In this document: positions 1-64,000 of the stretch, piece after piece
Layout of the letters: each line of letters starts with the position of its first letter
How positions within the stretch are numbered: position 1 is the first letter of the stretch
From: Rubrivirga marina
GTDB taxonomy: Bacteria; Bacteroidota; Rhodothermia; Rhodothermales; Rubricoccaceae
Assembly: GCF_002283365.1 (NCBI RefSeq)
Contig: NZ_MQWD01000001.1
Span: forward strand, 2,947,749-3,011,748
Direction: 5' to 3'
DNA length: 64,000 bases
Translations under genes and position numbers: made by a program
The notes under the pieces: model-generated
The model's database searches: none
Told to the model about the DNA's origin: nothing
Seen by the model: the letters and a program-made list of their open reading frames with translations, nothing else

Positions 1-92
1 TGATGGTGGCGCTCATGGTGGCGGCGGTGCCCCTCATCGCCATCGTGCTGTTCGTCCGGGTGCGTCGGAGGTTCGTGCCGCATGCTGTTTAA
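1..92 (+). CDS. C-terminal end of a membrane protein (partial)
   Basis: A reading frame open from the left edge stops with TAA at 90-92 and overlaps the next start (ATG 82) by 11 bp. The visible end is one hydrophobic helix (VALMVAAVPLIAIVLFV) followed by a basic tail (RVRRRFVPHAV), which fits the last transmembrane helix of a transporter or flippase with its C-terminus in the cytoplasm. It somewhat resembles the end of sugar ABC-transporter permeases, but too little is visible to assign a family. The overlap suggests it belongs to the glycan operon that follows. Confidence 0.5.
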   Translation, partial: MVALMVAAVPLIAIVLFVRVRRRFVPHAV

Positions 93-1509
93 CAGCGTCC
101 CGTTCCTCCTCTTCCTCCCGCTCTTCTTCGCGGCGTACTTCGCGACGCGCGGGACGGCCCGGCTCGTGGTCTGCCTCGCCGGGAGCTACCTGTTCTACGG
201 GTGGTGGGACTGGCGCTTCCTGGGGCTCATCGCGCTTTCGACCGGGATCGACTACGTCGTCGGGCTCAAGATCGCGGGGGCCGAGGCGCAGCGGGCCAAG
301 AAGGCCTGGCTCACGCTCAGCCTCGTGAGCAACCTCGGGCTGCTGGCCGTCTTCAAGTACTTCAACTTCTTCCTCGACTCGGTCTACCGCGCGACGGGGT
401 TCTTCGGGTTCAGCGAGTCGCCGGCGTTCCTGGCCGTGATCCTGCCGGTCGGGATCTCGTTCTACACGTTCCAGACGCTGAGCTACTCGATCGACCTGTA
501 CCGCGGGAGCATCGAGGCCGAGCGGAACCTGCTCCGGTTCGCGACCTACGTCGCGTTCTTTCCCCAGCTGGTCGCGGGGCCTATCGTCCGGGCGAGCCTC
601 CTCCTGCCGCAGCTCCGCCGCGACCACCCGTTCCTGTGGAGCGGGTTCCTCCTCGGTCTCGGGCAGGTGCTCCTGGGCTACGTCAAGAAGGTGGCCGTGG
701 CCGACTCGCTGGCCCCGTTCGTCGACCGCGTGTTCGACGCGCCGGAGGCGTTCACGCCGCTGAGCGTGCTCATTGGGGTCGTGTTCTACGCCTTCCAGAT
801 CTACTGCGACTTCTCGGGCTACTCCGACATCGCGATCGGGCTGGCGCGGATGCTCGGCTACGACTTCGGCGTCAACTTCGACACGCCGTACTTCTCGAAG
901 AGCTTCAGCGAGTTCTGGACGCGCTGGCACATCTCGCTCTCGAGTTGGCTCCGGGACTACTTGTACATCCCGCTCGGCGGCAACCGCGGCGGGACGCTCG
1001 CGACGTACCGGAACCTGATGGTCACGATGCTCCTGGGCGGGCTGTGGCACGGAGCGAGCTGGAACTTCGTGTTTTGGGGCTTCCTCCACGGGCTCTACCT
1101 CGTCGTCCAGCGCCTCCTCGGTCCCGGCTTCGGCCGCCTCGTCGAGCGGCTGAGGTTGCCCGGCGCCGTCGCGGGCGGGTTCCAGGTCGCGGCGGTGTTC
1201 GCGCTCACGTGCTTCGCCTGGATCTTCTTCCGGAGCCCGACCTTCTCGACCTCTGTGGAGGTCATCACGCGGATCGCGTCGATCGACCGGCTCAGCCTCG
1301 CCGACGTCCAGCTCAAGGTGGTCGTGCTCAAGGGCTCCCTGCTCATCGGCGTTCTCGTGGTGGCCGAGCTGTGGAGCAAGACCGTCGTGCTCCCGTCGCT
1401 CGTACTGGAGCGGCCGGTCGCTCGAACACTGGCCTTCGCGTCGGCCCTATGGGTGATCTTCCTGTTCGGCACGTTCGACGGGGGCCAGTTCATCTACTTC
1501 CAGTTCTGA
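82..1509 (+). CDS. MBOAT family O-acyltransferase (AlgI-like)
   Basis: A 475-residue multi-spanning membrane enzyme of the MBOAT family, which moves acetyl or other acyl groups onto exported polysaccharide. The family's conserved stretch FWTRWH lies at 278-283, followed by the LSSWLRDYLYIPLGGNR block. The invariant catalytic His of the MBOAT family is His323 in GLWHGASWNF. Length is normal for AlgI-type proteins (about 470-520). It overlaps the upstream partial gene and is followed by an SGNH/AlgX-like protein with overlapping stop and start (TGATG). That is the usual pairing in alginate-type acetylation systems, so transfer of an acyl group to the glycan made by this operon is the likely role. 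The acyl donor and acceptor cannot be read from sequence. Confidence 0.9.
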   Translation: MLFNSVPFLLFLPLFFAAYFATRGTARLVVCLAGSYLFYGWWDWRFLGLIALSTGIDYVVGLKIAGAEAQRAKKAWLTLSLVSNLGLLAVFKYFNFFLDSVYRATGFFGFSESPAFLAVILPVGISFYTFQTLSYSIDLYRGSIEAERNLLRFATYVAFFPQLVAGPIVRASLLLPQLRRDHPFLWSGFLLGLGQVLLGYVKKVAVADSLAPFVDRVFDAPEAFTPLSVLIGVVFYAFQIYCDFSGYSDIAIGLARMLGYDFGVNFDTPYFSKSFSEFWTRWHISLSSWLRDYLYIPLGGNRGGTLATYRNLMVTMLLGGLWHGASWNFVFWGFLHGLYLVVQRLLGPGFGRLVERLRLPGAVAGGFQVAAVFALTCFAWIFFRSPTFSTSVEVITRIASIDRLSLADVQLKVVVLKGSLLIGVLVVAELWSKTVVLPSLVLERPVARTLAFASALWVIFLFGTFDGGQFIYFQF

Positions 1510-2459
1510 TGGCCGCCAGCGAGCTCTGGAAGCGGATCGGGTGGGGGCTGGCGCTGGTCGCGCTCGTCGTCGCGGGCGACCGAGCGCTGGCGGCGGGCCT
1601 CCACGCGGCCGTGATGTCGACGGGAAACCGGTTCGCCGTGCTGTACCGCGGCGAGGCGCCGGGCGGCGTCCTCATTCTCGGCAACTCGCGCGCCCTCAAC
1701 ACCTTCCACCAGCCGACGCTGGCCGGGCTCCTCAACGTGCCCGTCTTCAACGCGAGCTACAACGGGATGTCGACGGAGCTCTCTGAGGTGGTGCTCTACG
1801 ACTACGTCGATCGCAACCCGGACCCGGAGCTTGTGGTGATCGAGGTGACCGGCGTCGGCGCCGACGACGATCAGGTCCGCGACTTCTTCCCGTTCGCGGC
1901 CGAGTCCGAGCGGCTCCGGACGTACCTGTCGCAGACGCTCCCGCCGCGCGTCGCGACGGCCCGGCGACTGCTCGGCCTCTACAACTACAACGGGGAGATG
2001 CTCTACCGTTCGCTGGCCGCGGGTGCGTCTGACCAGGGGACCATCAACCGGTACAAGATCTCGCCCGCTCTCGTCGCTGCCGCCGAACGCCAGGAGGTCG
2101 CCGAGACGCGCCTCCGGCCGGAGAACCTCGCGGCCCTCGGCCGGATGATCGCCTTTTGCGGGGAGCGGCGGATCCCGGTCCGCCTCGTGGTCGGGCCGTA
2201 CCTGCCCGCGTTCCGCTCGAAGATGACGACGTACGACGCGTGGGTGGACGCCGTGAGCGACGGCGTCGGAGGCGTCCCGATCTGGGACTATTCCCAGGCG
2301 GTCACCGACGTGACGGCCTTCGCCGACCGCGTCCACCTGAACTACCGTGGTGCCCGCCTCCTGGCGCCCCGGCTTTTCGAGGACGGGTTGTTCGACCCCG
2401 CGGTCGCTGTCCCGCCCGCCGCCGTCCCGCCGTCTCCCGACGTCCCTGTCGATCCGTGA
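1509..2459 (+). CDS. SGNH/AlgX-J-like membrane-anchored acyltransferase partner
   Basis: The product has 316 residues with one N-terminal hydrophobic helix (about 8-30), so the rest probably faces the periplasm. It has the two parts of an SGNH-type active site: a GNSRALN block with Ser60 as candidate nucleophile and a late DRVHLNYRG block with Asp273 and His276. In alginate-like systems such proteins cooperate with the MBOAT enzyme to place acyl groups on polysaccharide; that role is inferred from the adjacent MBOAT gene. The start ATG overlaps the MBOAT stop. A longer upstream reading in this frame exists only as antisense-like noise under the MBOAT gene. Confidence 0.72.
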   Translation: MAASELWKRIGWGLALVALVVAGDRALAAGLHAAVMSTGNRFAVLYRGEAPGGVLILGNSRALNTFHQPTLAGLLNVPVFNASYNGMSTELSEVVLYDYVDRNPDPELVVIEVTGVGADDDQVRDFFPFAAESERLRTYLSQTLPPRVATARRLLGLYNYNGEMLYRSLAAGASDQGTINRYKISPALVAAAERQEVAETRLRPENLAALGRMIAFCGERRIPVRLVVGPYLPAFRSKMTTYDAWVDAVSDGVGGVPIWDYSQAVTDVTAFADRVHLNYRGARLLAPRLFEDGLFDPAVAVPPAAVPPSPDVPVDP

Positions 2460-3340
2460 GCACGCCTGACCTCCGGTTCTTCGTCCTCGGCGCGCAGAAG
2501 TGCGCCACGTCGTGGCTGTACTACTGCCTCCGCGATCACCCCGAGGTCGTCCTGCCGTCCACGAAGATCGAGCACGGCTACATCGGGAGCCCGATGTACC
2601 GCGAGAACGGGCGGGATTGGTACCTCGACCGGTTCCCCGAGGCGGACGGGGGTGACGTGGCCGGGGAGGTGGCCGTCGACTACCTCCTGGACGCCGGGGC
2701 GCCGGCCGCCATCGCCGAGCACGTCGAGTCGCCCCGCCTCGTGGCGCTCTTGCGGAACCCCGTCGACCGCCTCGTCTCGGCGTACTTCTGGGCGCTCCGA
2801 AAGAACCAGTTGCCCAGCGCGCCCATCGCGTCGGTCCTGCCGTTCTTCCTCGACCAGCGGCCCGGCTTCCCCGAACGCCACCCCGACCGGTTCGTCGACG
2901 AGCTCGTCCGCCGCGGCTTCTACGGCCAGCAGCTCCGCCCGTACGTCGACCGGTTCGGGCCGGAGAGCCTGCTCGTGGTGCTCCACGACGAGGTCCGAGA
3001 CGATCCGGCCGCCGTCGTCCGCCGCGTGTACCGGCACGTCGGCGTCGACGCGGAGCACGTGCCGGACAGCCTCTCACGCCGGCCGAAGGTCAACACGCGG
3101 AACCGGGCGGTGATCGCGTTGGAGCGGATGACCGAGGGCCGCATGCTGGCGCGCGTCACCGACCGGATGCACCGGCTCCTGGCGCGCGTCACCGAGCCGC
3201 CGCCCGAGCTCACCGTCGCCCAGCGGACCGCGCTCCAGAACCGCTTCCGGCCCCACCTTGAGGAGACCGAGGCCGTCCTCGCCGGACTCCCCGAGGCCCA
3301 CCGACCCGCGTCGATCGACCTGACCGACCTCTGGACCTGA
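2456..3340 (+). CDS. Sulfotransferase, PAPS-dependent
   Basis: A 294-residue sulfotransferase that should transfer sulfate from PAPS to a sugar or lipid acceptor. The 5'-phosphosulfate-binding loop is GAQKCATSWL with Lys15, and the 3'-phosphate-binding segment is LLRNPVDRLVSAYF with Arg100 and Ser108. This arrangement resembles heparan-sulfate-type (Sulfotransfer_1/3) domains. GTG at 2456 was chosen because it overlaps the previous stop (GTGA) and starts just before the first beta strand (LRFFVLGAQK). It is the first of three sulfotransferases in the operon, which points to a heavily sulfated product. Confidence 0.85.
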   Translation: MSTPDLRFFVLGAQKCATSWLYYCLRDHPEVVLPSTKIEHGYIGSPMYRENGRDWYLDRFPEADGGDVAGEVAVDYLLDAGAPAAIAEHVESPRLVALLRNPVDRLVSAYFWALRKNQLPSAPIASVLPFFLDQRPGFPERHPDRFVDELVRRGFYGQQLRPYVDRFGPESLLVVLHDEVRDDPAAVVRRVYRHVGVDAEHVPDSLSRRPKVNTRNRAVIALERMTEGRMLARVTDRMHRLLARVTEPPPELTVAQRTALQNRFRPHLEETEAVLAGLPEAHRPASIDLTDLWT

Positions 3341-4122
3341 TGCAGCACCGTCGCAAGCTGACCCGCCCGGCCTACGTCCTCGAGAAGCTCGCGCTCTACG
3401 GGCGGAGCCGCCTCACGATGGATCGGGAGGACATCCTGATGGCGTTCTATCCAAAGACCGGTAGTACCTGGGTGAGGTTCTTTCTTTATAACATGTTGAG
3501 CGAATCCGCCTCGGCCGCCTCGTTCGACGAGGTCAACGCGGCCATGCCGGAGTACGGCAACCCGTCGATGTTCACCCCGTGGGCGTTTTCGCCGCGCCCG
3601 CGCCTCGTCAAAACCCACCTCCCGCATTCGGCCCTCCTGTTCGCCTCCCACCCGACGATGCTGACGGTCCGCGACCCACGCGACATCGTCGTCTCCCTCT
3701 ACCACTACGCCCGGGCCAAACGGACGTTGGCGTTCGAGGGGGGCATCGACGACCTGATCTACGACGAGGAGATGGGCATGGAGGCGTTCTTCAAGCACTT
3801 CGCCTCGTGGAAGTCGCGGGCTGGGCTCGTCACGCGCTACGAGGACCTGAAGAGCCGGCCCATCGAGGCCTTCGGCGGGATCTGCGACTTCTGCGGCATC
3901 GAGGGCGACGCCGCGGCCATCGAGGCGGCCCTCGAGAAGTCGAGCCTTCAGCGGATGCGCGACGCGCAGAAGGCGAGCGCCGAGTCGTTCAAGAATCACG
4001 ACCCCGCCTTCGTCTTCGCGCGGAAGGGGACGGCCGGGCAGTGGCAGGAGCACTTCGACGACCGGGCCCTCGCTCACTACGAGGCCCTCTGCGACCGCTA
4101 CGCGTTCGACCTCTACGACTGA
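3340..4122 (+). CDS. Sulfotransferase, PAPS-dependent
   Basis: A 260-residue cytosolic-type (Sulfotransfer_1) enzyme. The PAPS loop is YPKTGSTWVRF with Lys39, and the 3'-phosphate motif is TVRDPRDIVVSLYHY with Arg111 and Ser119. The C-terminal RKGTAGQWQEHF block matches the conserved RKGxxGDWKxxF motif of this family, which closes over PAPS. It overlaps its neighbours by stop-start ATGA junctions at both ends, so translation is probably coupled. The segment 3450-3500 is noticeably richer in A+T than the rest of the operon. The acceptor is unknown. Confidence 0.88.
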   Translation: MQHRRKLTRPAYVLEKLALYGRSRLTMDREDILMAFYPKTGSTWVRFFLYNMLSESASAASFDEVNAAMPEYGNPSMFTPWAFSPRPRLVKTHLPHSALLFASHPTMLTVRDPRDIVVSLYHYARAKRTLAFEGGIDDLIYDEEMGMEAFFKHFASWKSRAGLVTRYEDLKSRPIEAFGGICDFCGIEGDAAAIEAALEKSSLQRMRDAQKASAESFKNHDPAFVFARKGTAGQWQEHFDDRALAHYEALCDRYAFDLYD

Positions 4123-5327
4123 TGCCGGGCCACGTCACGCTTGTCTACGACAGCCCGATCAGCTTCTCGGGCCAGTACGCCGCGACGGCGCTCCTGCGGG
4201 AGACCCTCGCGGCGCGCGGGTGGACGTTCGATGCCGTCGAGTTCCCGGCGCTCGACCGGACCGCGGGCCGTGTTCGCCGTTACGCGACGTACCTCGCCCA
4301 AGTCGCGCGGTGCTGGGGCCAGTTGCTCTCGGCCGTCCGGCGAGGGGCCGTGCTCCACGTCAACCTGCCGCAGAGCCGCGCGGCGTTCGCGAAGATGGGC
4401 TGGCCGGTGCGCATGATCGACCGCCTCCGGCCTGCGATTCCGAAGGTCGTCTCGCTCCACGGGAGCGTGTTCATGGGCTGGGCGCCTGCTGGTCCCGAGG
4501 GCCGGGCGTTCCTCCGCATCCTCCACACAGCCGACGTGATCACGGTCCTCGGGCCCCTCCAGCGGGCCCGCCTCCTCGAGTGGGGGCTCGACCCCGACCG
4601 CGTCGAGATCGTCGAGAACACGTGCGAACTGGAGCCCGCGACGGACACCGAGGTCGCTGCGAAGCAGGCGCCGGCCCCGGGCGAGCCAATCCGGCTGCTC
4701 CACCTCAGCCTGCTCGTCGAGTCGAAGGGGTACCCCGAGTTCCTGGAGGCGCTCGAACAGCTCAGCCACCGCGACCTCGGGCGGCGCGTCGAGGCGGTCC
4801 TCTGCGGCCCGCCCGCCTTCACGTCGTACTGCACGCGGTTTACGACCGTCGAGGCCAAGTCAGCCTGGATCGACGAGCGGGTTCGGCGGATCAACGCCAG
4901 CGGATCGGTCTCTGTGGAATGGATCCCGGGCGCCCAGGGGGCCGAGAAGAAGGCGCTGTTCGACGCAGCACACGTGTTCGTTTTCCCGAGTCGGTTCCCG
5001 GTCGAAGCCCAGCCCCTCGTGCTCCTCGAAGCGATGGCGGCCGGCTGCGCCATCCTCACCAGCACCGTCGGCGAGATCCCCTCGACGATGGGGGAGGGCA
5101 CGGCCCGGTTCCTCGATGACACGGCCCCCACCGCCATCGCGGAGGGGATCGAGGTGCTCGTTCGCAACGACGTCCTCCGTCAGTTCCTCGCCGGGCGGTC
5201 TGTCCAGCGCGTCCGCACCCGGTTTAGCCTCGCCCGCTACAGCGACGTCTGGGAGCGGATCTTTGAGGGCCTCTTGAAGGGCTCGCCATCTCTCGCCACG
5301 CAGTCCGAGCCCGCCCCCACCGCATGA
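4122..5327 (+). CDS. Glycosyltransferase family 4
   Basis: A 401-residue GT-B fold glycosyltransferase. The N-terminal acceptor domain begins LVYDSPISFSGQYAAT, and the C-terminal nucleotide-sugar domain carries the retaining EX7E motif in VEAQPLVLLEAMAAGC, preceded by HVFVFPSRF. It should add one sugar to the glycan assembled by this cluster on the cytoplasmic face of the membrane. ATG 4122 overlaps the upstream stop, and the last codons overlap the epimerase start by four bases. Confidence 0.85.
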   Translation: MPGHVTLVYDSPISFSGQYAATALLRETLAARGWTFDAVEFPALDRTAGRVRRYATYLAQVARCWGQLLSAVRRGAVLHVNLPQSRAAFAKMGWPVRMIDRLRPAIPKVVSLHGSVFMGWAPAGPEGRAFLRILHTADVITVLGPLQRARLLEWGLDPDRVEIVENTCELEPATDTEVAAKQAPAPGEPIRLLHLSLLVESKGYPEFLEALEQLSHRDLGRRVEAVLCGPPAFTSYCTRFTTVEAKSAWIDERVRRINASGSVSVEWIPGAQGAEKKALFDAAHVFVFPSRFPVEAQPLVLLEAMAAGCAILTSTVGEIPSTMGEGTARFLDDTAPTAIAEGIEVLVRNDVLRQFLAGRSVQRVRTRFSLARYSDVWERIFEGLLKGSPSLATQSEPAPTA

Positions 5328-6310
5328 CACCCGCACGCATTCTCGTCACCGGGTCGGACGGCCTCATCGGGCGGTGGGTCTCGCACCTCTTGGTCGAGGA
5401 GGGCCACGAGGTCATCGCCCTCGACCGCCGCGACCTTACCCAGAGCCGAGAGCGCTATCGCAAGCACGTCGTCGACGTCCGCGACGCCGAGGCGCTCGTC
5501 GCCGTGCTGGAGGCCGAGCGACCCGACGCCGTCGTCCACCTTGCCGCCCGGACCGATCTCGACCCGACCGCGACGCTTGACGACTACGACTCCAACACCG
5601 TTGGCGTCCGAAACGTGTGCGACGCCGTGCGGGCCACGGACTCGGTGACGCGCGTCCTTTACACGTCGTCACAGCTCGTCTGCCAGATCGGGTATCAGCC
5701 GACCTCCGACACGGATTACAGCCCGAAAACGGTCTACGGCCGGAGCAAGGTGCGGACGGAAGAAATTGTCCGCGAGGAGAAGGGTGGCGGGGTGACGTGG
5801 TGCCTCACGCGCCCGACGACGGTCTGGGGGCCCTACATGAAGCCGCACTACCGAAACTTGCTCCGCCACATCGAGAAGGGGCGGTACTTCCATACGGGAG
5901 AAGGGCCTCTCTACAAGTCCTACAGCTACGCGGGTAACATCGCTCACCAGTACCTCCGGCTCCTCTCGGCGCCGGACGGTGCCATCCACCGCAAGACGTT
6001 CTACCTCGCCGACTACGAGCCCCTTTCGCTGCGGGCCTACACGAACCGCCTGGCAGAACGCCTCGACGCCGGGCCGATCCCGACGGTCCCGTTGCCCGCC
6101 GCCCGCGCGCTCGCCAAGGTGGGCGACGTGATCAACGCCGTGGGTTGGCGGAGCTTTCCGTTCAACTCGTTCCGGCTGAGGAACATCCTGACCGAATACG
6201 TGCTCGACCTGAGCGAGACCGAAGCTGTGTGCGGGCCGCTGCCGTACGGGTTCGAGGAGGGCGTGCGCCAGACCGTCGCCTGGTATCAGGCAGGGAAGGA
6301 GGAGCGCTAG
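5324..6310 (+). CDS. NAD-dependent sugar epimerase/dehydratase (extended SDR)
   Basis: A 328-residue extended short-chain dehydrogenase/reductase. It has the NAD-binding glycine motif (LVTGSDGLIG, residues 7-16), the acidic residue after beta-2 (ALDRRD), the YTSS catalytic serine region and the catalytic pair Tyr138/Lys142 in YGRSK. Such enzymes remodel nucleotide sugars, for example by 4-epimerisation or dehydration. The exact substrate cannot be told. It overlaps the previous gene by ATGA and precedes the third sulfotransferase by one base, supporting a role in supplying a sugar for this glycan. Confidence 0.82.
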   Translation: MTPARILVTGSDGLIGRWVSHLLVEEGHEVIALDRRDLTQSRERYRKHVVDVRDAEALVAVLEAERPDAVVHLAARTDLDPTATLDDYDSNTVGVRNVCDAVRATDSVTRVLYTSSQLVCQIGYQPTSDTDYSPKTVYGRSKVRTEEIVREEKGGGVTWCLTRPTTVWGPYMKPHYRNLLRHIEKGRYFHTGEGPLYKSYSYAGNIAHQYLRLLSAPDGAIHRKTFYLADYEPLSLRAYTNRLAERLDAGPIPTVPLPAARALAKVGDVINAVGWRSFPFNSFRLRNILTEYVLDLSETEAVCGPLPYGFEEGVRQTVAWYQAGKEER

Positions 6311-6311
6311 C

Positions 6312-7163
6312 GTGGCCGATCTCGACCGCCCCATCGTCGTCGTCGGCGCGGCCCGCTCGGGCACCTCCATGACGAGCCGCGTCCTGAAGCGGCACCCCGA
6401 CGTCGCCTTCTGGATGGAGCCGAAGTACGTCTGGCGCTACGGCCGGCCGCTCGCGCCGGACGATCTCCGCCTTGCTGCCGACGCCACCCCGCGCGTCCGC
6501 CGCTACATCCGGCAGTCGTTCGAGCGGTACGCCGAACGCGCGGGGAAGCCCCGGTTCATGGAGAAGACGCCGAGCAACTGCTTCCGCCTGCCGTTCGTCG
6601 AGGCCGTCCTCCCTGAGGCCCGCTACCTCCACGTGATCCGCGACGGCCGGGACTCGACGCGCTCCGCGCTCCGGATGTGGACCAAGACACCCGACAAGCG
6701 CGCGCTTCGCCGCCGACTCACCCAGCTGGAGTTCCCACTCCGCGACGCCCCGTTCTACGCCGCCGCGGTATTCCGCGACGTCGTCGGGCGCCAGCTCTTC
6801 CCCCAGAAGGCGTACGTCTGGGGTCCGCAGTTCCCGGGCCTCCGCGAGGTTCGCGACCAGGAGGGCGTCGTGGCGGCGTGCGCGGTCCAGTGGCGCGAGA
6901 GCGTCCGCGCTGCCCTCGCCGGGCTGGCCCAGATCCCGGACGGGCGGCAGATGACGGTCCGATTCGAGGACGTCATGGCGGACCCGGTGGGGCAGATGGC
7001 TGCGATCCTCGACTTTCTGGAGCTCCGCCCGAGCGAGGAGGTCCGCGCATATGCCGAGACGTTCATCGATGAGGGCAACCGGACGAGCTATGATTCGAGC
7101 CTCGACCCGGCTGACATCGACCCCTACCTCGAGCCGCTCCGCACGGAACTCGGCTACGCCTGA
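6312..7163 (+). CDS. Sulfotransferase, PAPS-dependent
   Basis: The third sulfotransferase of the operon, 283 residues. The PAPS loop is VVGAARSGTSM with Arg15 in place of the usual Lys, a common variant in the Sulfotransfer_3 group. The second motif is HVIRDGRDSTRS with Arg110 and Ser118. It starts at GTG 6312, one base after the upstream stop, and its stop overlaps the next ATG. Three different sulfotransferase types in one operon suggest sulfation at several positions or sugars. Confidence 0.82.
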   Translation: MADLDRPIVVVGAARSGTSMTSRVLKRHPDVAFWMEPKYVWRYGRPLAPDDLRLAADATPRVRRYIRQSFERYAERAGKPRFMEKTPSNCFRLPFVEAVLPEARYLHVIRDGRDSTRSALRMWTKTPDKRALRRRLTQLEFPLRDAPFYAAAVFRDVVGRQLFPQKAYVWGPQFPGLREVRDQEGVVAACAVQWRESVRAALAGLAQIPDGRQMTVRFEDVMADPVGQMAAILDFLELRPSEEVRAYAETFIDEGNRTSYDSSLDPADIDPYLEPLRTELGYA

Positions 7164-8437
7164 TGCCCCGCCTCCTCTTCGTCAACCAGCACTATTGGCC
7201 GGATGTCGCCGCGACGGGTCAGATCCTGACGGACCTCGCCGAGCACCTCGCTGCGCGTGGCTTCGAGGTCGACGTCCTGACCGGCCGCGGGAAGTACGTC
7301 TCGGGCGACCTCGAGGCGCCGGCCGAGGAGACCCGGAATGGCGTCCGCGTCCGCCGCCTCTCGTCGACGTCGTTCGGTCGCTCGTCCCACCTCGGTCGGA
7401 TCGCCGACTACGCCGGCTACTACCTCGGCGTGCTCCGACGCCTCCTGACGGGGGAGCGCTACGACCTCGTGATCGTCCTCACGACGCCGCCGCTCTTGAG
7501 CGTCGCCGCGCGGCTCTCCGGCCAACTCCGTGGCCAGCAATACGCCGTCTGGTCGATGGACCTCCACCCGGACGCCGAGGTCGCCATCGGGATGCTGTCG
7601 GAGCGCGGCCTACCCGCCCGCGTGCTCCATAGACTCAACGACGCGGGCTACCGCGGCGCGGACCTCGTGGTCGACCTCGGATTCCGCATGAAGGAGCGGA
7701 TCGCGGCCAAGGGCGTCGCGACCCATCGGCTCGTCACGATCGGGATGTGGAGCGACGGCGCGGGCGTCCGGCCCCTCGACCCCGCGGAGAACCCGGTCCG
7801 CCGCTCGCTCGGGATCGACGCCGATCAGGTTGTTGTGATGTACTCCGGCAACGCGGGGGTGGCGCACCGCTTCGAGGAGATCTGCGAGGCGATGCGCACG
7901 CTCCAGGACGACGACCGCTTCTACTTCCTCTTCGTCGGCTCCGGCCCGCGGCGCGCGGAGGTCGAGGCGTTCATCGAGGCGGAGCGGATCGAGAACGCGA
8001 GCTACGAGGACTACTTCCCACGAGAGGAGCTCGCGGCCTCGCTCTCGGCGGGCGACGTCCACCTCCTGACGCTCCGCGAGTCGATGGCGGGGATCGTCGT
8101 CCCGAGCAAGCTCTACGGCATCCTGGCCGCTGGGCGTCCCGTGGTGATGGTCGGGCCCGAGCGGTCCGAGTCGGCGCAGACGATCCGCCAGCACGACGTC
8201 GGCGAGGTCATCGACCCCGAGGCGGGGGGGAGCGGGGCCGACCTCGTCGCCGCGCTCCGTCGACTGGCGGACGCCCCCGCCGAGCGCCGGGTGATGGGGG
8301 AGCGGGCGCGCGCGGCGTTCGAGACGGAGTACGATCGGGCCGTCCTCTGCGAGGCGTGGGCCGACCTCCTGGCCGCCCGGTTCGGATTCGACCTGCCGGC
8401 CCGGCCCGTAGCGCCGGTGCGGGTCGGGGCGGATTAG
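7163..8437 (+). CDS. Glycosyltransferase family 4, WbuB/WcaI-like
   Basis: A 424-residue GT-B enzyme of the kind found in capsule and O-antigen clusters. The N-terminus (LLFVNQHYWPDVAATGQILTDLAEHLAARG) is characteristic of WbuB/WcaI-like transferases, and the C-terminal domain has VPSKLYGILAAGRPVV where this subgroup binds nucleotide sugar. It is the last gene of the operon. Its TAG stop (8435-8437) overlaps the TAA stop of the convergent accD gene, so there is no intergenic room for a terminator between them. Confidence 0.85.
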   Translation: MPRLLFVNQHYWPDVAATGQILTDLAEHLAARGFEVDVLTGRGKYVSGDLEAPAEETRNGVRVRRLSSTSFGRSSHLGRIADYAGYYLGVLRRLLTGERYDLVIVLTTPPLLSVAARLSGQLRGQQYAVWSMDLHPDAEVAIGMLSERGLPARVLHRLNDAGYRGADLVVDLGFRMKERIAAKGVATHRLVTIGMWSDGAGVRPLDPAENPVRRSLGIDADQVVVMYSGNAGVAHRFEEICEAMRTLQDDDRFYFLFVGSGPRRAEVEAFIEAERIENASYEDYFPREELAASLSAGDVHLLTLRESMAGIVVPSKLYGILAAGRPVVMVGPERSESAQTIRQHDVGEVIDPEAGGSGADLVAALRRLADAPAERRVMGERARAAFETEYDRAVLCEAWADLLAARFGFDLPARPVAPVRVGAD

Positions 8438-9333
8438 CCCTCGGCCTCGGTCGTCGCTGCCTCGGCGGGCTCGTCGGCCGGTGCTCCCGCCCCGAACACC
8501 CAGTCGAACAGCTGGACGAGGGTCGGGCGCAGCGTGCCGCGCGGGACGATCCGGTCGACGAAGCCTTGCTCCTGGAGGAACTCCGCCGTCTGGAAGCCCG
8601 GCGGGAGGTCGCGGCCGATCGTCTCGCGGATGACGCGCGGGCCGGCGAACCCGATGAGCGCGCCCGGCTCAGCGATGTTGAGGTCGCCGAGCATGGCGAA
8701 TGAGGCCGTCACGCCGCCCGTCGTCGGGTGCGTGAGGACCGAGACGTAGGGGAGCCCCTTCTCAGCAAGCACGGCGAGGTTCGCGCTCGTCTTGGCCATC
8801 TGCATGAGCGAGAGCGCGCCCTCCATCATTCGCGCCCCGCCCGACTGGCTGATGACGACGCACGCCCGCTCCTCCTCGACCGCGCGGCGCACCGCTCGCG
8901 TGACCGTCTCGCCGACGACCGACCCCATCGACCCGCCGATGTAGGTGAAGTCCATCGCCGCGACCGACGCCGGGTGCCCGCCGATGACGCCCGTGCCCGA
9001 GACGGCCGCGTCGTTGAGCCCCGTCTTCCGGTCGGCCGCCACGATCCGCTCGGCGTACGGCTTCCGGTCGACGAACTCGAGCGGGTCGACGGAGTGGAGG
9101 TCGGCGTCGTGGCGGTCGAAGGCGCCCTCGTCGAAGAGGAGCCGGAGGTAACCGAGCCCCGACATCGGGTAGTGGTGGCCGCACGAGGGGCACACGAGGA
9201 GGTGCTCCTCGAGCTCCCGCTGGCTCGTGATCGTGTCGCAGGACGGGCACTTGAGCCAGTAGCCCTCCGGGGTCTCGTTGCGGTCCCGGCGGTCGGTTTT
9301 GATGCCGGCCGAGTTGCGCTTAAACCAAGCCAT
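8434..9333 (-). CDS. accD: Acetyl-CoA carboxylase carboxyltransferase subunit beta
   Basis: A 299-residue AccD, which with AccA moves the carboxyl group from carboxybiotin to acetyl-CoA to give malonyl-CoA for fatty acid synthesis. The N-terminal zinc ribbon has Cys29, Cys32, Cys48 and Cys51. The crotonase-like carboxyltransferase core includes SVVGETVTRAV, the SQSGGARMMEGALSLMQMAK oxyanion/CoA region and GFAGPRVIRETIG. Length is typical. The adjacent TsaB gene upstream on the same strand ends 18 bp before this start. Confidence 0.96.
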   Translation of the reverse strand: MAWFKRNSAGIKTDRRDRNETPEGYWLKCPSCDTITSQRELEEHLLVCPSCGHHYPMSGLGYLRLLFDEGAFDRHDADLHSVDPLEFVDRKPYAERIVAADRKTGLNDAAVSGTGVIGGHPASVAAMDFTYIGGSMGSVVGETVTRAVRRAVEEERACVVISQSGGARMMEGALSLMQMAKTSANLAVLAEKGLPYVSVLTHPTTGGVTASFAMLGDLNIAEPGALIGFAGPRVIRETIGRDLPPGFQTAEFLQEQGFVDRIVPRGTLRPTLVQLFDWVFGAGAPADEPAEAATTEAEG

Positions 9334-9351
9334 GGAATTGCCGGAGGGTCG

Positions 9352-10017
9352 TCATAGGGTCGAAGGTCTCAAGATACCGCCCGGCTGTGACGTCGCCACG
9401 GGCTTGAGGTAGAGCGGTTCGAGGGCCGCGACGTCGTCGGGACCCTCGGCCTCGGCGATGCCCTGGCCGAGGCGGGCGACGACGGCACCGGAAGACGCGA
9501 GCTCGACGCGAGGCAGGTCGGGACGGAGGTCGGCCAGCCGGTCGGCGCCCGGCCCGCCGAGGGCGAGGGTGGAGGCGGGCAGCCAGTCGGCGACGGCGTC
9601 GAGGGAGAGCGCGGCGGGGGCGGCGACCTCGACGTCGCCGTCGTAGACCGCGACGTAGACCTCGCCGCGTCGAGATGGGAGGATGGCGCAGATCGGTCCT
9701 CCCACCGTGCTGCTGGTGGTGAGCGCGCGGAGCGTCGGCACGCCGACGAGGGCGGCGCCGGTGGCGAGGGCGAGGCCCTTGGCCGTGCTCGTCCCGATGC
9801 GGAGCCCCGTGTACGAGCCCGGCCCAGCGGCGACGGCGACGAGCCCGAGGTCGGCCGGGTCCCGCTCGACGTGCGCGAAGGCCTCCCGAAGGAGGGGGGC
9901 GAGGCGCCGGCCGTGCGACCGGGGCACCGAGAGGGCGGCCTCGAACAGCACGCGCTCTCCGTCGAGGAGGGCGACGGCGCAGACGTCGGTGGCGGTGTCG
10001 ATGCCAAGGGTGAGCAC
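9352..10017 (-). CDS. tsaB: tRNA t6A biosynthesis protein TsaB
   Basis: A 221-residue actin-like (ASKHA) protein that scaffolds TsaD for threonylcarbamoylation of A37 in ANN-decoding tRNAs. Diagnostic features are the N-terminal LGIDTATDVCAVAL, the SHGRRLAPLLREAF segment and GPGSYTGLRIGTSTAKGLA. The gene lies divergent to the EF-G-like gene with 172 bp between starts, and it is followed closely by accD on the same strand. Confidence 0.93.
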   Translation of the reverse strand: MLTLGIDTATDVCAVALLDGERVLFEAALSVPRSHGRRLAPLLREAFAHVERDPADLGLVAVAAGPGSYTGLRIGTSTAKGLALATGAALVGVPTLRALTTSSTVGGPICAILPSRRGEVYVAVYDGDVEVAAPAALSLDAVADWLPASTLALGGPGADRLADLRPDLPRVELASSGAVVARLGQGIAEAEGPDDVAALEPLYLKPVATSQPGGILRPSTL

Positions 10018-10110
10018 AGGGGTGGGAGAGTGCGGCAGTGAGACGGGTCTAGAGGGGATGAGGGGACCCGTGGGACCTGCACAACCCGCAGAACCCCGAA
10101 CCCTTCCTCC

Positions 10111-10141
10111 TTGACATTTCCTTCACGCCCGGGGATCTTTG
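10111..10141 (+). promoter_or_regulatory. Bacteroidota-type promoter for the EF-G-like gene
   Basis: TTG at 10111-10113 is followed after 20 bases by GATCTTTG at 10134-10141. This agrees with the -33 TTG/-7 TAnnTTTG pattern known for the primary sigma factor of Bacteroidota, with one mismatch in the -7 box. It lies about 50 bp before the ATG at 10190, in the divergent tsaB/EF-G spacer. Confidence 0.55.
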
Positions 10142-10189
10142 CATCCCCCTCCTTTCGAAGCGCTTCCGGCTTCGTCCATCCCACCTGCC

Positions 10190-12307
10190 ATGACCGTCTA
10201 CGACGCCGACCACATCCGCAACGTCGCCCTCGTGGGCCACCAGGGGAGCGGAAAGACGACGCTGGCCGAGGCCATGCTCTTCAGCGCCGGCGCGATCCCG
10301 CGCATGGGGACCGTCGAGGAGGGCTCGACGGCGAGCGACTTCCACGACAGTGAGCGCGAGCGGACGATGTCGGTCTTCACGTCGCTGCTCCACGCCGAGT
10401 GGGAGGGCCACAAGATCAACGTGCTCGACACGCCCGGCTACCTCGACTTCTCGGCCGAGACCATCACGGCCCTCAAAGTCGCCGACACGGCCGTGTTCGT
10501 CATCGACGCGGCCGAAGGCGTCCAGGTGGGGACCGAGCTGGCGTGGACCTACGCCCGCAACACCGAGACGCCAGCGCTCTTCGTCCTCAACAAGCTCGAC
10601 ACCGCCGCCGCCGACTTCGCGACGACGCTGGACAAGGTCCGCGACCGGTTCGGCCGGGCGGCCATCCCGATGCAACTCCCGGGCGGCTCGGGGACGCGGA
10701 CGATCATCGACGTCCTGCTCATGAAGCAGATTCGGTTCGACGACAAAGGGCAGGCCCACTTCGAGCCGATCGCCGACGACTTCAAGGAACGCGCCGACGC
10801 CCTCCACAACGAGCTCGTCGAGTCGATCGCCGAGAACGACGAGGGGCTCATGGACCTCTACTTCGAGAAGGGCGAGCTGACGGAGGACGAGATGCGGAAG
10901 GGCCTCCACCAAGCCATGCTCAATCGCGAGCTGTTCCCCGTCTTCCTGACGGTCGCGAATGAGAACGTTGGCGTGTCACGGTTGATGAGCTTCATCGACA
11001 ACGTGTGCCCGAGCCCGGCCGAGATGCCGCCGCCGCACATGGACGCTGGCTCGGTCTCGGTCGACGCACAGGCCGCGCCGGTGGCGTTCGTGTTCCGGAC
11101 GATGGCCGAGGAGCACGTCGGCGAGTACTCGTACCTCAAGGTCTACGACGGGATGCTGACGCAGGGCCAGGACCTCGAGAACGCGAGCGACTCGTCGATG
11201 GAGCGACTGGGTGCGCTCTACGCCGTGAACGGCAAGGACCGCGACCCCGTGCCGCAGCTCGTGGCCGGCGACGTCGGCGTGACGGTCAAGCTCAAGCACA
11301 CGAGCACCGGCGACACGCTCCGCCAGCGCGGCTCCAGCGCCGTCGTGACGCCGGTCGAGTACCCCGAGCCCCGCATGCGGCTGGCCATCCACGCCGTACA
11401 CCAGGGCGAGGAGGACAAGATGGCGCAGGGGCTCGCCCAGATCGTCAAGGAGGACCCGTCACTGGTGGTCGAGCACGACGCCCACCTCGGCCAGGTCACC
11501 GTCGCAGGACAGGGCGAGATGCACCTCGACATCGCGAAGTACCGCCTCGCCCACCGCGCCGGCGTCGAGGTCGCGTTCGAGCGGCCGAAGGTGAGCTACC
11601 GCGAGACCGTCCGCGGCCGCGCCGAGGCGCGGTACCGCCACAAGAAGCAGACGGGCGGCGCCGGCCAGTTCGCCGACATCTCCCTGCTCGTCGAACCGCT
11701 CGACGGGGAGTTTCAGCCGGAGGGCCAGATGAAGGTCCGCGGCGAGCACACGGCCGAGACCGACTGGGGCTCGAAGGTCCACTTCGTCGACGCCATCGTG
11801 GGCGGCGTCATCGACATGCAGCGGTTCTTCGGGGCCATCCAGAAGGGCGTGGCCGACATGCTGCGCCAGGGGCCGGTCGCCGGCTACCCCGTTGGGGACG
11901 TCCGCGTGGTCGTGTTCGACGGCGGCATGCACTCGGTCGACTCGAACGAGAACGCGTTCAAGACGGCGGCGAAGATGGCGTTCCGCGACGGCTTCCGCGA
12001 CGCGCGGCCGGCGATCCTGGAGCCGATCGTCGAGCTCGAGGTCCTCGTGCCCGAGGCCTACATGGGCGACGTCCTCGGCGACCTCAACACGCGCCGCGCG
12101 CGGATCCAGGGGATGGTAGCGGAGGGCCCGTTCCAGAAGATCGTGGCGCAGGTCCCGGAGGCCGAGCTGTACCGGTACTCGACGTCGCTCCGCTCGATGA
12201 CGCAGGGCCGCGGCCTCCACCGCGCCAGGTTCAGCCACTACGACCCGGTCCCCCGCGACGTACAGGACCAGCTCGTCTCAGGCCGGATGGCGGACGCCGC
12301 GGCCTGA
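10190..12307 (+). CDS. Elongation factor G-like GTPase (EF-G paralogue)
   Basis: A 705-residue translational GTPase with EF-G domain order. G1 is GHQGSGKTT, G3 is DTPGY and G4 is NKLD. The switch I segment reads SERERTMSVFTS instead of the usual ERERGITI, and the gene is not in an rpsL-rpsG-tuf setting. It is therefore more likely an EF-G-2-type paralogue than the main elongation factor, and could act in ribosome recycling or stress translation. ATG 10190 was preferred over an earlier in-frame codon at 10139 because it directly precedes the conserved N-terminus and sits downstream of the predicted promoter. Confidence 0.85.
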   Translation: MTVYDADHIRNVALVGHQGSGKTTLAEAMLFSAGAIPRMGTVEEGSTASDFHDSERERTMSVFTSLLHAEWEGHKINVLDTPGYLDFSAETITALKVADTAVFVIDAAEGVQVGTELAWTYARNTETPALFVLNKLDTAAADFATTLDKVRDRFGRAAIPMQLPGGSGTRTIIDVLLMKQIRFDDKGQAHFEPIADDFKERADALHNELVESIAENDEGLMDLYFEKGELTEDEMRKGLHQAMLNRELFPVFLTVANENVGVSRLMSFIDNVCPSPAEMPPPHMDAGSVSVDAQAAPVAFVFRTMAEEHVGEYSYLKVYDGMLTQGQDLENASDSSMERLGALYAVNGKDRDPVPQLVAGDVGVTVKLKHTSTGDTLRQRGSSAVVTPVEYPEPRMRLAIHAVHQGEEDKMAQGLAQIVKEDPSLVVEHDAHLGQVTVAGQGEMHLDIAKYRLAHRAGVEVAFERPKVSYRETVRGRAEARYRHKKQTGGAGQFADISLLVEPLDGEFQPEGQMKVRGEHTAETDWGSKVHFVDAIVGGVIDMQRFFGAIQKGVADMLRQGPVAGYPVGDVRVVVFDGGMHSVDSNENAFKTAAKMAFRDGFRDARPAILEPIVELEVLVPEAYMGDVLGDLNTRRARIQGMVAEGPFQKIVAQVPEAELYRYSTSLRSMTQGRGLHRARFSHYDPVPRDVQDQLVSGRMADAAA

Positions 12308-12523
12308 CGCCGGCCCTCCCTCGGCTGCGCGGCCGGCCTGACGCGCCGAGTCGGCCGGCCTCGGCGTCGAGGCGGGGGTGGCGGAGGCGTGATCGAGTCC
12401 GGCGTGGGGAGGCGTCGGCGGTAGAGAGCGGTCCCTGACCGACCGGTGTCAGCCGGGCGCCGGATGTTGCGGGCACGGACGGCGGGCGGCCGTCGTTACT
12501 TTCGGACAGCAGCCGGACCGATC

Positions 12524-12781
12524 ATGTTAGGACTCCGAAGTGGCAAGCTCTCCCGTCCCCGCGGCTTCAGCTACGAGCCGCGGTTCTACGACCCTGATGC
12601 CGACGCCCGCCGGAAGCGGCAGCTCCAGTTCGTCCGTCCCAGCGAGCGCCGCCAGCGCAAGACGAAGCAGCCCCAGTTCGTGGCCGTTGGCCTCGGGCTG
12701 GCGCTCGCGTTCTACCTCTACCTCCACATCGGAGACATCGTCGAGCGCGTGACCGCGTTCGGCGGGTGGTTCTTCGGATAG
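12524..12781 (+). CDS. Small single-helix membrane protein next to mutL
   Basis: An 85-residue protein with a basic soluble N-terminal half containing FSYEPRFYDPD, then many Arg/Lys/Gln, and one C-terminal transmembrane helix (about 53-70, FVAVGLGLALAFYLYL). Small proteins with a similar FSYxPRYYDP start are common in Bacteroidota genomes and have no known function. It lies eight bases before mutL on the same strand, and a TACTTTCG -7-like element sits about 25 bp before the start. ATG 12524 was chosen over an upstream in-frame GTG because the conserved block begins soon after it. Confidence 0.68.
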   Translation: MLGLRSGKLSRPRGFSYEPRFYDPDADARRKRQLQFVRPSERRQRKTKQPQFVAVGLGLALAFYLYLHIGDIVERVTAFGGWFFG

Positions 12782-12788
12782 GCCCCCG

Positions 12789-14759
12789 ATGCTCACGCCC
12801 GACGCCGCCACCGACGGGCTGATCCAGGCCCTGCCCGACACGCTCGCGAGCAAGATCGCGGCGGGCGAGGTCGTGCAGCGGCCGGCGAACGCGCTCAAGG
12901 AACTGATCGAGAACGCCCTCGACGCGGGGGCCGGCTCGGTCGACGTCGTCCTCAAGCGGGCCGGGAGCGAGCTGATCCAGGTGACCGACGACGGCTGCGG
13001 CATGGGCCCGGCCGACGCCGTCGCCAGCTTCGGTCGCCACGCGACCAGCAAGCTCCGCCGGTTCGAGGACCTCGAGCGGCTTCGCACGCTCGGGTTCCGA
13101 GGCGAGGCCCTTGCGTCGATCGCGTCCGTGGCGCAGGTCGAGCTCAAGACCCGGCGACGCGGCGACGAGGCCGCCGTCTGCGTCCGCGTCGACGGCGGGG
13201 ACCTCGAGGACGTGACCCCGTGCGCGGCCCCGGTCGGGACGTGCGTCGCCGTCAAGAACTTGTTCTTCAACGTGCCGGCGCGGCGGGCCTTCCTGAAGAG
13301 CCCGGCGACGGAGTTCAAGCACCTCGTCGAGGCCTTCCAGGCGCTCGCCCTGTCTCACCCGTCGGTCGCGTTCTCGCTCGTCCACGACGACAACGAGGTG
13401 TGGCGGCTGCCGGCCAGCGACGGACCGGACGCCCTCGCGGACCGGCTCGACGCGCTCGCGGGCGGGGGGCTCGTCGGCAAGCTCGTCGAGGTGGAGGAGA
13501 CCACGAGCTACCTCTCGGTCTCCGGTCTGGTGGCGTCGCCGGACCGCGCGCGGAAGAGCCGCGGCGAGCAGTACGTGTTCATCAACGGCCGCTTCGTCAA
13601 GAGCCGCCAGCTCGACCACGCCGTCGCCGGGGCGTACGGCGCGCTCCTCCCCGAGCGCCAGCATGCCCTCTACGCCCTGTTCCTCGACGTCGACCCGCGG
13701 CACGTCGACGTCAACGTCCACCCGACCAAGACGGAGGTCAAGTTCGACGACGACCGGGGCGTGTACAGCTTCGTCAAGGCCGTCGTGAAGCGGTCGCTGG
13801 CGGAGGGCGGCCTCGGGCTGGCGTTCGATCCGCGGGCTCGTCGCGTCGGGCCAGCCCCGCCCGCCTCGGGCGTGGAGTCGGTCGGGCCGGGTACCGAGGC
13901 GGAAGGGGTGGACCGGCCGTCGTTCGCTCCGCCGCCCGCGCCGTCCAACGGCGACGGCGCCTCGCACTCGCACGTCCCGCCCTCGGCGCCGACGTTCCGG
14001 CTCGAGGCCGGCTCGGGCCCCGACGCGATGCCGCCGCTGCCCGACGCCCCGGTGCGGCCCACCGACCATACGGACGAACCGCGCGTGCCGGCTCCGCCGC
14101 CCGTGGTGCCGGAGGCGCCGGTCGGCCCGATCCCGTCCCGCCTCGGGCCGGCGCCCGAGGGCGTCGACGACCTCGAGCTGGACGACGACCCCGACCGCAC
14201 GTTCTGGCAGCTCCACGGCCGCTATCTCCTGTCGCCCGTCCGCTCCGGCCTCCTGGTCGTCGACCAGCGGGCGGCGCACGAGCGGATCCTCTACGAGCGC
14301 GCCCTCTCGACGATGGCGAGCGGGATGGCCGCCAGCCAGCAGCTCCTGTTCCCCTTCACCGTCGACCTCGGGCCGGCCGACCGCGAGCTGCTGGCCGAGA
14401 TCCTGTCCGACCTCGGCGCGCTGGGGTTCGAGATGGAGTTCAAGGAGGGCAAGCCGATCCTCGTTCGCGGCGTCCCGGCCGACGTCACGCTCGGCGACGA
14501 GCGCGAGGTCCTGGACGACCTCCTCGCCCAGTTCCGCCGCAACCGGCGGAGCCTCCGGCTCTCCGCCCGCGAGAACCTCGCCCGCAGCATGGCCGCCCGG
14601 AGCGCGATCCGCCCCGGCCACGTCCTCGGCCCCACCGAGGCGCGCCTCCTCGTCGACCAACTCTTCGGCTGCGACGACCCGTTCAGCGACCCGGCCGGCC
14701 GCCCGACGATGACGCGGGTGACGATGGAGGAGGTCGAGCGCCGCTTCCGGCCGCGGTGA
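12789..14759 (+). CDS. mutL: DNA mismatch repair protein MutL
   Basis: A 656-residue MutL, the GHKL ATPase that couples MutS mismatch recognition to strand removal. The ATPase motifs are clear: KELIENALDAGA, DDGCGMG, TLGFRGEAL and GRxVKSRQLD-like. A Pro-rich linker (about 345-450) leads to the dimerisation domain. The C-terminal metal site is altered: the DQHA(X)2E(X)4E motif reads DQRAAHERILYE, and the CPHGRP zinc motif is replaced by DPAGRP. Endonuclease activity may therefore be weak or absent. The stop overlaps the tilS start. Confidence 0.95.
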   Translation: MLTPDAATDGLIQALPDTLASKIAAGEVVQRPANALKELIENALDAGAGSVDVVLKRAGSELIQVTDDGCGMGPADAVASFGRHATSKLRRFEDLERLRTLGFRGEALASIASVAQVELKTRRRGDEAAVCVRVDGGDLEDVTPCAAPVGTCVAVKNLFFNVPARRAFLKSPATEFKHLVEAFQALALSHPSVAFSLVHDDNEVWRLPASDGPDALADRLDALAGGGLVGKLVEVEETTSYLSVSGLVASPDRARKSRGEQYVFINGRFVKSRQLDHAVAGAYGALLPERQHALYALFLDVDPRHVDVNVHPTKTEVKFDDDRGVYSFVKAVVKRSLAEGGLGLAFDPRARRVGPAPPASGVESVGPGTEAEGVDRPSFAPPPAPSNGDGASHSHVPPSAPTFRLEAGSGPDAMPPLPDAPVRPTDHTDEPRVPAPPPVVPEAPVGPIPSRLGPAPEGVDDLELDDDPDRTFWQLHGRYLLSPVRSGLLVVDQRAAHERILYERALSTMASGMAASQQLLFPFTVDLGPADRELLAEILSDLGALGFEMEFKEGKPILVRGVPADVTLGDEREVLDDLLAQFRRNRRSLRLSARENLARSMAARSAIRPGHVLGPTEARLLVDQLFGCDDPFSDPAGRPTMTRVTMEEVERRFRPR

Positions 14760-16048
14760 CCTTCGCCACGCGCGTCCGCGACGGGCTCCGCGCGTGCGGC
14801 GTCGGCCCGTCCGACCGCGTGCTCGTCGCCGTCAGTGGGGGGCTCGATTCGGTCACGCTCCTGCGGACGCTCTCCGGCCTCGGCCAGCCCCTCGTGGCCT
14901 GCCACGTCGACCACCAGCTGCGACCAGGGAGCGAAGAGGACGGCGCGTTCGTCGCCACGCTGGCGGCCGACCTTGGTGTGCTGGTAGAGCGCGTCGCGGT
15001 GGAGGTGCCGCCTGGGAACGTGCAGGCGGAGGCCCGCCGAGTGCGCTACGCCGCGCTCGCGGAGGCGGCCCGGCAGCACGCTTGCCCCTTCGTCGCCACG
15101 GGCCACACGGCCGACGATCAAGCCGAGACGGTCCTCGCGGCTCTCGTCCGCGGCGCCGGGTTGCGGGGCCTCGCCGGCGTGCCACCGGCTCGACCGCTGG
15201 GGGAGGGCACGATGCTGGTTCGACCGATGCTCGACCTGCGTCGCGCAGAGGTCGAGGTCGAGGCCCGCGCGCAGGGCTGGACGTGGCGGGACGACCCCTC
15301 GAACGCGAGCAAGGTCTACTCGCGGAACTGGCTCCGGCACAACGTGATGCCGTTGTTGGAATCCATGGGAGGCCAGGAGGTCGCGAGTCGGATTGCCGCG
15401 TCGGCCGACGCGGCGAGGGCCGCGGGGGATCTGGTGCGACTCTGGCTCGAAGGGGCCAGCGACGGCCCCGACCGGCTCCGCCTCGACGCGCTGGCAGACC
15501 TCTCCGAGGCCGCGCGAGCGCTCGTTCTGGCAGAAGCCGTCGCGGCCTGGGCGCCCTCCGTGTCACGCTCCCGACCCCTCCTCGAGCGGCTCGCCCGGCT
15601 GCCCGAGGCGCAGGTGGGGACGAGGGTCGACGCCGCCGGCCTTCGCGTGTGGCGCGAGGCGGACGCCCTCCGCTTCGACCCCGAGCCGGGCATCGGACCC
15701 GGTGGGTCGCTCGTGGTCACCCCGCTGCGCGCGGTGCCCGCCTCGTTCAGCGCCGATCCACTCGAAGAGATCGTCGACGCCGACGCCGTTGCGGGGGCCG
15801 TCGAGACGCGGCGCTGGCGCGACGGGGACCGAATCCGGCCGCTCGGGCTCCACGGGAGTCAGCTCGTCTCGGACCTGCTGCGGGATCGCGGCGTGCCACG
15901 GGCCGACCGCGACCGCGTGCCGGTCGTCCTCGTGGGCGGGGACGTCGCGTGGGTCGTGGGGCACCGGCTGGCGGCATTCGCCGCGGTCCGCCCGGACACC
16001 ACCCGGGCGGTCCGGTGGACATGGCGCGCCGACGGCGAGGGGCGGTAG
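14756..16048 (+). CDS. tilS: tRNA(Ile)-lysidine synthetase
   Basis: A 430-residue TilS, which converts the wobble C34 of tRNA-Ile(CAU) to lysidine so that it reads AUA. The PP-loop SGGLDS is at residues 27-32, followed by CHVDHQLRPGSEEDGAFV and the ATGHTADDQAETVL block. A C-terminal substrate-binding region ends in a VAWVVGHRL segment typical of the family. GTG 14756 overlaps the mutL stop (GTGA), giving coupled translation. Confidence 0.93.
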   Translation: MTFATRVRDGLRACGVGPSDRVLVAVSGGLDSVTLLRTLSGLGQPLVACHVDHQLRPGSEEDGAFVATLAADLGVLVERVAVEVPPGNVQAEARRVRYAALAEAARQHACPFVATGHTADDQAETVLAALVRGAGLRGLAGVPPARPLGEGTMLVRPMLDLRRAEVEVEARAQGWTWRDDPSNASKVYSRNWLRHNVMPLLESMGGQEVASRIAASADAARAAGDLVRLWLEGASDGPDRLRLDALADLSEAARALVLAEAVAAWAPSVSRSRPLLERLARLPEAQVGTRVDAAGLRVWREADALRFDPEPGIGPGGSLVVTPLRAVPASFSADPLEEIVDADAVAGAVETRRWRDGDRIRPLGLHGSQLVSDLLRDRGVPRADRDRVPVVLVGGDVAWVVGHRLAAFAAVRPDTTRAVRWTWRADGEGR

Positions 16049-16073
16049 CTTCCGTCTCGCACCCGGTCTCCTG

Positions 16074-16643
16074 ATGCCCGAACTCGCCGCCGCCCCCGAC
16101 GCCGTCACCTGCCGCGGGGAGCGGTTCAAGCTCTACCTGAGCGAGGAGCAGATCCAGTCGCGGATCCGCGAGCTCGGTGAGCAGATCGCGGCCGACTACG
16201 CCGACGTCGGGATCCCCATCCTCATCGGCGTGCTCAACGGCGCGTTCATGTTCACCGCCGACCTCATGCGCGCCATCCCGGCCGACTCCGAGGTCGACTT
16301 CTACAAGCTCTCGAGCTACGGCGAGCGGAAGGTGTCGAGCGGCCAGGTGACCGAGCTCAAAAACGTCGACGCGAAGCTGGAGGGTCGGCACGTCATCGTG
16401 GTGGAGGACATCGTCGACACCGGGCTGTCGATGAAGTACGTCCTCGACCAGATCGAGGCGCTGAACCCGGCGTCGCTCCGGTCAGCCACGCTCCTTCGCA
16501 AGCCCGAGGCGGCCAAGGTCGAGGTCGACGTGGACTACGTCGGGTTCGACATCGACAACCTGTTCGTCATCGGCTACGGGCTCGACTACGGCCAGCTCGC
16601 CCGCAACCTCCGGGCGATCTACATCCTGGACGAGGAGGCCTGA
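16074..16643 (+). CDS. hpt: Hypoxanthine phosphoribosyltransferase
   Basis: A 189-residue purine-salvage enzyme that makes IMP or GMP from hypoxanthine or guanine and PRPP. The PRPP-binding motif VVEDIVDTGLSM is intact, as are LIGVLNGAFMFTADLMR and the flexible-loop region KLSSYGERKVSSGQV. ATG 16074 was chosen because upstream in-frame sequence overlaps tilS in a non-coding-like frame. A TAGCTTCC -7-like element lies about 20 bp upstream inside the end of tilS. Confidence 0.92.
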   Translation: MPELAAAPDAVTCRGERFKLYLSEEQIQSRIRELGEQIAADYADVGIPILIGVLNGAFMFTADLMRAIPADSEVDFYKLSSYGERKVSSGQVTELKNVDAKLEGRHVIVVEDIVDTGLSMKYVLDQIEALNPASLRSATLLRKPEAAKVEVDVDYVGFDIDNLFVIGYGLDYGQLARNLRAIYILDEEA

Positions 16644-16677
16644 GACGCAGGGGGCGGTCGCTGAGACAGCCCTTCCG

Positions 16678-18468
16678 CTAGAGATCAAACCGGACGACGA
16701 CCTGCGAGCGGAGGCCCGTCGGTTGCCCATCGACCACCGGCGGGACGAAGCGCATCTCTCGGACGATCTCCTCGGCCAGCCCGTCGAGGCCGCCGCCGAG
16801 CGGCTGCGGCACGGCGGTGCGGACGACGCGGCCCGAGTCGTCGGTCTGGAACAGCACGAGCACGTCGCCCTCGATGCGCCCGACGGTCGCCCACCGCGGA
16901 TACTCGGCCTCGTCGAGCCGTCGGCGGACGACGTCGGGGTTGGCGAGGCGGCCGAAGTCGAAGCCGGGTAGGAACGCGACGGCCCCGTCCGACGGCGCCA
17001 CGGGCGTGCGGATGGTTTGGGGATCGGCGCGGGGCGGCGTGGGGGGCGTGCGGTCGGCGCGGAGGGCCTGGAGCTCGAGGGCGAGCCGGTCGCGCTCGGC
17101 GAGGAGCGCCTCGCGTTCGGTCTGCGTCTGGACCAGCTCGTCGAGGAGGGTCTGGCGGTCGCCGAGGTCGGGGGCGCCGGGCTGCGAGCGGCGGAGGGCC
17201 TCGAACGCCTCGCGCTCGGCGGCGAGGGCGGCCCGGTCGGCGTCGAGGAGGGCGCGGTCGCGGGCCAGGGCGGCGCGCTCCGCGGCGAGGTCGTTCTGGG
17301 TGAGCGGGGCGGGCGGGCGGTCGGCGAGGAGGCGCGTCCGCTCCTCGAGCCACTCGGTCCGCTCTGCGCGGAGCGCGTCCGCCTCGACGGCAGCGGCGTC
17401 GCGGGCGAGGTACGCGTCGTCGCGCTGCTGGTAGGCCACGTCGCGGTCGGCGTAGGCCCGGTCGCGTGCGGCGACGGCGTCAGCCAGCTGGCGACGGGCG
17501 TCGGCGAGGGCGGCCTCGGCGGCCGGCATTCGATCCCGGCGATCAGATTGTTCGGCCCGGAGAAGGTCCATCGTCCGGTCCCGCAACTGGAGCTCGGCGC
17601 GGAGGCGGTCGACCGTGGCGCGGAGGTCGCGTACCTCGTCGGAGGCGCGGCCGGACCGCGCGGCGCGGGCCTCGGTCACCTCGGTGCGCTGGCGGAGGGC
17701 CCCGAACTCCGCCGCGAGGCGGTCGCGCTCGGCCTGGGCCCGCGCGAGGGCGGTCGCCAACTGGTCCCGTTCCAGAACGAGCCGGTCCCGCTCTTGGGCC
17801 ACGTCGGCCAGGGCGCGTTGGGCGGCCGCCGTCTGTGCGGACCACGTCGAGGTCCGAGGCGAGGGGGACCGGCGTGCGGCGTCGCGCTCGGCTTCGAGAC
17901 GGTCGCGCTCTCCGGCCAGACGCTGGCGGTCGGCGACGAGACGGCTGAGCTCGCTCCGGAGTCGGGCGACCTCGGCGGTCCCTGGGGCGTCGCCCGAGCG
18001 CGCGGTGGCGCGAGGGCCGGACGTGCGCGTCACCCGTCGCTGGGTGGGGGATGGGCGGCGTCCTCGGCCCATTTGGTCATCGGCCACGGTGAGACGGGCG
18101 ACGCCCTGTGCGCGGCGGCCTCCGCTCGGCTCGTACCGCACGTACGCCGAGGTGGGGCCGGCCAACGAGAGGATCGGCTCGCGCGAGACTAGGCGGACGC
18201 TCCGCCCGCCGGCGGCGAAGTACAGCCCGTCGCCGTCGAACTGGCCAGCCCGGCGGGCGCCCGCGAACGGCCGCTCCGACACCGTGTACGTGCCGTCGCC
18301 CGGCACGCCGATCGTGAGGACGCCGAACGGGTCCTGAGCGATCGGCCCGCTGGAGGTTGCCACGAGGGCGCCGCCGATGGAGAGGACCGGGTCGACGAGA
18401 CGGAACGAGGTCTGCGCCGAGGCCATCGAGGCCGAGGCGAGAAGAGAGAGTACGAGGAGGGTCCGCAT
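16678..18468 (-). CDS. Secreted coiled-coil protein with TonB-like C-terminal domain
   Basis: The product has 596 residues. Residues 1-18 form a signal peptide (MRTLLVLSLLASASMASAQ), then a short beta-rich domain with a YVRYEPSGG segment. A long Arg/Glu/Ala-rich coiled coil follows (about 155-460), built from units such as ERDRLEAERDAARR. The last 75 residues (PRWATVGRIEGDVLVLFQ… EMRFVPPVVDG) match the TonB C-terminal fold. There is no N-terminal membrane anchor with a Pro-rich spacer, so it is not an ordinary TonB; a periplasmic or surface structural role is possible. ATG 18468 starts the signal peptide, though the frame stays open upstream. Confidence 0.65.
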   Translation of the reverse strand: MRTLLVLSLLASASMASAQTSFRLVDPVLSIGGALVATSSGPIAQDPFGVLTIGVPGDGTYTVSERPFAGARRAGQFDGDGLYFAAGGRSVRLVSREPILSLAGPTSAYVRYEPSGGRRAQGVARLTVADDQMGRGRRPSPTQRRVTRTSGPRATARSGDAPGTAEVARLRSELSRLVADRQRLAGERDRLEAERDAARRSPSPRTSTWSAQTAAAQRALADVAQERDRLVLERDQLATALARAQAERDRLAAEFGALRQRTEVTEARAARSGRASDEVRDLRATVDRLRAELQLRDRTMDLLRAEQSDRRDRMPAAEAALADARRQLADAVAARDRAYADRDVAYQQRDDAYLARDAAAVEADALRAERTEWLEERTRLLADRPPAPLTQNDLAAERAALARDRALLDADRAALAAEREAFEALRRSQPGAPDLGDRQTLLDELVQTQTEREALLAERDRLALELQALRADRTPPTPPRADPQTIRTPVAPSDGAVAFLPGFDFGRLANPDVVRRRLDEAEYPRWATVGRIEGDVLVLFQTDDSGRVVRTAVPQPLGGGLDGLAEEIVREMRFVPPVVDGQPTGLRSQVVVRFDL

Positions 18469-18599
18469 GAGCAGGGGAGAGGCCGGTCGGCTCGGAGACA
18501 GCGCCGCACCGGAGCGCCGTGGGGGCTCTACAGTCGGCGCCGATGCAACGCCACCGTGACCGTTTCGGTCCGCATCATGCGATCGCGACAGGCGAAGCC

Positions 18600-19379
18600 T
18601 CAGCCCCGGTCGCGGTCGCTGTAGAACCGCTTGAGCCGGACCGGGTCGGCTCCGAGGAGCCACGCGGCCCAGAGGCCCGCGTTCCGGAGCTGCTGACGGA
18701 CTGCCCCGTGCCGCTCGAACCGCCGCGCGGACGTCTCGACTTCGGCGTCGAGGAAGACGAACCGGCCGTGACGGCGGAGGGCGCGGACGGCGTCGAGGTC
18801 CTCGAAGATCGGCTGGTCCGGGAAGCCGCCGACGGCCGCGAACGCCTCGCGCCTCGCGAACAGCGCCCGGTCGCCGAAGGCGAAGCGGTGCCATCGCATC
18901 CAGAACCGAGCGCTCCACGCCCGCATGGCCCTACGGCCGAGGGGGCCGAACCGCGCGCCGTCGAGGGCGAACGCCGTCCGGAAACAGCCCGCAACGACGG
19001 TCGGGGCGGCCAGCGCGTGGCGGACGGCGTCGAGCGCGCCGGGCGGAAGCCGCGTGTCGGCGTGGAGGAACAGGAAGGCGTCGCCCGTGGCGGCCGCGGC
19101 GCCGTCGTTCATCTGCCGCGCTCGGCCCCGCGCGCCGCGGAGGATTCGGGCCTCCGGCAGCGCTCGTAGGGCCGCCTCGGCCGTCCCGTCGTCGGAGTCC
19201 CCTAGGGCCACGAGGACCTCCCACGGTCCCGCCTGCCGGACCACCGAGGCGAGCGTCTCCTCAATCCGCTCGGCCTCGTTCCAGGCCGGGACGATCACCG
19301 AGATGCGGGACGCCGGAGGGGCGGAATCGGCGTCGACGTCCGAATCGGCGTCCCCCATCCCCGATGCCGCGTCCCGCAT
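18600..19379 (-). CDS. Glycosyltransferase family 2 (TIGR04283-like)
   Basis: A 259-residue GT-A fold enzyme. The nucleotide-sugar half has ISVIVPAWNEAERIEETL, GDSDDGT and FLHADTRLPPGALDAV, where the DTR takes the metal-binding DXD position. This resembles the group annotated as rSAM/selenodomain-associated glycosyltransferase 2. The first 25 residues (MRDAASGMGDADSDVDADS) are Asp-rich, low in complexity and encoded by a GGGATG-type repeat also seen in intergenic DNA, so the true start may be further in. The stop is five bases before the GT2's downstream neighbour's promoter region; the next gene upstream ends four bases from this start. Confidence 0.8.
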   Translation of the reverse strand: MRDAASGMGDADSDVDADSAPPASRISVIVPAWNEAERIEETLASVVRQAGPWEVLVALGDSDDGTAEAALRALPEARILRGARGRARQMNDGAAAATGDAFLFLHADTRLPPGALDAVRHALAAPTVVAGCFRTAFALDGARFGPLGRRAMRAWSARFWMRWHRFAFGDRALFARREAFAAVGGFPDQPIFEDLDAVRALRRHGRFVFLDAEVETSARRFERHGAVRQQLRNAGLWAAWLLGADPVRLKRFYSDRDRG

Positions 19380-19383
19380 CCCG

Positions 19384-20256
19384 CTACCAGTACATCAGCT
19401 TCATGCAGAAGACCGAGCCGCCGGACTTCAGGAACTCGCTCGTGTCGAGCTCGACGGGCTCGTAGCCGCCGGCCCGGAGGAGGTCGTTCGTCGTCGCGCT
19501 GCCGGCTTGGATCAGGACGTGCTCGCCGTCGGGAGAGTGCGCGTTGCAGGCGAACCGCTCACGGGCGTCGTCTTCCGGCGCCTCGATGGTCCGCCGGAAG
19601 TGGGCCTTGATCGCGGCGATCCCCTCGTCCGTGAACGCACCCGGGTAGTAGAGCGCCGTCTCCTCGTCGATCGGGCAGAGGCAGGTGTCGAGGTGGTAGA
19701 AGTCGGGGTCGGTCAGCTCGAGGGCGATGACGGGGAAGCCGAGCTTCTCGGCGAAGCGCTCGTAGACCTGGCGGTCGGTGCGGTAGCCGTAGCCGCCCCA
19801 GAGGAGGTAGCGGCCGGGGTGCCAGATCGCGTCGCCCATCCCCTCGAAGTCGCCGGGCAGGTCGGGGTCGAGCCCCTGGACCTCGTAGCCGACGCTGCCG
19901 AAGAACCGTTCGTAGTGCTCGACCTCCGGCTTCCGCTGCGCCGCGTGCATCCGGCTGAGGACGACCCCGAGCTCGCCGCCCGGCGTCTGGTACGGGAGCG
20001 ACTGGTTGGCGCAGAACACCATGTCCGGGAGGTCCGGGATGCCCGCGAGCACGTTGACTTCCATCCCGAGGCGCTCGTACGTGTCCTTGAGCGCGTCCCA
20101 CTGCCGACGCGCGATCGACGGGTCCACATCGCCGACGTTGCCGGCCATGTGCGGGTTGATGACATACTCGACGCGGAAGTGGTCGGGTGAGGTCAGGAGG
20201 ACCCGGCCGGGGCGGGGGATCGGCGGGAGCGCGTCGATGGAGAAGTCGGCGGACAT
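19384..20256 (-). CDS. Arginine deiminase-family hydrolase (DDAH/citrullinase-like)
   Basis: A 290-residue amidinotransferase-fold (pentein) enzyme. The catalytic trio expected for the fold is present: an acidic FEGMGDA block, a histidine in FYHLDTCLCP, and the nucleophile Cys284 in GGSVFCMKLMYW at the C-terminus. Related proteins hydrolyse dimethylarginine or arginine derivatives; the substrate is not certain. It is encoded four bases upstream of the GT2 gene on the same strand. Confidence 0.8.
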   Translation of the reverse strand: MSADFSIDALPPIPRPGRVLLTSPDHFRVEYVINPHMAGNVGDVDPSIARRQWDALKDTYERLGMEVNVLAGIPDLPDMVFCANQSLPYQTPGGELGVVLSRMHAAQRKPEVEHYERFFGSVGYEVQGLDPDLPGDFEGMGDAIWHPGRYLLWGGYGYRTDRQVYERFAEKLGFPVIALELTDPDFYHLDTCLCPIDEETALYYPGAFTDEGIAAIKAHFRRTIEAPEDDARERFACNAHSPDGEHVLIQAGSATTNDLLRAGGYEPVELDTSEFLKSGGSVFCMKLMYW

Positions 20257-20309
20257 GGGCAGGAGAGGAGGAGCCCGAAGGTAGCCTGGTACTCGCCCGA
20301 CCCGTCCTC

Positions 20310-21695
20310 TCAGCGGACCACCGTCAGCGTCCGGCTGATGACCCGACCGGCCGCCTCGGCACGGGCGACGTAGACGCCGGCCGGGAGGCCCGCGACGCCC
20401 ACGGGGAGGCGGTGGGCGCCGGCCGCCAGCGGGCCGCGGTGGAGCGTCGCGACCTCGCGGCCGAGCACGTCGTGGAGCGTCACCGAAGCGTCACCGGCGC
20501 GGTCGAGCGACAGCGTCAGCGTCGTCCGGCCCAGGGCGGGGTTCGGCGCGGCGCGGAGGCTCAGGCCGGCGCGGCTGGCGTCCTCCTCACCTGCCGTCGC
20601 GAGGTCGACCTCCGCCCGCCACCCCTCGTACACGCCGTCCGGGTTGAACCCGTAGCCGACGATGACGGAGCCGTCCTCCGAGATCGAGGTGGCAAGGACG
20701 AGGATCCACCCCTCGAGGTCGAGCCCGTAGTCCTCCTCGAGGAGTGGTTGGAGCAGCCGCATCCCCTCGTCCTGGGTCCAGACGAACGCCTCGTAGTACC
20801 CGCCGACGTTGAGGACGCCCCCGACGACGACGCTGCCGTCCGCCGAGGTCGCGACGGCCCGGGAATCGCGCGCGCGGACCCGGCCGCCGTCGAGCAGGCC
20901 GAGCCCGACCATGCCCTGCTCCTCGGTCCAGCGAAAGGCCTCCCAGACGTTGTCCTCCGTCACCGACGAACCGACGATCACGCGGCCGTCCGGGGACGAC
21001 CCGTCCGCCCGGCCCAGCCCCATGTTCCCCAGCGACCCCAGGGGGACGGCATCCCCGCCCTCGATCCACCGGACGGCACGGCTCCTCCCGTTCTCGTCCT
21101 CGGCCGCGCCGAACACGACGCGGCCGTCGCCGGATACGCCCGTGGCCGCCGCGTTTGGACCTCCGAGCGTCCCGAGGTCGACCATCCCGGTCTCTGCGGA
21201 CCAACGGAAGGCCCGGGGCTGCGTCGCGCCCTCAGGCCACGCCCCCCCGACCACCACGGCGCCGTCGTCGGAGGTGGCCTCCGCGTAGGTGGCCACGCCG
21301 CCGAAGGTGCCGAGGTCGACGAGGCCGCCGGTCGGCGTCCACCGGAAGGCGCTCTGCCGGCCGTCGTAGAGGCCACGGCCGACGATGACCCGGCCGTCGG
21401 GCGAGACGTCGTTGGCGTGCGAGAGGGCCCAGCCGGTGGTGTCCGTCCCGAAGTCCTGAGCGATCGCGTCTTGGAGGAAGCGGAGGCCGGCCGTCGGCGT
21501 CCAGATCTGGGCGCGGTCCTCATCGAGGGTGGTGAGCCCTTCGCCGTGGCCGACGATCACGGCGCCGCCGTTCGAGGTGCTCTGGGCGAGGGTCTGCGAG
21601 TTCTCCGGCAGGAGACCGAGCCCGTCGAAAGATTGCGCGTGGGGGGCGGCGGTGAGGAGGAGCGACGCGAGGAGGAGCGAACGGGACATCGGCAT
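20310..21695 (-). CDS. Secreted HAF-repeat protein with T9SS C-terminal domain
   Basis: A 461-residue exported protein with an N-terminal signal peptide (RSLLLASLLLTAAPHAQ). The body contains about seven HAF-type repeats of the form AFRW…G…DLGxxGG…SxDGxVVVG, which fold into blade-like units in extracellular proteins. The last 85 residues, from NPALGRTTLTLSL to the end RTLTVVR, are a type A T9SS sorting domain. It should cross the outer membrane through the T9SS and be processed by PorU, which is also encoded in this window. Function beyond surface display is unknown. Confidence 0.82.
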   Translation of the reverse strand: MPMSRSLLLASLLLTAAPHAQSFDGLGLLPENSQTLAQSTSNGGAVIVGHGEGLTTLDEDRAQIWTPTAGLRFLQDAIAQDFGTDTTGWALSHANDVSPDGRVIVGRGLYDGRQSAFRWTPTGGLVDLGTFGGVATYAEATSDDGAVVVGGAWPEGATQPRAFRWSAETGMVDLGTLGGPNAAATGVSGDGRVVFGAAEDENGRSRAVRWIEGGDAVPLGSLGNMGLGRADGSSPDGRVIVGSSVTEDNVWEAFRWTEEQGMVGLGLLDGGRVRARDSRAVATSADGSVVVGGVLNVGGYYEAFVWTQDEGMRLLQPLLEEDYGLDLEGWILVLATSISEDGSVIVGYGFNPDGVYEGWRAEVDLATAGEEDASRAGLSLRAAPNPALGRTTLTLSLDRAGDASVTLHDVLGREVATLHRGPLAAGAHRLPVGVAGLPAGVYVARAEAAGRVISRTLTVVR

Positions 21696-21787
21696 CGGGG
21701 TGGCGGGATGGGATCGACCGGTGGGTCAATCAACGACATCCCCATTGCGAGCGGCAAGGCGCGCTCACGGACCCTTCCCAAACGAGC

Positions 21788-21819
21788 CGCGGCCCCTCCT
21801 CAGGCGAGGAGGGGCCGCG
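21788..21819 (-). terminator. Hairpin terminator after the lipoprotein gene
   Basis: A perfect 14-bp stem (CGCGGCCCCTCCTC at 21788-21801 pairing with 21806-21819) with an AGGC loop. It lies 22 bp after the stop at 21842 of the minus-strand lipoprotein gene. On that strand it is followed by a short T-containing stretch (CTCGTTTGGG). Confidence 0.65.
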
Positions 21820-21841
21820 ACCGGGGGGCGGACGCCCGAGG

Positions 21842-22861
21842 TTAGCGGCCGCCGGCCCGGTGGGTGGCGTGTGCGTCGGCGAGGAAGGCCTGGGTCAGGT
21901 AGCCCTCGACGCGGACGCCGTCGCCCTCGGCTTCGACCTCGACGCGGTCGAGCACGTCGAGCGCCGACGGCTGGTCCTTCATTCCGATCCGCGCGGCCGA
22001 GATGCCGCCGCGGACGACGTCGGCCACGTCGTCGGTGCTCGCCTCGGGCTTCGTCTGGAGGAAGGCGCGGACGGGGATGCCGTCGCCCTCGAAGTTCATC
22101 GACACGACGAACCCGTCGGCGGCGCGGGCGGCCATCGCCGACGGCGGGGCGTCGTCGGGGACCTGGAGGCCGGCGCGGTCGAACCCGCGAGCGACAAACC
22201 ACGCGCCGTCGGGGAAGGCGACGCGGTCGAAGAGGGCTTGGAGTTCGGCGTCGGCCGGGCCAGCGGTCGTGCCGAGGCGGCGGATCATGTCGGCGAGCGT
22301 GGCCTCGTCGCCGGCCAGGACCATCTCGTCGTTGGCGAGGGCGAACCCGCCGCGCTCGCCGTCCTCGCTCGTCGTGAGGTAGACCGGGACGCCGTCGATC
22401 TCCGACACCTCGAACGTGACGTCGGTCTGGTCGGAGACGTACTGTTCGATCCGCTCGCGGTCGAATCGGCCGTAGGCGACGAACGCCGCCCGCTTTGGCT
22501 GGCCCTCGCGGGCGGCGACGTAGACGCGGTCGAGGTCCTCGTTCGGGTCGAACCCGGTGAGGCGCATGAACTCCTCGAAGTCCTCGGAGCCGGTGCCGCT
22601 GACCATCCCGAGGCCGGTGCCGCCGAGCGCAGCCGAGAGGGCCTGGCTGTCGCGGGCCTCGGCGAGGTTGGTCATGCCGTAGACGTCGGCGTCCGCTGGC
22701 AGGACCGCCAACGCGTCGGTCGTCTGGGCCGACGACCCGATGCCCGGCGCGGCGACGGTGTCGGTGCAGCCGGTGGCGACGAGTGCGAGCCCGGCGGCGA
22801 GGAGGGCGCCGAACGTGCCGAGAAGCGCGATGCGTGCCGTTCGGGAGGGGGCGGTAATCAT
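21842..22861 (-). CDS. Lipoprotein downstream of an ABC exporter
   Basis: A 339-residue lipoprotein. The signal sequence ends in a lipobox LVATGC, giving a lipid-modified Cys near residue 27. The mature part alternates short helices and strands (LPADADVYGMTNLAEARDSQALSAAL) and resembles DUF3352-type proteins, without recognisable catalytic residues. It starts two bases after the ABC permease gene ends, so it is almost certainly co-transcribed with that exporter. ATG 22861 was chosen because the lipoprotein signal begins there. Confidence 0.7.
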   Translation of the reverse strand: MITAPSRTARIALLGTFGALLAAGLALVATGCTDTVAAPGIGSSAQTTDALAVLPADADVYGMTNLAEARDSQALSAALGGTGLGMVSGTGSEDFEEFMRLTGFDPNEDLDRVYVAAREGQPKRAAFVAYGRFDRERIEQYVSDQTDVTFEVSEIDGVPVYLTTSEDGERGGFALANDEMVLAGDEATLADMIRRLGTTAGPADAELQALFDRVAFPDGAWFVARGFDRAGLQVPDDAPPSAMAARAADGFVVSMNFEGDGIPVRAFLQTKPEASTDDVADVVRGGISAARIGMKDQPSALDVLDRVEVEAEGDGVRVEGYLTQAFLADAHATHRAGGR

Positions 22862-22863
22862 GG

Positions 22864-23781
22864 CTAGTAGTCTTTGCGCGAGAAGAGGACGAACGCGAGC
22901 CCGTAGCAGGCCGCGCCGAACGCGAGCGACGACAACAGGGGATACAGGGGGCCTACGTCCCCTCCCGTCGCGAGTTGCGGGACCATCGTCGTGCCGACGT
23001 TCCCGAACTTGGGCAAGAGGTGGTAGGCCCCCACGACGATGGGGCGCCACGTCCGGTTGATCTGCGTCGGCAGCTCCGGGACGGCGAGGACGAGCGTGAC
23101 GAATCCGAGGCCGAGCGTGACGATGAGCGATAGCGGCGCGCTCCCGCTCCACACGCCGACGAGCGTGACCACACTGTAGACGACGGCGAACATCCCGAAC
23201 ACAACGGGGATCGCGAGCAGGAAGCGCGGGCTCCAGATGCCCGTCTTGATCGACATGACCAGCCAGACCGCCCCGAAGAGGTACGTCAAGAGGGCGAGCA
23301 TGACGACCATGACCGCCAGCAGGCGTCCGCCCAGCACCGACGACCGGGACAGCGGCTTCGTGAGAACGACGTCGGCGGTGCCGCGCTCGGTGAGCGACGC
23401 GATGAGGCCGCCGGTCGCGAACAGGGCGAGCAAGATGCCGATCCAGTACGCCGCTCCGGAGACGAACGCCTGGGCCGTGAACACGACGCTCTCCAAGAGG
23501 GTGTCGCCGTTGAACGGGAGGTCGGTGCCGTCCGTCCGCGGGTTCCCCTCGTCGTCGAGGATCGCGTTGCCGTCCTCGTCGAGGAGGGGCTGCCCCGGTT
23601 CGATGGGCTCCTCGATCGCCTCCTGGCCGAACAGGCGGGCGCCGGCGAGCGAGCCGTCGACCACGTCGAGCTGGAGCGCGAACGCGAGGGCGATCCAGAC
23701 GACCGTCGCCACGACGAACAGGCCGACGACGACCTTCCGGGCGCGGAGCTCGCGGAGCGTGAGGAGAATCAGACCGGTCAT
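22864..23781 (-). CDS. ABC-2 type transporter permease
   Basis: A 305-residue integral membrane protein with about six helices, beginning LILLTLRELRARKVVVGLFV. A large extracytoplasmic loop between helices 1 and 2 is rich in Asp/Glu (EEPIEPGQPLLDEDGNAILDDEG). The block SLTERGTADVVLTKPLSRSSVLGGRLL is typical of NosY/ABC-2 permeases. ATG 23781 overlaps the ATPase stop by four bases. It forms the membrane half of the exporter with the following ATPase entry. Confidence 0.85.
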   Translation of the reverse strand: MTGLILLTLRELRARKVVVGLFVVATVVWIALAFALQLDVVDGSLAGARLFGQEAIEEPIEPGQPLLDEDGNAILDDEGNPRTDGTDLPFNGDTLLESVVFTAQAFVSGAAYWIGILLALFATGGLIASLTERGTADVVLTKPLSRSSVLGGRLLAVMVVMLALLTYLFGAVWLVMSIKTGIWSPRFLLAIPVVFGMFAVVYSVVTLVGVWSGSAPLSLIVTLGLGFVTLVLAVPELPTQINRTWRPIVVGAYHLLPKFGNVGTTMVPQLATGGDVGPLYPLLSSLAFGAACYGLAFVLFSRKDY

Positions 23782-24746
23782 GCGTCGGCGGGTCGGTCGG
23801 CCTCGGCGCCGAGGGGGGGCGTGTCGGAGACGGCCTCGACGAAGAGATCCTCCAGCGACTGACGGGCCGGCTCGACCGCTTCGACCTCGACGCCGTCGGC
23901 GCGGAGCCGGTCGAGCGCGGCGTTCAACGCCGTGCGGTCCGGCAGCGTCGCCGTCGAGCGGACGAGCCCGTCGGGGTGCGTGGCGCCCTCGACCGCGAGC
24001 ACGCCGTCGAGGGCGTCGCGGGTGGCGGAGGGCAGGGGAGAGGTCACGAGCCGCCACGCCCGGTCCCGGCGCGTGAGTTCGTCGACCGTGCCCATCCGGA
24101 TCCGCTCGCCGTCTTTGAGGATGGCGACGCGCGTGCAGACCAGCTCGACCTCGCTCAGGAGGTGCGAGTTGAGGAAGACCGTCACGCCGTCGGCGCGGAG
24201 CCCCTCGATGAGGGTCCGGATCTCGCGCCGGCCGACGGGGTCGACGCCGTCAGTCGGCTCGTCCAAGAACACGATCCGCGGCCGGTTCATGAGCGCCTGG
24301 GCGAGGCCGAGCCGCTGGAGCATCCCCTTCGAGAACGTGCCCACCGGCCGGTCCTCGGCCCCCCCGAGACGAACCCGGTCGAGGAGGTCGGCCGAGCGGG
24401 TGGCCCGGTCCGCGGCGTCCACGCCGGACATGCGAGCGAACAGGTCGAGCGTGTCGCGGGCCGAGAGGAACGGGGGAAAGCGGTGGCCCTCCGGGAGGTA
24501 GCCGGCGACGCGCCGCGCGTCGGGGTCGGAGACGGGCCGGCCGAACAGCGAGGCCTCGCCCATGCTCGGCCGCGCGAGGCCGAGGAGGAGCTTGACCAGC
24601 GTCGTCTTGCCGGCGCCGTTGGGTCCGAGGAGCCCAAACGTCTCGCCGGGCGCGATCTCGAGGTCGAGCGGCTTCAGCGCCTCGACGGGCCGCCGGCCGC
24701 CGTAGGTCTTGCCGAGGCCGGCGGTGTGGATGGCGAGGTCGGACAT
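23778..24746 (-). CDS. ABC transporter ATP-binding protein (CcmA/NosF type)
   Basis: A 322-residue ATPase with Walker A GPNGAGKTT, signature FSKGMLQRLGLAQAL, Walker B IVFLDEPTDGVDP and the switch histidine in NSHLLSEVE. The C-terminal 100 residues form the extension usual in ABC-2 exporters with an EAVEPARQSLEDLFVEAV end. It is the first gene of the ATPase-permease-lipoprotein operon. The substrate is not evident. Confidence 0.9.
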   Translation of the reverse strand: MSDLAIHTAGLGKTYGGRRPVEALKPLDLEIAPGETFGLLGPNGAGKTTLVKLLLGLARPSMGEASLFGRPVSDPDARRVAGYLPEGHRFPPFLSARDTLDLFARMSGVDAADRATRSADLLDRVRLGGAEDRPVGTFSKGMLQRLGLAQALMNRPRIVFLDEPTDGVDPVGRREIRTLIEGLRADGVTVFLNSHLLSEVELVCTRVAILKDGERIRMGTVDELTRRDRAWRLVTSPLPSATRDALDGVLAVEGATHPDGLVRSTATLPDRTALNAALDRLRADGVEVEAVEPARQSLEDLFVEAVSDTPPLGAEADRPADA

Positions 24747-24807
24747 GGGGCGCGGCTACGAGCGGTCGCCGTCGAGGTTACGGGCGCAGGCCCAGCCGCC
24801 GGGCCCG

Positions 24808-24840
24808 CCGCCCGCCCCGACTCGACGCCGAGGCGGGCGG
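24808..24840 (-). terminator. GC-rich hairpin after the MscS gene
   Basis: CCGCCCGCCCCG at 24808-24819 pairs with CGAGGCGGGCGG at 24829-24840 (11 of 12 positions). It lies just after the minus-strand MscS stop at 24853. No T-run follows, so termination is only a suggestion. Confidence 0.4.
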
Positions 24841-24852
24841 ACCTGTGACTCC

Positions 24853-25866
24853 CTACGCCCCGGCCGCCGCGCCCAGCGTGTCGTCGTCGGCATCGCCCGC
24901 CTCGACATCGCCCGCCTCGGCGTCGCCGCCGAGCGACTTGACGTAGACCGTCCGACGGGGGAACGGAATCTCGATGCCGCGCTCGTCGAACCGCTTCTTG
25001 ACGAGCTGGCGGAGGTCCCGCTCGGCCGGGAACTGCTCGCCCGGTTTGACCTGGACGATGATCCGCGCCGTCACCGCCGAGTCGCCGAGGTCGAGGAGCG
25101 CCTGGACCTGCGGGGCCTCCTCGACCATCACCTCCTTCGCGTGGTCCGTCTCGGCCCACTCGCGGGCGACGTCCTCCAAGACGGGGAGCGCCTGGGCCAC
25201 GTCCTGCTCGTAGCTGAGGCCGACGTTGACGATGGCGCGGGCGAACCCGATGGACTTGTTGCCGAACGTCCGGAGCTCGCCGGCCGGGATCATCAGGAGC
25301 TCACCGTCGAACTTCCGCACCTTGATGAGCCGGAGCCCGACGTACTCGACCGTCCCGACGTCCTGGCCGAACCGGATGAGGTCGCCGTTGCCGAGCGTGT
25401 CGTCGAAGAGGAGGAAGAAGCCCGAGATCACGTCCTTGACGAGCGTCTGGGCGCCGAACCCGATGGCCAGGCCCGCGATGCCCGCGCCGGCGAGGAGCCC
25501 CCGGATGTCCATCCCGACGATGGGGAGGACCGCGAGCGCCGCGACGGTCCAGATCACGTAGCGCGCGACGGACCCGAGCAGGTCGGCCGTGGTGAGCACG
25601 CGCTGGCGGCGCTTGTCGGTCGTCGAGTCGGACTGGACGGAGGCGACCCACCGAGTCTTGATCCGCTTGACGACGGCGATGGCGAGGAGGGCCAGCGCGA
25701 TCGTGATGAAGACCCCCCAGGCCTTGTCCGCGACCGTCAGCCAAAACGCCTCGTCGAGGAGCGTGGCGCCGAGCGCGCGAGCGTCGTCGAGCGTGGGGCC
25801 GGTCGCGACGACCGTGTCCACGGCGACGGTGTCGGGCGGAGCGGAGGCGTTCGGGGTGAGCTGCAT
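24853..25866 (-). CDS. Small-conductance mechanosensitive channel (MscS family)
   Basis: A 337-residue MscS-type channel that releases solutes on hypo-osmotic shock. Transmembrane helices lie at about 45-65, 95-115 and the pore helix 120-145 (GLLAGAGIAGLAIGFGAQTLVKD), which has the Gly/Ala packing pattern of the MscS TM3. The beta domain (GDLIRFGQDVGTVEYVGLRL) and the mixed C-terminal domain follow, with an acidic GDAEAGDVEAGDADDD tail. It is encoded one base after the TRIC-channel gene. Confidence 0.9.
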   Translation of the reverse strand: MQLTPNASAPPDTVAVDTVVATGPTLDDARALGATLLDEAFWLTVADKAWGVFITIALALLAIAVVKRIKTRWVASVQSDSTTDKRRQRVLTTADLLGSVARYVIWTVAALAVLPIVGMDIRGLLAGAGIAGLAIGFGAQTLVKDVISGFFLLFDDTLGNGDLIRFGQDVGTVEYVGLRLIKVRKFDGELLMIPAGELRTFGNKSIGFARAIVNVGLSYEQDVAQALPVLEDVAREWAETDHAKEVMVEEAPQVQALLDLGDSAVTARIIVQVKPGEQFPAERDLRQLVKKRFDERGIEIPFPRRTVYVKSLGGDAEAGDVEAGDADDDTLGAAAGA

Positions 25867-25867
25867 G

Positions 25868-26491
25868 TCAGAGCGAGTCGGGAGGTTCGGGGTGGTACGG
25901 CGCGCGGGGGAGCTGGGTGTTGCGCACGAGCGTCGTCACGCGGAGGCCGGTGGTGACCACGACCGCCACGCCGAGAGCGGCCGCCTCGGGGAGGTCGAAG
26001 GCGGTCAGCGCCAGGAACGCGGCGCTCCCCAGCAAGGCGGCGGTGGCGTAGAACCCCTTGTAGAGCACGGCCGGCATCTCTCGCACGAGGACGTCGCGGA
26101 TGACGCCGCCGCCGACGGCCGTCAGCGTTCCGGTGAGCAAGACCCCGAGGGGGCCGAGCCCCGCGTCGAGTCCCTTCGACGCGCCCAGGGCCGCGAAGAG
26201 CCCGAGGCCGACGGCGTCGGCCAGCATCACGCGGTTCCAGCGGGCGGCGATGCGTGGGGCCGCCACGAGCACGGCGGCGGCCCCCGCGAGGCAGACGAGG
26301 ACGTAGCGCTCGTCGCGGAGCGACGCCGCCGGCGTCACCCCCAGTAGGAGGTCGCGGACGATCCCGCCCCCGATGCCGGTCAGCGCCGCCAGGACGGCGA
26401 CGCCGAGCCAGTCGAGCCGGAGGCGGACCGCCTTGAAGGCCCCCGAGAGGGCGAACACGAACGTGCCGGCGAGGTCGAGGGCGTCGAGCAC
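25868..26491 (-). CDS. Trimeric intracellular cation channel-like protein (UPF0126)
   Basis: A 207-residue membrane protein with six to seven helices and two copies of the family repeat, each with a glycine-rich GGGxxRDxL block (GIGGGIVRDLLLG and AVGGGVIRDVLVREMP). Bacterial members are cation channels of the TRIC family. GTG 26491 was selected because it starts eight bases after the pgk stop and gives the usual family length; the frame is open further upstream inside pgk. Confidence 0.85.
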   Translation of the reverse strand: MLDALDLAGTFVFALSGAFKAVRLRLDWLGVAVLAALTGIGGGIVRDLLLGVTPAASLRDERYVLVCLAGAAAVLVAAPRIAARWNRVMLADAVGLGLFAALGASKGLDAGLGPLGVLLTGTLTAVGGGVIRDVLVREMPAVLYKGFYATAALLGSAAFLALTAFDLPEAAALGVAVVVTTGLRVTTLVRNTQLPRAPYHPEPPDSL

Positions 26492-26499
26492 CCGCGCCG

Positions 26500-27672
26500 T
26501 CAGGAGTCGAGCGCGGCGAGGCCGGGGAGCGTCTTGCCCTCCATGAACTCGAGCATCGCGCCGCCACCCGTCGAGACGTGTGTGACGGCGTCGGCGAGGC
26601 CGGCCTGGTTGAGCGCCGCCACCGAGTCGCCACCGCCGACGACCGTGAGGGCGTCGTGCTCCCGCGTCGCCTCGGCGAGCGCCTCGGCGACGGCGAGCGT
26701 GCCGCCGGCGAACGGCTCCATCTCGAACACGCCCATCGGCCCGTTCCAGATCACCGTCCGCGCGCCCCCGACGAGGTCGGCGTACGCCTTCCGCGTCTGG
26801 GGGCCGATGTCGAGGCCCAAGAACCCGTCCGGCACGTCGCCGTCGACGACCTTCGTCTCGGCGTCCGCCGCGAAACGGTCGCCCACGACGTGGTCGGTGG
26901 GGAGGACGATCGTGTCTCGGAACTGGTCGTAGAGCCGGAACGCCTCGTCCTTCCGGTCCTCCTCGACGAGCGAGTCGCCGGTCGTCCGGCCGAGGCCGGC
27001 GAGGAACGTGTAGGCCATCGCGCCCCCGATCAGGAGGTGGTCCACCTTCGGCGCGAGCGCCTGGATCACCCCGATCTTGTCGGACACCTTCGCGCCGCCG
27101 AGGACGGCGACGAACGGCCGGTCGGGCTCGTCGAGCGCCTTCGTCAGGAAGTCGACCTCGGTCGCGAGGAGCTTCCCGGCCGCGTGGGGCAGGTGCTCGG
27201 CCACGCCGGCCGTCGAGGCGTGCGCGCGGTGGACCGAGCCGAACGCGTCCGACACGAACACGTCGCCGAGGCGGGCCAGCTGGCGGGCGAGGTCGGCGTC
27301 GTTCGCCGTCTCGCCCGGCAGGAACCGCGTGTTCTCGAGGAGCACGACGGCGCCCTCTGGCGCCCCGTCGACACACGCCTGGGCCGCGTCGCCGACGGTC
27401 TCCTCACAGAACACCACGTCCGCCTCGGTGAGCCGGTCGAGGTACTCGGCGACGGGGCGCAGCGAGTACTGCGGGTCGGGCGCGCCCTTCGGGCGGCCCA
27501 GGTGGGACATCAGGACCGGCGTCCCGCCCGCATCCAGGATGGCCTGGATGGTGGGGAGCGCGGCCTGGATCCGCGTGTCGTCGGTGATCGTGCCGCCGTC
27601 CATCGGCACGTTGAAGTCGACCCGGACCAGCACGCGCTGGCCCTTCAGGTCGAGGTCGGAGAGGGTGTTCAT
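26500..27672 (-). CDS. pgk: Phosphoglycerate kinase
   Basis: A 390-residue glycolytic kinase (1,3-bisphosphoglycerate + ADP to 3-phosphoglycerate + ATP). The signature VLVRVDFNVPMDGG is at the N-terminus. The substrate histidine/arginine region is MSHLGRPKG, and the nucleotide-binding segment is GPMGVFEMEPFAGGT…GGGDSVAAL. It follows gap on the same strand with a hairpin repeat in the 72-bp gap. ATG 27672 was used because the shorter start matches the family N-terminus. Confidence 0.96.
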   Translation of the reverse strand: MNTLSDLDLKGQRVLVRVDFNVPMDGGTITDDTRIQAALPTIQAILDAGGTPVLMSHLGRPKGAPDPQYSLRPVAEYLDRLTEADVVFCEETVGDAAQACVDGAPEGAVVLLENTRFLPGETANDADLARQLARLGDVFVSDAFGSVHRAHASTAGVAEHLPHAAGKLLATEVDFLTKALDEPDRPFVAVLGGAKVSDKIGVIQALAPKVDHLLIGGAMAYTFLAGLGRTTGDSLVEEDRKDEAFRLYDQFRDTIVLPTDHVVGDRFAADAETKVVDGDVPDGFLGLDIGPQTRKAYADLVGGARTVIWNGPMGVFEMEPFAGGTLAVAEALAEATREHDALTVVGGGDSVAALNQAGLADAVTHVSTGGGAMLEFMEGKTLPGLAALDS

Positions 27673-27703
27673 GGGGAGGGATGGGGGGTGTGACAGGGAT
27701 GGA

Positions 27704-27737
27704 GGGATGGAGGAACGTCGTCGCGTCCCTCCATCCC
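27704..27737. repeat. GGGATGGAGG hairpin repeat between gap and pgk
   Basis: A 14-bp imperfect stem (27704-27717 with 27724-27737, one mismatch) with a TCGTCG loop. A 19-bp piece of its flank, GGCATGCGGGATGGAGGGA on the minus strand, recurs exactly at 31318-31336 before lolD. It could attenuate gap-pgk read-through or be a dispersed intergenic repeat. Confidence 0.5.
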
Positions 27738-27744
27738 GCATGCC

Positions 27745-28887
<1,143 letters not shown>

Positions 28888-28970
28888 TCACGGCGCCTCC
28901 GGTTCGCGGCCCGCTACCTTTCGCGGTTCGCGGCGTCGGCCGCGTTTTTCAGATCCCCCGATCTCCCCCG

Positions 28971-29822
28971 ATGGCCCAGATCAACCCGCCGAAGCCGCTC
29001 ACGACGTCGCGTCCGAACGACCTCCGTGAGGACAACCTCACGACCGCCGCCTCGCGAGGCTCGGAGTTCTTCGAGGACCACCGCAACACCGTCATCGGGG
29101 TCATCGCCGGCCTCGTCGTCCTCGCCCTCGCCATCATCGGCTGGCGGACGTGGCAGGACCGCCGCTCGGCCGAGGGCCAGCAGCTCTTGGGTGCCATCCT
29201 CAACGAGTACAACGCGGGCAACTACCAGGCGGCCCTCGACGGGACCGACGCGGCCCCGGGCCTGCTCGAGATCGCCGACGAGTACGGCTCGACCAACACC
29301 GGCGAGCAGGCCACGTTCTTCGCCGCCGACGCGCTCTACCAGCTCGGCGACTACGACCGGGCCCTCGAGTACTTCGAGGACTACGACGGCGACGGGCTCA
29401 TGGCGGCCAGCGCCATCGCCGGCCGGGCCGCCATCGCCGAGCAGCAGGGCGACAACGCCCGCGCCGCCGGCCTCTACGAAGACGCCGCGGGCGAGTACGA
29501 CTCGCCGGCCTCGACCCCCGGCTACCTCCTCGACGCGGCCCGCAACTTCGCCGCCGCCGGCGACACCGAGGCGGCCACGGCCGCGCTCCAGCGCGTGATC
29601 GACGACTGGGAGGGCACGCCGGAGGTCCGCACGGCGCAGACCGAGCTCGGCCAGGTCCAGGCCATGGCGACGGCCACGGGCCAGCCGACGGGTGGCGTCA
29701 ACGCCGCGCCGATTGCGCCCGACACGACCGCCGCATCCGGTGCCGCCGAGGCGGCCGTCGTCGGCGACGAGGGCACCACGATCGCCGTTCCGGCGGACGC
29801 CCCGGACGCCGACGGCCAGTAG
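28971..29822 (+). CDS. TPR protein with one membrane anchor (YfgM-like)
   Basis: The product has 283 residues. A cytoplasmic N-terminus of about 38 residues is followed by one transmembrane helix (about 40-60, TVIGVIAGLVVLALAIIGW). TPR-like helical repeats fill the region 70-225 (ADALYQLGDYDRALEYFEDY and similar). A low-complexity Ala/Thr/Gly-rich tail ends the protein. The layout matches YfgM-type proteins that sit by the Sec translocon, but the family assignment is by layout only. A TACCTTTC -7-like box lies at 28916-28923. Confidence 0.72.
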   Translation: MAQINPPKPLTTSRPNDLREDNLTTAASRGSEFFEDHRNTVIGVIAGLVVLALAIIGWRTWQDRRSAEGQQLLGAILNEYNAGNYQAALDGTDAAPGLLEIADEYGSTNTGEQATFFAADALYQLGDYDRALEYFEDYDGDGLMAASAIAGRAAIAEQQGDNARAAGLYEDAAGEYDSPASTPGYLLDAARNFAAAGDTEAATAALQRVIDDWEGTPEVRTAQTELGQVQAMATATGQPTGGVNAAPIAPDTTAASGAAEAAVVGDEGTTIAVPADAPDADGQ

Positions 29823-29928
29823 GCCCGCCTCGGTCGCGCGCCGGCCCGACCCCGGAGTGGCGCGCCGGCCCTGGGCAACGAGGGAGAGCGGGCCGCGTTA
29901 GCTTCGGCCCGCCCCTCTCCCGACCCGC

Positions 29929-31304
<1,376 letters not shown>

Positions 31305-31305
<1 letters not shown>

Positions 31306-32150
31306 TGGAGGGGTCCGGCATGCGGGATGGAGGGATGGAGGAGGGGGGCGCCAGCGCGACGGACGGAGTCCCCGCATCCCGCGTGGCCCGTCCCCTGTCC
31401 CTCTCTCCCATCCTCAGCGCCCGCGGCCTCGGCAAGGCGTACCCGACGGCGACCGGCGCGCTCCGGGTCCTCGACGGGCTCGACGTCGACGTCTACCCCG
31501 GCGAGCTGGTGGCCGTCGTGGGGGAGAGCGGGACGGGGAAGAGCACGCTGCTCCACCTCCTCGGCGCGCTCGACCGGCCGACGGAGGGGACCGTGACGTA
31601 CCGTGGCGAGGACGTCTTCGCCAAGGGCGACGAGGCGCTCGCGGCGTTCCGGAACCGGGCCATCGGGTTCGTCTTCCAGTTCCACCACCTGCTTCCCGAG
31701 TTCAACGCGCTGGAGAACGTGTCGATGCCGGCCCTCATCGCAGGCGGGACGTTCCAGACGGCCGACGGCCGCGCTCGCCAGCTCCTCCAGATGCTCGGCC
31801 TCGGCGACCGGCTGGACCACCGGCCAAGCCAGCTCTCCGGCGGCGAGCAGCAACGCGTGGCCGTCGCCCGAGCGCTCATGAACGAGCCTGGCCTCGTGCT
31901 CATGGACGAGCCCTCGGGCAACCTCGACACGAAGACGGCCGAGAAGCTGCACGACGAACTGCTCCGCCTGACGCGCGACGCCGACCAGGCGTTCGTCGTC
32001 GTCACCCACAACCCGGCGCTGGCGGCCCTCGCCGACCGGGTCCTCCGCCTCGAAGGCGGCCGGCTCGTCGACGACCGCGAGTCCCCCCACGAACGGCCCG
32101 AGGCGCACGAGGAGGGCGTCGAATCGGCGTCGGACGGGCGGAATCCCTGA
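31305..32150 (+). CDS. lolD: Lipoprotein-releasing ABC ATPase LolD-like
   Basis: A 281-residue ATPase with Walker [11 protein letters not shown]-loop [17 protein letters not shown], signature [15 protein letters not shown] and Walker [13 protein letters not shown]. The FHHLLPEF block and overall sequence are typical of LolD, the ATPase of the LolCDE system that extracts lipoproteins from the inner membrane. No lolC/E gene is adjacent. The first 26 residues come from a G-rich repeat that is intergenic elsewhere, so GTG 31383 could be the true start (about 255 residues). ATG 31305 overlaps the upstream stop (TGATG). Confidence 0.82.
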
Positions 32151-32192
32151 CCCCGCGGCGTTCGTAGATCGACTCCCGCACCCGCCCTCGCC

Positions 32193-33203
32193 ATGACCGA
32201 GACGCTCGCCCTCCCGACCCTGCCCTCCGAGATCGAACGCGTCGGCTTCGTGCGTGAGGACATCGACCCGACGCTCGACCTGTTCGACGAGATCGAGCGG
32301 TTGAAGGAGGAGAAGAACGCCGTCCTCCTCGCTCACTACTACCAGGAGGGCGACATCCAGGACATCGCCGACTACATCGGCGACTCGCTCGGGCTGGCCC
32401 GCGAGGCGGCCGAGACCGACGCCGACGTGATCGTGTTCGCGGGCGTCCACTTCATGGCGGAGACGGCCAAGATCCTGAACCCCGAGAAGACAGTCCTCCT
32501 GCCGGACCTCCACGCCGGCTGCTCGCTCGCCGACTCGTGCCCGCCGGACGAGTTCGCGGCCTTCCGAGCGGAGCACCCGGACCACATCGTCATTTCCTAC
32601 ATCAACTGCTCGGCGGCGATCAAGGCGCAGACGGACATCATCTGCACGTCGTCGAACGCCGAGCACATCGTCCGCCAGATCCCCGAGGACCAGCCGATCA
32701 TCTTCGCGCCGGACCGGAACCTGGGTCGGTGGCTCATCAAGGAGACGGGCCGGGACATGGTGCTGTGGGAGGGCGCCTGCATCGTCCACGAGATTTTTTC
32801 GGAGCAGAAGCTGGCGCGCCTGAAGGGCCGCTACCCCGGCGCGCCGGTCCTCGCCCATCCCGAGTGCGAGGAGCCCGTCCTCCGGCTGGCCGACCACGTC
32901 GGGAGCACGTCGTCGATCCGCCGGTTCGCCGCCGAGAGCGACGCCGACACGTTCATCGTGGCGACGGAGTCAGGCATCCTGCACCAGATGCAGAAGGACA
33001 ATCCGGGCAAGACGTTCATCGCCGCGCCGCCGGACAACGGGTGCGCCTGCAACGACTGCCCGCACATGAAGCTGAACACGATCGAGAAGCTGTACCTCTG
33101 CCTCAAGCATGAGGCGCCGGTCCTCGAGATGGACGAGGCGGTCCGCGTCGCCGCGCTCAAGCCCATCGAGCGGATGCTCGAGATGAGCCGGGGCGTCAAG
33201 TAG
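32193..33203 (+). CDS. nadA: Quinolinate synthase A
   Basis: A 336-residue [4Fe-4S] enzyme that condenses iminoaspartate with dihydroxyacetone phosphate in NAD biosynthesis. Cluster and substrate motifs are present: [35 protein letters not shown], the central cysteine regions and the C-terminal [17 protein letters not shown]. It lies downstream of lolD with a 42-bp gap. No nadB or nadC is adjacent. Confidence 0.95.
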
Positions 33204-33208
33204 CTCCT

Positions 33209-33233
33209 CCGGCCCGGCACCGAGGCGGGCCGG
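33209..33233. terminator. Bidirectional hairpin between nadA and a convergent gene
   Basis: CCGGCCCG (33209-33216) pairs with CGGGCCGG (33226-33233) in the 31-bp space between two converging stops. There is no T-run on either side. Confidence 0.4.
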
Positions 33234-33234
33234 G

Positions 33235-34590
33235 TCAGCCGCCGAAGCGGAGGCCGACGAGCGGCTCGAAGCGGCGCTCGACGAGGAAGCGGCGGGGCCC
33301 ATCGGCGTAGGCGCCGCCGTCATCGGCGGTCAGGAGGCGGTAGCCGTAGCGCGAGCGGACGAACACGAGGCCGCGGTTGCCCACCGGAACGCGGATGTCG
33401 AGGACGAGCGCGTTGACGGCGCCGAGGTCCTGGATGAGGTCGAAGACGCCGCGGAAGTCCTGCCGCTCCAGTCCGAACTCGACGCGGCCGTCGTTCGGGA
33501 GCCGGCCGGCGACCCGAACCCCGAACCCGCTCGCCCGCTCGTCGCCGATGTGGCGACGGAAGTGGCCGAGGATCTCGGCCCGCCCGAACGCCACGACCCG
33601 GCCGTCGAGCACGACGTCGACGCCCGCCGAGAGGCTGTCGAGCGGCGTCCCCGCCAGCGCGTCGGGGGTGGTCGCACTGAAGAAGGTCCGGTCGTCGACG
33701 ATCCGCTCGTCGCCGTTCGAGACCGCGTAGAACGGGCCGACGTGGCCCGGGACGAACCCCGCCGACGACACGAACACGCCGGCCCGGAGCCGCGCCCGCG
33801 CCGCGTCGCCGATGTTGGAGGCGCCGACCTCGGCGCCCGCGCCGACCGTCCCGCCCCGCCCGAGGTACTGCGCGTGGGTCAGGAACGGCCGGACGAGGAT
33901 CGGGCCGAGGCCGCCGTAGGCGCCCTTCAGCGTCACCTCGACGCCGGTGAGCGACGAGTCGCCGCTCAGCCCCGACCGACCGAGGTCGTGGACGCCGCCG
34001 ACCGTGAGCGAGAGGTCCCGGACGGGGCCGAGACGGGCGCCCGTCCGCACGCCGACCTCCCCGCCGACGACGCCGTCGAGGCGGAGGACGTCGTCGGCGA
34101 AGCCGGCCACGCGGAGGCCGCCGCGCTCGATGGCCGCCTCGGCGCCGATCGCCCGCTCGTCCCACGCCGTCGTCGTCCGGTACCGGCTGACGAGCGCGCC
34201 GACGCCGAGCGAGACGCGGTTCGTGGGCCCCAGGCGGGCGTAGGTCCGGTCCCCCGTGGTCGCGTTCCAGCGGACGTAGCGGATCGCACGGGCGAGGTCG
34301 TAGAGCTCGTCGTCCTCCGGCCCGTAGAGCCCTCCGTCGCCCGAGTGGATCGTCTGCCCGACCCCGACGCTGAGCCTGCCGAGGTTGGCCTCTAGGTCCA
34401 GGCGCGCGGCGGCCCGCCAGTCGTCGGGGAGGTAGGCCGGCCCGAAGAGGGCGCCGACGAGGATGCGATCGTCGGGGCGGAGCGCGGTGCCGAGCTCGAG
34501 CGGGTCGTCGGCCGAGCCGAACGCGAGCGGCTGCGCGAGGGCGCCGCCGGCTACGACGAGGACGAGAGCGGGGAGGAGGGCGAGGCGCAC
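33235..34590 (-). CDS. Predicted outer-membrane beta-barrel protein
   Basis: A 451-residue protein starting at GTG 34590, with a signal peptide (LALLPALVLVVAGGALAQ). The rest is a succession of amphipathic strands separated by short charged turns (for example VGVRTGARLGPVRDLSLTVGGVHDL), as in outer-membrane barrels, ending in strand VGLRFGG. The closest general resemblance is to YjbH/exopolysaccharide-type outer-membrane proteins, but no family motif was recognised. On its own strand a TAGCTTGG element lies about 20 bp upstream. Confidence 0.6.
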   Translation of the reverse strand: MRLALLPALVLVVAGGALAQPLAFGSADDPLELGTALRPDDRILVGALFGPAYLPDDWRAAARLDLEANLGRLSVGVGQTIHSGDGGLYGPEDDELYDLARAIRYVRWNATTGDRTYARLGPTNRVSLGVGALVSRYRTTTAWDERAIGAEAAIERGGLRVAGFADDVLRLDGVVGGEVGVRTGARLGPVRDLSLTVGGVHDLGRSGLSGDSSLTGVEVTLKGAYGGLGPILVRPFLTHAQYLGRGGTVGAGAEVGASNIGDAARARLRAGVFVSSAGFVPGHVGPFYAVSNGDERIVDDRTFFSATTPDALAGTPLDSLSAGVDVVLDGRVVAFGRAEILGHFRRHIGDERASGFGVRVAGRLPNDGRVEFGLERQDFRGVFDLIQDLGAVNALVLDIRVPVGNRGLVFVRSRYGYRLLTADDGGAYADGPRRFLVERRFEPLVGLRFGG

Positions 34591-34676
34591 GGCAACGGAT
34601 CGGGCCTGCCAAGCTAGCCCTGCCCGACGGCAGAACCTCCCGCACCCGACCGGGTAGGGAGAGGACCCGCCACCCC

Positions 34677-35318
34677 ATGTCCGACGACCGTCTGCCCCTG
34701 TTCCCGCTCGGCATCGTGCTCCTCCCCGGGGAGCCGGTCCCGCTCCACATCTTCGAGCCCCGCTACAAGGAGATGGTCCGCGTCTGCATCGACGACGACC
34801 GGCCCTTCGGGATCGTCTACGCCTCGGAGCAGAGCCTGGCGCAGGTCGGGTGCACGGCGCGGATCGAACGCGTCGCCGCGCGCTACGACGACGGGCGGCT
34901 CGACATCGTCGCCGTCGGCGAGCAGCGGTTCCGGGTCGACGAGATCCACCGGGACCTCGCGTACCTCTCGGCCGAAGTCGAGGCCGTCGAGGACGACGCC
35001 CCAGACGATGACGTCGGCGCGCGGCAGGCGGCGATCGCCCGCCACATGAAGCTGCTCGAGATGGCAGGCGAGGAGCCCAAGCCCCACCGCTACGACCAGT
35101 CGCTGCCGGTCTCGTTCGTCATCGGCCGGAACGCCGGGCTCGACCTCGCCGACAAGCAGCGGCTCCTCGAGATGGACTCCGAGGCCGATCGGATCCGGTA
35201 CCTCTCCGACCACCTCGGCGCGCTGCTCGTCCGCCTCGAGAAGGCCCGCGAGTTCCGCGACCTCGCCCGCGGCGACGGCCACGCCGACGGGATGCCCGAC
35301 CTCGGAGACATGGAGTGA
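34677..35318 (+). CDS. Lon N-terminal-domain protein (peptidase S16, Lon substrate binding)
   Basis: A 213-residue stand-alone Lon N-domain. The conserved opening LPLFPLGIVLLPGEPVPLHIFEPRYKEM and the later GxRRFRV-like VGEQRFRVDEI match the family. It lacks the AAA+ and protease parts of Lon, so it is not itself a protease; such proteins probably bind unfolded substrates or act as adaptors. It is divergent to the beta-barrel gene. Confidence 0.88.
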   Translation: MSDDRLPLFPLGIVLLPGEPVPLHIFEPRYKEMVRVCIDDDRPFGIVYASEQSLAQVGCTARIERVAARYDDGRLDIVAVGEQRFRVDEIHRDLAYLSAEVEAVEDDAPDDDVGARQAAIARHMKLLEMAGEEPKPHRYDQSLPVSFVIGRNAGLDLADKQRLLEMDSEADRIRYLSDHLGALLVRLEKAREFRDLARGDGHADGMPDLGDME

Positions 35319-35454
35319 TCAGGCGAGGTGCGATCGGGGGATGGGAGGTCGGGACGCTCGCGCCCACCGACCCGAGCGTTCTCGACGCCCTCGCCGACGC
35401 CGGACCCCCTCTCCCGATCTGAAAGCGCCCGCCCCGCAACCGACCCCTTCCCCG

Positions 35455-36303
35455 ATGGACCTCGCCGGCTACCAGATCGACCTCGTGGAGGCGGGGCGCG
35501 TCCGCCTCGACGGCGGCGCCATGTTCGGGATCGTGCCGAAGCCGCTCTGGGAACGCCGAATCCCGCCGGACGACCGGAACCGGATCCCGCTCGCCATGCG
35601 CTGCCTCCTCCTCCGGGGCCACGACCGGACGATCCTCGTCGACACCGGAGTGGGCGACAAGGGCGACGCGAAGTTCGAGGACATCTACGGCGTCGACCAC
35701 GAGCACTCGACGCTCCTCGGCTCGCTTGAGGCGCTCGGCGTTGCGCCCGAGGACGTGACGGACGTGCTCCTCACCCACCTCCACTTCGACCACGCCGGGG
35801 GGGCCACGCGGCGCACCGAGGCGGGCGACCTCGTGCTCACGTTCCCCGAGGCGGCCCACCACGTCCAGGCCGACCATTGGCGCTGGGCGCACGCCAGCCC
35901 ACGCGAGTCGGCGTCGTTCCTCTCGGATAACCTCGACCCGCTGGAGGCCTCGGGGCGGCTCCACCTCTTGGAACCGACCGACTCGCCGTTCGAGAACGTC
36001 ACCCTTCCTGTCGTGAACGGCCATACGCGGGGCCAGCAACTCGCTCAGGTCAGTGACGGGGAACGGACGCTCCTCTTTGCCGGTGACCTCGTCCCGACGG
36101 CCGCGCACGTGCCGCTCCTCTGGGTGATGGCGTACGACGTGGAGCCGCTCGAGACGATCGAGGAGAAACGGCGGCTCTTGGCATCCGCAGCACGCGAGGG
36201 GTGGACCCTCGTGTTCGAACACGATCCGGTGATCGCTACCGCGCGGGTGGTCGAGACCGAGAAGGGGTTTCGGACGACAGACGAGAGCGAGGGCCTCCAC
36301 TAA
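35455..36303 (+). CDS. Metallo-beta-lactamase-fold hydrolase
   Basis: A 282-residue MBL-fold protein with the metal-binding THLHFDHAGG motif (HxHxDH), later His residues in NGHTRGQQ, FAGDLVPTAAHV and a C-terminal FEHD. The layout with a long YQIDLVEAGRVRLDGGAMFG start is like quorum-quenching lactonases and related hydrolases. The substrate is unknown. ATG 35455 was chosen over in-frame codons upstream because the fold begins there. Confidence 0.85.
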   Translation: MDLAGYQIDLVEAGRVRLDGGAMFGIVPKPLWERRIPPDDRNRIPLAMRCLLLRGHDRTILVDTGVGDKGDAKFEDIYGVDHEHSTLLGSLEALGVAPEDVTDVLLTHLHFDHAGGATRRTEAGDLVLTFPEAAHHVQADHWRWAHASPRESASFLSDNLDPLEASGRLHLLEPTDSPFENVTLPVVNGHTRGQQLAQVSDGERTLLFAGDLVPTAAHVPLLWVMAYDVEPLETIEEKRRLLASAAREGWTLVFEHDPVIATARVVETEKGFRTTDESEGLH

Positions 36304-36398
36304 GGCGGGGTTTAGTCGCGCGGGTGGGGGACGATACCGGGGGCGAATCCTGTCGCCCCGCGCGACGCCCTGCGAAACAGCGGGGCGCGCCCCGCCCC

Positions 36399-37934
36399 AT
36401 GCTCTCCCCGACGCCGGCCGTCCGCGCCGCCATCTCAGGCCTCGTCGTCGTGACGGTGATCGCCGTCGTCGGCGCCGCGCTGCACCTCCAGGGGATCCAG
36501 TCGCAGGCGGCCGACGCGCTCGCGGCCTCACTCGGGACCAAGGCTGGGACGGTCGCCACCGCGCTCCAGACGTCGGGCCCTCGCGTCGGCCTCGCCACCT
36601 TCGCTACCCCCGAGCAGCCCGGAGCGCTCGTCATGTACGACCGGGCCGGCCGCGTCGTCGAGGCCACCGACGCCGAAGTCGGCGCCCTGGCGGACTGGTT
36701 CCGGACGGTCGACGCGCTGCCCGGCACGGTGGCCGTCGTCGACACGGAGGCCGGGGCCTACGCGCTCGCCGCGTCGTCCCTCCCCGGCGGGGGAAGGCTC
36801 GTCGCCGTCGCCCCGACGCCGGACCATCTCCCCGATGGCGAGCTCCTGCGGACCGTCGTCGCGGCGGTGGCCCTGTGGGGCCTGCTCGTCGGCGTGTTCA
36901 TCGTGATGACGTGGTACACCGGCCCACGGACGGCGAACCAACTCGCGCTCCTCGGCGAGCGGATGGCGCAGGGCGACGCCGACGGTGACGCGCTCATCCG
37001 TCACTCGGCCGTCTGGCTCGGCGCGCTCGCCGAGGCCTTCCAGCCTGTCGCCGACCGATTCCGGCAGCTCCGGCTCCACGCCCGCGACGTCGACCAGCAC
37101 GTGGCGGCGCTCTACCAGATCAACCCGCACTACGTGGTCCTGTGCACCCAGGACGGCGAGATCGTCGAGGCCAACCCGGCGTTCTACGCCGTGACCGGGC
37201 TGCCCATCGCCGCCGTCCGTGGCGGGAGGATCGAGGCGCTCCAGGAGACGTTCCCCATCGGGCCCCTCATGGAGCTGGGCAAGCGCTCCCTGAAGGAGGC
37301 CAGCGCGATCACCGGGATCGAGTATGCCATCATCGACCGCGACGACGAGACGCGGCCCGTCGAGGTCTCGCTCCGCGGGTTCACCCTGGACGGCCGGCCG
37401 ATGGTGCTCTTCCAGGCCACCGACCAGTCGCGCCAGAAGACGCTCGAGCGCCGCGTGAACGCCTTCAGCGACACCCTCGACCTGATGGTGGACCAGCGCG
37501 TGCACCAGCTCACGGCCGGGCAGCAGACGCTCAAGCGGGTCCTCGACGCGGCCGGCGTGATCGTCGCCTCGTTCGACGCGGGCGGGGCCACGAGCCGGTG
37601 GAGCGGCGGCGCCGTCGCGCTCACGGGCCAGCCCCTCAGCGCCGTCCCCCATTTCGCCGCCGCGACGCAGGTTCTCGGCCTCAGCCCGACCGAGCGGACG
37701 GCGTTCACGCAGTGGTTCTGGAGCCTGTCGCAGGAGCCGTTCGTCGGCCGCCACGGCGTCATCGGGCGGGACGGGGCGACGCGGACCCGGCAGATCATCT
37801 GGCAGCGCGTCGATGCCGACATGGCCGGCCGGTCGGATCTCCGGACGCTGATCGGGGTCGAGGTGCCGGCCTATGTCGAGATGCCGGCGTACGGTGGCGA
37901 CGGGGACGCCCGGTCGCTCCGCCTCGGCGTCTAG
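36399..37934 (+). CDS. Membrane PAS sensor without a kinase domain
   Basis: A 511-residue sensor. TM1 is at about 10-30. An extracytoplasmic domain of about 110 residues follows, then TM2 (about 150-170, VVAAVALWGLLVGVFIVMTW) and a HAMP-like linker. Next come a PAS domain (about 240-345, INPHYVVLCTQDGEIVEANPAFYAVTGLP), a short coiled coil and a second PAS-like domain (about 380-500). No histidine kinase, cyclase or methyl-accepting domain is present. The next gene, 56 bp on, encodes a DHp-like fragment that could be its partner. A GATACCGG element upstream is shared with the gene at 38690. Confidence 0.7.
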   Translation: MLSPTPAVRAAISGLVVVTVIAVVGAALHLQGIQSQAADALAASLGTKAGTVATALQTSGPRVGLATFATPEQPGALVMYDRAGRVVEATDAEVGALADWFRTVDALPGTVAVVDTEAGAYALAASSLPGGGRLVAVAPTPDHLPDGELLRTVVAAVALWGLLVGVFIVMTWYTGPRTANQLALLGERMAQGDADGDALIRHSAVWLGALAEAFQPVADRFRQLRLHARDVDQHVAALYQINPHYVVLCTQDGEIVEANPAFYAVTGLPIAAVRGGRIEALQETFPIGPLMELGKRSLKEASAITGIEYAIIDRDDETRPVEVSLRGFTLDGRPMVLFQATDQSRQKTLERRVNAFSDTLDLMVDQRVHQLTAGQQTLKRVLDAAGVIVASFDAGGATSRWSGGAVALTGQPLSAVPHFAAATQVLGLSPTERTAFTQWFWSLSQEPFVGRHGVIGRDGATRTRQIIWQRVDADMAGRSDLRTLIGVEVPAYVEMPAYGGDGDARSLRLGV

Positions 37935-37990
37935 GCGGGACCCCCCAGGGATCGAGGCGCGTAGGGCCGGCTCCCCGCCTCCTGCGCGCT

Positions 37991-38521
37991 GTGCCGTCCG
38001 CTCTCCTCGTCCATCCCGACGCCGACCAGTGGCTCGGCCAATTTTCGGGTCTCGACACCGACGTGACGACGGCCGCGACGGCCAAGGAGGCCCGGGCCTA
38101 CCTCGCCGGAACCGCGTTCGACATCATCTTCGTGGGGCCGGGTGTGGAGGGGGCCGAGGCCATCGGCGCGCTCCGCGACGTGCTGGGCCTCTCGACCCAG
38201 ATCCGGTCGGTTGGAGGCCCGGACGAGGTGGCCCACTGGTTGGCCGAGGAAGGCGAGGTCGCCCGTGGGGGGGAGGACCTCGTCGCGACGCTGAACGCCC
38301 TGCGCGGGGAGCTGGGACGCGTCGCCCACGCGCTCAACAACCCGCTCGCCGTCATCGCTGGCAACGCGCAGCTCGGACTGGAGATGGCCCGAGCGACGGG
38401 AGCCGACGAGTCGGTGACGGAGGCGCTCGAGACGATCGGGACCGCCGCGGGGGAGCTGGAGCGGCTGTTCTCCGAGATCAGCGGGCTCCGGGCGCGCGTC
38501 GACCGGGCGTTGAGGGGCTAG
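37991..38521 (+). CDS. Pseudo-receiver plus kinase dimerisation domain, no ATPase
   Basis: The product has 176 residues from GTG 37991. Residues 1-95 resemble a receiver fold (SALLVHPDADQW…FDIIFVGPGVEG) but lack the phospho-acceptor Asp. Residues 105-170 form a HisKA-type helical hairpin with the H-box VAHALNNPLAVIAGNAQLGL. The HATPase_c domain that should follow is missing; the frame ends and the next gene is unrelated. It may be a phosphotransfer or dimerisation partner for a separate kinase, or a remnant. ATG is absent near the N-terminus, so the start is inferred. Confidence 0.6.
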   Translation: MPSALLVHPDADQWLGQFSGLDTDVTTAATAKEARAYLAGTAFDIIFVGPGVEGAEAIGALRDVLGLSTQIRSVGGPDEVAHWLAEEGEVARGGEDLVATLNALRGELGRVAHALNNPLAVIAGNAQLGLEMARATGADESVTEALETIGTAAGELERLFSEISGLRARVDRALRG

Positions 38522-38689
38522 GGCCACGTCCGGGAGGGCCGGACGGATGGTCCCCGCGAGCGGCGCCTCGGCGTCCAACGGACCGCTGAGACGGAACGCC
38601 GAGGTACCGGATCTGGGGCTTAAGGCTGTCGAGGGCGGGCCGATACCGGTGGCGTCACGGCGTCCGCGCCTCCCCCAAGCCCTCCCACC

Positions 38690-39694
38690 ATGCCGTCAGC
38701 CCCGATGATCCCGGCCCACGAGCGCGAGCACGCCGAGCGCGTCGCCGACGCCCTTGAGAGCCAGCCCGACGCCGTCCGCGAGCGGTGGGCGCGCGCCCTG
38801 GATCACCTCGAGAACGCCAGGGTGTACGACGCCTACCTCGAGTTCAACGAGCTCCTGAAGGCCCCGCTCGGCCCGGTCGCGCAGACCCACGTCCAGCTCC
38901 AGGCCGTCCGCTGCCTCCGCGACGCGCCCGTCGAGCGGTCGAAGACCGAGTTGGCCCTCATCGACCCCCAGGACGCGTACCAGACGGTCGTCCTCGACTA
39001 CCGGCTCGGCTGGCTCATGCGCCACCGGCTCATGAGCGTGGCCGCCGCGCTCCAGTACTTCGACCGCGTTCGCGAGGAGGCCCGCCGCCTCGGCAGCCGC
39101 GCGTGGGAGATCGCCGCGCTCCTCGAGAAGGCGACGGCCCTCATGGCCCAGGGCTCGTACGAGCAGGGCATCGAGGTGTGCATGCGGGTCTACAACCTGA
39201 GCCGCCGGAACGGCCTCGTCGAGTACATCCCGAAGGCCCTCACGTACAAAGGCTTCGCGCTCGTCAAGCTGGGCAAGCACCATGCTGGGGAAGAGGCGCT
39301 GATGAAGGCCCACGAGTTGGCGACGCGGAACGAGCTCGTCGCTGAGCAGGGCCTCGCGCTCCACCAGCTCGCCCAGATCTACCACTACGACTTCAAGTTC
39401 TACGGGCTCGCGCTCGAGTACTACCAGCAGGCCCGCGCCACACTCAACCAGGTCCCCGTCTGGCCGTCGCTCCTCGAGCGCGTCGACGAGGACACGGCCA
39501 AGGCGCAGGCCGAGCTCCAGGAACTCGACATCGCCAAGATCCTCGGTCCCATCCCGATCAACAAGCTCCGCCAGGAGTACCTCACGAGCCTCGTCAACGG
39601 GTTCGTCGGGATCCCGGGCATCGACAACCGGAGCCAGCTCGGCGAGCGGATCGGGCTCACGCGTCAGGCCATCCACCGCAACATCAACTCGTAA
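38690..39694 (+). CDS. TPR protein ending in a helix-turn-helix
   Basis: A 334-residue, all-helical protein with at least four TPR-like units between residues 50 and 270 (RLGSRAWEIAALLEKATALMAQGSYEQGIEVC and similar). It closes on a helix-turn-helix (NRSQLGERIGLTRQAIHRNINS) at the extreme C-terminus. This layout suggests a regulator whose DNA binding is set by TPR contacts, but no family was recognised. M1 or M6 could be the start. Confidence 0.65.
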   Translation: MPSAPMIPAHEREHAERVADALESQPDAVRERWARALDHLENARVYDAYLEFNELLKAPLGPVAQTHVQLQAVRCLRDAPVERSKTELALIDPQDAYQTVVLDYRLGWLMRHRLMSVAAALQYFDRVREEARRLGSRAWEIAALLEKATALMAQGSYEQGIEVCMRVYNLSRRNGLVEYIPKALTYKGFALVKLGKHHAGEEALMKAHELATRNELVAEQGLALHQLAQIYHYDFKFYGLALEYYQQARATLNQVPVWPSLLERVDEDTAKAQAELQELDIAKILGPIPINKLRQEYLTSLVNGFVGIPGIDNRSQLGERIGLTRQAIHRNINS

Positions 39695-39794
39695 GTCGCG
39701 ACGCGGGGCGGTGAGCGTGGAGACCCACCCCCAGCGGTGCCGGGACTCCGTTCCCGTCGCCGCCCCCCCCGGTTTCCGGCGGTTGACCCCGCCT

Positions 39795-39836
39795 GCGCCC
39801 GCCTCGGTCGGTCCACCGAGGCGGGCGCTCTGTTTT
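39795..39836 (+). terminator. Rho-independent terminator
   Basis: GCGCCCGCCTCGGT (39795-39808) pairs perfectly with 39815-39828 over 14 bp with a 6-base loop, followed by TCTGTTTT. It is the best terminator in the window and closes the transcription unit ending at 39694. Confidence 0.8.
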
Positions 39837-40002
39837 CACGCGACGTTGGCGCAAGCTCCGGAAGCTGGGGGCGCCCGCCTCTAGGGCTCGGTTGGCGGGT
39901 TTCAAGGTGAATCGGTGCCATGGGACGCACATGTTCCGTCGTCCAGATGTGGGACGGCGCCGGATCGGGCCGTAGGCCGGAGCTGGGGTACAGCGGCGCG
40001 CC

Positions 40003-40034
40003 TTGCTCCCGTGATCGGGCCGCCGGTATCTTCG
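40003..40034 (+). promoter_or_regulatory. Bacteroidota-type promoter for porU-porV
   Basis: TTG at 40003-40005 is followed after 21 bases by TATCTTCG at 40027-40034, a good -33/-7 pair. It leaves a leader of roughly 100 bases before the porU ATG. Confidence 0.5.
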
Positions 40035-40140
40035 CCCCTCAGACGCCACCGACGCCTATTTAGAGTTCGTGCTACGCCCGCGCAGGCATTGCCTGCGCGT
40101 CCTCCGGCTCCCCCCGCCTCCGGCCGTACGCACGCACCCT

Positions 40141-43100
40141 ATGTCGCGTCTTGCACTCGTCGTTCTCGTTCTCGCCGCCCTCGTCGGGACGGCCTCGGCC
40201 CAGCAGCCCGTCCGCTACGGTCAGACGGACCCGCAGCAACCGGTCGTCCGCGTGGTCGAGACGACGCCGAGCGCCACGACGATCGAGGTGTCCGTCGACT
40301 GGCGAACGTCGCTGACGGACGCGGTGGAGCGGAGCGGGGGAGAGGTCCAGAAGCTCGTGGCGATGGCCGTCGGCGGCCAACCGCTCGTGTCGCACGAGGT
40401 GGTGCTCGGGGCGGCCGTCCCGCCGGCGGTGTCGATCGTGTCGTTCGAGGGCGACGAGGTGGTGCTCCCCGGCGGCCTCGACCTCGAAGGCTTCGAGGGC
40501 CGAGCGGCGGAGGTGCTGTCGGTGGGCGAGCGGCGGCGGGAACTGGTCGGGAGCCTGACGTTCCGGCTTCTTCGCGTCGAGGGCGACCGGCTGATCCGGG
40601 CCCGCCGTGTCGTGGTCAGCGTGGCCCGCCCGCCGGTGGCCGCCCGGCTCGCGGCGGCCGGCGACGACAACCCGCACCTCGCCGTCGACCGGAGCGCGCT
40701 CGCCGACGGGCGTTGGGTGAAGGTGCCGATCCCCGAGAGCGGCGTTTACCGGATCGATCAGGCGTTCCTCCGCGACTCGCTGGGCGTCGAGGAAACCATC
40801 CCGCTCTCGTCCATCGCCGTCTACGGGACGGGCGGGCGGATCCTGCCGGCGGTCAACTCGACGCCGCGTCCGGCGGACCTCGTCCCGGTCCCGTCGTTCG
40901 TGTCGGGCGACGTGCTCCTGTTCTACGCCGAGGGGCCGCAGTGGTGGGACTGGGACCCGAGCGCGTTCGGCGGCGGGACCTGGGCCCACGACATCAGCCC
41001 GTTCTCGCGGGCCAGCTACTACTTCCTCCGCCTCGACGCCTCGTCGCCCGCCCGCGTCAGCGGCGGCGGGTTCCCCGGCTGGGCCGACGCGAGCCCCGTG
41101 GGCCGCATCGAAGACCGGCGGTTCGATGAGGTCGACCTCGCCAACATCGAGCGCGACGACAGCGGCTCCGGCCTCGACTGGTTCGGCCCGCTCCTCGACC
41201 AGGGCGGGAGCAGCCTGACCCGCCTCGACGTCACGCCGGCCGGGGCCGACGCGAACTCTCCGGTCTCGTACCGCGCCCGCGTCGCGGCCCGCGCGAGCCC
41301 GTCGATCACGCTCCAGATGCTCAAGAACGGGCAGGTGCTCGACTCGGCCCGCCCGGCCCTCGTCTCGCCGTCGTCGAACGGCAACCTCGCCAACGACGCG
41401 ACGCTGACGGCCGAGACGACACTTGGGGGCGGACTCGCCGTGTCGTTCCGCGTCTCCGGCGGGCGCTCGGGTGCCGAGGCGTGGCTGGACTGGGTCGAGG
41501 CCGTGACGCTCCGTCCGGCCGTCGCCGGCTCCGACCGGTACCTCGCGTTCCCGACGCCGGGCGGGCAGACGGGCCGCTTCGAGTTCGCGATCACCGGCTT
41601 CTCGTCGGAGCCCCAGGTGTGGGACGTGACGGAGCCCGGTGCGATCCGCCGGCTTGGCGTCCAGGCCTCCGGGAACCAGTACCGCGTCCAGGTCGAGGTG
41701 TCCGACTCCCTCCGGCCGCGCGAGATCGTGGCGTTCGACCCGTCGGGCCCGTCGATCAAGACCCCGCTCGGCGTGGCCGAGGCGGGCCGGGACCGGCTGA
41801 TGCCGGCCGCGCAGTTCGTCCCGAACCAGAACCTCCACGGCGTGGCCGGCTTCCCCAACTACGTCGTCGTGGTCCACCCCAACTTCCGGGCCGCCGCCGA
41901 CCGGCTCGCGGCGCACCGCCAGGCCGACGGGCTGACGCCGCTCGTGGTGACGACGGACCAGGTGTTCAACGAGTTCGCGGGCGGGACCGGCGACATGCGC
42001 GCGGTCCGCGACTTCATGAAGTTCCTCTACGACCGCGCGCCGTCGGACCAGATGCCGCGGTACCTGCTCCTGTTCGGCGACGGCCACTTCAACTACCGTC
42101 GGATCGGGAACCAGGCCGCGAGCAACGACGAGCCACCGGGGCTGAGCTACGTCCCGCCGTTCGAGACCGACAACATGGTGAGCCGGACGGCCTCGTACAC
42201 CACTGACGACTACTTCGGCCTCCTCGGCGACAACGAGGGCGAGTTCGAGTACTTCGACTCGACGACCCAGCGCGTCGACCTGGGCGTCGGGCGCCTCCCG
42301 GTCCGGACGGCCGCCGAGGCGGGGACGGTCGTCGACAAGATCATGCGCTACGAGAGCCCGGCGACGCGCGGCGAGTGGCGGACGCGGTTCACGTTCGTCG
42401 CCGACGACCAGTACCCGAACTCCTGGGACGACGACCTCCACGTGCTCAACGCCGACGAGACGGCGAAGTTGGCCGAGGCCGTCGATTCGAGCGTGACGCT
42501 CCGCAAGATCTACGGGCCGGCGTACCCGAGCGTGATCACGGCGCGCGGGCGCGTCCGCCCGCAGCTCACGGCCGACGTCCGCGAGTCGATCGAAGAGGGC
42601 ACGCTCGTGTGGAACTACAGCGGCCACGGCGGCCCGAGCGGCCTCGGCGACGAGGACTACATGACGCCGGAGATCGTGGCCTCGCTCGACAACGCGGACC
42701 GGTTGCCCGTCTTCGTCACCGCGACGTGCTCGTTCGGCAAGTTCGACATCGCGCACGAGCAGAGCCTCGCCGAGCAGATCCTGCTCCGGTCCGGCGGCGG
42801 GGGCGTGGCGATGCTCACGACGGTCCGCCTCGTCTACACCTCGAGCAACCCCGACGCGGCGCTCAACTTCGGCCTCAACCTCGTGCTGACCGAGGAGATG
42901 CTCCGGCGCGACGCGGAGGGCCGGCCGTCGCGGCTCGGCGACGCGCTCTACCGGACGAAGAACACGGTCATTGGGGCGAGCAACAACAACCGGAAGTTCA
43001 ACCTCCTCGGCGACCCGGCCATGCGGCTCGGGCTGCCGGAGCGTCCGATCACGGTGTCGGTGCCCGACCGGTTCGAGGCGTTCTCCGAGGCGACGATCAC

Positions 43101-44157
43101 CGGCCAGGTCCTCGGCCTCGACGGCCAGCCCGACCCGGCGTACCGTGGCGAGGTCTCGGTCTCGGTCTACGACGCCGAGCGGATGGTGGAGCTCCCGCCC
43201 GACGCGTGCTGCAACACCGACGACGACGGCGACGGCCTCGGCGACTACACGTCGCGCGTCGACCAGATCTACTCCGGGCGCGCCTCGGTGACCGGCGGGA
43301 CGTTCTCGACGACGTTCCTCGTGCCGCAGGACGTCTCTTATTCCGGCCTCCCTGCCCGCGTCGTCGTCTACGCCCTCGGCGAGGACGGCTCCGACGGGGA
43401 CGGCCAGTCCACCGAGGCGATCGTGGCCACGACGGCCTCCGCTCGGCCCGACGACGGCGCCGGCCCCCAGATCTCGCTCTTCCTCAACGACTCAACGTTC
43501 GTCGACGGCGGCCCGACGGGGCCGCAGGGCGTGCTCGTGGCGCGACTCCAGGACGCGAGCGGCATCAACACCGTCGGCGCGGGCGTCGGGCACGAGCTCT
43601 TGGTGACGCTCGACGGAGACGCCCAGCGCGCGGTCGACGTCGGGCGCTTTTACCAGGGCGACCTCGACACGTACCGCTCGGGCACCGTCCGCGTCCCGCT
43701 CGCGTCGCTGAACGGGGGCGAGGCGCTGGCGCCCGGCGAACACACTGCGACCCTCACGGCGTTCGACGCCCTCAACAACGCGTCGACCGCGACGGTCCGC
43801 TTCGTGGTGGTGGACGAGGGGCTGATCGTGCGGAGCGTCCTCCCGTACCCCAACCCGACGGCCGGGCCGTCGCGGTTCTTCGTCGAGCACAACCAGCCCG
43901 TCGGGACGCCCGCCCGGCTCCAGCTCCGGATCTACACGCTCGCCGGGCGGCCCGTCCGCACCATCGACGGCACCGAGGCGTTGCCTGGGGGGTTCCTCTC
44001 CGACCGGACCGTCCAGATCCCCTGGGACGGCCTCGACGACGACGCCGACCGGCTCGGCTCCGGCGTCTACCTCGTCCGCCTCCGCGTCGAGACCGACGAC
44101 CCCGCTGGCGGGACCCGCGTCGCCGAGCGCGTCGAACGACTGGCCGTCATCCGCTAG
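40141..44157 (+). CDS. porU: Type IX secretion system sortase PorU
   Basis: A 1338-residue gingipain-family (C25) cysteine protease. In T9SS bacteria PorU removes the C-terminal sorting domain of exported proteins at the outer face and links them to lipopolysaccharide. A signal peptide is at 1-20 (VVLVLAALVGTASAQ). The catalytic His829 is in NYSGHGGPSG and the nucleophile Cys863 in TATCSFGKFD, within a caspase-like domain (about 570-930). Ig-like beta domains follow, and the protein ends with a FlgD/sorting-like domain (YPNPTAGPSRFF…). ATG 40141 starts the signal peptide. porV follows in the same operon. Confidence 0.93.
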   Translation: MSRLALVVLVLAALVGTASAQQPVRYGQTDPQQPVVRVVETTPSATTIEVSVDWRTSLTDAVERSGGEVQKLVAMAVGGQPLVSHEVVLGAAVPPAVSIVSFEGDEVVLPGGLDLEGFEGRAAEVLSVGERRRELVGSLTFRLLRVEGDRLIRARRVVVSVARPPVAARLAAAGDDNPHLAVDRSALADGRWVKVPIPESGVYRIDQAFLRDSLGVEETIPLSSIAVYGTGGRILPAVNSTPRPADLVPVPSFVSGDVLLFYAEGPQWWDWDPSAFGGGTWAHDISPFSRASYYFLRLDASSPARVSGGGFPGWADASPVGRIEDRRFDEVDLANIERDDSGSGLDWFGPLLDQGGSSLTRLDVTPAGADANSPVSYRARVAARASPSITLQMLKNGQVLDSARPALVSPSSNGNLANDATLTAETTLGGGLAVSFRVSGGRSGAEAWLDWVEAVTLRPAVAGSDRYLAFPTPGGQTGRFEFAITGFSSEPQVWDVTEPGAIRRLGVQASGNQYRVQVEVSDSLRPREIVAFDPSGPSIKTPLGVAEAGRDRLMPAAQFVPNQNLHGVAGFPNYVVVVHPNFRAAADRLAAHRQADGLTPLVVTTDQVFNEFAGGTGDMRAVRDFMKFLYDRAPSDQMPRYLLLFGDGHFNYRRIGNQAASNDEPPGLSYVPPFETDNMVSRTASYTTDDYFGLLGDNEGEFEYFDSTTQRVDLGVGRLPVRTAAEAGTVVDKIMRYESPATRGEWRTRFTFVADDQYPNSWDDDLHVLNADETAKLAEAVDSSVTLRKIYGPAYPSVITARGRVRPQLTADVRESIEEGTLVWNYSGHGGPSGLGDEDYMTPEIVASLDNADRLPVFVTATCSFGKFDIAHEQSLAEQILLRSGGGGVAMLTTVRLVYTSSNPDAALNFGLNLVLTEEMLRRDAEGRPSRLGDALYRTKNTVIGASNNNRKFNLLGDPAMRLGLPERPITVSVPDRFEAFSEATITGQVLGLDGQPDPAYRGEVSVSVYDAERMVELPPDACCNTDDDGDGLGDYTSRVDQIYSGRASVTGGTFSTTFLVPQDVSYSGLPARVVVYALGEDGSDGDGQSTEAIVATTASARPDDGAGPQISLFLNDSTFVDGGPTGPQGVLVARLQDASGINTVGAGVGHELLVTLDGDAQRAVDVGRFYQGDLDTYRSGTVRVPLASLNGGEALAPGEHTATLTAFDALNNASTATVRFVVVDEGLIVRSVLPYPNPTAGPSRFFVEHNQPVGTPARLQLRIYTLAGRPVRTIDGTEALPGGFLSDRTVQIPWDGLDDDADRLGSGVYLVRLRVETDDPAGGTRVAERVERLAVIR

Positions 44158-44212
44158 CTTCGCTCGGCGCGCCGCGCTGGGCCCCTCCCACAGACTTCCC
44201 TTCCCCCCGACC

Positions 44213-45406
44213 ATGACTCGCACCCTCCTTCTCGCCGCCCTCGCGCTCGTCGCGTGGCCGGCCGCGGCCCAGCAAGCGCCCGAGGAGATCGTCCTCACGA
44301 CGGCCGTCCCGTTCCTCCAGATCGAGCCCGACAGCCGGGCCTCCGGCATGGGCATGGCCGGCGTCGCCGTCGCCGACAACGCCTACGCGCCGTTCTGGAA
44401 CCCGGCGGGCCTCGCCGGCCAGCAGGGCACGGAGGTCTCGTTTACGCACGCCCCGTGGCTCCCGGCCCTCGGCGCGAACCTCAGCTACGAGCACCTCTCG
44501 GCCAAGCACGGCCTCGGGAGCCTCGGGACCGTCGGCGGCCACCTCACCTACTTCGACCTCGGTACGCAGACGGCGACCGACGAGACCGGCTTCGAACTCG
44601 GCACGTTCTCGTCGTACGAGTTCGCGCTCGGCCTGAGCTACGGCTACCCGATCACCGAGAACCTGTCCGTCGGCACCGGCGCGCGGTTCATCTACTCGAA
44701 CCTGACGGGCGGCACGCGGATCAACAACACGACGCCGACCTCGGCCGGGACGTCGTTCGGCGTCGACCTCGGCGTCAAGTACACCGGGCCGGAGCTCGGG
44801 CTGGGCAAGTCGTCGCGGCCGACGGTCGCGTTCAACCTCGCCAACATGGGCCCGGGCATCTCCTACGTCGAGTCGACCCCCGGCGACACGGTCCTCACGG
44901 GGCAGCCCGACGCGATCCCGACGACGCTCCGGTTCGGCGCGGCGCTCAACACCCAGCTCGACGACTTCAACCGGATCACGGTCGCCCTCGACCTCAACAA
45001 GATCATCGTCAACCGCGACGCGGCGACGGGCGAGTACGACCCGTTCTACGAGGCGCTTTTCACGTCGTGGGAGTCGCGGCTCGTCAAGACGAGCACGATC
45101 GCCGGCGAGACGTGCACGACGCTGGGTGAGGACGACGACCCGGACAACGACTGCCGCGAGGTCAGCGGGCTCCGCTCGCTCACGCTCGGGACCGGCCTCG
45201 AGTACTGGTACAACGACCTGTTCGCGATGCGCGCCGGCTACTTCTACGAGGACCCGGCCAACGGCAACCGCCAGTTCCTGACGTTCGGCACGGGCCTCCG
45301 GTACAGCCTCGTCGGCGTCGACATCTCGTACATCTACGCGCTCCAGGAGAACTCGCCGCTGGCCGACCAGCTCCGGTTCTCGCTCCTGCTCAACATCCCG
45401 CGCTAG
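44213..45406 (+). CDS. porV: Type IX secretion outer-membrane protein PorV
   Basis: A 397-residue FadL-like outer-membrane beta-barrel that binds C-terminal domains of T9SS cargo and shuttles them to PorU. A signal peptide is at 1-20. The N-terminal plug region TTAVPFLQIEPDSRASGMGMAGVA…YAPFWNPAGLA is the hallmark of PorV. The C-terminus ends in a strand (LRFSLLLNIPR). It is encoded 55 bp after porU and is closed by a hairpin terminator. Confidence 0.92.
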   Translation: MTRTLLLAALALVAWPAAAQQAPEEIVLTTAVPFLQIEPDSRASGMGMAGVAVADNAYAPFWNPAGLAGQQGTEVSFTHAPWLPALGANLSYEHLSAKHGLGSLGTVGGHLTYFDLGTQTATDETGFELGTFSSYEFALGLSYGYPITENLSVGTGARFIYSNLTGGTRINNTTPTSAGTSFGVDLGVKYTGPELGLGKSSRPTVAFNLANMGPGISYVESTPGDTVLTGQPDAIPTTLRFGAALNTQLDDFNRITVALDLNKIIVNRDAATGEYDPFYEALFTSWESRLVKTSTIAGETCTTLGEDDDPDNDCREVSGLRSLTLGTGLEYWYNDLFAMRAGYFYEDPANGNRQFLTFGTGLRYSLVGVDISYIYALQENSPLADQLRFSLLLNIPR

Positions 45407-45425
45407 CCGTCGCCGATCCGCCCGG

Positions 45426-45465
45426 GTGCCCCCGCCTCGACGCCGAGGTGGGGGCACTCGTCGTT
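45426..45465 (+). terminator. Terminator after porV
   Basis: GTGCCCCCGCCTCG (45426-45439) pairs with CGAGGTGGGGGCAC (45444-45457) with one G-T pair, followed by TCGTCGTTT. It separates the porUV operon from the next gene. Confidence 0.65.
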
Positions 45466-45472
45466 TGTGCCC

Positions 45473-46942
45473 ATGACCGAGATCCAGGCCGTCGGGACGT
45501 TCGCGGGGCTGCTGCTGGGGGCGGTCGCGGTGGGGGAGGGGCTCCGCGTGATCGGCTGGGGCGGCGAGGCGACGCGCCGGGTGGTCCACGTCCTCGTCGG
45601 CCTCGCGACGGCGGCGGCGCCGGTGTGGTTCGACCGGCCGCGTGGCATCGCGCTCTTGGCCGTGGTGTTCGTCGTGGCGAACGGGGTCGCCTTGGGGCGG
45701 GGGTGGCTCCCGGGCGTGCACTCGGTGTCGCGGAGGTCGTGGGGGACCGTCACTTTCCCGCTCGCGCTCCTCGTGGCGCTCGCGTTGTGCTGGACGCCGG
45801 GTGGCGAGCGCGTCGTCGTGCTCCAGGCCGCGTTCCTCGTCCTCGCGCTCGCCGATCCGGCCGCGGCCCTGATCGGCTCGCGGTCGCGCCGAGGCGGGCG
45901 GTACCGGGTGGGCGGCGGAGAGAAGTCGGTGGTGGGCTCGCTCGCGTTTGCCGTTATTGCATTCGTCACACTCGTCGGGGCACTCGCGTGGGAAGGAGGT
46001 CGGCCACTCGACCGGACCCTGATCGGCGGAGCGGCCGTGGTCGCTGGGCTGGCGACGGTCGCCGAGGCTCTCGGCACGCGGGGGTGGGACAACCTGTGGA
46101 TCGTGCTGGCCGTCGTCGTCGGAGGGACGTGGTGGGTGGAGTCGCCTGACTCCGTCCGCCTCGGGCTCCTCGCGGTGGTGGGCGCGGCGGCGTTCGCGGG
46201 CGGGGCGGTCCGGGCGGGCGCGCTCGGCGTCTCGGGCGGGCTGGCCGCGTCGCTGTTCGCGTGGGGCCTCGTCGTGCTGGGCGGCGTGGCCTGGGCCGTC
46301 CCGGCGCTCGCCTTCTTCGTGCTGTCGAGCGGATGGTCGGCGGTGGGGCGGCGGCGGAAGGCGCCGGCCGAGGCGCTGGCGGAGAAGGGGAGCCGGCGGG
46401 ACGCGGGGCAGGTGATGGCGAACGGAGGCGTCGCCCTCGGCCTGTTGGCGGCGAGCGTGTTCTCGGCCTCCGACGTGTTGCATCCGGCGTTCGTCGCGGC
46501 CTTCGCGGCGGCGGCGGCCGACACATGGGGGACGGAAGTGGGCACGCTCGTCGGCGGGCCGACGCGGCGGCTCGGGGTGGGCCACCCGGTGCCGCCCGGG
46601 ACCTCCGGAGGGATGTCGGTGGCGGGCACGCTCGGTGCGGTCGCCGGGGCCGCCTCGGTGGTCGTCCCGGCGGTCTGGCTGTCGCCGTCGCTCGGCGTGG
46701 CCGCGGGAGGCGCGCTGATCGGAGTGGGCGTCGCCGGTTCCGTCCTCGACACGCTCCTCGGGGCGACCGTCCAGGCGCGCTACCGGCTCCCGGACGGGAC
46801 GCTCACGGAGCGCACCGAGGCGGACGGGCGCGCGCTCCCGCGGGCGGCCGGCGTGCGTGGGGTCGGCAACGACGCCGTCAACTGGGCGTGCACGGCGTCG
46901 GGGGCGCTGAGCGGGGCGCTCGTGGGCCTCGGCCTCGGGTAG
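45473..46942 (+). CDS. Fused phytol kinase-like and DUF92 (VTE5-VTE6 type) protein
   Basis: A 489-residue protein with about 12-14 transmembrane helices. The first 210 residues resemble VTE5/SEC59-type CTP-dependent polyprenol or phytol kinases (ATRRVVHVLVGLATAAAP, LADPAAALIGSRSRRGG, GGGEKSVVGSLAF). The second half is a DUF92 domain (GQVMANGGVALGLLAASVF…FAAAAADTWGTEVGTLVG…PPGTSGGMSVAGTLGA), the family of VTE6 phytyl-phosphate kinase. In plants the two steps make phytyl or prenyl diphosphate from the free alcohol; here both appear joined. GTG 45467, two codons earlier, could also be the start. Confidence 0.82.
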   Translation: MTEIQAVGTFAGLLLGAVAVGEGLRVIGWGGEATRRVVHVLVGLATAAAPVWFDRPRGIALLAVVFVVANGVALGRGWLPGVHSVSRRSWGTVTFPLALLVALALCWTPGGERVVVLQAAFLVLALADPAAALIGSRSRRGGRYRVGGGEKSVVGSLAFAVIAFVTLVGALAWEGGRPLDRTLIGGAAVVAGLATVAEALGTRGWDNLWIVLAVVVGGTWWVESPDSVRLGLLAVVGAAAFAGGAVRAGALGVSGGLAASLFAWGLVVLGGVAWAVPALAFFVLSSGWSAVGRRRKAPAEALAEKGSRRDAGQVMANGGVALGLLAASVFSASDVLHPAFVAAFAAAAADTWGTEVGTLVGGPTRRLGVGHPVPPGTSGGMSVAGTLGAVAGAASVVVPAVWLSPSLGVAAGGALIGVGVAGSVLDTLLGATVQARYRLPDGTLTERTEADGRALPRAAGVRGVGNDAVNWACTASGALSGALVGLGLG

Positions 46943-46990
46943 AGCCGTGTGCCCTGACACATGTGACGCACGGATGCCGGCCCGCGGCCG

Positions 46991-47023
46991 TTGGGGAGGC
47001 GTCGGGCGCCGGCCGTAGCTTGG
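46991..47023 (+). promoter_or_regulatory. Promoter-like element for the dicarboxylate symporter
   Basis: TTG (46991-46993) and TAGCTTGG (47016-47023) are separated by 22 bases, with the ATG 23 bases further on. The spacing is one base longer than usual. Confidence 0.4.
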
Positions 47024-47045
47024 CCGCTCCACTCTACACACGCGC

Positions 47046-48374
47046 ATGGCCTGGTACCGGAAGCTCCACTGGCAGATCATTCTCGGCCTCTTGCTGGGCC
47101 TCGCCTTCGGCGTGCTGGCGGCCATCGGTGGGTGGGGCCCCTTCGTGTCGAACTGGATCGCGCCGTTCGGGACCATCTTTATCACGGCGCTCAAGCTGAT
47201 CGCCGTCCCGCTCGTCCTCGCCAGCCTGATCACCGGCGTCGCCAGCCTCGCCGACCTCCGCAAGCTGTCGCGGATCGGCGGCAAGACGATCGGGATCTAC
47301 GTCATGACGACGGCCATCGCCGTGACGGTCGGGGTGCTCCTGGCCGACCTCGTCCGGCCCGGGGACGCGTTCTCGCCGGAGCTCCGCGACGGCCTCGTGG
47401 AAGCGTTCGGCGAGGACGCCGGGGCCCGGACCGTCGACGCCGAGGCGATCGCGAACCGGGGCCCGCTCCAGTTCCTCGTCGACGCCGTCAGCGAGAACGC
47501 CTTCCAGTCGTTTTCCGACAACGGGAGCATGCTCCAGGTCGTCGTGATCGCCATCCTGTTCGGGATCGGGCTCGTGCAGGTGCCGAAGGAAAAGGCCGAG
47601 CCGGTCCTGGCCTTTTTCGAGGGCCTCAACGACGTCGTGATCCGGCTCGTCGACATCGTGATGCTGCTCGCGCCGATCGGCGTGTTCGCGCTCCTGGCCG
47701 ACACGATCGTCGCGACGGCCGGCGACGACCCGACGCGGATCCTCGGCCTGCTCGACGGGCTCAGCCGGTACATGGCCGTCGTCCTGGCCGGTCTCGCGAT
47801 CCACACCGTCGTGGTCTACCCGACGCTCCTGAAGCTGTTCACCCCGATGGGTCTGAAGGACTTTTTCCAGGGGATCGGGCCGGCGCAGCTCGTCGCGTTT
47901 TCGACGTCGTCGTCGGGCGCCACGCTGCCCGTCACGATGGAGCGGTGCGAGGAGAAGCTCGGCGTGAGCGAGGAGGTCTCGTCGTTCGTGCTCCCGCTGG
48001 GCGCGACGATCAACATGGACGGGACGGCGCTGTACCAGGCCGTCGCCACGTTGTTCATCGCGCAGGCGTTCGGGCTCGACCTCGGGCTCGGCGCGCAGCT
48101 CACGATCGTGCTCACGGCCGTGCTCGCCTCGATCGGGACGGCGGCGGTGCCGGGCGCCGGCATCATCATGCTCGTCATCATCCTCGAGGCCGTCGGCGTG
48201 CCGGCTGCCGGCATCGCCCTGATCCTCGGCGTCGACCGGATCCTCGACATGTGCCGGACGGTGACGAACGTGACGGGCGACGCGACGGTCGCGACGGTCG
48301 TCGCCGCCAGCGAGGGCCAACTCGGGCCCGTCAACCTCTCCGAAGACTCCGACCGCGTCGTGGTCGCCGCATGA
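47046..48374 (+). CDS. Dicarboxylate/amino acid:cation symporter (DAACS, SLC1 family)
   Basis: A 442-residue transporter with eight helices and two re-entrant hairpins. The HP1 serine-rich motif is FSTSSSGATLPVTM, the TM7 motif NMDGTALYQA, and the late HP2/TM8 region SIGTAAVPGAGIIML…RILDMCRTVTNVTGD carries substrate-binding residues. It should import C4-dicarboxylates, glutamate or aspartate with Na+ or H+. Its stop overlaps the next start (ATGA). Confidence 0.93.
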   Translation: MAWYRKLHWQIILGLLLGLAFGVLAAIGGWGPFVSNWIAPFGTIFITALKLIAVPLVLASLITGVASLADLRKLSRIGGKTIGIYVMTTAIAVTVGVLLADLVRPGDAFSPELRDGLVEAFGEDAGARTVDAEAIANRGPLQFLVDAVSENAFQSFSDNGSMLQVVVIAILFGIGLVQVPKEKAEPVLAFFEGLNDVVIRLVDIVMLLAPIGVFALLADTIVATAGDDPTRILGLLDGLSRYMAVVLAGLAIHTVVVYPTLLKLFTPMGLKDFFQGIGPAQLVAFSTSSSGATLPVTMERCEEKLGVSEEVSSFVLPLGATINMDGTALYQAVATLFIAQAFGLDLGLGAQLTIVLTAVLASIGTAAVPGAGIIMLVIILEAVGVPAAGIALILGVDRILDMCRTVTNVTGDATVATVVAASEGQLGPVNLSEDSDRVVVAA

Positions 48375-49903
48375 TCCGTCCCCTCCTCGTCCTCGCGTTC
48401 GCCGCCGCCTCGGTGTCGGCCCAGCCCACGCCCGGCGGCGGCGCCGACGCCCCCGCCCTCAGCCCGGCCGCCCAGCAGGCGCTCGGCCTGTCGGACGCGG
48501 GCGCCGCGCTCTACGCCCGCGCCTACGCCGACGCCCTCGCGTTCCGGCTCGACGACGCCCGCGCCGGCTTCCGCCGCCTCGGCGCGTCCGAGCCCGAGTC
48601 CGCCGCCGCCGCCTACGGGCTGGAGAGCGTCGCGCTCTGGGAGGCGCTCGTGACCGAGGAGGACGCGGTGTTCGACCGGTTCTACGCGCTCAACGACTCG
48701 CTGACGGCCCGGGCCGAGGCGCTCGGCGACGCGCCCGGCGCTCGCCTCGCGGTCGCCGCGGCCAAGCTCCACCGCGCGCTCGCGTTCGGCCGCCAGGAGC
48801 GGTACACGCGCGCCGGCAACTCCTTTCGCGAGGCCTGCGGCCAGTTCCGCGACCTCACCGAGGCCGACGCGCTCTACGGGCAGGGCGTCTGCGAGGTCGC
48901 GGCCGGGTCCGTCCCGCGGACGTATCGCTGGTTGGCCCGCCTCTTCGGGTTCACGGGGAGCGTGTCGGGCGGGCTCGACAAGCTCGATCGCGCCGCCCGC
49001 GCCGACGCGATGCTCGCCGTCGACGCGACGGTCGCCCTGGCCATCTCCGACGCCACGCTCAACGAGCGCCGCGCCGGCTCCGTCGACCGCCTCGTCGCCC
49101 TGGCCGACGCCTGGCCCGAGTCGCCGGTCCTCGCCTACCTCGCGGGGTATCACCTCCTCCTCGACCGCCGCGCCGACGAGGCCGAGGCGGTCCTCCGCCG
49201 GGCCGAGTCGTCGCTCCAGGGCGAGGGCGTGACGCCCGTCCCGTTCCTCGACGCCCACCTCGGGACGGCGCTGTTCCGTCAGCGCGAGTTCGAGGCCGCC
49301 GCGCCCATCCTCGAGCGCTACGCGCGGACGTTCCGGGGCCGCGCCCTCGTGGCGCAGTCGACGCTCTATGCCGGGATCGCGTACGAGATGACCGGCGACC
49401 GACGCCGGGCCGAGGCGCTGTACCGCCGCGTCCGCGCCGGGCGCGACTACGACGTGGACCTCTGGGCCGAGCGCGACGCCGAGAGCCGGCTGGACGCGCC
49501 GATGACGGACGCCCAGCGTGCGCTCGTGGTCGGCGGCGCGGCGTTCGACGCGGGCGACTACGAGGAGGCCGTCCGCGTCCTCCAGCCCATCGTCACCGAC
49601 AGCAGCCTGCCCGAGGCGGACCGGGCCGAGGCCGCCTACCGTACGGGCCGCGCCCGCCAGGCCCAGGAGGACTGGGACGAGGCGCTCCGCCACTTCCGCC
49701 TCGCGGCCGACAGCCCCGGCGACCCGCTCGCCCGGTGGGGCCCGTGGTCGGTTTACCACATGGGCGAGGTCTTCGAGGCCACGGGCGACCTCGACGAGGC
49801 CGAGCGCCACTACGAGCGCGTGCTCGAGAACGAGACGGAGTTCGACTACAACAAGTCGCTCGAGCAGCGGACGCGCGCCGCCCTGGAGCGGATCGGGCGC
49901 TAG
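48371..49903 (+). CDS. Secreted TPR protein
   Basis: A 510-residue helical repeat protein with a signal peptide (RPLLVLAFAAASVSAQ). It has a run of TPR-like units up to the C-terminus (ADRAEAAYRTGRARQAQEDWDEALRHFRLAAD, DLDEAERHYERVLENETEFDY). It probably acts in the periplasm as a scaffold or assembly factor. ATG 48371 overlaps the symporter stop; the longer in-frame stretch upstream lies antisense-like under the symporter gene. Specific partners are unknown. Confidence 0.75.
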   Translation: MIRPLLVLAFAAASVSAQPTPGGGADAPALSPAAQQALGLSDAGAALYARAYADALAFRLDDARAGFRRLGASEPESAAAAYGLESVALWEALVTEEDAVFDRFYALNDSLTARAEALGDAPGARLAVAAAKLHRALAFGRQERYTRAGNSFREACGQFRDLTEADALYGQGVCEVAAGSVPRTYRWLARLFGFTGSVSGGLDKLDRAARADAMLAVDATVALAISDATLNERRAGSVDRLVALADAWPESPVLAYLAGYHLLLDRRADEAEAVLRRAESSLQGEGVTPVPFLDAHLGTALFRQREFEAAAPILERYARTFRGRALVAQSTLYAGIAYEMTGDRRRAEALYRRVRAGRDYDVDLWAERDAESRLDAPMTDAQRALVVGGAAFDAGDYEEAVRVLQPIVTDSSLPEADRAEAAYRTGRARQAQEDWDEALRHFRLAADSPGDPLARWGPWSVYHMGEVFEATGDLDEAERHYERVLENETEFDYNKSLEQRTRAALERIGR

Positions 49904-49926
49904 CCCGGCGACCCTCCCATCCCACC

Positions 49927-51279
49927 ATGCCCCGACTCTTCGTCGCCGTCCTCGCCGCCGTCCTGGCCGTGCCCGCCTCGGTGGGGCAGGAGGCCCACTT
50001 CCAGACGGTCTGCACGCTGTACGATCATGACGGCGAGGCCGTCAGCGGCCCGCTTCAGGAGATCCAGTTGTCCGAGGCCGCGCTCGAGGGGGAGGCGACG
50101 CGGGTCGTGACCGAGAGCGCGACGGCGACGTTCGTCGTCGACTACTCGTCGAGCTTTACGGCGCAGGCGCGGGCGGCCTTCCAGCGCGCCGTCGACATCT
50201 GGGCCGACCACCTCACGTCGTCCGTCCCGATCCGCGTCAAGGCCGACTTCGCGCCGCTCGGGACGAACACGCTCGGGAGCGCCGGGCCGAACGTGACGGC
50301 CAACTTCCTGAATCGGCCGCGGGCCAACACGTGGTACCCGTTCGCGCTCGCCGACGCCCTGGCGGGGCGGGACCTCAGCCCCGACCCCGGCAACGATTTC
50401 TATTACGACATCGTCGCCCAGTTCAGCAGCACGAACAACAGCTTCTACTTCGGGCTCGACGGCAACCCGCCGTCCAATCAGTTTGACTTCGTGACGATCG
50501 TCCTCCACGAGCTCGGCCACGGCCTCGGTTTCGTCGGCTCCGGCAAGGTGGACAACGGGGCGGGTGCGGACGAGTGCACGGGGTCTGCCGGCCAGGGATG
50601 CTGGGGCTTCTTCGACGGCGAGTTCTTCCAGTTCCCGTTCATCTTCGACCGGTTCCTCGACGACACGAACGGCGTCTCGATGCTGAACCAGGCGACGTAC
50701 GGGAACCCCTCCAACGCGCTCGGCAACCTGCTTCAGAGCCGGGAGCTGTTCATGGACTCGCCGGAAGTGGTCCGCCTGTACGGCGAGCCCGCCCCCGTCT
50801 GGGCGCCGACCCCGTTCAACGAGGGCTCGTCGTTCTCGCACTGGGACGAGGTCGTCGTAACGGGCACGTCGGCCGCGCTGATGACCCCGCAGGTCGCCCG
50901 AGGCGAGGCGTACCAGGACCCCGGCGACATCACCTGCGCGTTCATGAGCGACATTGGCTGGCCGCTCGGCTCGGGCTGCCAGTTCCTGACCGTCGCGGAC
51001 GAGGCTGCCCCAGAGACGGCGTCGTTCCGCATCGAGTTGGCCGGTCCCAACCCGTTCCGCCAGTCGACCGCCGTTCGCGTCATTCGCCCCTCGGCGGGGC
51101 CGTTGCGCGTCGTCGTGCTGGACGCTCTCGGCCGCGAGGTCGCCCGCCTCGCCGACGGCGCCGAGGCGGGCGAGGTCACGGTCCCGTTCGTCCCGGCCGG
51201 GCTCGCCTCGGGCGTCTATCGGGTCGTCGCCGAGTCGGAGGGCCAGCGGGCCAGCCAGAGCGTGACGGTCGTCCGATGA
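49927..51279 (+). CDS. Secreted HExxH metalloprotease with T9SS C-terminal domain
   Basis: The product has 450 residues with a signal peptide (LFVAVLAAVLAVPASVGQ). The zinc-binding HELGHGLGF motif starts at His194 (Glu195 catalytic, His198). A C-terminal Ig-like T9SS sorting domain begins near GPNPFRQSTAVRV and ends SQSVTVVR. The catalytic part has a YSSSFTAQARAAFQRAVDIWADHLTSSVPI start seen in secreted PA-like/M10-type peptidases. It should be exported through the T9SS and processed by PorU. A paralogue follows with overlapping stop/start. Confidence 0.82.
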   Translation: MPRLFVAVLAAVLAVPASVGQEAHFQTVCTLYDHDGEAVSGPLQEIQLSEAALEGEATRVVTESATATFVVDYSSSFTAQARAAFQRAVDIWADHLTSSVPIRVKADFAPLGTNTLGSAGPNVTANFLNRPRANTWYPFALADALAGRDLSPDPGNDFYYDIVAQFSSTNNSFYFGLDGNPPSNQFDFVTIVLHELGHGLGFVGSGKVDNGAGADECTGSAGQGCWGFFDGEFFQFPFIFDRFLDDTNGVSMLNQATYGNPSNALGNLLQSRELFMDSPEVVRLYGEPAPVWAPTPFNEGSSFSHWDEVVVTGTSAALMTPQVARGEAYQDPGDITCAFMSDIGWPLGSGCQFLTVADEAAPETASFRIELAGPNPFRQSTAVRVIRPSAGPLRVVVLDALGREVARLADGAEAGEVTVPFVPAGLASGVYRVVAESEGQRASQSVTVVR

Positions 51280-52544
51280 GGCGGTTCGTTGCGGTCCTCG
51301 CCGCGGGCCTGTTCGTCGCGTCGGCGTCGGCGCAGGTGGAGGTGCTCCGGGCCACGGACCACTGCGTGCTGCCGGTCACGGCGTTCGAGGCCCCCGCGAG
51401 CGCCGCGCGGACCGCGTTCCCGTCGGCGCCCGACTGCGTCCCGGCGACGGAAGGCGCCGTGTTCGACGTGACCTACGACGGCTTCCCACCCGGCGCCGAG
51501 GCCGCGTTCCAGGCCGCCGTCGACACGTGGTCGTGCCGCGTCCGGTCCGACCAGCCCATCCGCGTCCTCGCCACGTGGGACCAACTGGCGCCGTCGACGC
51601 TCGGCTCCGCCGGCCCCTTCCTCTACCGCAACTTCGACGGCGCGCCGACGCGGGACGTCTGGTACGCCTCGGCCCTCGCCGACGCGCTCACCGGCCGGGA
51701 CCTCGGCGCGGACCGGCCCGACATCGAAGCCTTCTTCAACAGCGACTTCGACGACTGGCACTTCGGGCCGGGGCCGCCGCCGCCCGGCGACTACGACCTC
51801 TACACGGTCGTGCTCCACGAACTCGCCCACGGCCTCGGCTTCATCGGGGCGATGACGGTCGAAGGGAGCGTCGGCCGGATCGGGGACGACCCGAGCGGCC
51901 CGTTCAGCTACGACCTCCACACGCAGACCGCGACGGGCGCGCCGCTCCTCGACTCGGACCGGTTCCCCGACGGCTCCGTCCGCCTTGGGGCCGCGCTGCA
52001 GGGGGAGGTGCGATTCGTCGGCCGCGCCACGGACCAGGTGGCCGGAACTTCGGTCCCGCTCTACAGCCCGCCCCAGTGGGTCCAGGGCGGATCGTACTCG
52101 CACCTCTCTGAGGACGTCTACCGCGTCAACACCGCGGACGGACTGATGACGCCGTTCATCGCTCGGGGCGAGACGATCGCGGAACCGGGCGACGTCGTGT
52201 GCGCGGTGATCGCGGACGTCGGCTGGTCGCTCGCGGGCGATTGCGCCGCGCGCGTCGGGTCCCTTCCGGCGTTCGACCCCACCCTCACGCTCGAACGGCT
52301 CGGGCCGAACCCGACGCCGGGCCGGACGACGATCCGCATCTCGAGCGAGGAGGCGGTATCGATCGAGGTCCGGCTCCTCGACGTGCTCGGCCGGCGTGTA
52401 GCCGAATACGGGACGTTCGTGCTGGTCGGCGGCACCGCACGCGATGTCGTGGTTGATGGGGCGCGGATGGGGGGCGGGGTGTATTTCCTTTCGGTCCGAG
52501 GGGGGCCCGAGCCGGCCCTCCTCCCGTTGACGGTCGTGCGCTGA
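51276..52544 (+). CDS. Secreted HExxH metalloprotease, paralogue of the preceding gene
   Basis: A 422-residue paralogue of the upstream protease with the same plan: a signal peptide (FVAVLAAGLFVASASAQ), the zinc motif HELAHGLGF from His181, and a T9SS type C-terminal domain (GPNPTPGRTTIRI…LPLTVVR). Shared blocks such as STLGSAGP, DALTGRDL and the DGLMTPFIARGE region show tandem duplication. ATG 51276 overlaps the upstream stop. The pair is probably translated together. Confidence 0.8.
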   Translation: MRRFVAVLAAGLFVASASAQVEVLRATDHCVLPVTAFEAPASAARTAFPSAPDCVPATEGAVFDVTYDGFPPGAEAAFQAAVDTWSCRVRSDQPIRVLATWDQLAPSTLGSAGPFLYRNFDGAPTRDVWYASALADALTGRDLGADRPDIEAFFNSDFDDWHFGPGPPPPGDYDLYTVVLHELAHGLGFIGAMTVEGSVGRIGDDPSGPFSYDLHTQTATGAPLLDSDRFPDGSVRLGAALQGEVRFVGRATDQVAGTSVPLYSPPQWVQGGSYSHLSEDVYRVNTADGLMTPFIARGETIAEPGDVVCAVIADVGWSLAGDCAARVGSLPAFDPTLTLERLGPNPTPGRTTIRISSEEAVSIEVRLLDVLGRRVAEYGTFVLVGGTARDVVVDGARMGGGVYFLSVRGGPEPALLPLTVVR

Positions 52545-52698
52545 GCAGACGCTGGCGGGGGCTCCGTCGGCCTCGGGGGAGCCGTCGGAAGGCGGACTCA
52601 AGAGCGCCGATTCCGCTCAGGGTGCTGGACGGAAGACGCCTGATCGGGTGCTACGTTGCGGTCGCTCGGCCGCCCCTTCACACCGCCGAGGACACGCC

Positions 52699-53994
52699 AT
52701 GCAGACGACGGGGGACCCGGTGGCTCAGGCCTGTGCGGTCGTCGAGGCCTTCCTCCGCGCCGGGGCGGAGCCCGATCCCACCGCGTTGGAGGCGGCCCTG
52801 GACTACGTCGCCGACGACTTCTCGGGTGTCGGGACGGGGACGGGGGACCGCTACGACGGCCGCTCGGCACTGTCCGACGCGCTCCGTCGCGAGCGAGAGC
52901 GGAACCCCTCCACAGGCACCGCCGACATCACCTGGCTGCGAGGCCGCGCCTTCCACGCCGGAGCGGTGCTGCTCGAGGGGGTGGTGGGGTTCTCGATCGA
53001 CGTCCGTGGCGCGACTCACGTGATCGAGCCGCGATGTACGGCGGTGGTCGAGCGGAGGGGGGAGCGGTGGCTCGTCACGCACTTCCACTTTTCCCTAGCG
53101 AACGGGGCGCAGGACGACGACGAGACCCTCCTGGACGCTCTTGGGAAGCGGAATCGCGAGCTCGAGGTGGAGGTCGCTCGGCGGACGGTCCAGCTCGGAC
53201 AGGCGCTCGCCGACCTCCACTCCGCGCAGGCCCGTCTGGTGCACCAACAGACGATGGCCAGTCTCGGCGCGCTCACCGCCGGGATCGCCCACGAGATCAA
53301 GAACCCCCTCAACTTCATCAACAACTTCGCGGCCCTCTCGCGTGAGCTCGCGGGCGACCTCCGTCGGGCGCTGGCCGACGGGGACGTGGCCGAGGTGGAC
53401 GCGCTCCTCGGGGACCTCGCGGCGAACGCGGAGAAGATCGAGGGGCACGGCGCCCGCGCCGACGCCATCGTCCGAGCGATGATGGACCACGGGCGTGGGG
53501 GATCCGGCGATCGCGCGCGGGCCGACCTCAACGCGATCGTTTCCGAGTACGCCCGGCTCGCGGATCAGGAAGGCCGACAGCGGTCGGGGCTGGCCTTTCC
53601 CGTCACGGTCCGCCTCGACCCGGCGGTGGGAGAGGTCGAGGTGGTCGCGTCCGACATCGGGCGAGTCGTCGTGGGGCTCGTGAGGAACGCGCTAGACGCC
53701 CTACGCGAGACGGCGCGCGCACCCACCGAGGCGGACGCCCCTGGAGTGACGGTCTCGACTCGGCGGACGGATCTCGGCGTCGAGATCGAAGTCGTCGACC
53801 GTGGGAGCGGGATGGAGCCCACCGTCCGTGCCCGTGCCTTTCAGCCCTTCTACACGACGAAGCCGCCGGGGGAAGGGACGGGGCTTGGGCTGTCGCTCGC
53901 GCACGACATCGTGGTCAAGGGCCACGGGGGTACGATTCACCTGGAGAGCGAGAGGGGGTGGGGTACCTCCGTCATCGTCTCGCTCCCCGGCTGA
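52699..53994 (+). CDS. SnoaL-like domain fused to a histidine kinase
   Basis: A 431-residue cytoplasmic histidine kinase. Residues 1-135 form a SnoaL/NTF2-like alpha+beta barrel (QACAVVEAFLRAGAEPDPTALEAALDYVADDF), which often binds small hydrophobic ligands. A coiled-coil linker (about 140-185) leads to HisKA with His198 in GIAHEIKNPLNFINNF. HATPase_c has VVVGLVRNALDAL, VVDRGSGM and GEGTGLGLSLAHDI. No transmembrane helix is present, so it should sense a cytoplasmic signal. ATG 52699 was preferred over GTG 52648. No response regulator is adjacent. Confidence 0.85.
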   Translation: MQTTGDPVAQACAVVEAFLRAGAEPDPTALEAALDYVADDFSGVGTGTGDRYDGRSALSDALRRERERNPSTGTADITWLRGRAFHAGAVLLEGVVGFSIDVRGATHVIEPRCTAVVERRGERWLVTHFHFSLANGAQDDDETLLDALGKRNRELEVEVARRTVQLGQALADLHSAQARLVHQQTMASLGALTAGIAHEIKNPLNFINNFAALSRELAGDLRRALADGDVAEVDALLGDLAANAEKIEGHGARADAIVRAMMDHGRGGSGDRARADLNAIVSEYARLADQEGRQRSGLAFPVTVRLDPAVGEVEVVASDIGRVVVGLVRNALDALRETARAPTEADAPGVTVSTRRTDLGVEIEVVDRGSGMEPTVRARAFQPFYTTKPPGEGTGLGLSLAHDIVVKGHGGTIHLESERGWGTSVIVSLPG

Positions 53995-54616
53995 ATGAGG
54001 GAATGGCGCGGCCCCACGCCGGTCCCCGCATGAAACCGGTTGGACGAGTGCGCTCCGCCGGCCGGCGACAGCGGCGGCACGTCGCGCGGAGGCGTGAGCT
54101 CGGACAAAGTCCCGATCCGCAGTCCGCCTCGAGCGGAGGTCGGGGGCGGGCGGGTCGTCGGGCCGTTCAGGAGCGCGGACGACGTACGCGAATTCCCGCG
54201 TCGTGGTGGTGGACACGAGTAGGGAGCCAGGAGTGAAAAGGGCGGCTGGGCAGACCAGGCGGCGTGTCCAAACCTACTTCCGTGCCATGCGCTCCATGTG
54301 TGACCCCTGTGCCAGGTAGCGGGACCTGTATCGACTTGCCGCGGGGACGACCTGTAGACCACCACATGGGCTTCGTCCGTGTCGGCCAGCCCAGCCCCCT
54401 CTGGGGAGCTAGAGGGTTCCCCACTTGTCAGACCATCACCTCTAGAGCGCGGCGATCCAGACGGGTCGCCCATCCTCGAACTGGGCTCTACGCCGTCTCG
54501 GCTTGCGTTCAGCCCTCACGAGCGGGTCGGGTGTGTGACGACTTCGCGGCCGGTCGGCCGTTGCGGACAGTTGGGCACCTGGCTTGGCCGACCGGTCTCG
54601 ATCTCCCCCCCGACTG
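53995..54616. other. 622-bp region with no convincing gene
   Basis: Open frames here have atypical composition and no recognisable features. Near 54549-54575 there is a weak resemblance to the right arm of the attC-like repeats found further on (GGTCGGCC…GTTGGGC). This is the start of the accessory region. Confidence 0.5.
54479..54575 (-). repeat. Possible degenerate attC-like site
   Basis: The right arm (GGTCGGCCGTTGCGGACAGTTGGGC split by changes) lines up with the arm GGTCGGCCTACAGCGG…GTTGGGC of the site at 57017. A left arm is unclear: GCGTTCAGCC at 54504 matches the inner box of the 59266 and 59595 sites, but the AAC core is not in register. If real, it would close a decayed cassette running from 55787 leftwards. 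Confidence 0.25.
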
Positions 54617-54949
54617 ATGCACGCAGACGTCCCCTGGCCCCCGACCGCTTCGACTGCCGCCTCGGCTGCCGCCGCGATTACCGACGTGTACCCGGCCTCC
54701 GGCCGCCCCCCTGCGCCAGTCCCGCTCCTGTCCCCAGAGGGCATGGTGGGAGTCACGCCCGACGGCTTGGCGTTCCGAGTCGGCCTCGGTCCCGACGCGT
54801 TCCGGCTCGTACGGTGGTCGGCCGTCCGGCACGTCCTGCCTCCCGTGGGGGACGTGCTGACCGTCTACATCGCTCGCGTCGGGCCGGTCCACTTGCCGCG
54901 GCTTCTTGAGCCGGTCATCCGGCTCTACCGCGGAGCATCGTACGGCTGA
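54617..54949 (+). CDS. Hypothetical 110-residue protein
   Basis: An open frame on the plus strand with strong GC at third codon positions. Residues 35-105 look like a compact alpha/beta fold (GMVGVTPDGLAFRVGLGPDAFRLVRWSAVRHVLPP). The N-terminal 30 residues are Ala/Pro-rich. It is the only plus-strand candidate in the accessory region. No family was recognised; a PH-like fold is a guess and not claimed. Confidence 0.42.
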   Translation: MHADVPWPPTASTAASAAAAITDVYPASGRPPAPVPLLSPEGMVGVTPDGLAFRVGLGPDAFRLVRWSAVRHVLPPVGDVLTVYIARVGPVHLPRLLEPVIRLYRGASYG

Positions 54950-55115
54950 GGCCGGATCGAAGGGGAACGTCCCTCACGAGTCACGTCGCCGGATCGCACC
55001 GGCGCGTCCATCGGCCGCCGGATATCCTGGCAGAAGGATCGGCGCGGTCTCTAGCGCGATCTCGGAGCCGGAGGGGTCGTCGAAGAGGTCAGCCGCGTGC
55101 CGAGTGAGACCCCGG

Positions 55116-55346
55116 TCATCGGGCCATCTCCCCGTGTGAATGACGACGCTCCACGCCATGGGCTGCGGTGTGTAGCGAGACCAGGGCGTCGAGCGGTCGG
55201 CCAGCCGCGAGGAGCGATCGGTATTCGTAGACAGCCTGCCTGACGGCCGCGGCTGCGCCTTTCCGACCCTCCAACTCGAGCGTGTCGGCGAACGCGAGCG
55301 CTCTTACGGAGAGAGGTGTGGAGGGGTCGGTGTCGAACATGGCCAT
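55116..55346 (-). CDS. Hypothetical 76-residue helical protein
   Basis: A small protein predicted to be mostly helical (SVRALAFADTLELEGRKGAAAAVRQAVYEYRSLLAAG). It is on the same strand as the cassette genes to the right. The second Met, two codons in, could be the start. The DNA just upstream (55360-55395) is the most A+T-rich stretch nearby, suggesting a promoter. No family was recognised. Confidence 0.5.
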   Translation of the reverse strand: MAMFDTDPSTPLSVRALAFADTLELEGRKGAAAAVRQAVYEYRSLLAAGRPLDALVSLHTAAHGVERRHSHGEMAR

Positions 55347-55780
55347 GGGGGAACGTTAGCACCTATGAAGCCCTTATATCCAGTGTTTGTTAAAGAATGA
55401 TGCGGCCCCGTGCTGGATGGGTTCAGGCTCCTGGTTTGCTAGGGCACGGGTGCTCCATCTCGTCGTGGACCCTCCCGTGGATCCCCCGCCCACGATCGGG
55501 CGAGGCGGGTTCCGCTTGCCCGGAGGCGCCACGTCCGATGCGCCGTGAACGTCGCAGCCAGCTCGAGGTCGGTCCTCGATCGCACGCTCGGCCTCGGTGG
55601 GCTGGCAGGGGGGAGACGTCGCCGAATGAGCGGCTCGGCGGTCAAGGGGCGTGGGGGGAGCGAATAGAACGCGATGGGGCCAACGATACCTGGAGGAACG
55701 CCGCCGACCTCAGCGCCAGGCGCGAGGGTCTCCTCTCCATCCGCGCCGTCCTCCAGCGGGCCGGTCTCAACGAGTCGTCA
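55347..55780. other. 434-bp region without a clear gene
   Basis: It holds an A+T-rich segment at 55360-55395, likely the promoter region for the small minus-strand gene. The rest shows no coding signal or repeat that I can support. Confidence 0.45.
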
Positions 55781-55910
55781 CCCCAACGAGCGAGGGGCGT
55801 TCAACCGCCGCTGGCCACTGAGCGGTGTGGGCGAGCACGAGGATACGCCGCGGCGCCACCGGGACCGAGGGCGCTCGCTCCAGCTGTCGGCTTGCAACGC
55901 CGGGTTCGGG
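55781..55910 (-). repeat. attC-like cassette site 1
   Basis: A 130-bp site bounded by the cores CCCCAAC (left) and GTTCGGG (right), with inner boxes GCGTTCAACCGCCG and GTCGGCTTGCAACGCC. Read on the minus strand it follows the toxin gene, whose stop is 18 bp away. TATCCTCG (minus) lies at 55838-55845. It is related to sites 6 and 7. Confidence 0.7.
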
Positions 55911-55928
55911 CGCTTCGTGGCGCCGGCC

Positions 55929-56192
55929 CTATCGGTACACGTCTCGCCGGTTCCCCACTTTGACCACCTCGACGACGAGCACGTCGTCGGCGACCGTGTA
56001 GACGATCCGGTATTCGCCCTGCCGGACCCGGTACGCGCCCCGGCCCGTGAGCTTGGTGCAACCGGGCGGACGCGGGTCGTCGGCGAGCGCGCCGATCCGG
56101 TCCACCACGCTCTGGCGGTCCTTCATGCGACCGATGGCTCGGATCTCCTTGGCCGCGCTCCGCTTCACCTCGATCCGGTACCGCCCCGGCAT
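55929..56192 (-). CDS. RelE/ParE-family toxin
   Basis: An 87-residue toxin of the RelE/ParE superfamily (YRIEVKRSAAKEIRAIGRMKDRQSVVDRIGALADDPRPPGCTKLTG…YRVRQGEYRIVYTV…VVEVVKVGNRRDVYR). The RxGxYRIVY core and the C-terminal VGxRRDVY are family hallmarks. Members cleave mRNA on the ribosome or poison gyrase; which applies here is not clear, though the sequence looks more RelE-like. ATG overlaps the antitoxin stop. It forms a gene cassette with the antitoxin between sites 1 and 2. Confidence 0.9.
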   Translation of the reverse strand: MPGRYRIEVKRSAAKEIRAIGRMKDRQSVVDRIGALADDPRPPGCTKLTGRGAYRVRQGEYRIVYTVADDVLVVEVVKVGNRRDVYR

Positions 56193-56428
56193 CAGATGGC
56201 GCCCTCCGCCTTGAGGTCTCGGACGAACGACTCGAACGAGACGGTCGGCTCGTCGGCCCGGTCGCGGAGCGCGGCGAGGTCGTCGGCGTCCTCAGCCAGG
56301 AGCACGCGGACGGCCTCGTTGACCACGTCGGAAACGGACCGGTCGGTCTCGGCCGCCTTGAGGCGGAGCGCCTTATGGAGGGCGGAGTCGAAGTAGACGG
56401 TCGCGCGCTTCGGGCTGGCAGCAGGCAT
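56192..56428 (-). CDS. Ribbon-helix-helix antitoxin
   Basis: A 78-residue antitoxin. The N-terminal half (KRATVYFDSALHKALRLKAAETDRSVSDVVNEAVRVLL) is a ribbon-helix-helix DNA-binding fold, and the C-terminal part (DEPTVSFESFVRDLKAEGAI) should wrap the toxin. It precedes the toxin with an ATGA overlap. An inverted repeat just upstream is a likely autoregulatory operator. Confidence 0.88.
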   Translation of the reverse strand: MPAASPKRATVYFDSALHKALRLKAAETDRSVSDVVNEAVRVLLAEDADDLAALRDRADEPTVSFESFVRDLKAEGAI

Positions 56429-56439
56429 GGTTGTGACTA

Positions 56440-56455
56440 TGACGTTGTAGCGTCA
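56440..56455 (-). promoter_or_regulatory. Candidate operator of the toxin-antitoxin module
   Basis: TGACG-TTGTAG-CGTCA is a perfect 5-bp inverted repeat 12 bp before the antitoxin start, with another GACGTT half-site at 56457. On the coding strand it contains TTGACG, which could be a -33/-35 box. Confidence 0.5.
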
Positions 56456-56490
56456 AGACGTTCCAGCGTAGCACCGGGTTTCGAGAAGCG

Positions 56491-56621
56491 CGCGAATGAT
56501 TGATTGGCCGCTTAGCCGCGACGGGCGGCGCTGGCGGCAAGAACGAGCGCAAGGATACGCCGACGCCCGAACGAGCTGAGAACGCTTGCGCCCGGCGTCG
56601 GCCTACAGCGGCTGGTTACGC
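56491..56621 (-). repeat. attC-like cassette site 2
   Basis: A 131-bp site. Inner boxes GGCCGCTTAGCCG (left) and CGTCGGCCTACAGCGGC (right) are clear, and the right core is GTTACGC. The left core is weak (CGCGAAT instead of AAC). The stop codon of the next gene (TAA, 56616-56618) lies inside the right core. Confidence 0.75.
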
Positions 56622-56999
56622 CGCGCGATGAGACCAGCGCCACTTCAAGAGCGGCAACGAGAGAGCCGCACCGGCCAGTCCCGTCACCACGTCCCACAGG
56701 TCTGCGGTTTGCCGCGGCATCGCGAGATGGGCCACTTCGGCCAGAGACACGAGGGCACCGGCGAGAACGACCGACGCGACGGGCGGCGTCGCGGCGGCGA
56801 GCGCCTGCCACGCCGCGAGCGTCCCACCAGCGAAGAAGCTGGGGGCCACGCCGAGCGTCCAGTGTCCACGGATGCCCGCTTCGGACGCCCACGAACGGAG
56901 CGGCCCGACCGCCGCGATCCACAGTACGAACGCGGCGACGACGAACGCGAGCAGCCAGCGGTCGGGATGCCGAAGCCTCGCTACAACGTCGTCGAGCAC
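56616..56999 (-). CDS. VanZ-like small membrane protein (cassette gene)
   Basis: A 127-residue protein with about four transmembrane helices (RWLLAFVVAAFVLWIAAVGPL, FFAGGTLAAWQALAAATPP, SVVLAGALVSLAEVAHLAM, VTGLAGAALSLPLL). The SLAEVAHLAMPRQTADLWDVVTGLAG stretch resembles VanZ-type proteins. GTG 56999 was chosen because earlier in-frame codons lie inside the neighbouring attC-like site. The gene ends within site 2. Confidence 0.65.
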   Translation of the reverse strand: MLDDVVARLRHPDRWLLAFVVAAFVLWIAAVGPLRSWASEAGIRGHWTLGVAPSFFAGGTLAAWQALAAATPPVASVVLAGALVSLAEVAHLAMPRQTADLWDVVTGLAGAALSLPLLKWRWSHRAA

Positions 57000-57016
57000 A
57001 GCAGATCGGGAGCGCG

Positions 57017-57144
57017 GTGTAACGAGGGGCCGCTTAGCCGCCGGAGGCGATGGCACGGCGGGTGGACGAGCGAAAGTAGGCGCCTTCGCCCGGACGAGCC
57101 AGGAACGCTGAGGCCCCCGGTCGGCCTACAGCGGCGGGTTGGGC
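57017..57144 (-). repeat. attC-like cassette site 3
   Basis: A 128-bp site with cores GTGTAAC and GTTGGGC; the latter fits the classical GTTRRRY. The left box CCGCTTAGCCGCC pairs with CCGCTGTAGGCCGACC (reverse complement of the right box) with three single-base bulges, all on the same arm. TACTTTCG (minus) is at 57071-57078. Confidence 0.82.
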
Positions 57145-57153
57145 CGCCCGGGC

Positions 57154-57663
57154 TCAGCGCGGGTACACCATCTGGTTCCGCTCTGCATGGACCACGAACA
57201 CCTCGTCTTCGAGTCGGCTCACCCACCGCTCCTCGCGCCCCTCCGGGACCCCGAAGACGACGAGGTCCTGACCCCGGTACACGTTGACGACGTCGAGCCC
57301 GCCTTGGGCCGCGATGAGCGCCCGGACGTGCTCCTCGTCCGCCGCACGCCGGACTACGACCTCGACCCCGTCCCCCCGCCACACCCGCGCCGTGTCGACG
57401 AGCGGGTCGGCGGACAGCGCGGCGAGGTAGTCCTCGGGGGCGCCGGAGCGGACGACGGTCTGGACGAGGTACACCGGGGGGAGCGCGACCTGCTCGACCT
57501 CGATGCTGTGCTCGCGGGCGTACGCCTCAAGAAAGGCCGGCTCGACGTATCGGACCGAGGCAACGACCTCTCCGGGGATGAACGGGTCGTCGGACTCGAA
57601 GGCGTCGCACCCAGCGAGGAGCGCCGGAGCGAGTAGGAGTGCGAGAGCGGGGACGGAGCGCAC
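57154..57663 (-). CDS. Lipoprotein (cassette gene)
   Basis: A 169-residue lipoprotein with lipobox LLAGC (Cys19). The mature part contains two similar alpha/beta units (FLEAYAREHSIEVEQVALPPVYLVQTVVRSG and HVRALIAAQGGLDVVNVYRGQDLVVFGV), which could be a ferredoxin-like repeat. No family was recognised. The start GTG 57663 is 90 bp from the left end of site 4, leaving a long leader, and TACCTTCG in site 4 could serve as its -7 box. Confidence 0.68.
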   Translation of the reverse strand: MRSVPALALLLAPALLAGCDAFESDDPFIPGEVVASVRYVEPAFLEAYAREHSIEVEQVALPPVYLVQTVVRSGAPEDYLAALSADPLVDTARVWRGDGVEVVVRRAADEEHVRALIAAQGGLDVVNVYRGQDLVVFGVPEGREERWVSRLEDEVFVVHAERNQMVYPR

Positions 57664-57746
57664 GGTGATCGGGCAGAGGTGAGCCGCAACGGTAGGTCGG
57701 ACGACGAACCTTGTAAAGTGCCAAGCAGAGCGCCCAACGTGAGGCG

Positions 57747-57874
57747 GCCCAACAGCTGGCCGCTTAGCCGCCGGGGCTGGCGGCGCGGCGGGTGGACGAG
57801 CGAAGGTAGGCGCCGGCGCTCGGACGAGACGGGGACGCTGAAGCCCCCGGTCGGCCTACAGCGGCGGGTTCTGC
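57747..57874 (-). repeat. attC-like cassette site 4
   Basis: A 128-bp site with cores GCCCAAC and GTTCTGC. Inner boxes match site 3 exactly over GGCCGCTTAGCCGCC and GGTCGGCCTACAGCGGCGG. The left terminus GTTGGGCCGCC (minus) is identical to the right terminus of site 3, the other end of the same cassette. Confidence 0.85.
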
Positions 57875-57895
57875 CGCCCGCTTCCGTCGTGTCCT

Positions 57896-58444
57896 TCACT
57901 CGCTCCTGGACAGCTCGAACCGCTGGCGGTAGCAGACCCACCTCTCCTCGTGCTCCCCGTAGCGGACCACCACTTTCCCTCGGCTGAAGAGCTGCTCGCT
58001 GAGGAACGACTCTGGCCCGGTGGGAATGAGGGTGTACGTGACCACGATGTGCCGGAAAGAGGAATCCCCTCCTGGGATGACGGCTCGGGCATCGACTCGA
58101 CCGCCCACCACGCGGTAGTTCCCTCGTGAGACGATCGGGCCGTAGTCGTCCCGGGATGTGAGCGAAGTCCGCATGTCCTCGACGGACCGCGCCACGAAGA
58201 AGTCTCCGTCGGTAGAGAAGGCCATCGCACGGCCGTTTAGGGTTCCCTCCCCGTCCGTAACGCGGGGGTCCGTCCGGCCGCATGACTCGTTCCCACCGAC
58301 CGCGACGTAGACGCCAACGTTCGAGAACGGGAGGGCAGACGCCACGGAGGGTTCGGCGTGGAGCCGCCCGCTCGTACCCCGCCAAGCGCACCCGGCAGTG
58401 ATAGCCGTCAGGAGGACAAAAACAGAGAGCGCGGGGCGGTTCAA
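57896..58444 (-). CDS. Lipoprotein (cassette gene)
   Basis: A 182-residue protein if started at TTG 58444, which begins a lipoprotein signal (NRPALSVFVLLTAITAGC). The mature part is beta-rich (FSNVGVYVAVGGNESCG, VVVRYGEHEERWVCYRQRFEL). There is no ATG in a suitable place, since the frame upstream runs into attC site 5. It ends 22 bp from site 4. No family was recognised. Confidence 0.58.
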   Translation of the reverse strand: MNRPALSVFVLLTAITAGCAWRGTSGRLHAEPSVASALPFSNVGVYVAVGGNESCGRTDPRVTDGEGTLNGRAMAFSTDGDFFVARSVEDMRTSLTSRDDYGPIVSRGNYRVVGGRVDARAVIPGGDSSFRHIVVTYTLIPTGPESFLSEQLFSRGKVVVRYGEHEERWVCYRQRFELSRSE

Positions 58445-58528
58445 CGGACGGGACGCGAGGGACTCGCTCCAGCATAGGTCGGTGCGGGAGCGGCCCTCTG
58501 GTGCAACCGAACTACAGGCGCCGGGGCG

Positions 58529-58654
58529 GCAGAACGATTGGCGATTCAGCCGCCTGAGGCGGCGCGACGGTGATCCGAAGCTAGGAGCGGCGCCGACGCC
58601 AGCAACGGCCGAGAGCGCTGACGCCCCCGGTCGGCCTACAGCGGCGGGTTCTGC
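58529..58654 (-). repeat. attC-like cassette site 5
   Basis: A 126-bp site with cores GCAGAAC and GTTCTGC (perfect complements). The left box is GGCGATTCAGCCGCC; the right box is GGTCGGCCTACAGC. TAGCTTCG (minus, 58576-58583) has a TTG 19 bases upstream (58603-58605), so a full promoter-like pair lies inside the site, pointing at the next cassette. Confidence 0.85.
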
Positions 58655-58661
58655 GTCCCCG

Positions 58662-59255
58662 TCATCGAGGCGGAGTCCGGTGCTCCTCGTCTGCGGCGTA
58701 CTGGGAAACGCCGACCGCCACGAGACCGCCGTCTCTGAACCACAACGCAACTCGCGCGACCCGGGACGTGTCGTCCACCGCCAACTCCGATTCGTAAAGA
58801 CCGTCGCTCCACCCTGCGCCAAGCGGCCAGTCCCGGCAGCGGTACGACTCCGGGAATGCGTTTCGAAACTCAGAGAGCGGGGTGCCTGCCCCGAACCGGC
58901 CCCGGTCGGTCAGGAGCACGTTGTCGCCCAACTCGAACTGCTTCGGGTAGGCGAGCGAGTCGCCGAGCGTGTTGAAGGTGACGGGGCCGCTCGGATGCCG
59001 CGGGTAAGCGATGACGCCGAGGTCGTCAGACCAGGGGAACTCACTGCGGACGGTGTCCGGCGTGCCGAGCGCGGAGCGGACAGCCTCCGGGGACGACCAG
59101 AACGGCAGCGCTCCGATCCGCCAGTCGTCGGTCTGCACGACGGAGTACCAATCGCCCCCGCTCTGAAACGCCTCCTCGCAAGCCGCTCGGCGGTCCGCAT
59201 CGGACGTGGCGCAACCCGCCAGAAGCAGACAGATCAGAGCGGCGGTTTGCTTCAA
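58662..59255 (-). CDS. Lipoprotein (cassette gene)
   Basis: A 197-residue lipoprotein with lipobox LLAGC (Cys15, signal KQTAALICLLLAGC). The mature part has WRIGALPFWSSPEAVRSALGTPDTVRSEFPWSDD, a motif seen in proteins annotated as SmpA/BamE-like or hypothetical, so a BamE-like fold is possible. ATG 59255 is 11 bp from the right-hand boundary (site 6). The stop is eight bp from site 5. Confidence 0.7.
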   Translation of the reverse strand: MKQTAALICLLLAGCATSDADRRAACEEAFQSGGDWYSVVQTDDWRIGALPFWSSPEAVRSALGTPDTVRSEFPWSDDLGVIAYPRHPSGPVTFNTLGDSLAYPKQFELGDNVLLTDRGRFGAGTPLSEFRNAFPESYRCRDWPLGAGWSDGLYESELAVDDTSRVARVALWFRDGGLVAVGVSQYAADEEHRTPPR

Positions 59256-59265
59256 GGCAGGGGAC

Positions 59266-59389
59266 GCAGAACGAGTGGGCGTTCAGCGGCCGGCGGCCGC
59301 TGGCGGGGTGGACGAAGCTACGGGGGGGACGGCGTTGAATCGGTCGATGAAGCTGACGCCGCCGGTCCGCCTGCAACGCCGGGTTCTAC
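59266..59389 (-). repeat. attC-like cassette site 6
   Basis: A 124-bp site with cores GCAGAAC and GTTCTAC. Inner boxes are GTGGGCGTTCAGCGGCCGGCGG and CCGGTCCGCCTGCAACGCC. TAGCTTCG (minus) is at 59313-59320. The left terminus GTTCTGCGTCC (minus) matches the right terminus of site 5. Confidence 0.85.
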
Positions 59390-59395
59390 TGCCAG

Positions 59396-59590
59396 CTACC
59401 CGCAAGCGCTGACGATGAGGCCGAGGCCGAAGAACCCCGCGATCAGAGCCATCATGCTCAACGAGTAGCGTCCCCAGTTGTCGTCGGCCCCGTATCTCCG
59501 AGTGCGGATTTGGCGAACCAAGTGGACCCCTCCCACTGACAGGAGTACGAGGCCGAGTGTGACTTTGAGAGCGACCTCCCAGGCCGGCAT
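59396..59590 (-). CDS. Small two-helix membrane protein (cassette gene)
   Basis: The product has 64 residues with two transmembrane helices (VTLGLVLLSVGGVHLV and MMALIAGFFGLGLIVSACG) joined by a polar loop. ATG 59590 starts nine bases inside the cassette, so little or no leader would remain if the promoter is in site 7. No family was recognised. Confidence 0.6.
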   Translation of the reverse strand: MPAWEVALKVTLGLVLLSVGGVHLVRQIRTRRYGADDNWGRYSLSMMALIAGFFGLGLIVSACG

Positions 59591-59594
59591 GGCA

Positions 59595-59718
59595 GTAGAA
59601 CGAGTGGGCGTTCAGCGGCCGGCGGCCGCTGGCGGTGTGGCCGAAGCTACGCGGCCGATGGCGCCGCGACGGTCGAGGCGACTGATGCCGCCGGTCCGCC
59701 TGCAACGCCGGGTTCTGC
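59595..59718 (-). repeat. attC-like cassette site 7
   Basis: A 124-bp near-duplicate of site 6 (the first 50 bases differ at only a few positions). Cores are GTAGAAC and GTTCTGC. TAGCTTCG (minus) is at 59642-59649. The left terminus GTTCTACTGCCA (minus) matches the right terminus of site 6 over 12 bases. Confidence 0.86.
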
Positions 59719-59726
59719 CGCCATGG

Positions 59727-59942
59727 CTACGGGCCTGTCTCTCTTGACCGGTGCCGGATAAGCTTTACGGCGTCGTACGCTGCAAAGCCTGACCAAGCGA
59801 CGGCTGTGTAAGTGAAGTAGAGACTTCCCGCGTACGCAGCAATCCCCCAGAGTCCAGCAACACTGACGGCGTGGACGGCCAAGTTCCACCAACTGTCCTC
59901 CTCGATTCGGAATCTGGACTTCGCTGTCGGCGGCTCAGTCAT
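59727..59942 (-). CDS. Small two-helix membrane protein (cassette gene)
   Basis: A 71-residue protein (EPPTAKSRFRIEEDSWWNL then two helices, VHAVSVAGLWGIAAYAGSLYFTYTAVAWSGFAAYDAV) with a basic C-terminal tail (KLIRHRSRETGP). ATG 59942 lies 25 bp inside the cassette; an upstream in-frame stretch crosses site 8 and is not used. No family was recognised. Confidence 0.62.
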   Translation of the reverse strand: MTEPPTAKSRFRIEEDSWWNLAVHAVSVAGLWGIAAYAGSLYFTYTAVAWSGFAAYDAVKLIRHRSRETGP

Positions 59943-59962
59943 GTAGATGAGATCACGAGGCG

Positions 59963-60019
59963 GCAGAACAAATTGCGGCTCACCGGCGCGTCCGCGTCCG
60001 GTGCAGACGCGGGTTCTGT
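59963..60019 (-). repeat. attC-like cassette site 8 (short form)
   Basis: Only 57 bp, with cores GCAGAAC and GTTCTGT. Inner boxes TTGCGGCTCACCGGCG and GTCCGGTGCAGACGC pair directly with almost no central region, like the shortest known attC sites. It is the only site with no promoter-like centre. Confidence 0.8.
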
Positions 60020-60031
60020 GGCCGAGGGCAC

Positions 60032-60601
60032 CTACACCACCGGTAGCGGAGGGCCGAGCATCGTCATCCCGTGCGAGGCGAAGAGGGGGGCCATCATCTC
60101 CGGCGACGGAGCGCTCCCCATCTCTGCCAACCCCCCCAAGAACGACTCCATCTGCCCGGCGGGCTGGAAGGCGATGATGAGCCGACCTTCCCCCTCGCTT
60201 ACGTGCGCCCAGACGTGCGGGACCTCTCGCGGAGCGAAGACCGAATCTCCAGGGCCGAGGTCGAACCGCTCCTCGCCGACGTCTACGCGGTACGCCCCCT
60301 CCAACACGTAGAACCACTCGTCCTGTGCGTGGTGGACGTGGCGCGGGGGCCCCCCCTTCGCCTCGTCAGTGTGCTCAATGACGTAGAGGTCGCCCGCGGT
60401 GTCCGAAGGCGGCACCTTCGCGTCGATCCGGAGGCCGCCGAAGACGTGGCGAGGGCGGCCCGTTCGGTCCTGACCGGCACGGACGAGGCTGCCGGCGCGT
60501 CTCCGCTGGACGAGCGGGATCCGAAGCCCGGGCGCGCACGACGCGAGGGGGGCGGCCACCAGTGCCGTGAGCAGGAAGGCTCGGCGTTCGATGAGACGCA
60601 T
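60032..60601 (-). CDS. Exported cupin-domain protein (cassette gene)
   Basis: A 189-residue protein with an N-terminal export signal (RLIERRAFLLTALVAAPLASC) that has a twin-arginine pair and a lipobox-like LASC, then a cupin (about 75-150). The metal-binding motif is RHVHHAQDEWFYVLEGAYRV, and the second box is GPGDSVFAPREVPHVW. Cupins of this type bind small acids or act as dioxygenases; the substrate is unknown. ATG 60601 lies 27 bp from site 9. Confidence 0.75.
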   Translation of the reverse strand: MRLIERRAFLLTALVAAPLASCAPGLRIPLVQRRRAGSLVRAGQDRTGRPRHVFGGLRIDAKVPPSDTAGDLYVIEHTDEAKGGPPRHVHHAQDEWFYVLEGAYRVDVGEERFDLGPGDSVFAPREVPHVWAHVSEGEGRLIIAFQPAGQMESFLGGLAEMGSAPSPEMMAPLFASHGMTMLGPPLPVV

Positions 60602-60628
60602 AGGGAGTACCTCAGGAGTTTGAAGGCC

Positions 60629-60750
60629 GCAGAAGGGGGCCGCTTAGCCGCGACGGGCAGCGCTGCGGTAGGGACGAGCGACAGGATACGCTGACGCATG
60701 GACCAGCCGACCCCGCTCACGCCCGGCGTCGGCCCAGCGGCGGGTTCTGC
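60629..60750 (-). repeat. attC-like cassette site 9
   Basis: A 122-bp site. The left core is GCAGAAG (one base from AAC), the right core GTTCTGC. Inner boxes GGCCGCTTAGCCGCG and CGTCGGCCCAGCGGCGG. TATCCTGT (minus) is at 60681-60688. Confidence 0.78.
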
Positions 60751-60766
60751 GGCCGCGGCAAAGGCC

Positions 60767-61282
60767 TCAGCCCAGGCGCACACTGGCACCGGGCGCCGGG
60801 TCGCCCTTCCCCGCTCGGATCAGGGCCCGACCCACGGCCAGAAGTGCCGCCCCGAGGACCAGGAATCCGATATCCCAGGCGAGGCGGTTCGGGGAGTACT
60901 CATTCACGTGGTGCAGCCCCAAGATCTGGTGGTCGATGACCCCCTCGACCACGTTGAACAGCCCCCAGCCGGCGACCAGCCCCCCCACGAACGTTCGGCC
61001 CGACCAGGGGACGTCGGACCGACGCCCCGCCCCCCAGAGCATCGCGAGCCCCGCGACGGTCAGGAGCCACACGCCGGCGTGGAAGATCCCGTCCCACAGC
61101 ATGTTCGTCTTCGCACTGGCGAGGCCGTCTACGGGGACCTGCGCCGAGAGCATGTTGTGCCACTGCGCGATCTGGTGCAGCACGATCCCGTCGATGAACC
61201 CTCCGAGCCCGGCCCCCATCACGAGCCCGGCGGCGATGAGGGGCCGGTAGTTCGTCCGGTCAGCCCTCAGGGTGGGGTCCAT
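60767..61282 (-). CDS. DUF2243 membrane protein (cassette gene)
   Basis: A 171-residue protein with four transmembrane helices. The signature LVMGAGLGGFIDGIVLHQIAQWHNMLSA and later VVEGVIDHQILGLHHVNE have conserved His residues that could bind metal or haem. DUF2243 proteins often occur near cytochrome-oxidase assembly genes, so a redox or copper role is a possibility only. It follows a small CxxC membrane protein in the same cassette, six bases away. Confidence 0.8.
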   Translation of the reverse strand: MDPTLRADRTNYRPLIAAGLVMGAGLGGFIDGIVLHQIAQWHNMLSAQVPVDGLASAKTNMLWDGIFHAGVWLLTVAGLAMLWGAGRRSDVPWSGRTFVGGLVAGWGLFNVVEGVIDHQILGLHHVNEYSPNRLAWDIGFLVLGAALLAVGRALIRAGKGDPAPGASVRLG

Positions 61283-61288
61283 CGGCCG

Positions 61289-61486
61289 TCACCGGGGAGG
61301 GGGGGAGAGGTACACCGCCACGCCGATGGCAGCGATGACGAGGAGGGGGAGGAGCAGGAGCCCCACGTCCGGCAGGAACGCCTGCGTATAGACGGCCTCT
61401 CGGGCCTCCACGCGGCAGTGCGGACACGCCCCGGCGGCGGGGGCGCTTAGGAGTGCTACGAGGGCCAGGCCAACGACCCGTTTCAT
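61289..61486 (-). CDS. Small CxxC membrane protein (cassette gene)
   Basis: A 65-residue protein with a signal peptide (KRVVGLALVALLSAPAAGA) followed directly by CPHCRVEAREAVY and one transmembrane helix (LLLLPLLVIAAIGVAVYL). The exported CxxC next to a His-rich DUF2243 protein suggests a metal or thiol role. It sits upstream of the DUF2243 gene in one cassette. ATG 61486 starts the signal sequence; an in-frame stretch upstream crosses towards site 10. Confidence 0.65.
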   Translation of the reverse strand: MKRVVGLALVALLSAPAAGACPHCRVEAREAVYTQAFLPDVGLLLLPLLVIAAIGVAVYLSPPPR

Positions 61487-61545
61487 CGCGAGAGGCGTGC
61501 GGGGAGAGCGGCCGTTTGACCCTCGGCGCTCCCGTAGGTTCGGCG

Positions 61546-61670
61546 GCAGAACGATTTGCGATTCAGCCGCCGAGAGGTGAGGGCGCGGCGGCGGGACGAG
61601 GCTATGACAGGAGCGCCGTTCGGACGAGTCCGGAACGCGGACCCTCTCGGTCTGCAAGCGCGGGTTCTAC
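61546..61670 (-). repeat. attC-like cassette site 10
   Basis: A 125-bp site with cores GCAGAAC and GTTCTAC. The left part GATTTGCGATTCAGCCGCC matches site 5, and the right part GGTCTGCAAGCGCGG is nearer to sites 6-7, so it looks like a hybrid. TAGCCTCG (minus) is at 61597-61604. Confidence 0.82.
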
Positions 61671-61702
61671 CATACGGTGGGATATTCCGGTATGAGCGTG
61701 GC

Positions 61703-62092
61703 CTACAGCGAACCGGCCCCTACAGCCCGACGGAACGTGAGGTCATAGGCCCACGTGCCCCTCTCGTCTTCGCGCTCGCCCTCACAGCGGAGTCGGTCGC
61801 TCCCACGGACTCGCTCGTCCTCGCAACTGAGCAGGCCCGTCAGCGGGGGGCGGTACACAGAGTCGGCGTAGAGCGGGTAAACCCAGCGGAAGCCCGCTGC
61901 CGGTACAGGCGCGGCCTCTCCCGGAAGTGATTCAGGGCGACTGTCGAGCCAACACCTGACCCCCTCGCAGTAGAGGAACGGGTCATGAACTGACGCACTT
62001 CCCGCGAGCGCCTCGATCTCGGACCGCTCCGGTCCCGACGGCACGCATCCAGCGGCGCTCGCGGCGAGCAGTATCAGCGCGATAGAACGCAA
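61703..62092 (-). CDS. Lipoprotein (cassette gene)
   Basis: A 129-residue protein if started at TTG 62092, giving a lipoprotein signal (RSIALILLAASAAGC). The mature part has four Cys (FLYCEGVRCW, LLSCEDERVRGSDRLRCEG), likely two disulfides. The start lies 12 bp from site 11, and no better start codon exists within the cassette. No family was recognised. Confidence 0.58.
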   Translation of the reverse strand: MRSIALILLAASAAGCVPSGPERSEIEALAGSASVHDPFLYCEGVRCWLDSRPESLPGEAAPVPAAGFRWVYPLYADSVYRPPLTGLLSCEDERVRGSDRLRCEGEREDERGTWAYDLTFRRAVGAGSL

Positions 62093-62103
62093 GGGCGAGT
62101 GCG

Positions 62104-62230
62104 GTAGAACGAGTGGCCGCTTAGCCGCGACGGGTGGCGCTGGCGGCAGGAACGCTCGACAGGATACGCCGACGCTCTGACGAGCCAAGAACGCTCGCGC
62201 CCGGCGTAGGCCTACAGCGGCGAGTTCTGC
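62104..62230 (-). repeat. attC-like cassette site 11
   Basis: A 127-bp site with cores GTAGAAC and GTTCTGC. Inner boxes GTGGCCGCTTAGCCGCG and CGTAGGCCTACAGCGGCG. TATCCTGT (minus, 62159-62166) has TTG 19 bases upstream (62186-62188). The last codons and the TAG stop of the next gene (62212) lie inside the site. Confidence 0.84.
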
Positions 62231-62796
62231 CGCCCCGCCCCCGACGGCCTGTAGGTCAGCGCCGTGACGCCCGTGTCGAACGACCGAGCCTCGACGAGGT
62301 CGAGCGACGCCCGCTCGCTCTCGAACAGCCGCTTCCCCTGCCCCAGCACGACGGGGTACACGAGGAGCCGGTACTCGTCGACCAGGCCCGCCCGGACGAG
62401 CGAGCGGACGAGCGTCGCGCTCCCGAACACGAGGAGGTCCCCGCCCGCCCCACCCTTCAGCGACCGGACGGCGGCCTTGGGGTCGTCCCCCAGGTGGCGG
62501 CCGTTCCAGCCCCTCCGGTCCACCTCGCCCGGACCGAGCGTCGTCGTAGCGACGTGCTTCGGGAGCGCGTTGATCCGCTCCGCGTACCCGTCCTCGCTCG
62601 TCCTCGACGCCCACGCCTCGGCGAAAGCCTCGAACGTGACTCGGCCGAGGACGAGGGCGTCGGCGGCGAACAGCTCGTCCCGCTTGTAGGCGGCGAGCTC
62701 GTCCGACCAGTAGGGCATCGTCCACATCGGGTCCTCCATGACCCCGTCGAGCGAGAGGTACTCGGAGACGACGAGACGGCGGGGGCCGTTGTCCAT
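62212..62796 (-). CDS. RibD-C/dihydrofolate reductase-family protein (cassette gene)
   Basis: A 194-residue NADPH-dependent reductase-like protein of the YyaP/YwjB group. It begins RRLVVSEYLSLDGVMEDP and has ADALVLGRVTFEAFAEAW, GGAGGDLLVFGSATLVRSLVRAGLVDEYRLLVYPVVLGQGKRLF and a closing VTALTYRP. These proteins resemble the RibD C-terminal domain and DHFR, but their substrates are mostly unknown. The C-terminus (GAGRQNSPL) is encoded by the attC-like site, suggesting the original gene ended slightly earlier. Confidence 0.82.
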   Translation of the reverse strand: MDNGPRRLVVSEYLSLDGVMEDPMWTMPYWSDELAAYKRDELFAADALVLGRVTFEAFAEAWASRTSEDGYAERINALPKHVATTTLGPGEVDRRGWNGRHLGDDPKAAVRSLKGGAGGDLLVFGSATLVRSLVRAGLVDEYRLLVYPVVLGQGKRLFESERASLDLVEARSFDTGVTALTYRPSGAGRQNSPL

Positions 62797-62878
62797 TGAC
62801 GAGAAGGGGGGTGAGAAGGGGCCAGAGATTAGAGAGGCCCTACGACATCGGAACGTCGCAGGGCTACGTACTCAGGCG

Positions 62879-63002
62879 GCAGAACAGTTTGCGGCTCACC
62901 CGCGAAACGCGGTAGGCCTCTCGAATGAGGCAAGTTCAGTGACAGCGCTGGGACGAGGCGAGACGGTCGAGCGTTTCGTCGGCGTGCAGCCTCGAGTCAT
63001 GC
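62879..63002 (-). repeat. attC-like cassette site 12
   Basis: A 124-bp site with left core GCAGAAC and a degenerate right core GTCATGC. Inner boxes TTGCGGCTCACCCGCG and GTCGGCGTGCAGCC match short site 8, but the centre is longer and lacks a clear promoter-like box. It is the last site before the right edge. Confidence 0.7.
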
Positions 63003-63016
63003 CGCACCTCCCGGGC

Positions 63017-64000
63017 TCACTCCTTCCGAGCAGCACGTTCGACGTCCGCCAGCAGCTCGTCCAGCGCCGCGCGGTCGAAGAGCCGCCCCCGCGTCACCAC
63101 CGCCTCGATCCGCTGCGCGTTCGCGATGTCCTCCAGGGGGTCCGCCGACAACAGCACGAGGTCGGCCACCTTGCCCACGTCCACCGTGCCCTGGGTGTCC
63201 ACGGCGTCGAGGTAGCGCGCCGGCTCGAGGGTCGCCGTGCGGAGCGCCTCGGCCTCCGTCAGCCCGATCGCCACGAGCACTACCAACTCGTCGTGGAGAC
63301 CGAAGCCCGCGAAGACGCCCGTGGACCCGGCGTCGGACCCGGCCAGCAGCGGGACCCCGGCCCGGTGCTGCGCCAGGGTGACCGCGCGCTCGAAGCGCGC
63401 GACCTCCGACGCGCGGGGGTCGTCCTGCAAGGAATCGAACTCGTCCTCGTCGTCGACCCAATACTCCCGCTCCTCCCGGGGCAGGTACCGCAGCCGGGGA
63501 TCGTTCCGCCAGTCGAACCCGATCTCACCCGGCAACCTCTCGCCGGCAAACAGGGTCGGGGTGATCCACGTCCCGTTCCTCACCAGCGTCTCGTAGACCC
63601 CGGCGCACTTGGCCGCGTCGTGGCTCTCGATCATCTCCAGCCAGACGGGCATGATCTCCGGCTCGTCCGACTCCAGCTCCGCGCGGAGGCGGCGGCGGAC
63701 CTCGTCCTCCCGCGCCGAGCACTCCTCGGCCACGTTCCCCCAGGCGGCGTGCTCGATGCTCCGCTGGCCGAGCTCGGAGGCCTCGGAGGCCCGGACCCCC
63801 TCCGGGACGTGCCCGGCGAACGGGAGCCCGATCCGGTTCGCCTCGTCGGCGAAGGCGAGGTAGGCGTCGCGGGGGATGAAGTTGTAGACCTTGGCGAGGT
63901 CCACGCCCCGCGCCTTGAGGAGGCGGGCGTGCTCGCGGGCGTGCTCGGGGGTGCCCGGCTGGAACGGGGTGGACCCCTCGTCACCCGGGCCGTCGAGTTG
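63017..64000 (-). CDS. Amidohydrolase-family protein (5' end outside window)
   Basis: At least 328 residues of a metal-dependent amidohydrolase; the frame is open to the right edge. It has AGHVPEGVRASEASELGQRSIEHAAWGN (metal-binding His), LLAGSDAGSTGVFAGFGLHDELVVLV (metal Asp) and the standard end TATLEPARYLDAVDTQGTVDVGKVADLVLLSADPLEDI. The group includes imidazolonepropionase- and prolidase-like hydrolases; the substrate is unknown. It ends 15 bp from attC-like site 12, so it is either a large cassette or the first non-cassette gene. Confidence 0.85.
   Translation of the reverse strand, partial: QLDGPGDEGSTPFQPGTPEHAREHARLLKARGVDLAKVYNFIPRDAYLAFADEANRIGLPFAGHVPEGVRASEASELGQRSIEHAAWGNVAEECSAREDEVRRRLRAELESDEPEIMPVWLEMIESHDAAKCAGVYETLVRNGTWITPTLFAGERLPGEIGFDWRNDPRLRYLPREEREYWVDDEDEFDSLQDDPRASEVARFERAVTLAQHRAGVPLLAGSDAGSTGVFAGFGLHDELVVLVAIGLTEAEALRTATLEPARYLDAVDTQGTVDVGKVADLVLLSADPLEDIANAQRIEAVVTRGRLFDRAALDELLADVERAARKE

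Follow-up and report, generated by a model that had tools for sequence, protein, structure and literature searches.

Integrases, attC sites and cassettes

The region at the right of the window (the whole 64,000-nucleotide stretch of Rubrivirga marina DNA that was analysed) belongs to a chromosomal integron, of which it forms the distal part. In a profile search of the genome two integron integrases exceeded the TIGR02249 cut-off (C1:3023011 and C1:223689; 380 and 434 bits against 265). The match at C1:3023011 starts 11.3 kb past the window end on a 4.7-Mb contig, placing the integrase gene outside the window, about 12-13 kb rightward of the stretch cited in the original prediction. The two integrases are 58% identical to each other and 46-48% identical to IntI1, and the catalytic residues R136, K161, H273, R276, H299 and Y308 are invariant in the alignment with IntI1; with these residues intact, the integrase is probably active. 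A class 1 (mobile) integron was considered and rejected, given the identity to IntI1 and the location on the 4.7-Mb contig.

Array A extends from about window position 55803 to its putative attI side at 75066 (window-equivalent, outside the window), and array B, a second integron on the same chromosome, covers C1:213053-223420. They hold 21 and 13 cassettes, with 31 distinct over both. The first cassette boundaries, at window-equivalent 75066 and C1:223420, are separated from the intI matches by about 200-270 bp and agree with the R'' of the first cassette, marking what is, from the sequence, a putative attI side. Cassette genes lie on the minus strand and intI on the plus strand, the usual divergent layout. 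An integrase of the intI subfamily is present, as are mobile cassettes and multiple attC sites whose R and L boxes are inverted. The sites are assigned to integron attC because of the integrases above the cut-off, the R''-L''-L'-R' architecture and the recurrence of cassettes with G|TT junctions. In a whole-genome search the right half of the attC core, which is conserved, proved essentially confined to the two arrays, and an Rfam scan of the region gave nothing relevant.

Sites and cassette genes in the window are listed in Table 1. The site at 59967-60015 measures 49 bp (AAC to GTT inclusive), compared with about 115-120 bp elsewhere, and the ends of its cassette still nearly match. The remaining cassette ORFs scanned had no match beyond the ParE/RHH, cupin, DUF2243, RibD_C and amidohydrolase products. 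A neighbouring ORF has a T9SS-like C-terminal sequence, which may point to a host on the Rhodothermota/Bacteroidota side.

Table 1. attC sites and cassette genes in the window, with the R'' end of each site and the 5' end of the same cassette.
Feature	Position	Strand	R''	Own 5' end	Remarks
degenerate distal attC	55803-55906	-	GTTCGGGCGCTT at 55904	ATTCGCGCGCTT, decayed (reverse complement of 56486-56497)	pattern match, read by eye; ends agree at 10/12
ParE-like toxin and RHH antitoxin, cassette genes	55929-56428	-			Pfam PF05016, PF20605
attC	56495-56617	-	GTTACGCCGCG	GTTACACCGCG at 57023	
attC	57021-57140	-	GTTGGGCCGCC at 57138	57753	cassette also in second array
cassette ORF, 169 aa	57154-57663	-			without family match
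attC	57751-57870	-	GTTCTGCCGCCC	58535	second-array copy 100% identical
attC	58533-58650	-	GTTCTGCGTCC at 58648	59272	
attC	59270-59385	-	GTTCTACTGCCA at 59383	59601	
attC	59599-59714	-	GTTCTGCCGCC at 59712	59969	
short attC, 49 bp	59967-60015	-	GTTCTGTGGCC	CTTCTGCGGCC	
cupin domain protein, cassette ORF	60032-60601	-			Pfam PF07883
attC, damaged R'	60633-60746	-	GTTCTGCGGCC	GTTCTGCCGCC at 61552	
DUF2243 membrane protein, cassette ORF	60767-61282	-			Pfam PF10002
attC	61550-61666	-	GTTCTACCATA	GTTCTACCGCA at 62110	
attC	62108-62226	-	GTTCTGCCGCC at 62224	62885	
RibD_C / DHFR-like cassette ORF	62212-62796	-			Pfam PF01872
attC, degenerate R''	62883-62998	-	GTCATGCCGCAC	GTTCTGCCGCAC at 64537	5' end past window
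amidohydrolase ORF (frame as listed)	63017-63904	-			Pfam PF01979; cassette crosses window end

Agreement between the two ends of a cassette

The R'' box was read as GTT... on the plus strand and the cassette's own 5' end as the reverse complement of ...AAC. The terminal matches quoted in the original prediction (the GTTGGGCCGCC, GTTCTGCGTCC, GTTCTACTGCCA and GTTCTGCCGCC pairs) are all present where they had been placed. To these can be added 57868/58535, with 12 exact positions, and the imperfect cassettes 56615/57023, 60013/60635, 60744/61552 and 61664/62110. Over the 31 cassettes of both arrays, agreement at positions 1 to 12 was 0.97, 1.00, 0.97, 0.97, 1.00, 0.87, 0.94, 0.97, 0.97, 0.90, 0.94 and 0.71, and fell to chance at positions 13-15 (0.23, 0.16 and 0.16). 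Between cassettes, agreement at positions 4-11 was 0.31-0.85; position 12 agreed in 71% within cassettes versus 36% between them, and positions 12-15 summed were at the permutation level. The match is therefore limited to 11-12 nt, giving an R stem of that length instead of the textbook 7. Xer-type sites, which belong to the tyrosine recombinase family, have 11-bp arms, and by analogy the limit observed here may lie close to theirs.

The comparison of within-cassette with between-cassette identity was made by permuting the pairings. At positions 4-11 the two arrays together gave 234/248 agreements against 152.6 ± 6.3 for permuted pairs, with 0 of 100,000 permutations reaching 234 (31 cassettes), and the window by itself gave 75/80 against 56.2 ± 3.2, with 3 of 100,000 reaching 75 (10 cassettes). 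Cassettes thus agree with themselves far above the permuted level, where equal or better matches between random pairs had been named as the outcome that would count against the idea. The termini could instead be a single shared repeat, a common R box making any two ends match; GTT and arm positions 7, 9 and 10 are indeed strongly biased, and three cassettes in the window share the 11-mer GTTCTGCCGCC, so that termini are not unique to a cassette. The permutation allows for this sharing, and positions 4-7 and 8-11, each significant by itself, separately beat the permuted pairings (0/100,000), which refutes the shared repeat and leaves it practically no probability. The earlier argument that termini differing between cassettes and agreeing within them cannot be a simple shared repeat was thus borne out. 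We put at about 0.93 the probability of the overall reading, a chromosomal integron array whose cassettes pair their own two arms in the excised circle. Counted against it were R boxes such as GTTCTGC, GTTACGC and others, which depart from GTTRRRY, the one or two mismatches of some cassettes, two or three decayed ends and, among the other integrons surveyed below, arrays with weak matching beyond position 7 (L068, L073).

Inserted DNA interrupts four attC sites beside the R'' end, in three cases an IS110/IS1111-type element and in one a 390-bp element. At all four, the far-side R'' beyond the insertion agreed with the predicted 5' end (11, 12, 12 and 14 exact positions), where about 0.004 12-mers with at most one mismatch are expected by chance in such a stretch. 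The arm match thus locates cassette ends where an attC is damaged or split, and did so four times here.

The IS110/IS1111-type elements (window-equivalent 73362-74780 in L009, C1:214350-215770 and C1:218073-219436) share one insertion point in attC, after GCGGG and before GTT, and carry within attC a DEDD transposase of IS110 type (PF01548/PF02371). The first two copies, one per array, are 99.7% identical, indicating recent movement of the element between attC sites or arrays. The 390-bp element (L009:5079-5470, window-equivalent about 69080-69473) has the identical insertion point and no transposase gene. Subterminal inverted repeats were seen by eye in the inserted elements, those of the 390-bp element being similar to those of the IS, and an Rfam scan of the inserted elements gave no relevant match. 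The 390-bp element is possibly a non-autonomous, mostly non-coding element that targets attC.

Arrayed sites, circles and the origin of the arms

Arms that face each other in the array come from neighbouring cassettes, and they agreed at the permutation level (78/128 against 78.6 permuted at positions 4-7; 85/128 against 78.5 at positions 8-11, p about 0.06). Arrayed neighbours in the Gemmatirosa array described below were at the permutation level too. Since the arrayed R' is contributed by the neighbouring cassette, the match of a cassette to its own end exists only in the circular form. This part of the original prediction, that R'' must pair with the R' formed by the same cassette as a circle, therefore holds; the "must" was too strong, several cassettes having one or two mismatches.

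When the neighbour's arm was replaced by the cassette's own, as in the circle, the predicted single-stranded DNA fold was lower by 5.5 kcal/mol on average and better in 27 of 28 sites (model energies; Wilcoxon p = 7e-6). In every scorable site, L-box pairing put the extrahelical bases on the plus strand's L'' arm, indicating that the bottom strand, the recombinogenic one, is the plus strand and that the right-hand GTT is R''. On the bottom strand, all scored sites of arrays A and B have C as the extrahelical base of the L'' box, and so do L051 and L052 of the same family; this base is a conserved G in the studied proteobacterial attC and mostly G or A in other arrays of the wider phylum. Arm wobble was also tried as an indicator of the folded strand. 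Bottom-strand G.T exceeded A.C (23:6 in a first count, p = 0.001; 25:9 finally), but positions 13-20, outside the arms, were similarly biased (216:105), and the test was dropped since the effect is inseparable from base composition.

Imperfect inverted repeats can be perfected by template switching, and arms might have been corrected in this way at the attC hairpin during replication of the array. The two arrayed arms of a site, which come from different cassettes, nevertheless match at the permutation level, and such correction could act in the circle only, making it very improbable as a source of the agreement. In the mechanism that we propose, cassettes, read on the minus strand, would integrate beside the integrase gene, each built as TT plus a 9-10 nt arm, the gene, the complementary arm plus AA, and the attC core. 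The R' half of an arrayed attC would be supplied by the neighbour, leaving the arms mismatched, and in the excised circle the cassette's own two arms would face each other across the core. The bottom (plus) strand of the circle would then fold into a hairpin with an R stem of 11-12 bp, and the integrase is predicted to recognise this folded strand and insert the circle at attI. Selection for circle folding and integrase binding probably keeps the arms matched. The permutation test points, in an unstudied lineage, to an integron hairpin built for the excised circle, not for the array.

The arrays have two cassettes in common, and a further one is present twice within the second array. Their R'-side neighbours are always different and R'-side identity ends at GTT, which fixes the mobile unit and its G|TT boundary independently of the terminal match. 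Whole cassettes are mobile, and the shared cassettes, beside differing integrases, show that they pass between the two integrons of one chromosome. The attC core at 58533-58650 is 100% identical to that at C1:213835-213952 and is attached to a different gene; its R'' is GTTCTGCGTCC in one case and GTTCTGCGGCC in the other, each equal to the 5' end of its own gene. In the host family, cores at least 90% similar on different genes had R'' arms agreeing at 4.57/8, compared with about 4.2 when the cores were unrelated (14 non-independent pairs), and 85 such pairs from the wider phylum gave 3.47/8 versus 2.86-3.3 for cores less than 70% similar. Between near-identical cores, identity is lost equally sharply at R'' and at R', being at background from the first variable base that follows GTT; the L'' box constraint also keeps the core edge similar, making the sharpness at R'' weaker evidence than the missing arm similarity. 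Arms seem to move together with the gene body and not to stay with the attC core, and the separation of arms from cores may have come about by core exchange at R'', by gene conversion among cores or at cassette birth, offering a concrete angle on cassette assembly.

Matched arms might instead arise as gene body and attC core are joined (genesis or core exchange) and not be kept by selection for folding. R'' arms that follow the gene body, and one identical core carrying two bodies with their own matched arms, fit such an origin. A birth event alone would permit the arms to drift, and none of the whole-cassette copies is old enough to reveal it; we consider this explanation unlikely and prefer maintenance through folding of the circle. 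We also suggest, tentatively and with more doubt than confidence, that a cassette is made up of two modules with separate inheritance: the gene body inside its matched 11-nt inverted repeat, and an attC core that is exchangeable, with breakpoints at GTT on both sides (R'' and R'). If so, matched arms would make every core usable by every body, a point relevant to how attC sites are gained by new cassettes.

Comparison with other integrons

Integrons from other organisms were searched with a finder that used AAC, GTT and L boxes only and ignored the arms. The array on a Gemmatirosa megaplasmid (Gemmatimonadota; 34 cassettes) agreed at 97% or more through position 9, at 74% at position 11 and at 3% at position 12, and gammaproteobacterial, acidobacterial and planctomycete arrays, with few cassettes each, behaved similarly. 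Arrays L068 and L073 showed little matching beyond position 7. In the wider phylum (14 arrays, 111 cassettes), 79 cassettes matched at positions 4-8, and these agreed in 92, 86, 78 and 49% at positions 9, 10, 11 and 12, with values close to background further on. Self-pairing has been described as reaching 9-11 nt in most gene cassettes (Bouvier et al. 2009; PMC2727003). Class 1 resistance cassettes agreed over 8 to 13 nt. The 9-11 nt statement reportedly originates with Rowe-Magnus 2003 and Sundstrom 1991. Given the published account, the class 1 cassettes and the other arrays, self-matching ends are already known in kind, and they are here confirmed in a lineage absent from one attC survey.

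The inserted elements resemble the IS1111-attC insertion sequences ISKpn4 and ISPst6 in their DEDD transposase and in insertion at one end of attC; they differ in the host lineage and in the additional presence of the 390-bp copy lacking a transposase. ISKpn4 and ISPst6 are said to have been described by Tetu & Holmes in 2008 and Post & Hall in 2009. Class 1 cassettes (aacA4, blaVIM-2, blaGES, aadA1) are alike in the agreement of their own 5' end with R'' over about 8-13 nt, whereas the array described here is chromosomal, its attC are GC-rich, its integrase is about 46-48% identical to IntI1, and no resistance genes were recognised among the cassettes scanned. Sedentary chromosomal integrons (superintegrons) likewise have more than 20 single-gene cassettes arrayed beside a divergently transcribed intI, R''-L''-L'-R' attC whose L'' arm carries the extrahelical bases, and whole cassettes mobile between arrays. 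In contrast to these, most R boxes here read GTTCTRC/GTTATRC in place of GTTRRRY, the bottom strand has C and not G as its conserved extrahelical base, and matching has been measured to 11-12 nt.

Follow-up and report, generated by a model that had tools for sequence, protein, structure and literature searches.

Sites 3 and 4 belonged to a chromosomal integron array of 22 attC sites (array 2), with 12 sites in the window (the whole stretch of 64,000 nucleotides that was analysed) and 10 beyond it. The sites were located with a covariance model, which was built from array-2 sites and used to search the arrays, the window, and the genome. The sites of the window were annotated on the minus strand as follows: site 1 at the distal end of the array, 55786..55912 (79.9 bits); site 2, 56496..56623 (108.3 bits); site 3, 57018..57146 (112.6 bits); site 4, 57748..57876 (108.6 bits); site 5, 58530..58656 (101.2 bits); site 6, 59267..59391 (113.5 bits); site 7, 59596..59720 (105.1 bits); site 8, a short form of 58 nt, 59964..60021 (38 bits); site 9, with a degenerate R' AAC, 60630..60752 (92.4 bits); site 10, 61547..61672 (87.9 bits); site 11, 62105..62232 (115.2 bits); and site 12, with a degenerate R'' box (GTC), 62880..63004 (57.6 bits). 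The search gave 37 rows of at least 38 bits in the arrays, all folding on the plus strand, and the next best row scored 15 bits. These rows represented 35 distinct places, because locus L009 overlaps the window. Genome-wide, the model matched 39 places, the last one weakly. Rfam had no match in the window.

The site-3 cassette carried a minus-strand gene at 57154..57663 encoding a protein of 169 aa with a lipoprotein-like N-terminus, for which no Pfam match was obtained. The gene of the site-4 cassette was at 57896..58462, also on the minus strand. The distal cassette contained a ParE-family toxin gene (55929..56192, minus strand), and a probable antitoxin ORF was read by eye just upstream of it at about 56200-56430. 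A second array of the genome (array 1) had 13 attC sites by our own count from the covariance model search. A cassette gene with a RibD_C domain (dihydrofolate-reductase-like) was present at 62212-62796 of the window, and a similar-looking frame was seen by eye in array 1 (L010, about 11230-11830). Further attC matches of 41-105 bits, found far from both integrases at C1:3498442-3499315, C1:3658294, and C1:1537753, are possibly small orphan cassette clusters.

Site 3 had the minus strand as its canonical top strand and the plus strand as its folded bottom strand. The R' side AAC was at 57021-57023 and the UCS at 57024-57028, followed by the left arm L' GCCGCTTAGCCGCC at 57029-57042, the right arm L'' GGTCGGCCTACAGCGGC at 57119-57135, and the R'' side GTT at 57138-57140. 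Three extrahelical bases were present in the right arm: T57121, C57125 (or 57126, the same letter), and C57129. The exact position of the middle extra C was ambiguous by one, because this C sits in a CC pair. Site 4 had the same anatomy, with R' side AAC at 57751-57753, UCS at 57754-57758, L' at 57759-57772, L'' at 57849-57865, R'' side GTT at 57868-57870, and the right-arm extrahelical bases T57851, C57855 (or 57856), and C57859. With the AAC/GTT boxes as anchors, the plus strand of both sites read AAC-N5-GCCGCTTAGCCGCC ... GG-T-CGG-C-CTA-C-AGCGGC-GG-GTT, and the bulge pattern was 5'-T-N3-C-N3-C-N8-GTT. The arms were aligned by dynamic programming, independently of the covariance model; each site gave 16 pairs, 0 mismatches, and 0 left and 3 right bulges. 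The preliminary description had paired the left box with a longer right box carrying three extra bases on the L'' arm only. Both boxes were found in their places, and the bulge counts bore out the one-armed arrangement. The extra bases, described there as G, G, and A on the minus strand, are the same bases as T, C, and C on the folding plus strand.

The bulges were conserved in an alignment of 16 sites of array 2, in which the three bulge columns were T in 16/16, C in 15/16, and C in 16/16 sites. The structure pairs were standard in 92.5% of cases, and 29 cells had changed on both sides, a value reached by none of 500 shuffles. Covariation was 0.285 compared with 0.112 in the shuffles (0/500), and pairing was only 24–48% when the partner was slid by 1 to 3 columns. 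The arms GCCGCT/AGCGGC, GGCGTT/AACGCC, and GCGATT/AAGCGC alternated between sites, with the bulges constant. The three AAC/GTT pairs were unchanged in 13 to 15 of the 16 aligned sites, and helix 1 was 83% paired. The outer bases of site 3 (GCCCAAC on the minus strand) matched RYYYAAC/GTTRRRY; many sites carried GCAGAAC/GTTCTGC, which is two positions off this consensus. Site lengths ranged from 58 to about 135 nt with a variable terminal structure, and the attC criterion is 57–142 nt.

The same asymmetry was found when the genome and its relatives were taken together. Among 91 distinct sites, 70 had exactly 0 left and 3 right bulges, and 12 had 0 left and 2 right bulges; thus 82 sites had two or three bulges on the right and none on the left. 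Right-arm bulges outnumbered left-arm bulges in 87 of the 91 sites. When 128-nt stretches were drawn at random from the window, only 2 of 3000 reached the median score. This control permitted a longer right arm and so leaned slightly toward right bulges, and its commonest outcome was still no bulge. All copies are related in sequence, and some of the conservation is plain ancestry, as would be expected if the sites were no more than dispersed inverted repeats, either REP/MITE-like or terminator hairpins, whose bulges were inherited by chance from one ancestor. However, the pairs flanking the bulges changed on both sides together while the bulges stayed, the copies alternated one by one with minus-strand genes next to an integron integrase, entire cassettes bounded by AAC had been transferred between the two arrays, and the initial 55 kb of the window contained no match over 15.1 bits. 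An origin as dispersed repeats is therefore highly improbable.

The folding check suggested in the preliminary description was passed only in part. Free DNA folding of site 7 (s7) gave a textbook hairpin with three 3'-arm bulges, and b1, b6, and other sites gave such a hairpin as well. For sites 3 and 4, however, the minimum-energy folds of the bottom strands were different ones. Since the hairpin was missed in sites 3 and 4 and the outcome was mixed elsewhere, free minimum-energy folding neither proves nor refutes the bulge claim, and constrained folding and covariation were therefore used. With the stem imposed, sites 3 and 4 each had a recombinogenic-stem probability of about 0.02, within a range of 2e-8 to 0.87 over all sites. 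The pfold of the bottom strand exceeded that of the top strand in only 24 of 35 sites, and in sites 3 and 4 the top-strand pfold was the higher. The bottom strand was more stable than the top strand in 35/35 sites, with a mean of −3.15 kcal/mol; the corresponding values for 300 control stretches of the same region were +0.51 and 45%. Folding alone is an unsafe test, as the free fold of sites 3 and 4 hides the hairpin.

The integron integrase of array 2 was found on the plus strand at C1:3023011-3023988, 11 kb right of the window (TIGR02249, 379.9 bits, cut-off 265). Its frame was intact, and the catalytic residues R, K, H, R, H, and Y were all present. The closest solved structure was Vibrio integrase 2A3V (sequence match, 4.8e-65). 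A second intI, at C1:223689, scored 434 bits, also over the TIGR02249 cut-off, and adjoined array 1. A candidate simple attI site, GCGCGGTAGAAC, was read by eye at about L009:13058-13069, and the same motif was seen before the array-1 intI. The orientation (INDEPENDENTLY) was uniform: cassette genes were on the minus strand, pointing away from intI on the plus strand, and all 22 attC were on the plus strand. Array 1 had the same geometry relative to its own intI. A long minus-strand ORF directly behind the array-1 intI (L001:2491-3921) resembled, by eye, a Y-family DNA polymerase of the UmuC type.

Recombination footprints were the strongest evidence of orientation. The site-3 cassette (57021-57753, attC 3 and gene) was also present in array 1 at L010 16687-17419 in nearly identical form, with a single base different by eye; identity began at the site-3 AAC and stopped just past the site-4 AAC. 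The stretch 57751-58658 was identical to array 1 at L010 8054-8961 in 907 of 908 positions, so the exchange was recent. Its left edge was at AAC, and its right edge was just after attC 5, not at the attC 5 AAC. AttC 5 itself was nearly identical in both arrays (58530-58656; L010:8833-8959) with different genes after it, and identity stopped just past the R'' box. A third cassette was duplicated within array 1 and was bounded on either side by an AAC box. Since breakpoints fell at AAC boxes, the mobile unit is the gene and then its attC on the minus strand, with the crossover in the plus-strand R' box. With intI on the plus strand and the cassettes on the minus strand, the bottom strand that recombines is therefore the plus strand, and the reading direction of the array is minus. 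The minus orientation, the same as that of the genes, had been proposed from the bulges, and it agreed with two independent observations, the intI strand and the exchange breakpoints at R' AAC boxes.

The intact integrase with its full set of catalytic residues, the single difference in 908 bases shared with array 1, which points to recent exchange, and the complete boxes of most sites also weigh against the reading that the attC sites are genuine but fossil, with recombination ceased and the bulges left as relics. That reading draws on the decayed R boxes of sites 9 and 12, on the IS1111-type elements that interrupt three attC sites across both arrays, and on the unusual residues of the array-2 integrase at two equivalents of G20'' contacts (W157H and Y210H, Vibrio numbering). 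It is quite unlikely.

The insertion elements were three IS110-family copies (IS1111-like, with a non-coding region after the transposase) at L009:11366-12782, L010:9354-10770, and L010:13077-14436, corresponding to genome positions C1:3021114, 214353, and 218076. These are all the copies in the genome, and each interrupted an attC at one shared position, with the L'' arm on one side and the R'' GTT box on the other; two of them were identical, and the third was 79% identical. They resembled the attC-targeting IS1111-attC group (PMC11187229), here in a distant lineage. A comparable junction (GAGATACTTCC ... GGGGTTATGC) flanked some 400 bp in a fourth attC, at L009:7078-7475. No transposase ORF was noticed in this insert, which resembles a deleted version or a non-autonomous relative of the IS1111-like element.

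The spacing of the bulges was compared with known attC sites. In 226 Vibrio attC sites (a set that includes a few sites from other gammaproteobacteria), the bases before GTT were G at −9 in 219, T at −13 in 206, and T at −17 in 212. In 34 sites of the genome under study, they were C at −9 in 33, C at −13 in 31, and T at −17 in 31. The VCR of Vibrio superintegrons, whose extrahelical bases were named G16, T20, and T24 by Bouvier et al. (Bouvier 2009, PMC2727003), thus share with these sites three L''-arm extrahelical bases at 9, 13, and 17 nt before GTT, with identical N3-N3-N8 spacing. Sites of about 125–130 nt with a long variable terminal structure, one gene per cassette, and an intI divergent from the array are also common to both. 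The bases themselves differ (G, T, T in VCR and C, C, T here), and the present array has GC-rich arms and is far smaller (22 sites). The view of the bulges as attC extrahelical bases was upheld: they matched the Vibrio offsets, were invariant amid covarying pairs, and lay on the L'' arm. It was confirmed that sites 3 and 4 are real integron attC hairpins, in which the bulged arm marks the strand used by the integrase.

Sites 3 and 4 can be identified, with a probability of about 96%, as attC sites of a sedentary chromosomal integron in which the one-armed bulges, read by the integrase, set the cassette direction as minus, away from intI. The anatomy, conservation, and covariation of the bulges, the intact integrase gene, and the exchange footprints were observed directly. 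The steps of this process are modelled on published work (Bouvier 2009; Larouche & Roy 2011), from which the single-strand chemistry, the flipping of bases into integrase pockets, and present-day activity are taken. Each cassette comprises one minus-strand gene (or a toxin-antitoxin pair) and then attC. When the plus (bottom) strand is single-stranded, L' would pair with L'' and R' with R'', and three bases would protrude from the L'' arm. IntI would bind the folded plus strand, and the protruding bases, the first above all, would dictate the choice of this strand. The cut would be made in the R' box, at AA|C in 57021-57023 and 57751-57753; one strand would be exchanged with attI or another attC, and replication would resolve the product.

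The first extrahelical base decides strand choice in VCR, and moving it alone shifted the recombination point (Bouvier 2009, PMC2727003). This result weighs against strand choice made mainly by the asymmetric central spacer with bulges insufficient on their own for orientation, although the VCR spacer can still impose strand choice after deletion of the extrahelical bases (Bouvier 2009, PMC2727003). The central spacer was likewise unpaired and asymmetric, 5 nt versus 2 nt, throughout the aligned sites here. A leading role of the spacer is rather unlikely, and the orientation call would be unaffected by it, because spacer and bulges point the same way in these sites.

In the literature, the first extrahelical base is described as "almost exclusively a G", and replacing it cost at most 2-fold in an attI assay. 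Here C stood in place of this usual G in 33 of the 34 sites of the genome and in 50 of 54 related sites. The low cost of replacement makes G a usual feature of attC, not a defining one. The relatives were drawn from 60 related genomes (own genome included), 22 with model matches and 24 with an IntI over the cut-off. Since the training sites of the covariance model carried C, the same loci were searched again with a base-agnostic motif; C 8 nt before GTT again dominated, with one clear T. This motif scan works for the present lineage but performs less well on VCR, probably through too narrow spacer limits, so the positional count served as the Vibrio control. More distant relatives had two extrahelical bases, T-N6-C.

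A C at the first extrahelical position is also found in attC-dfrA1 (A-N7-8-C), in blaVIM-2, and in an engineered T-N6-C site. In excision tests, several integrases recombined these sites well, and a C at this position was tolerated or even favoured in the laboratory (Larouche & Roy 2011, PMC3053210). They are isolated cassettes or mutants, whereas here the C is fixed across arrays and related genera. In the integrases, the T-pocket residues (P232, H240, and H241, Vibrio numbering) were unchanged in 13 enzymes of this order, and T is the conserved base at the corresponding attC position. The residues that contact the extrahelical bases were considered as the cause of the change from G to C and rejected, because most relatives keep the same K, R, K, Y, W set; these residues were much alike across relatives except for W157H and Y210H in the array-2 integrase. 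As a tentative proposal that is less probable than not, the strand-discriminating base may have been fixed as C through whole arrays in this order with the three-base VCR spacing kept, and the integrases may have adapted, the array-2 IntI carrying H at the equivalents of W157 and Y210, both contacts of the flipped G.

The replication context was also considered. The dnaA gene was at C1:441579, and sign changes of the GC skew fell at 0.25–0.48 Mb and at about 3.4–3.6 Mb. In a published survey, 25 of 30 chromosomal integrons lay in one of two replication arrangements, and the other arrangement had at most 22 cassettes (PMC5371416). The skew was sampled at 20 points, so this reading serves as a lead only. 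A complete chromosomal integron outside Proteobacteria has been reported for Salinibacter ruber M1 (Bacteroidetes/Chlorobi group) with IntegronFinder 2.0 (PMC9024848).

The one-armed bulge finding is mostly established integron biology, to which the C seen across the lineage adds a modest variant that deserves to be recorded. The one-armed layout of VCR and mobile integrons, in which three extrahelical bases follow one another at fixed 4-nt steps, extends to a distant GC-rich lineage; therefore, the orientation of an array can be read there from the letters of its sites. With two arrays that exchange cassettes, the genome keeps its own record of where crossovers fell. The C shared by the lineage offers a natural experiment as to which property of the base counts, being flipped out or being a G. 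If true, the fixed C together with an adapted IntI would show an integrase and its attC sites co-evolving in nature at the base of strand choice.
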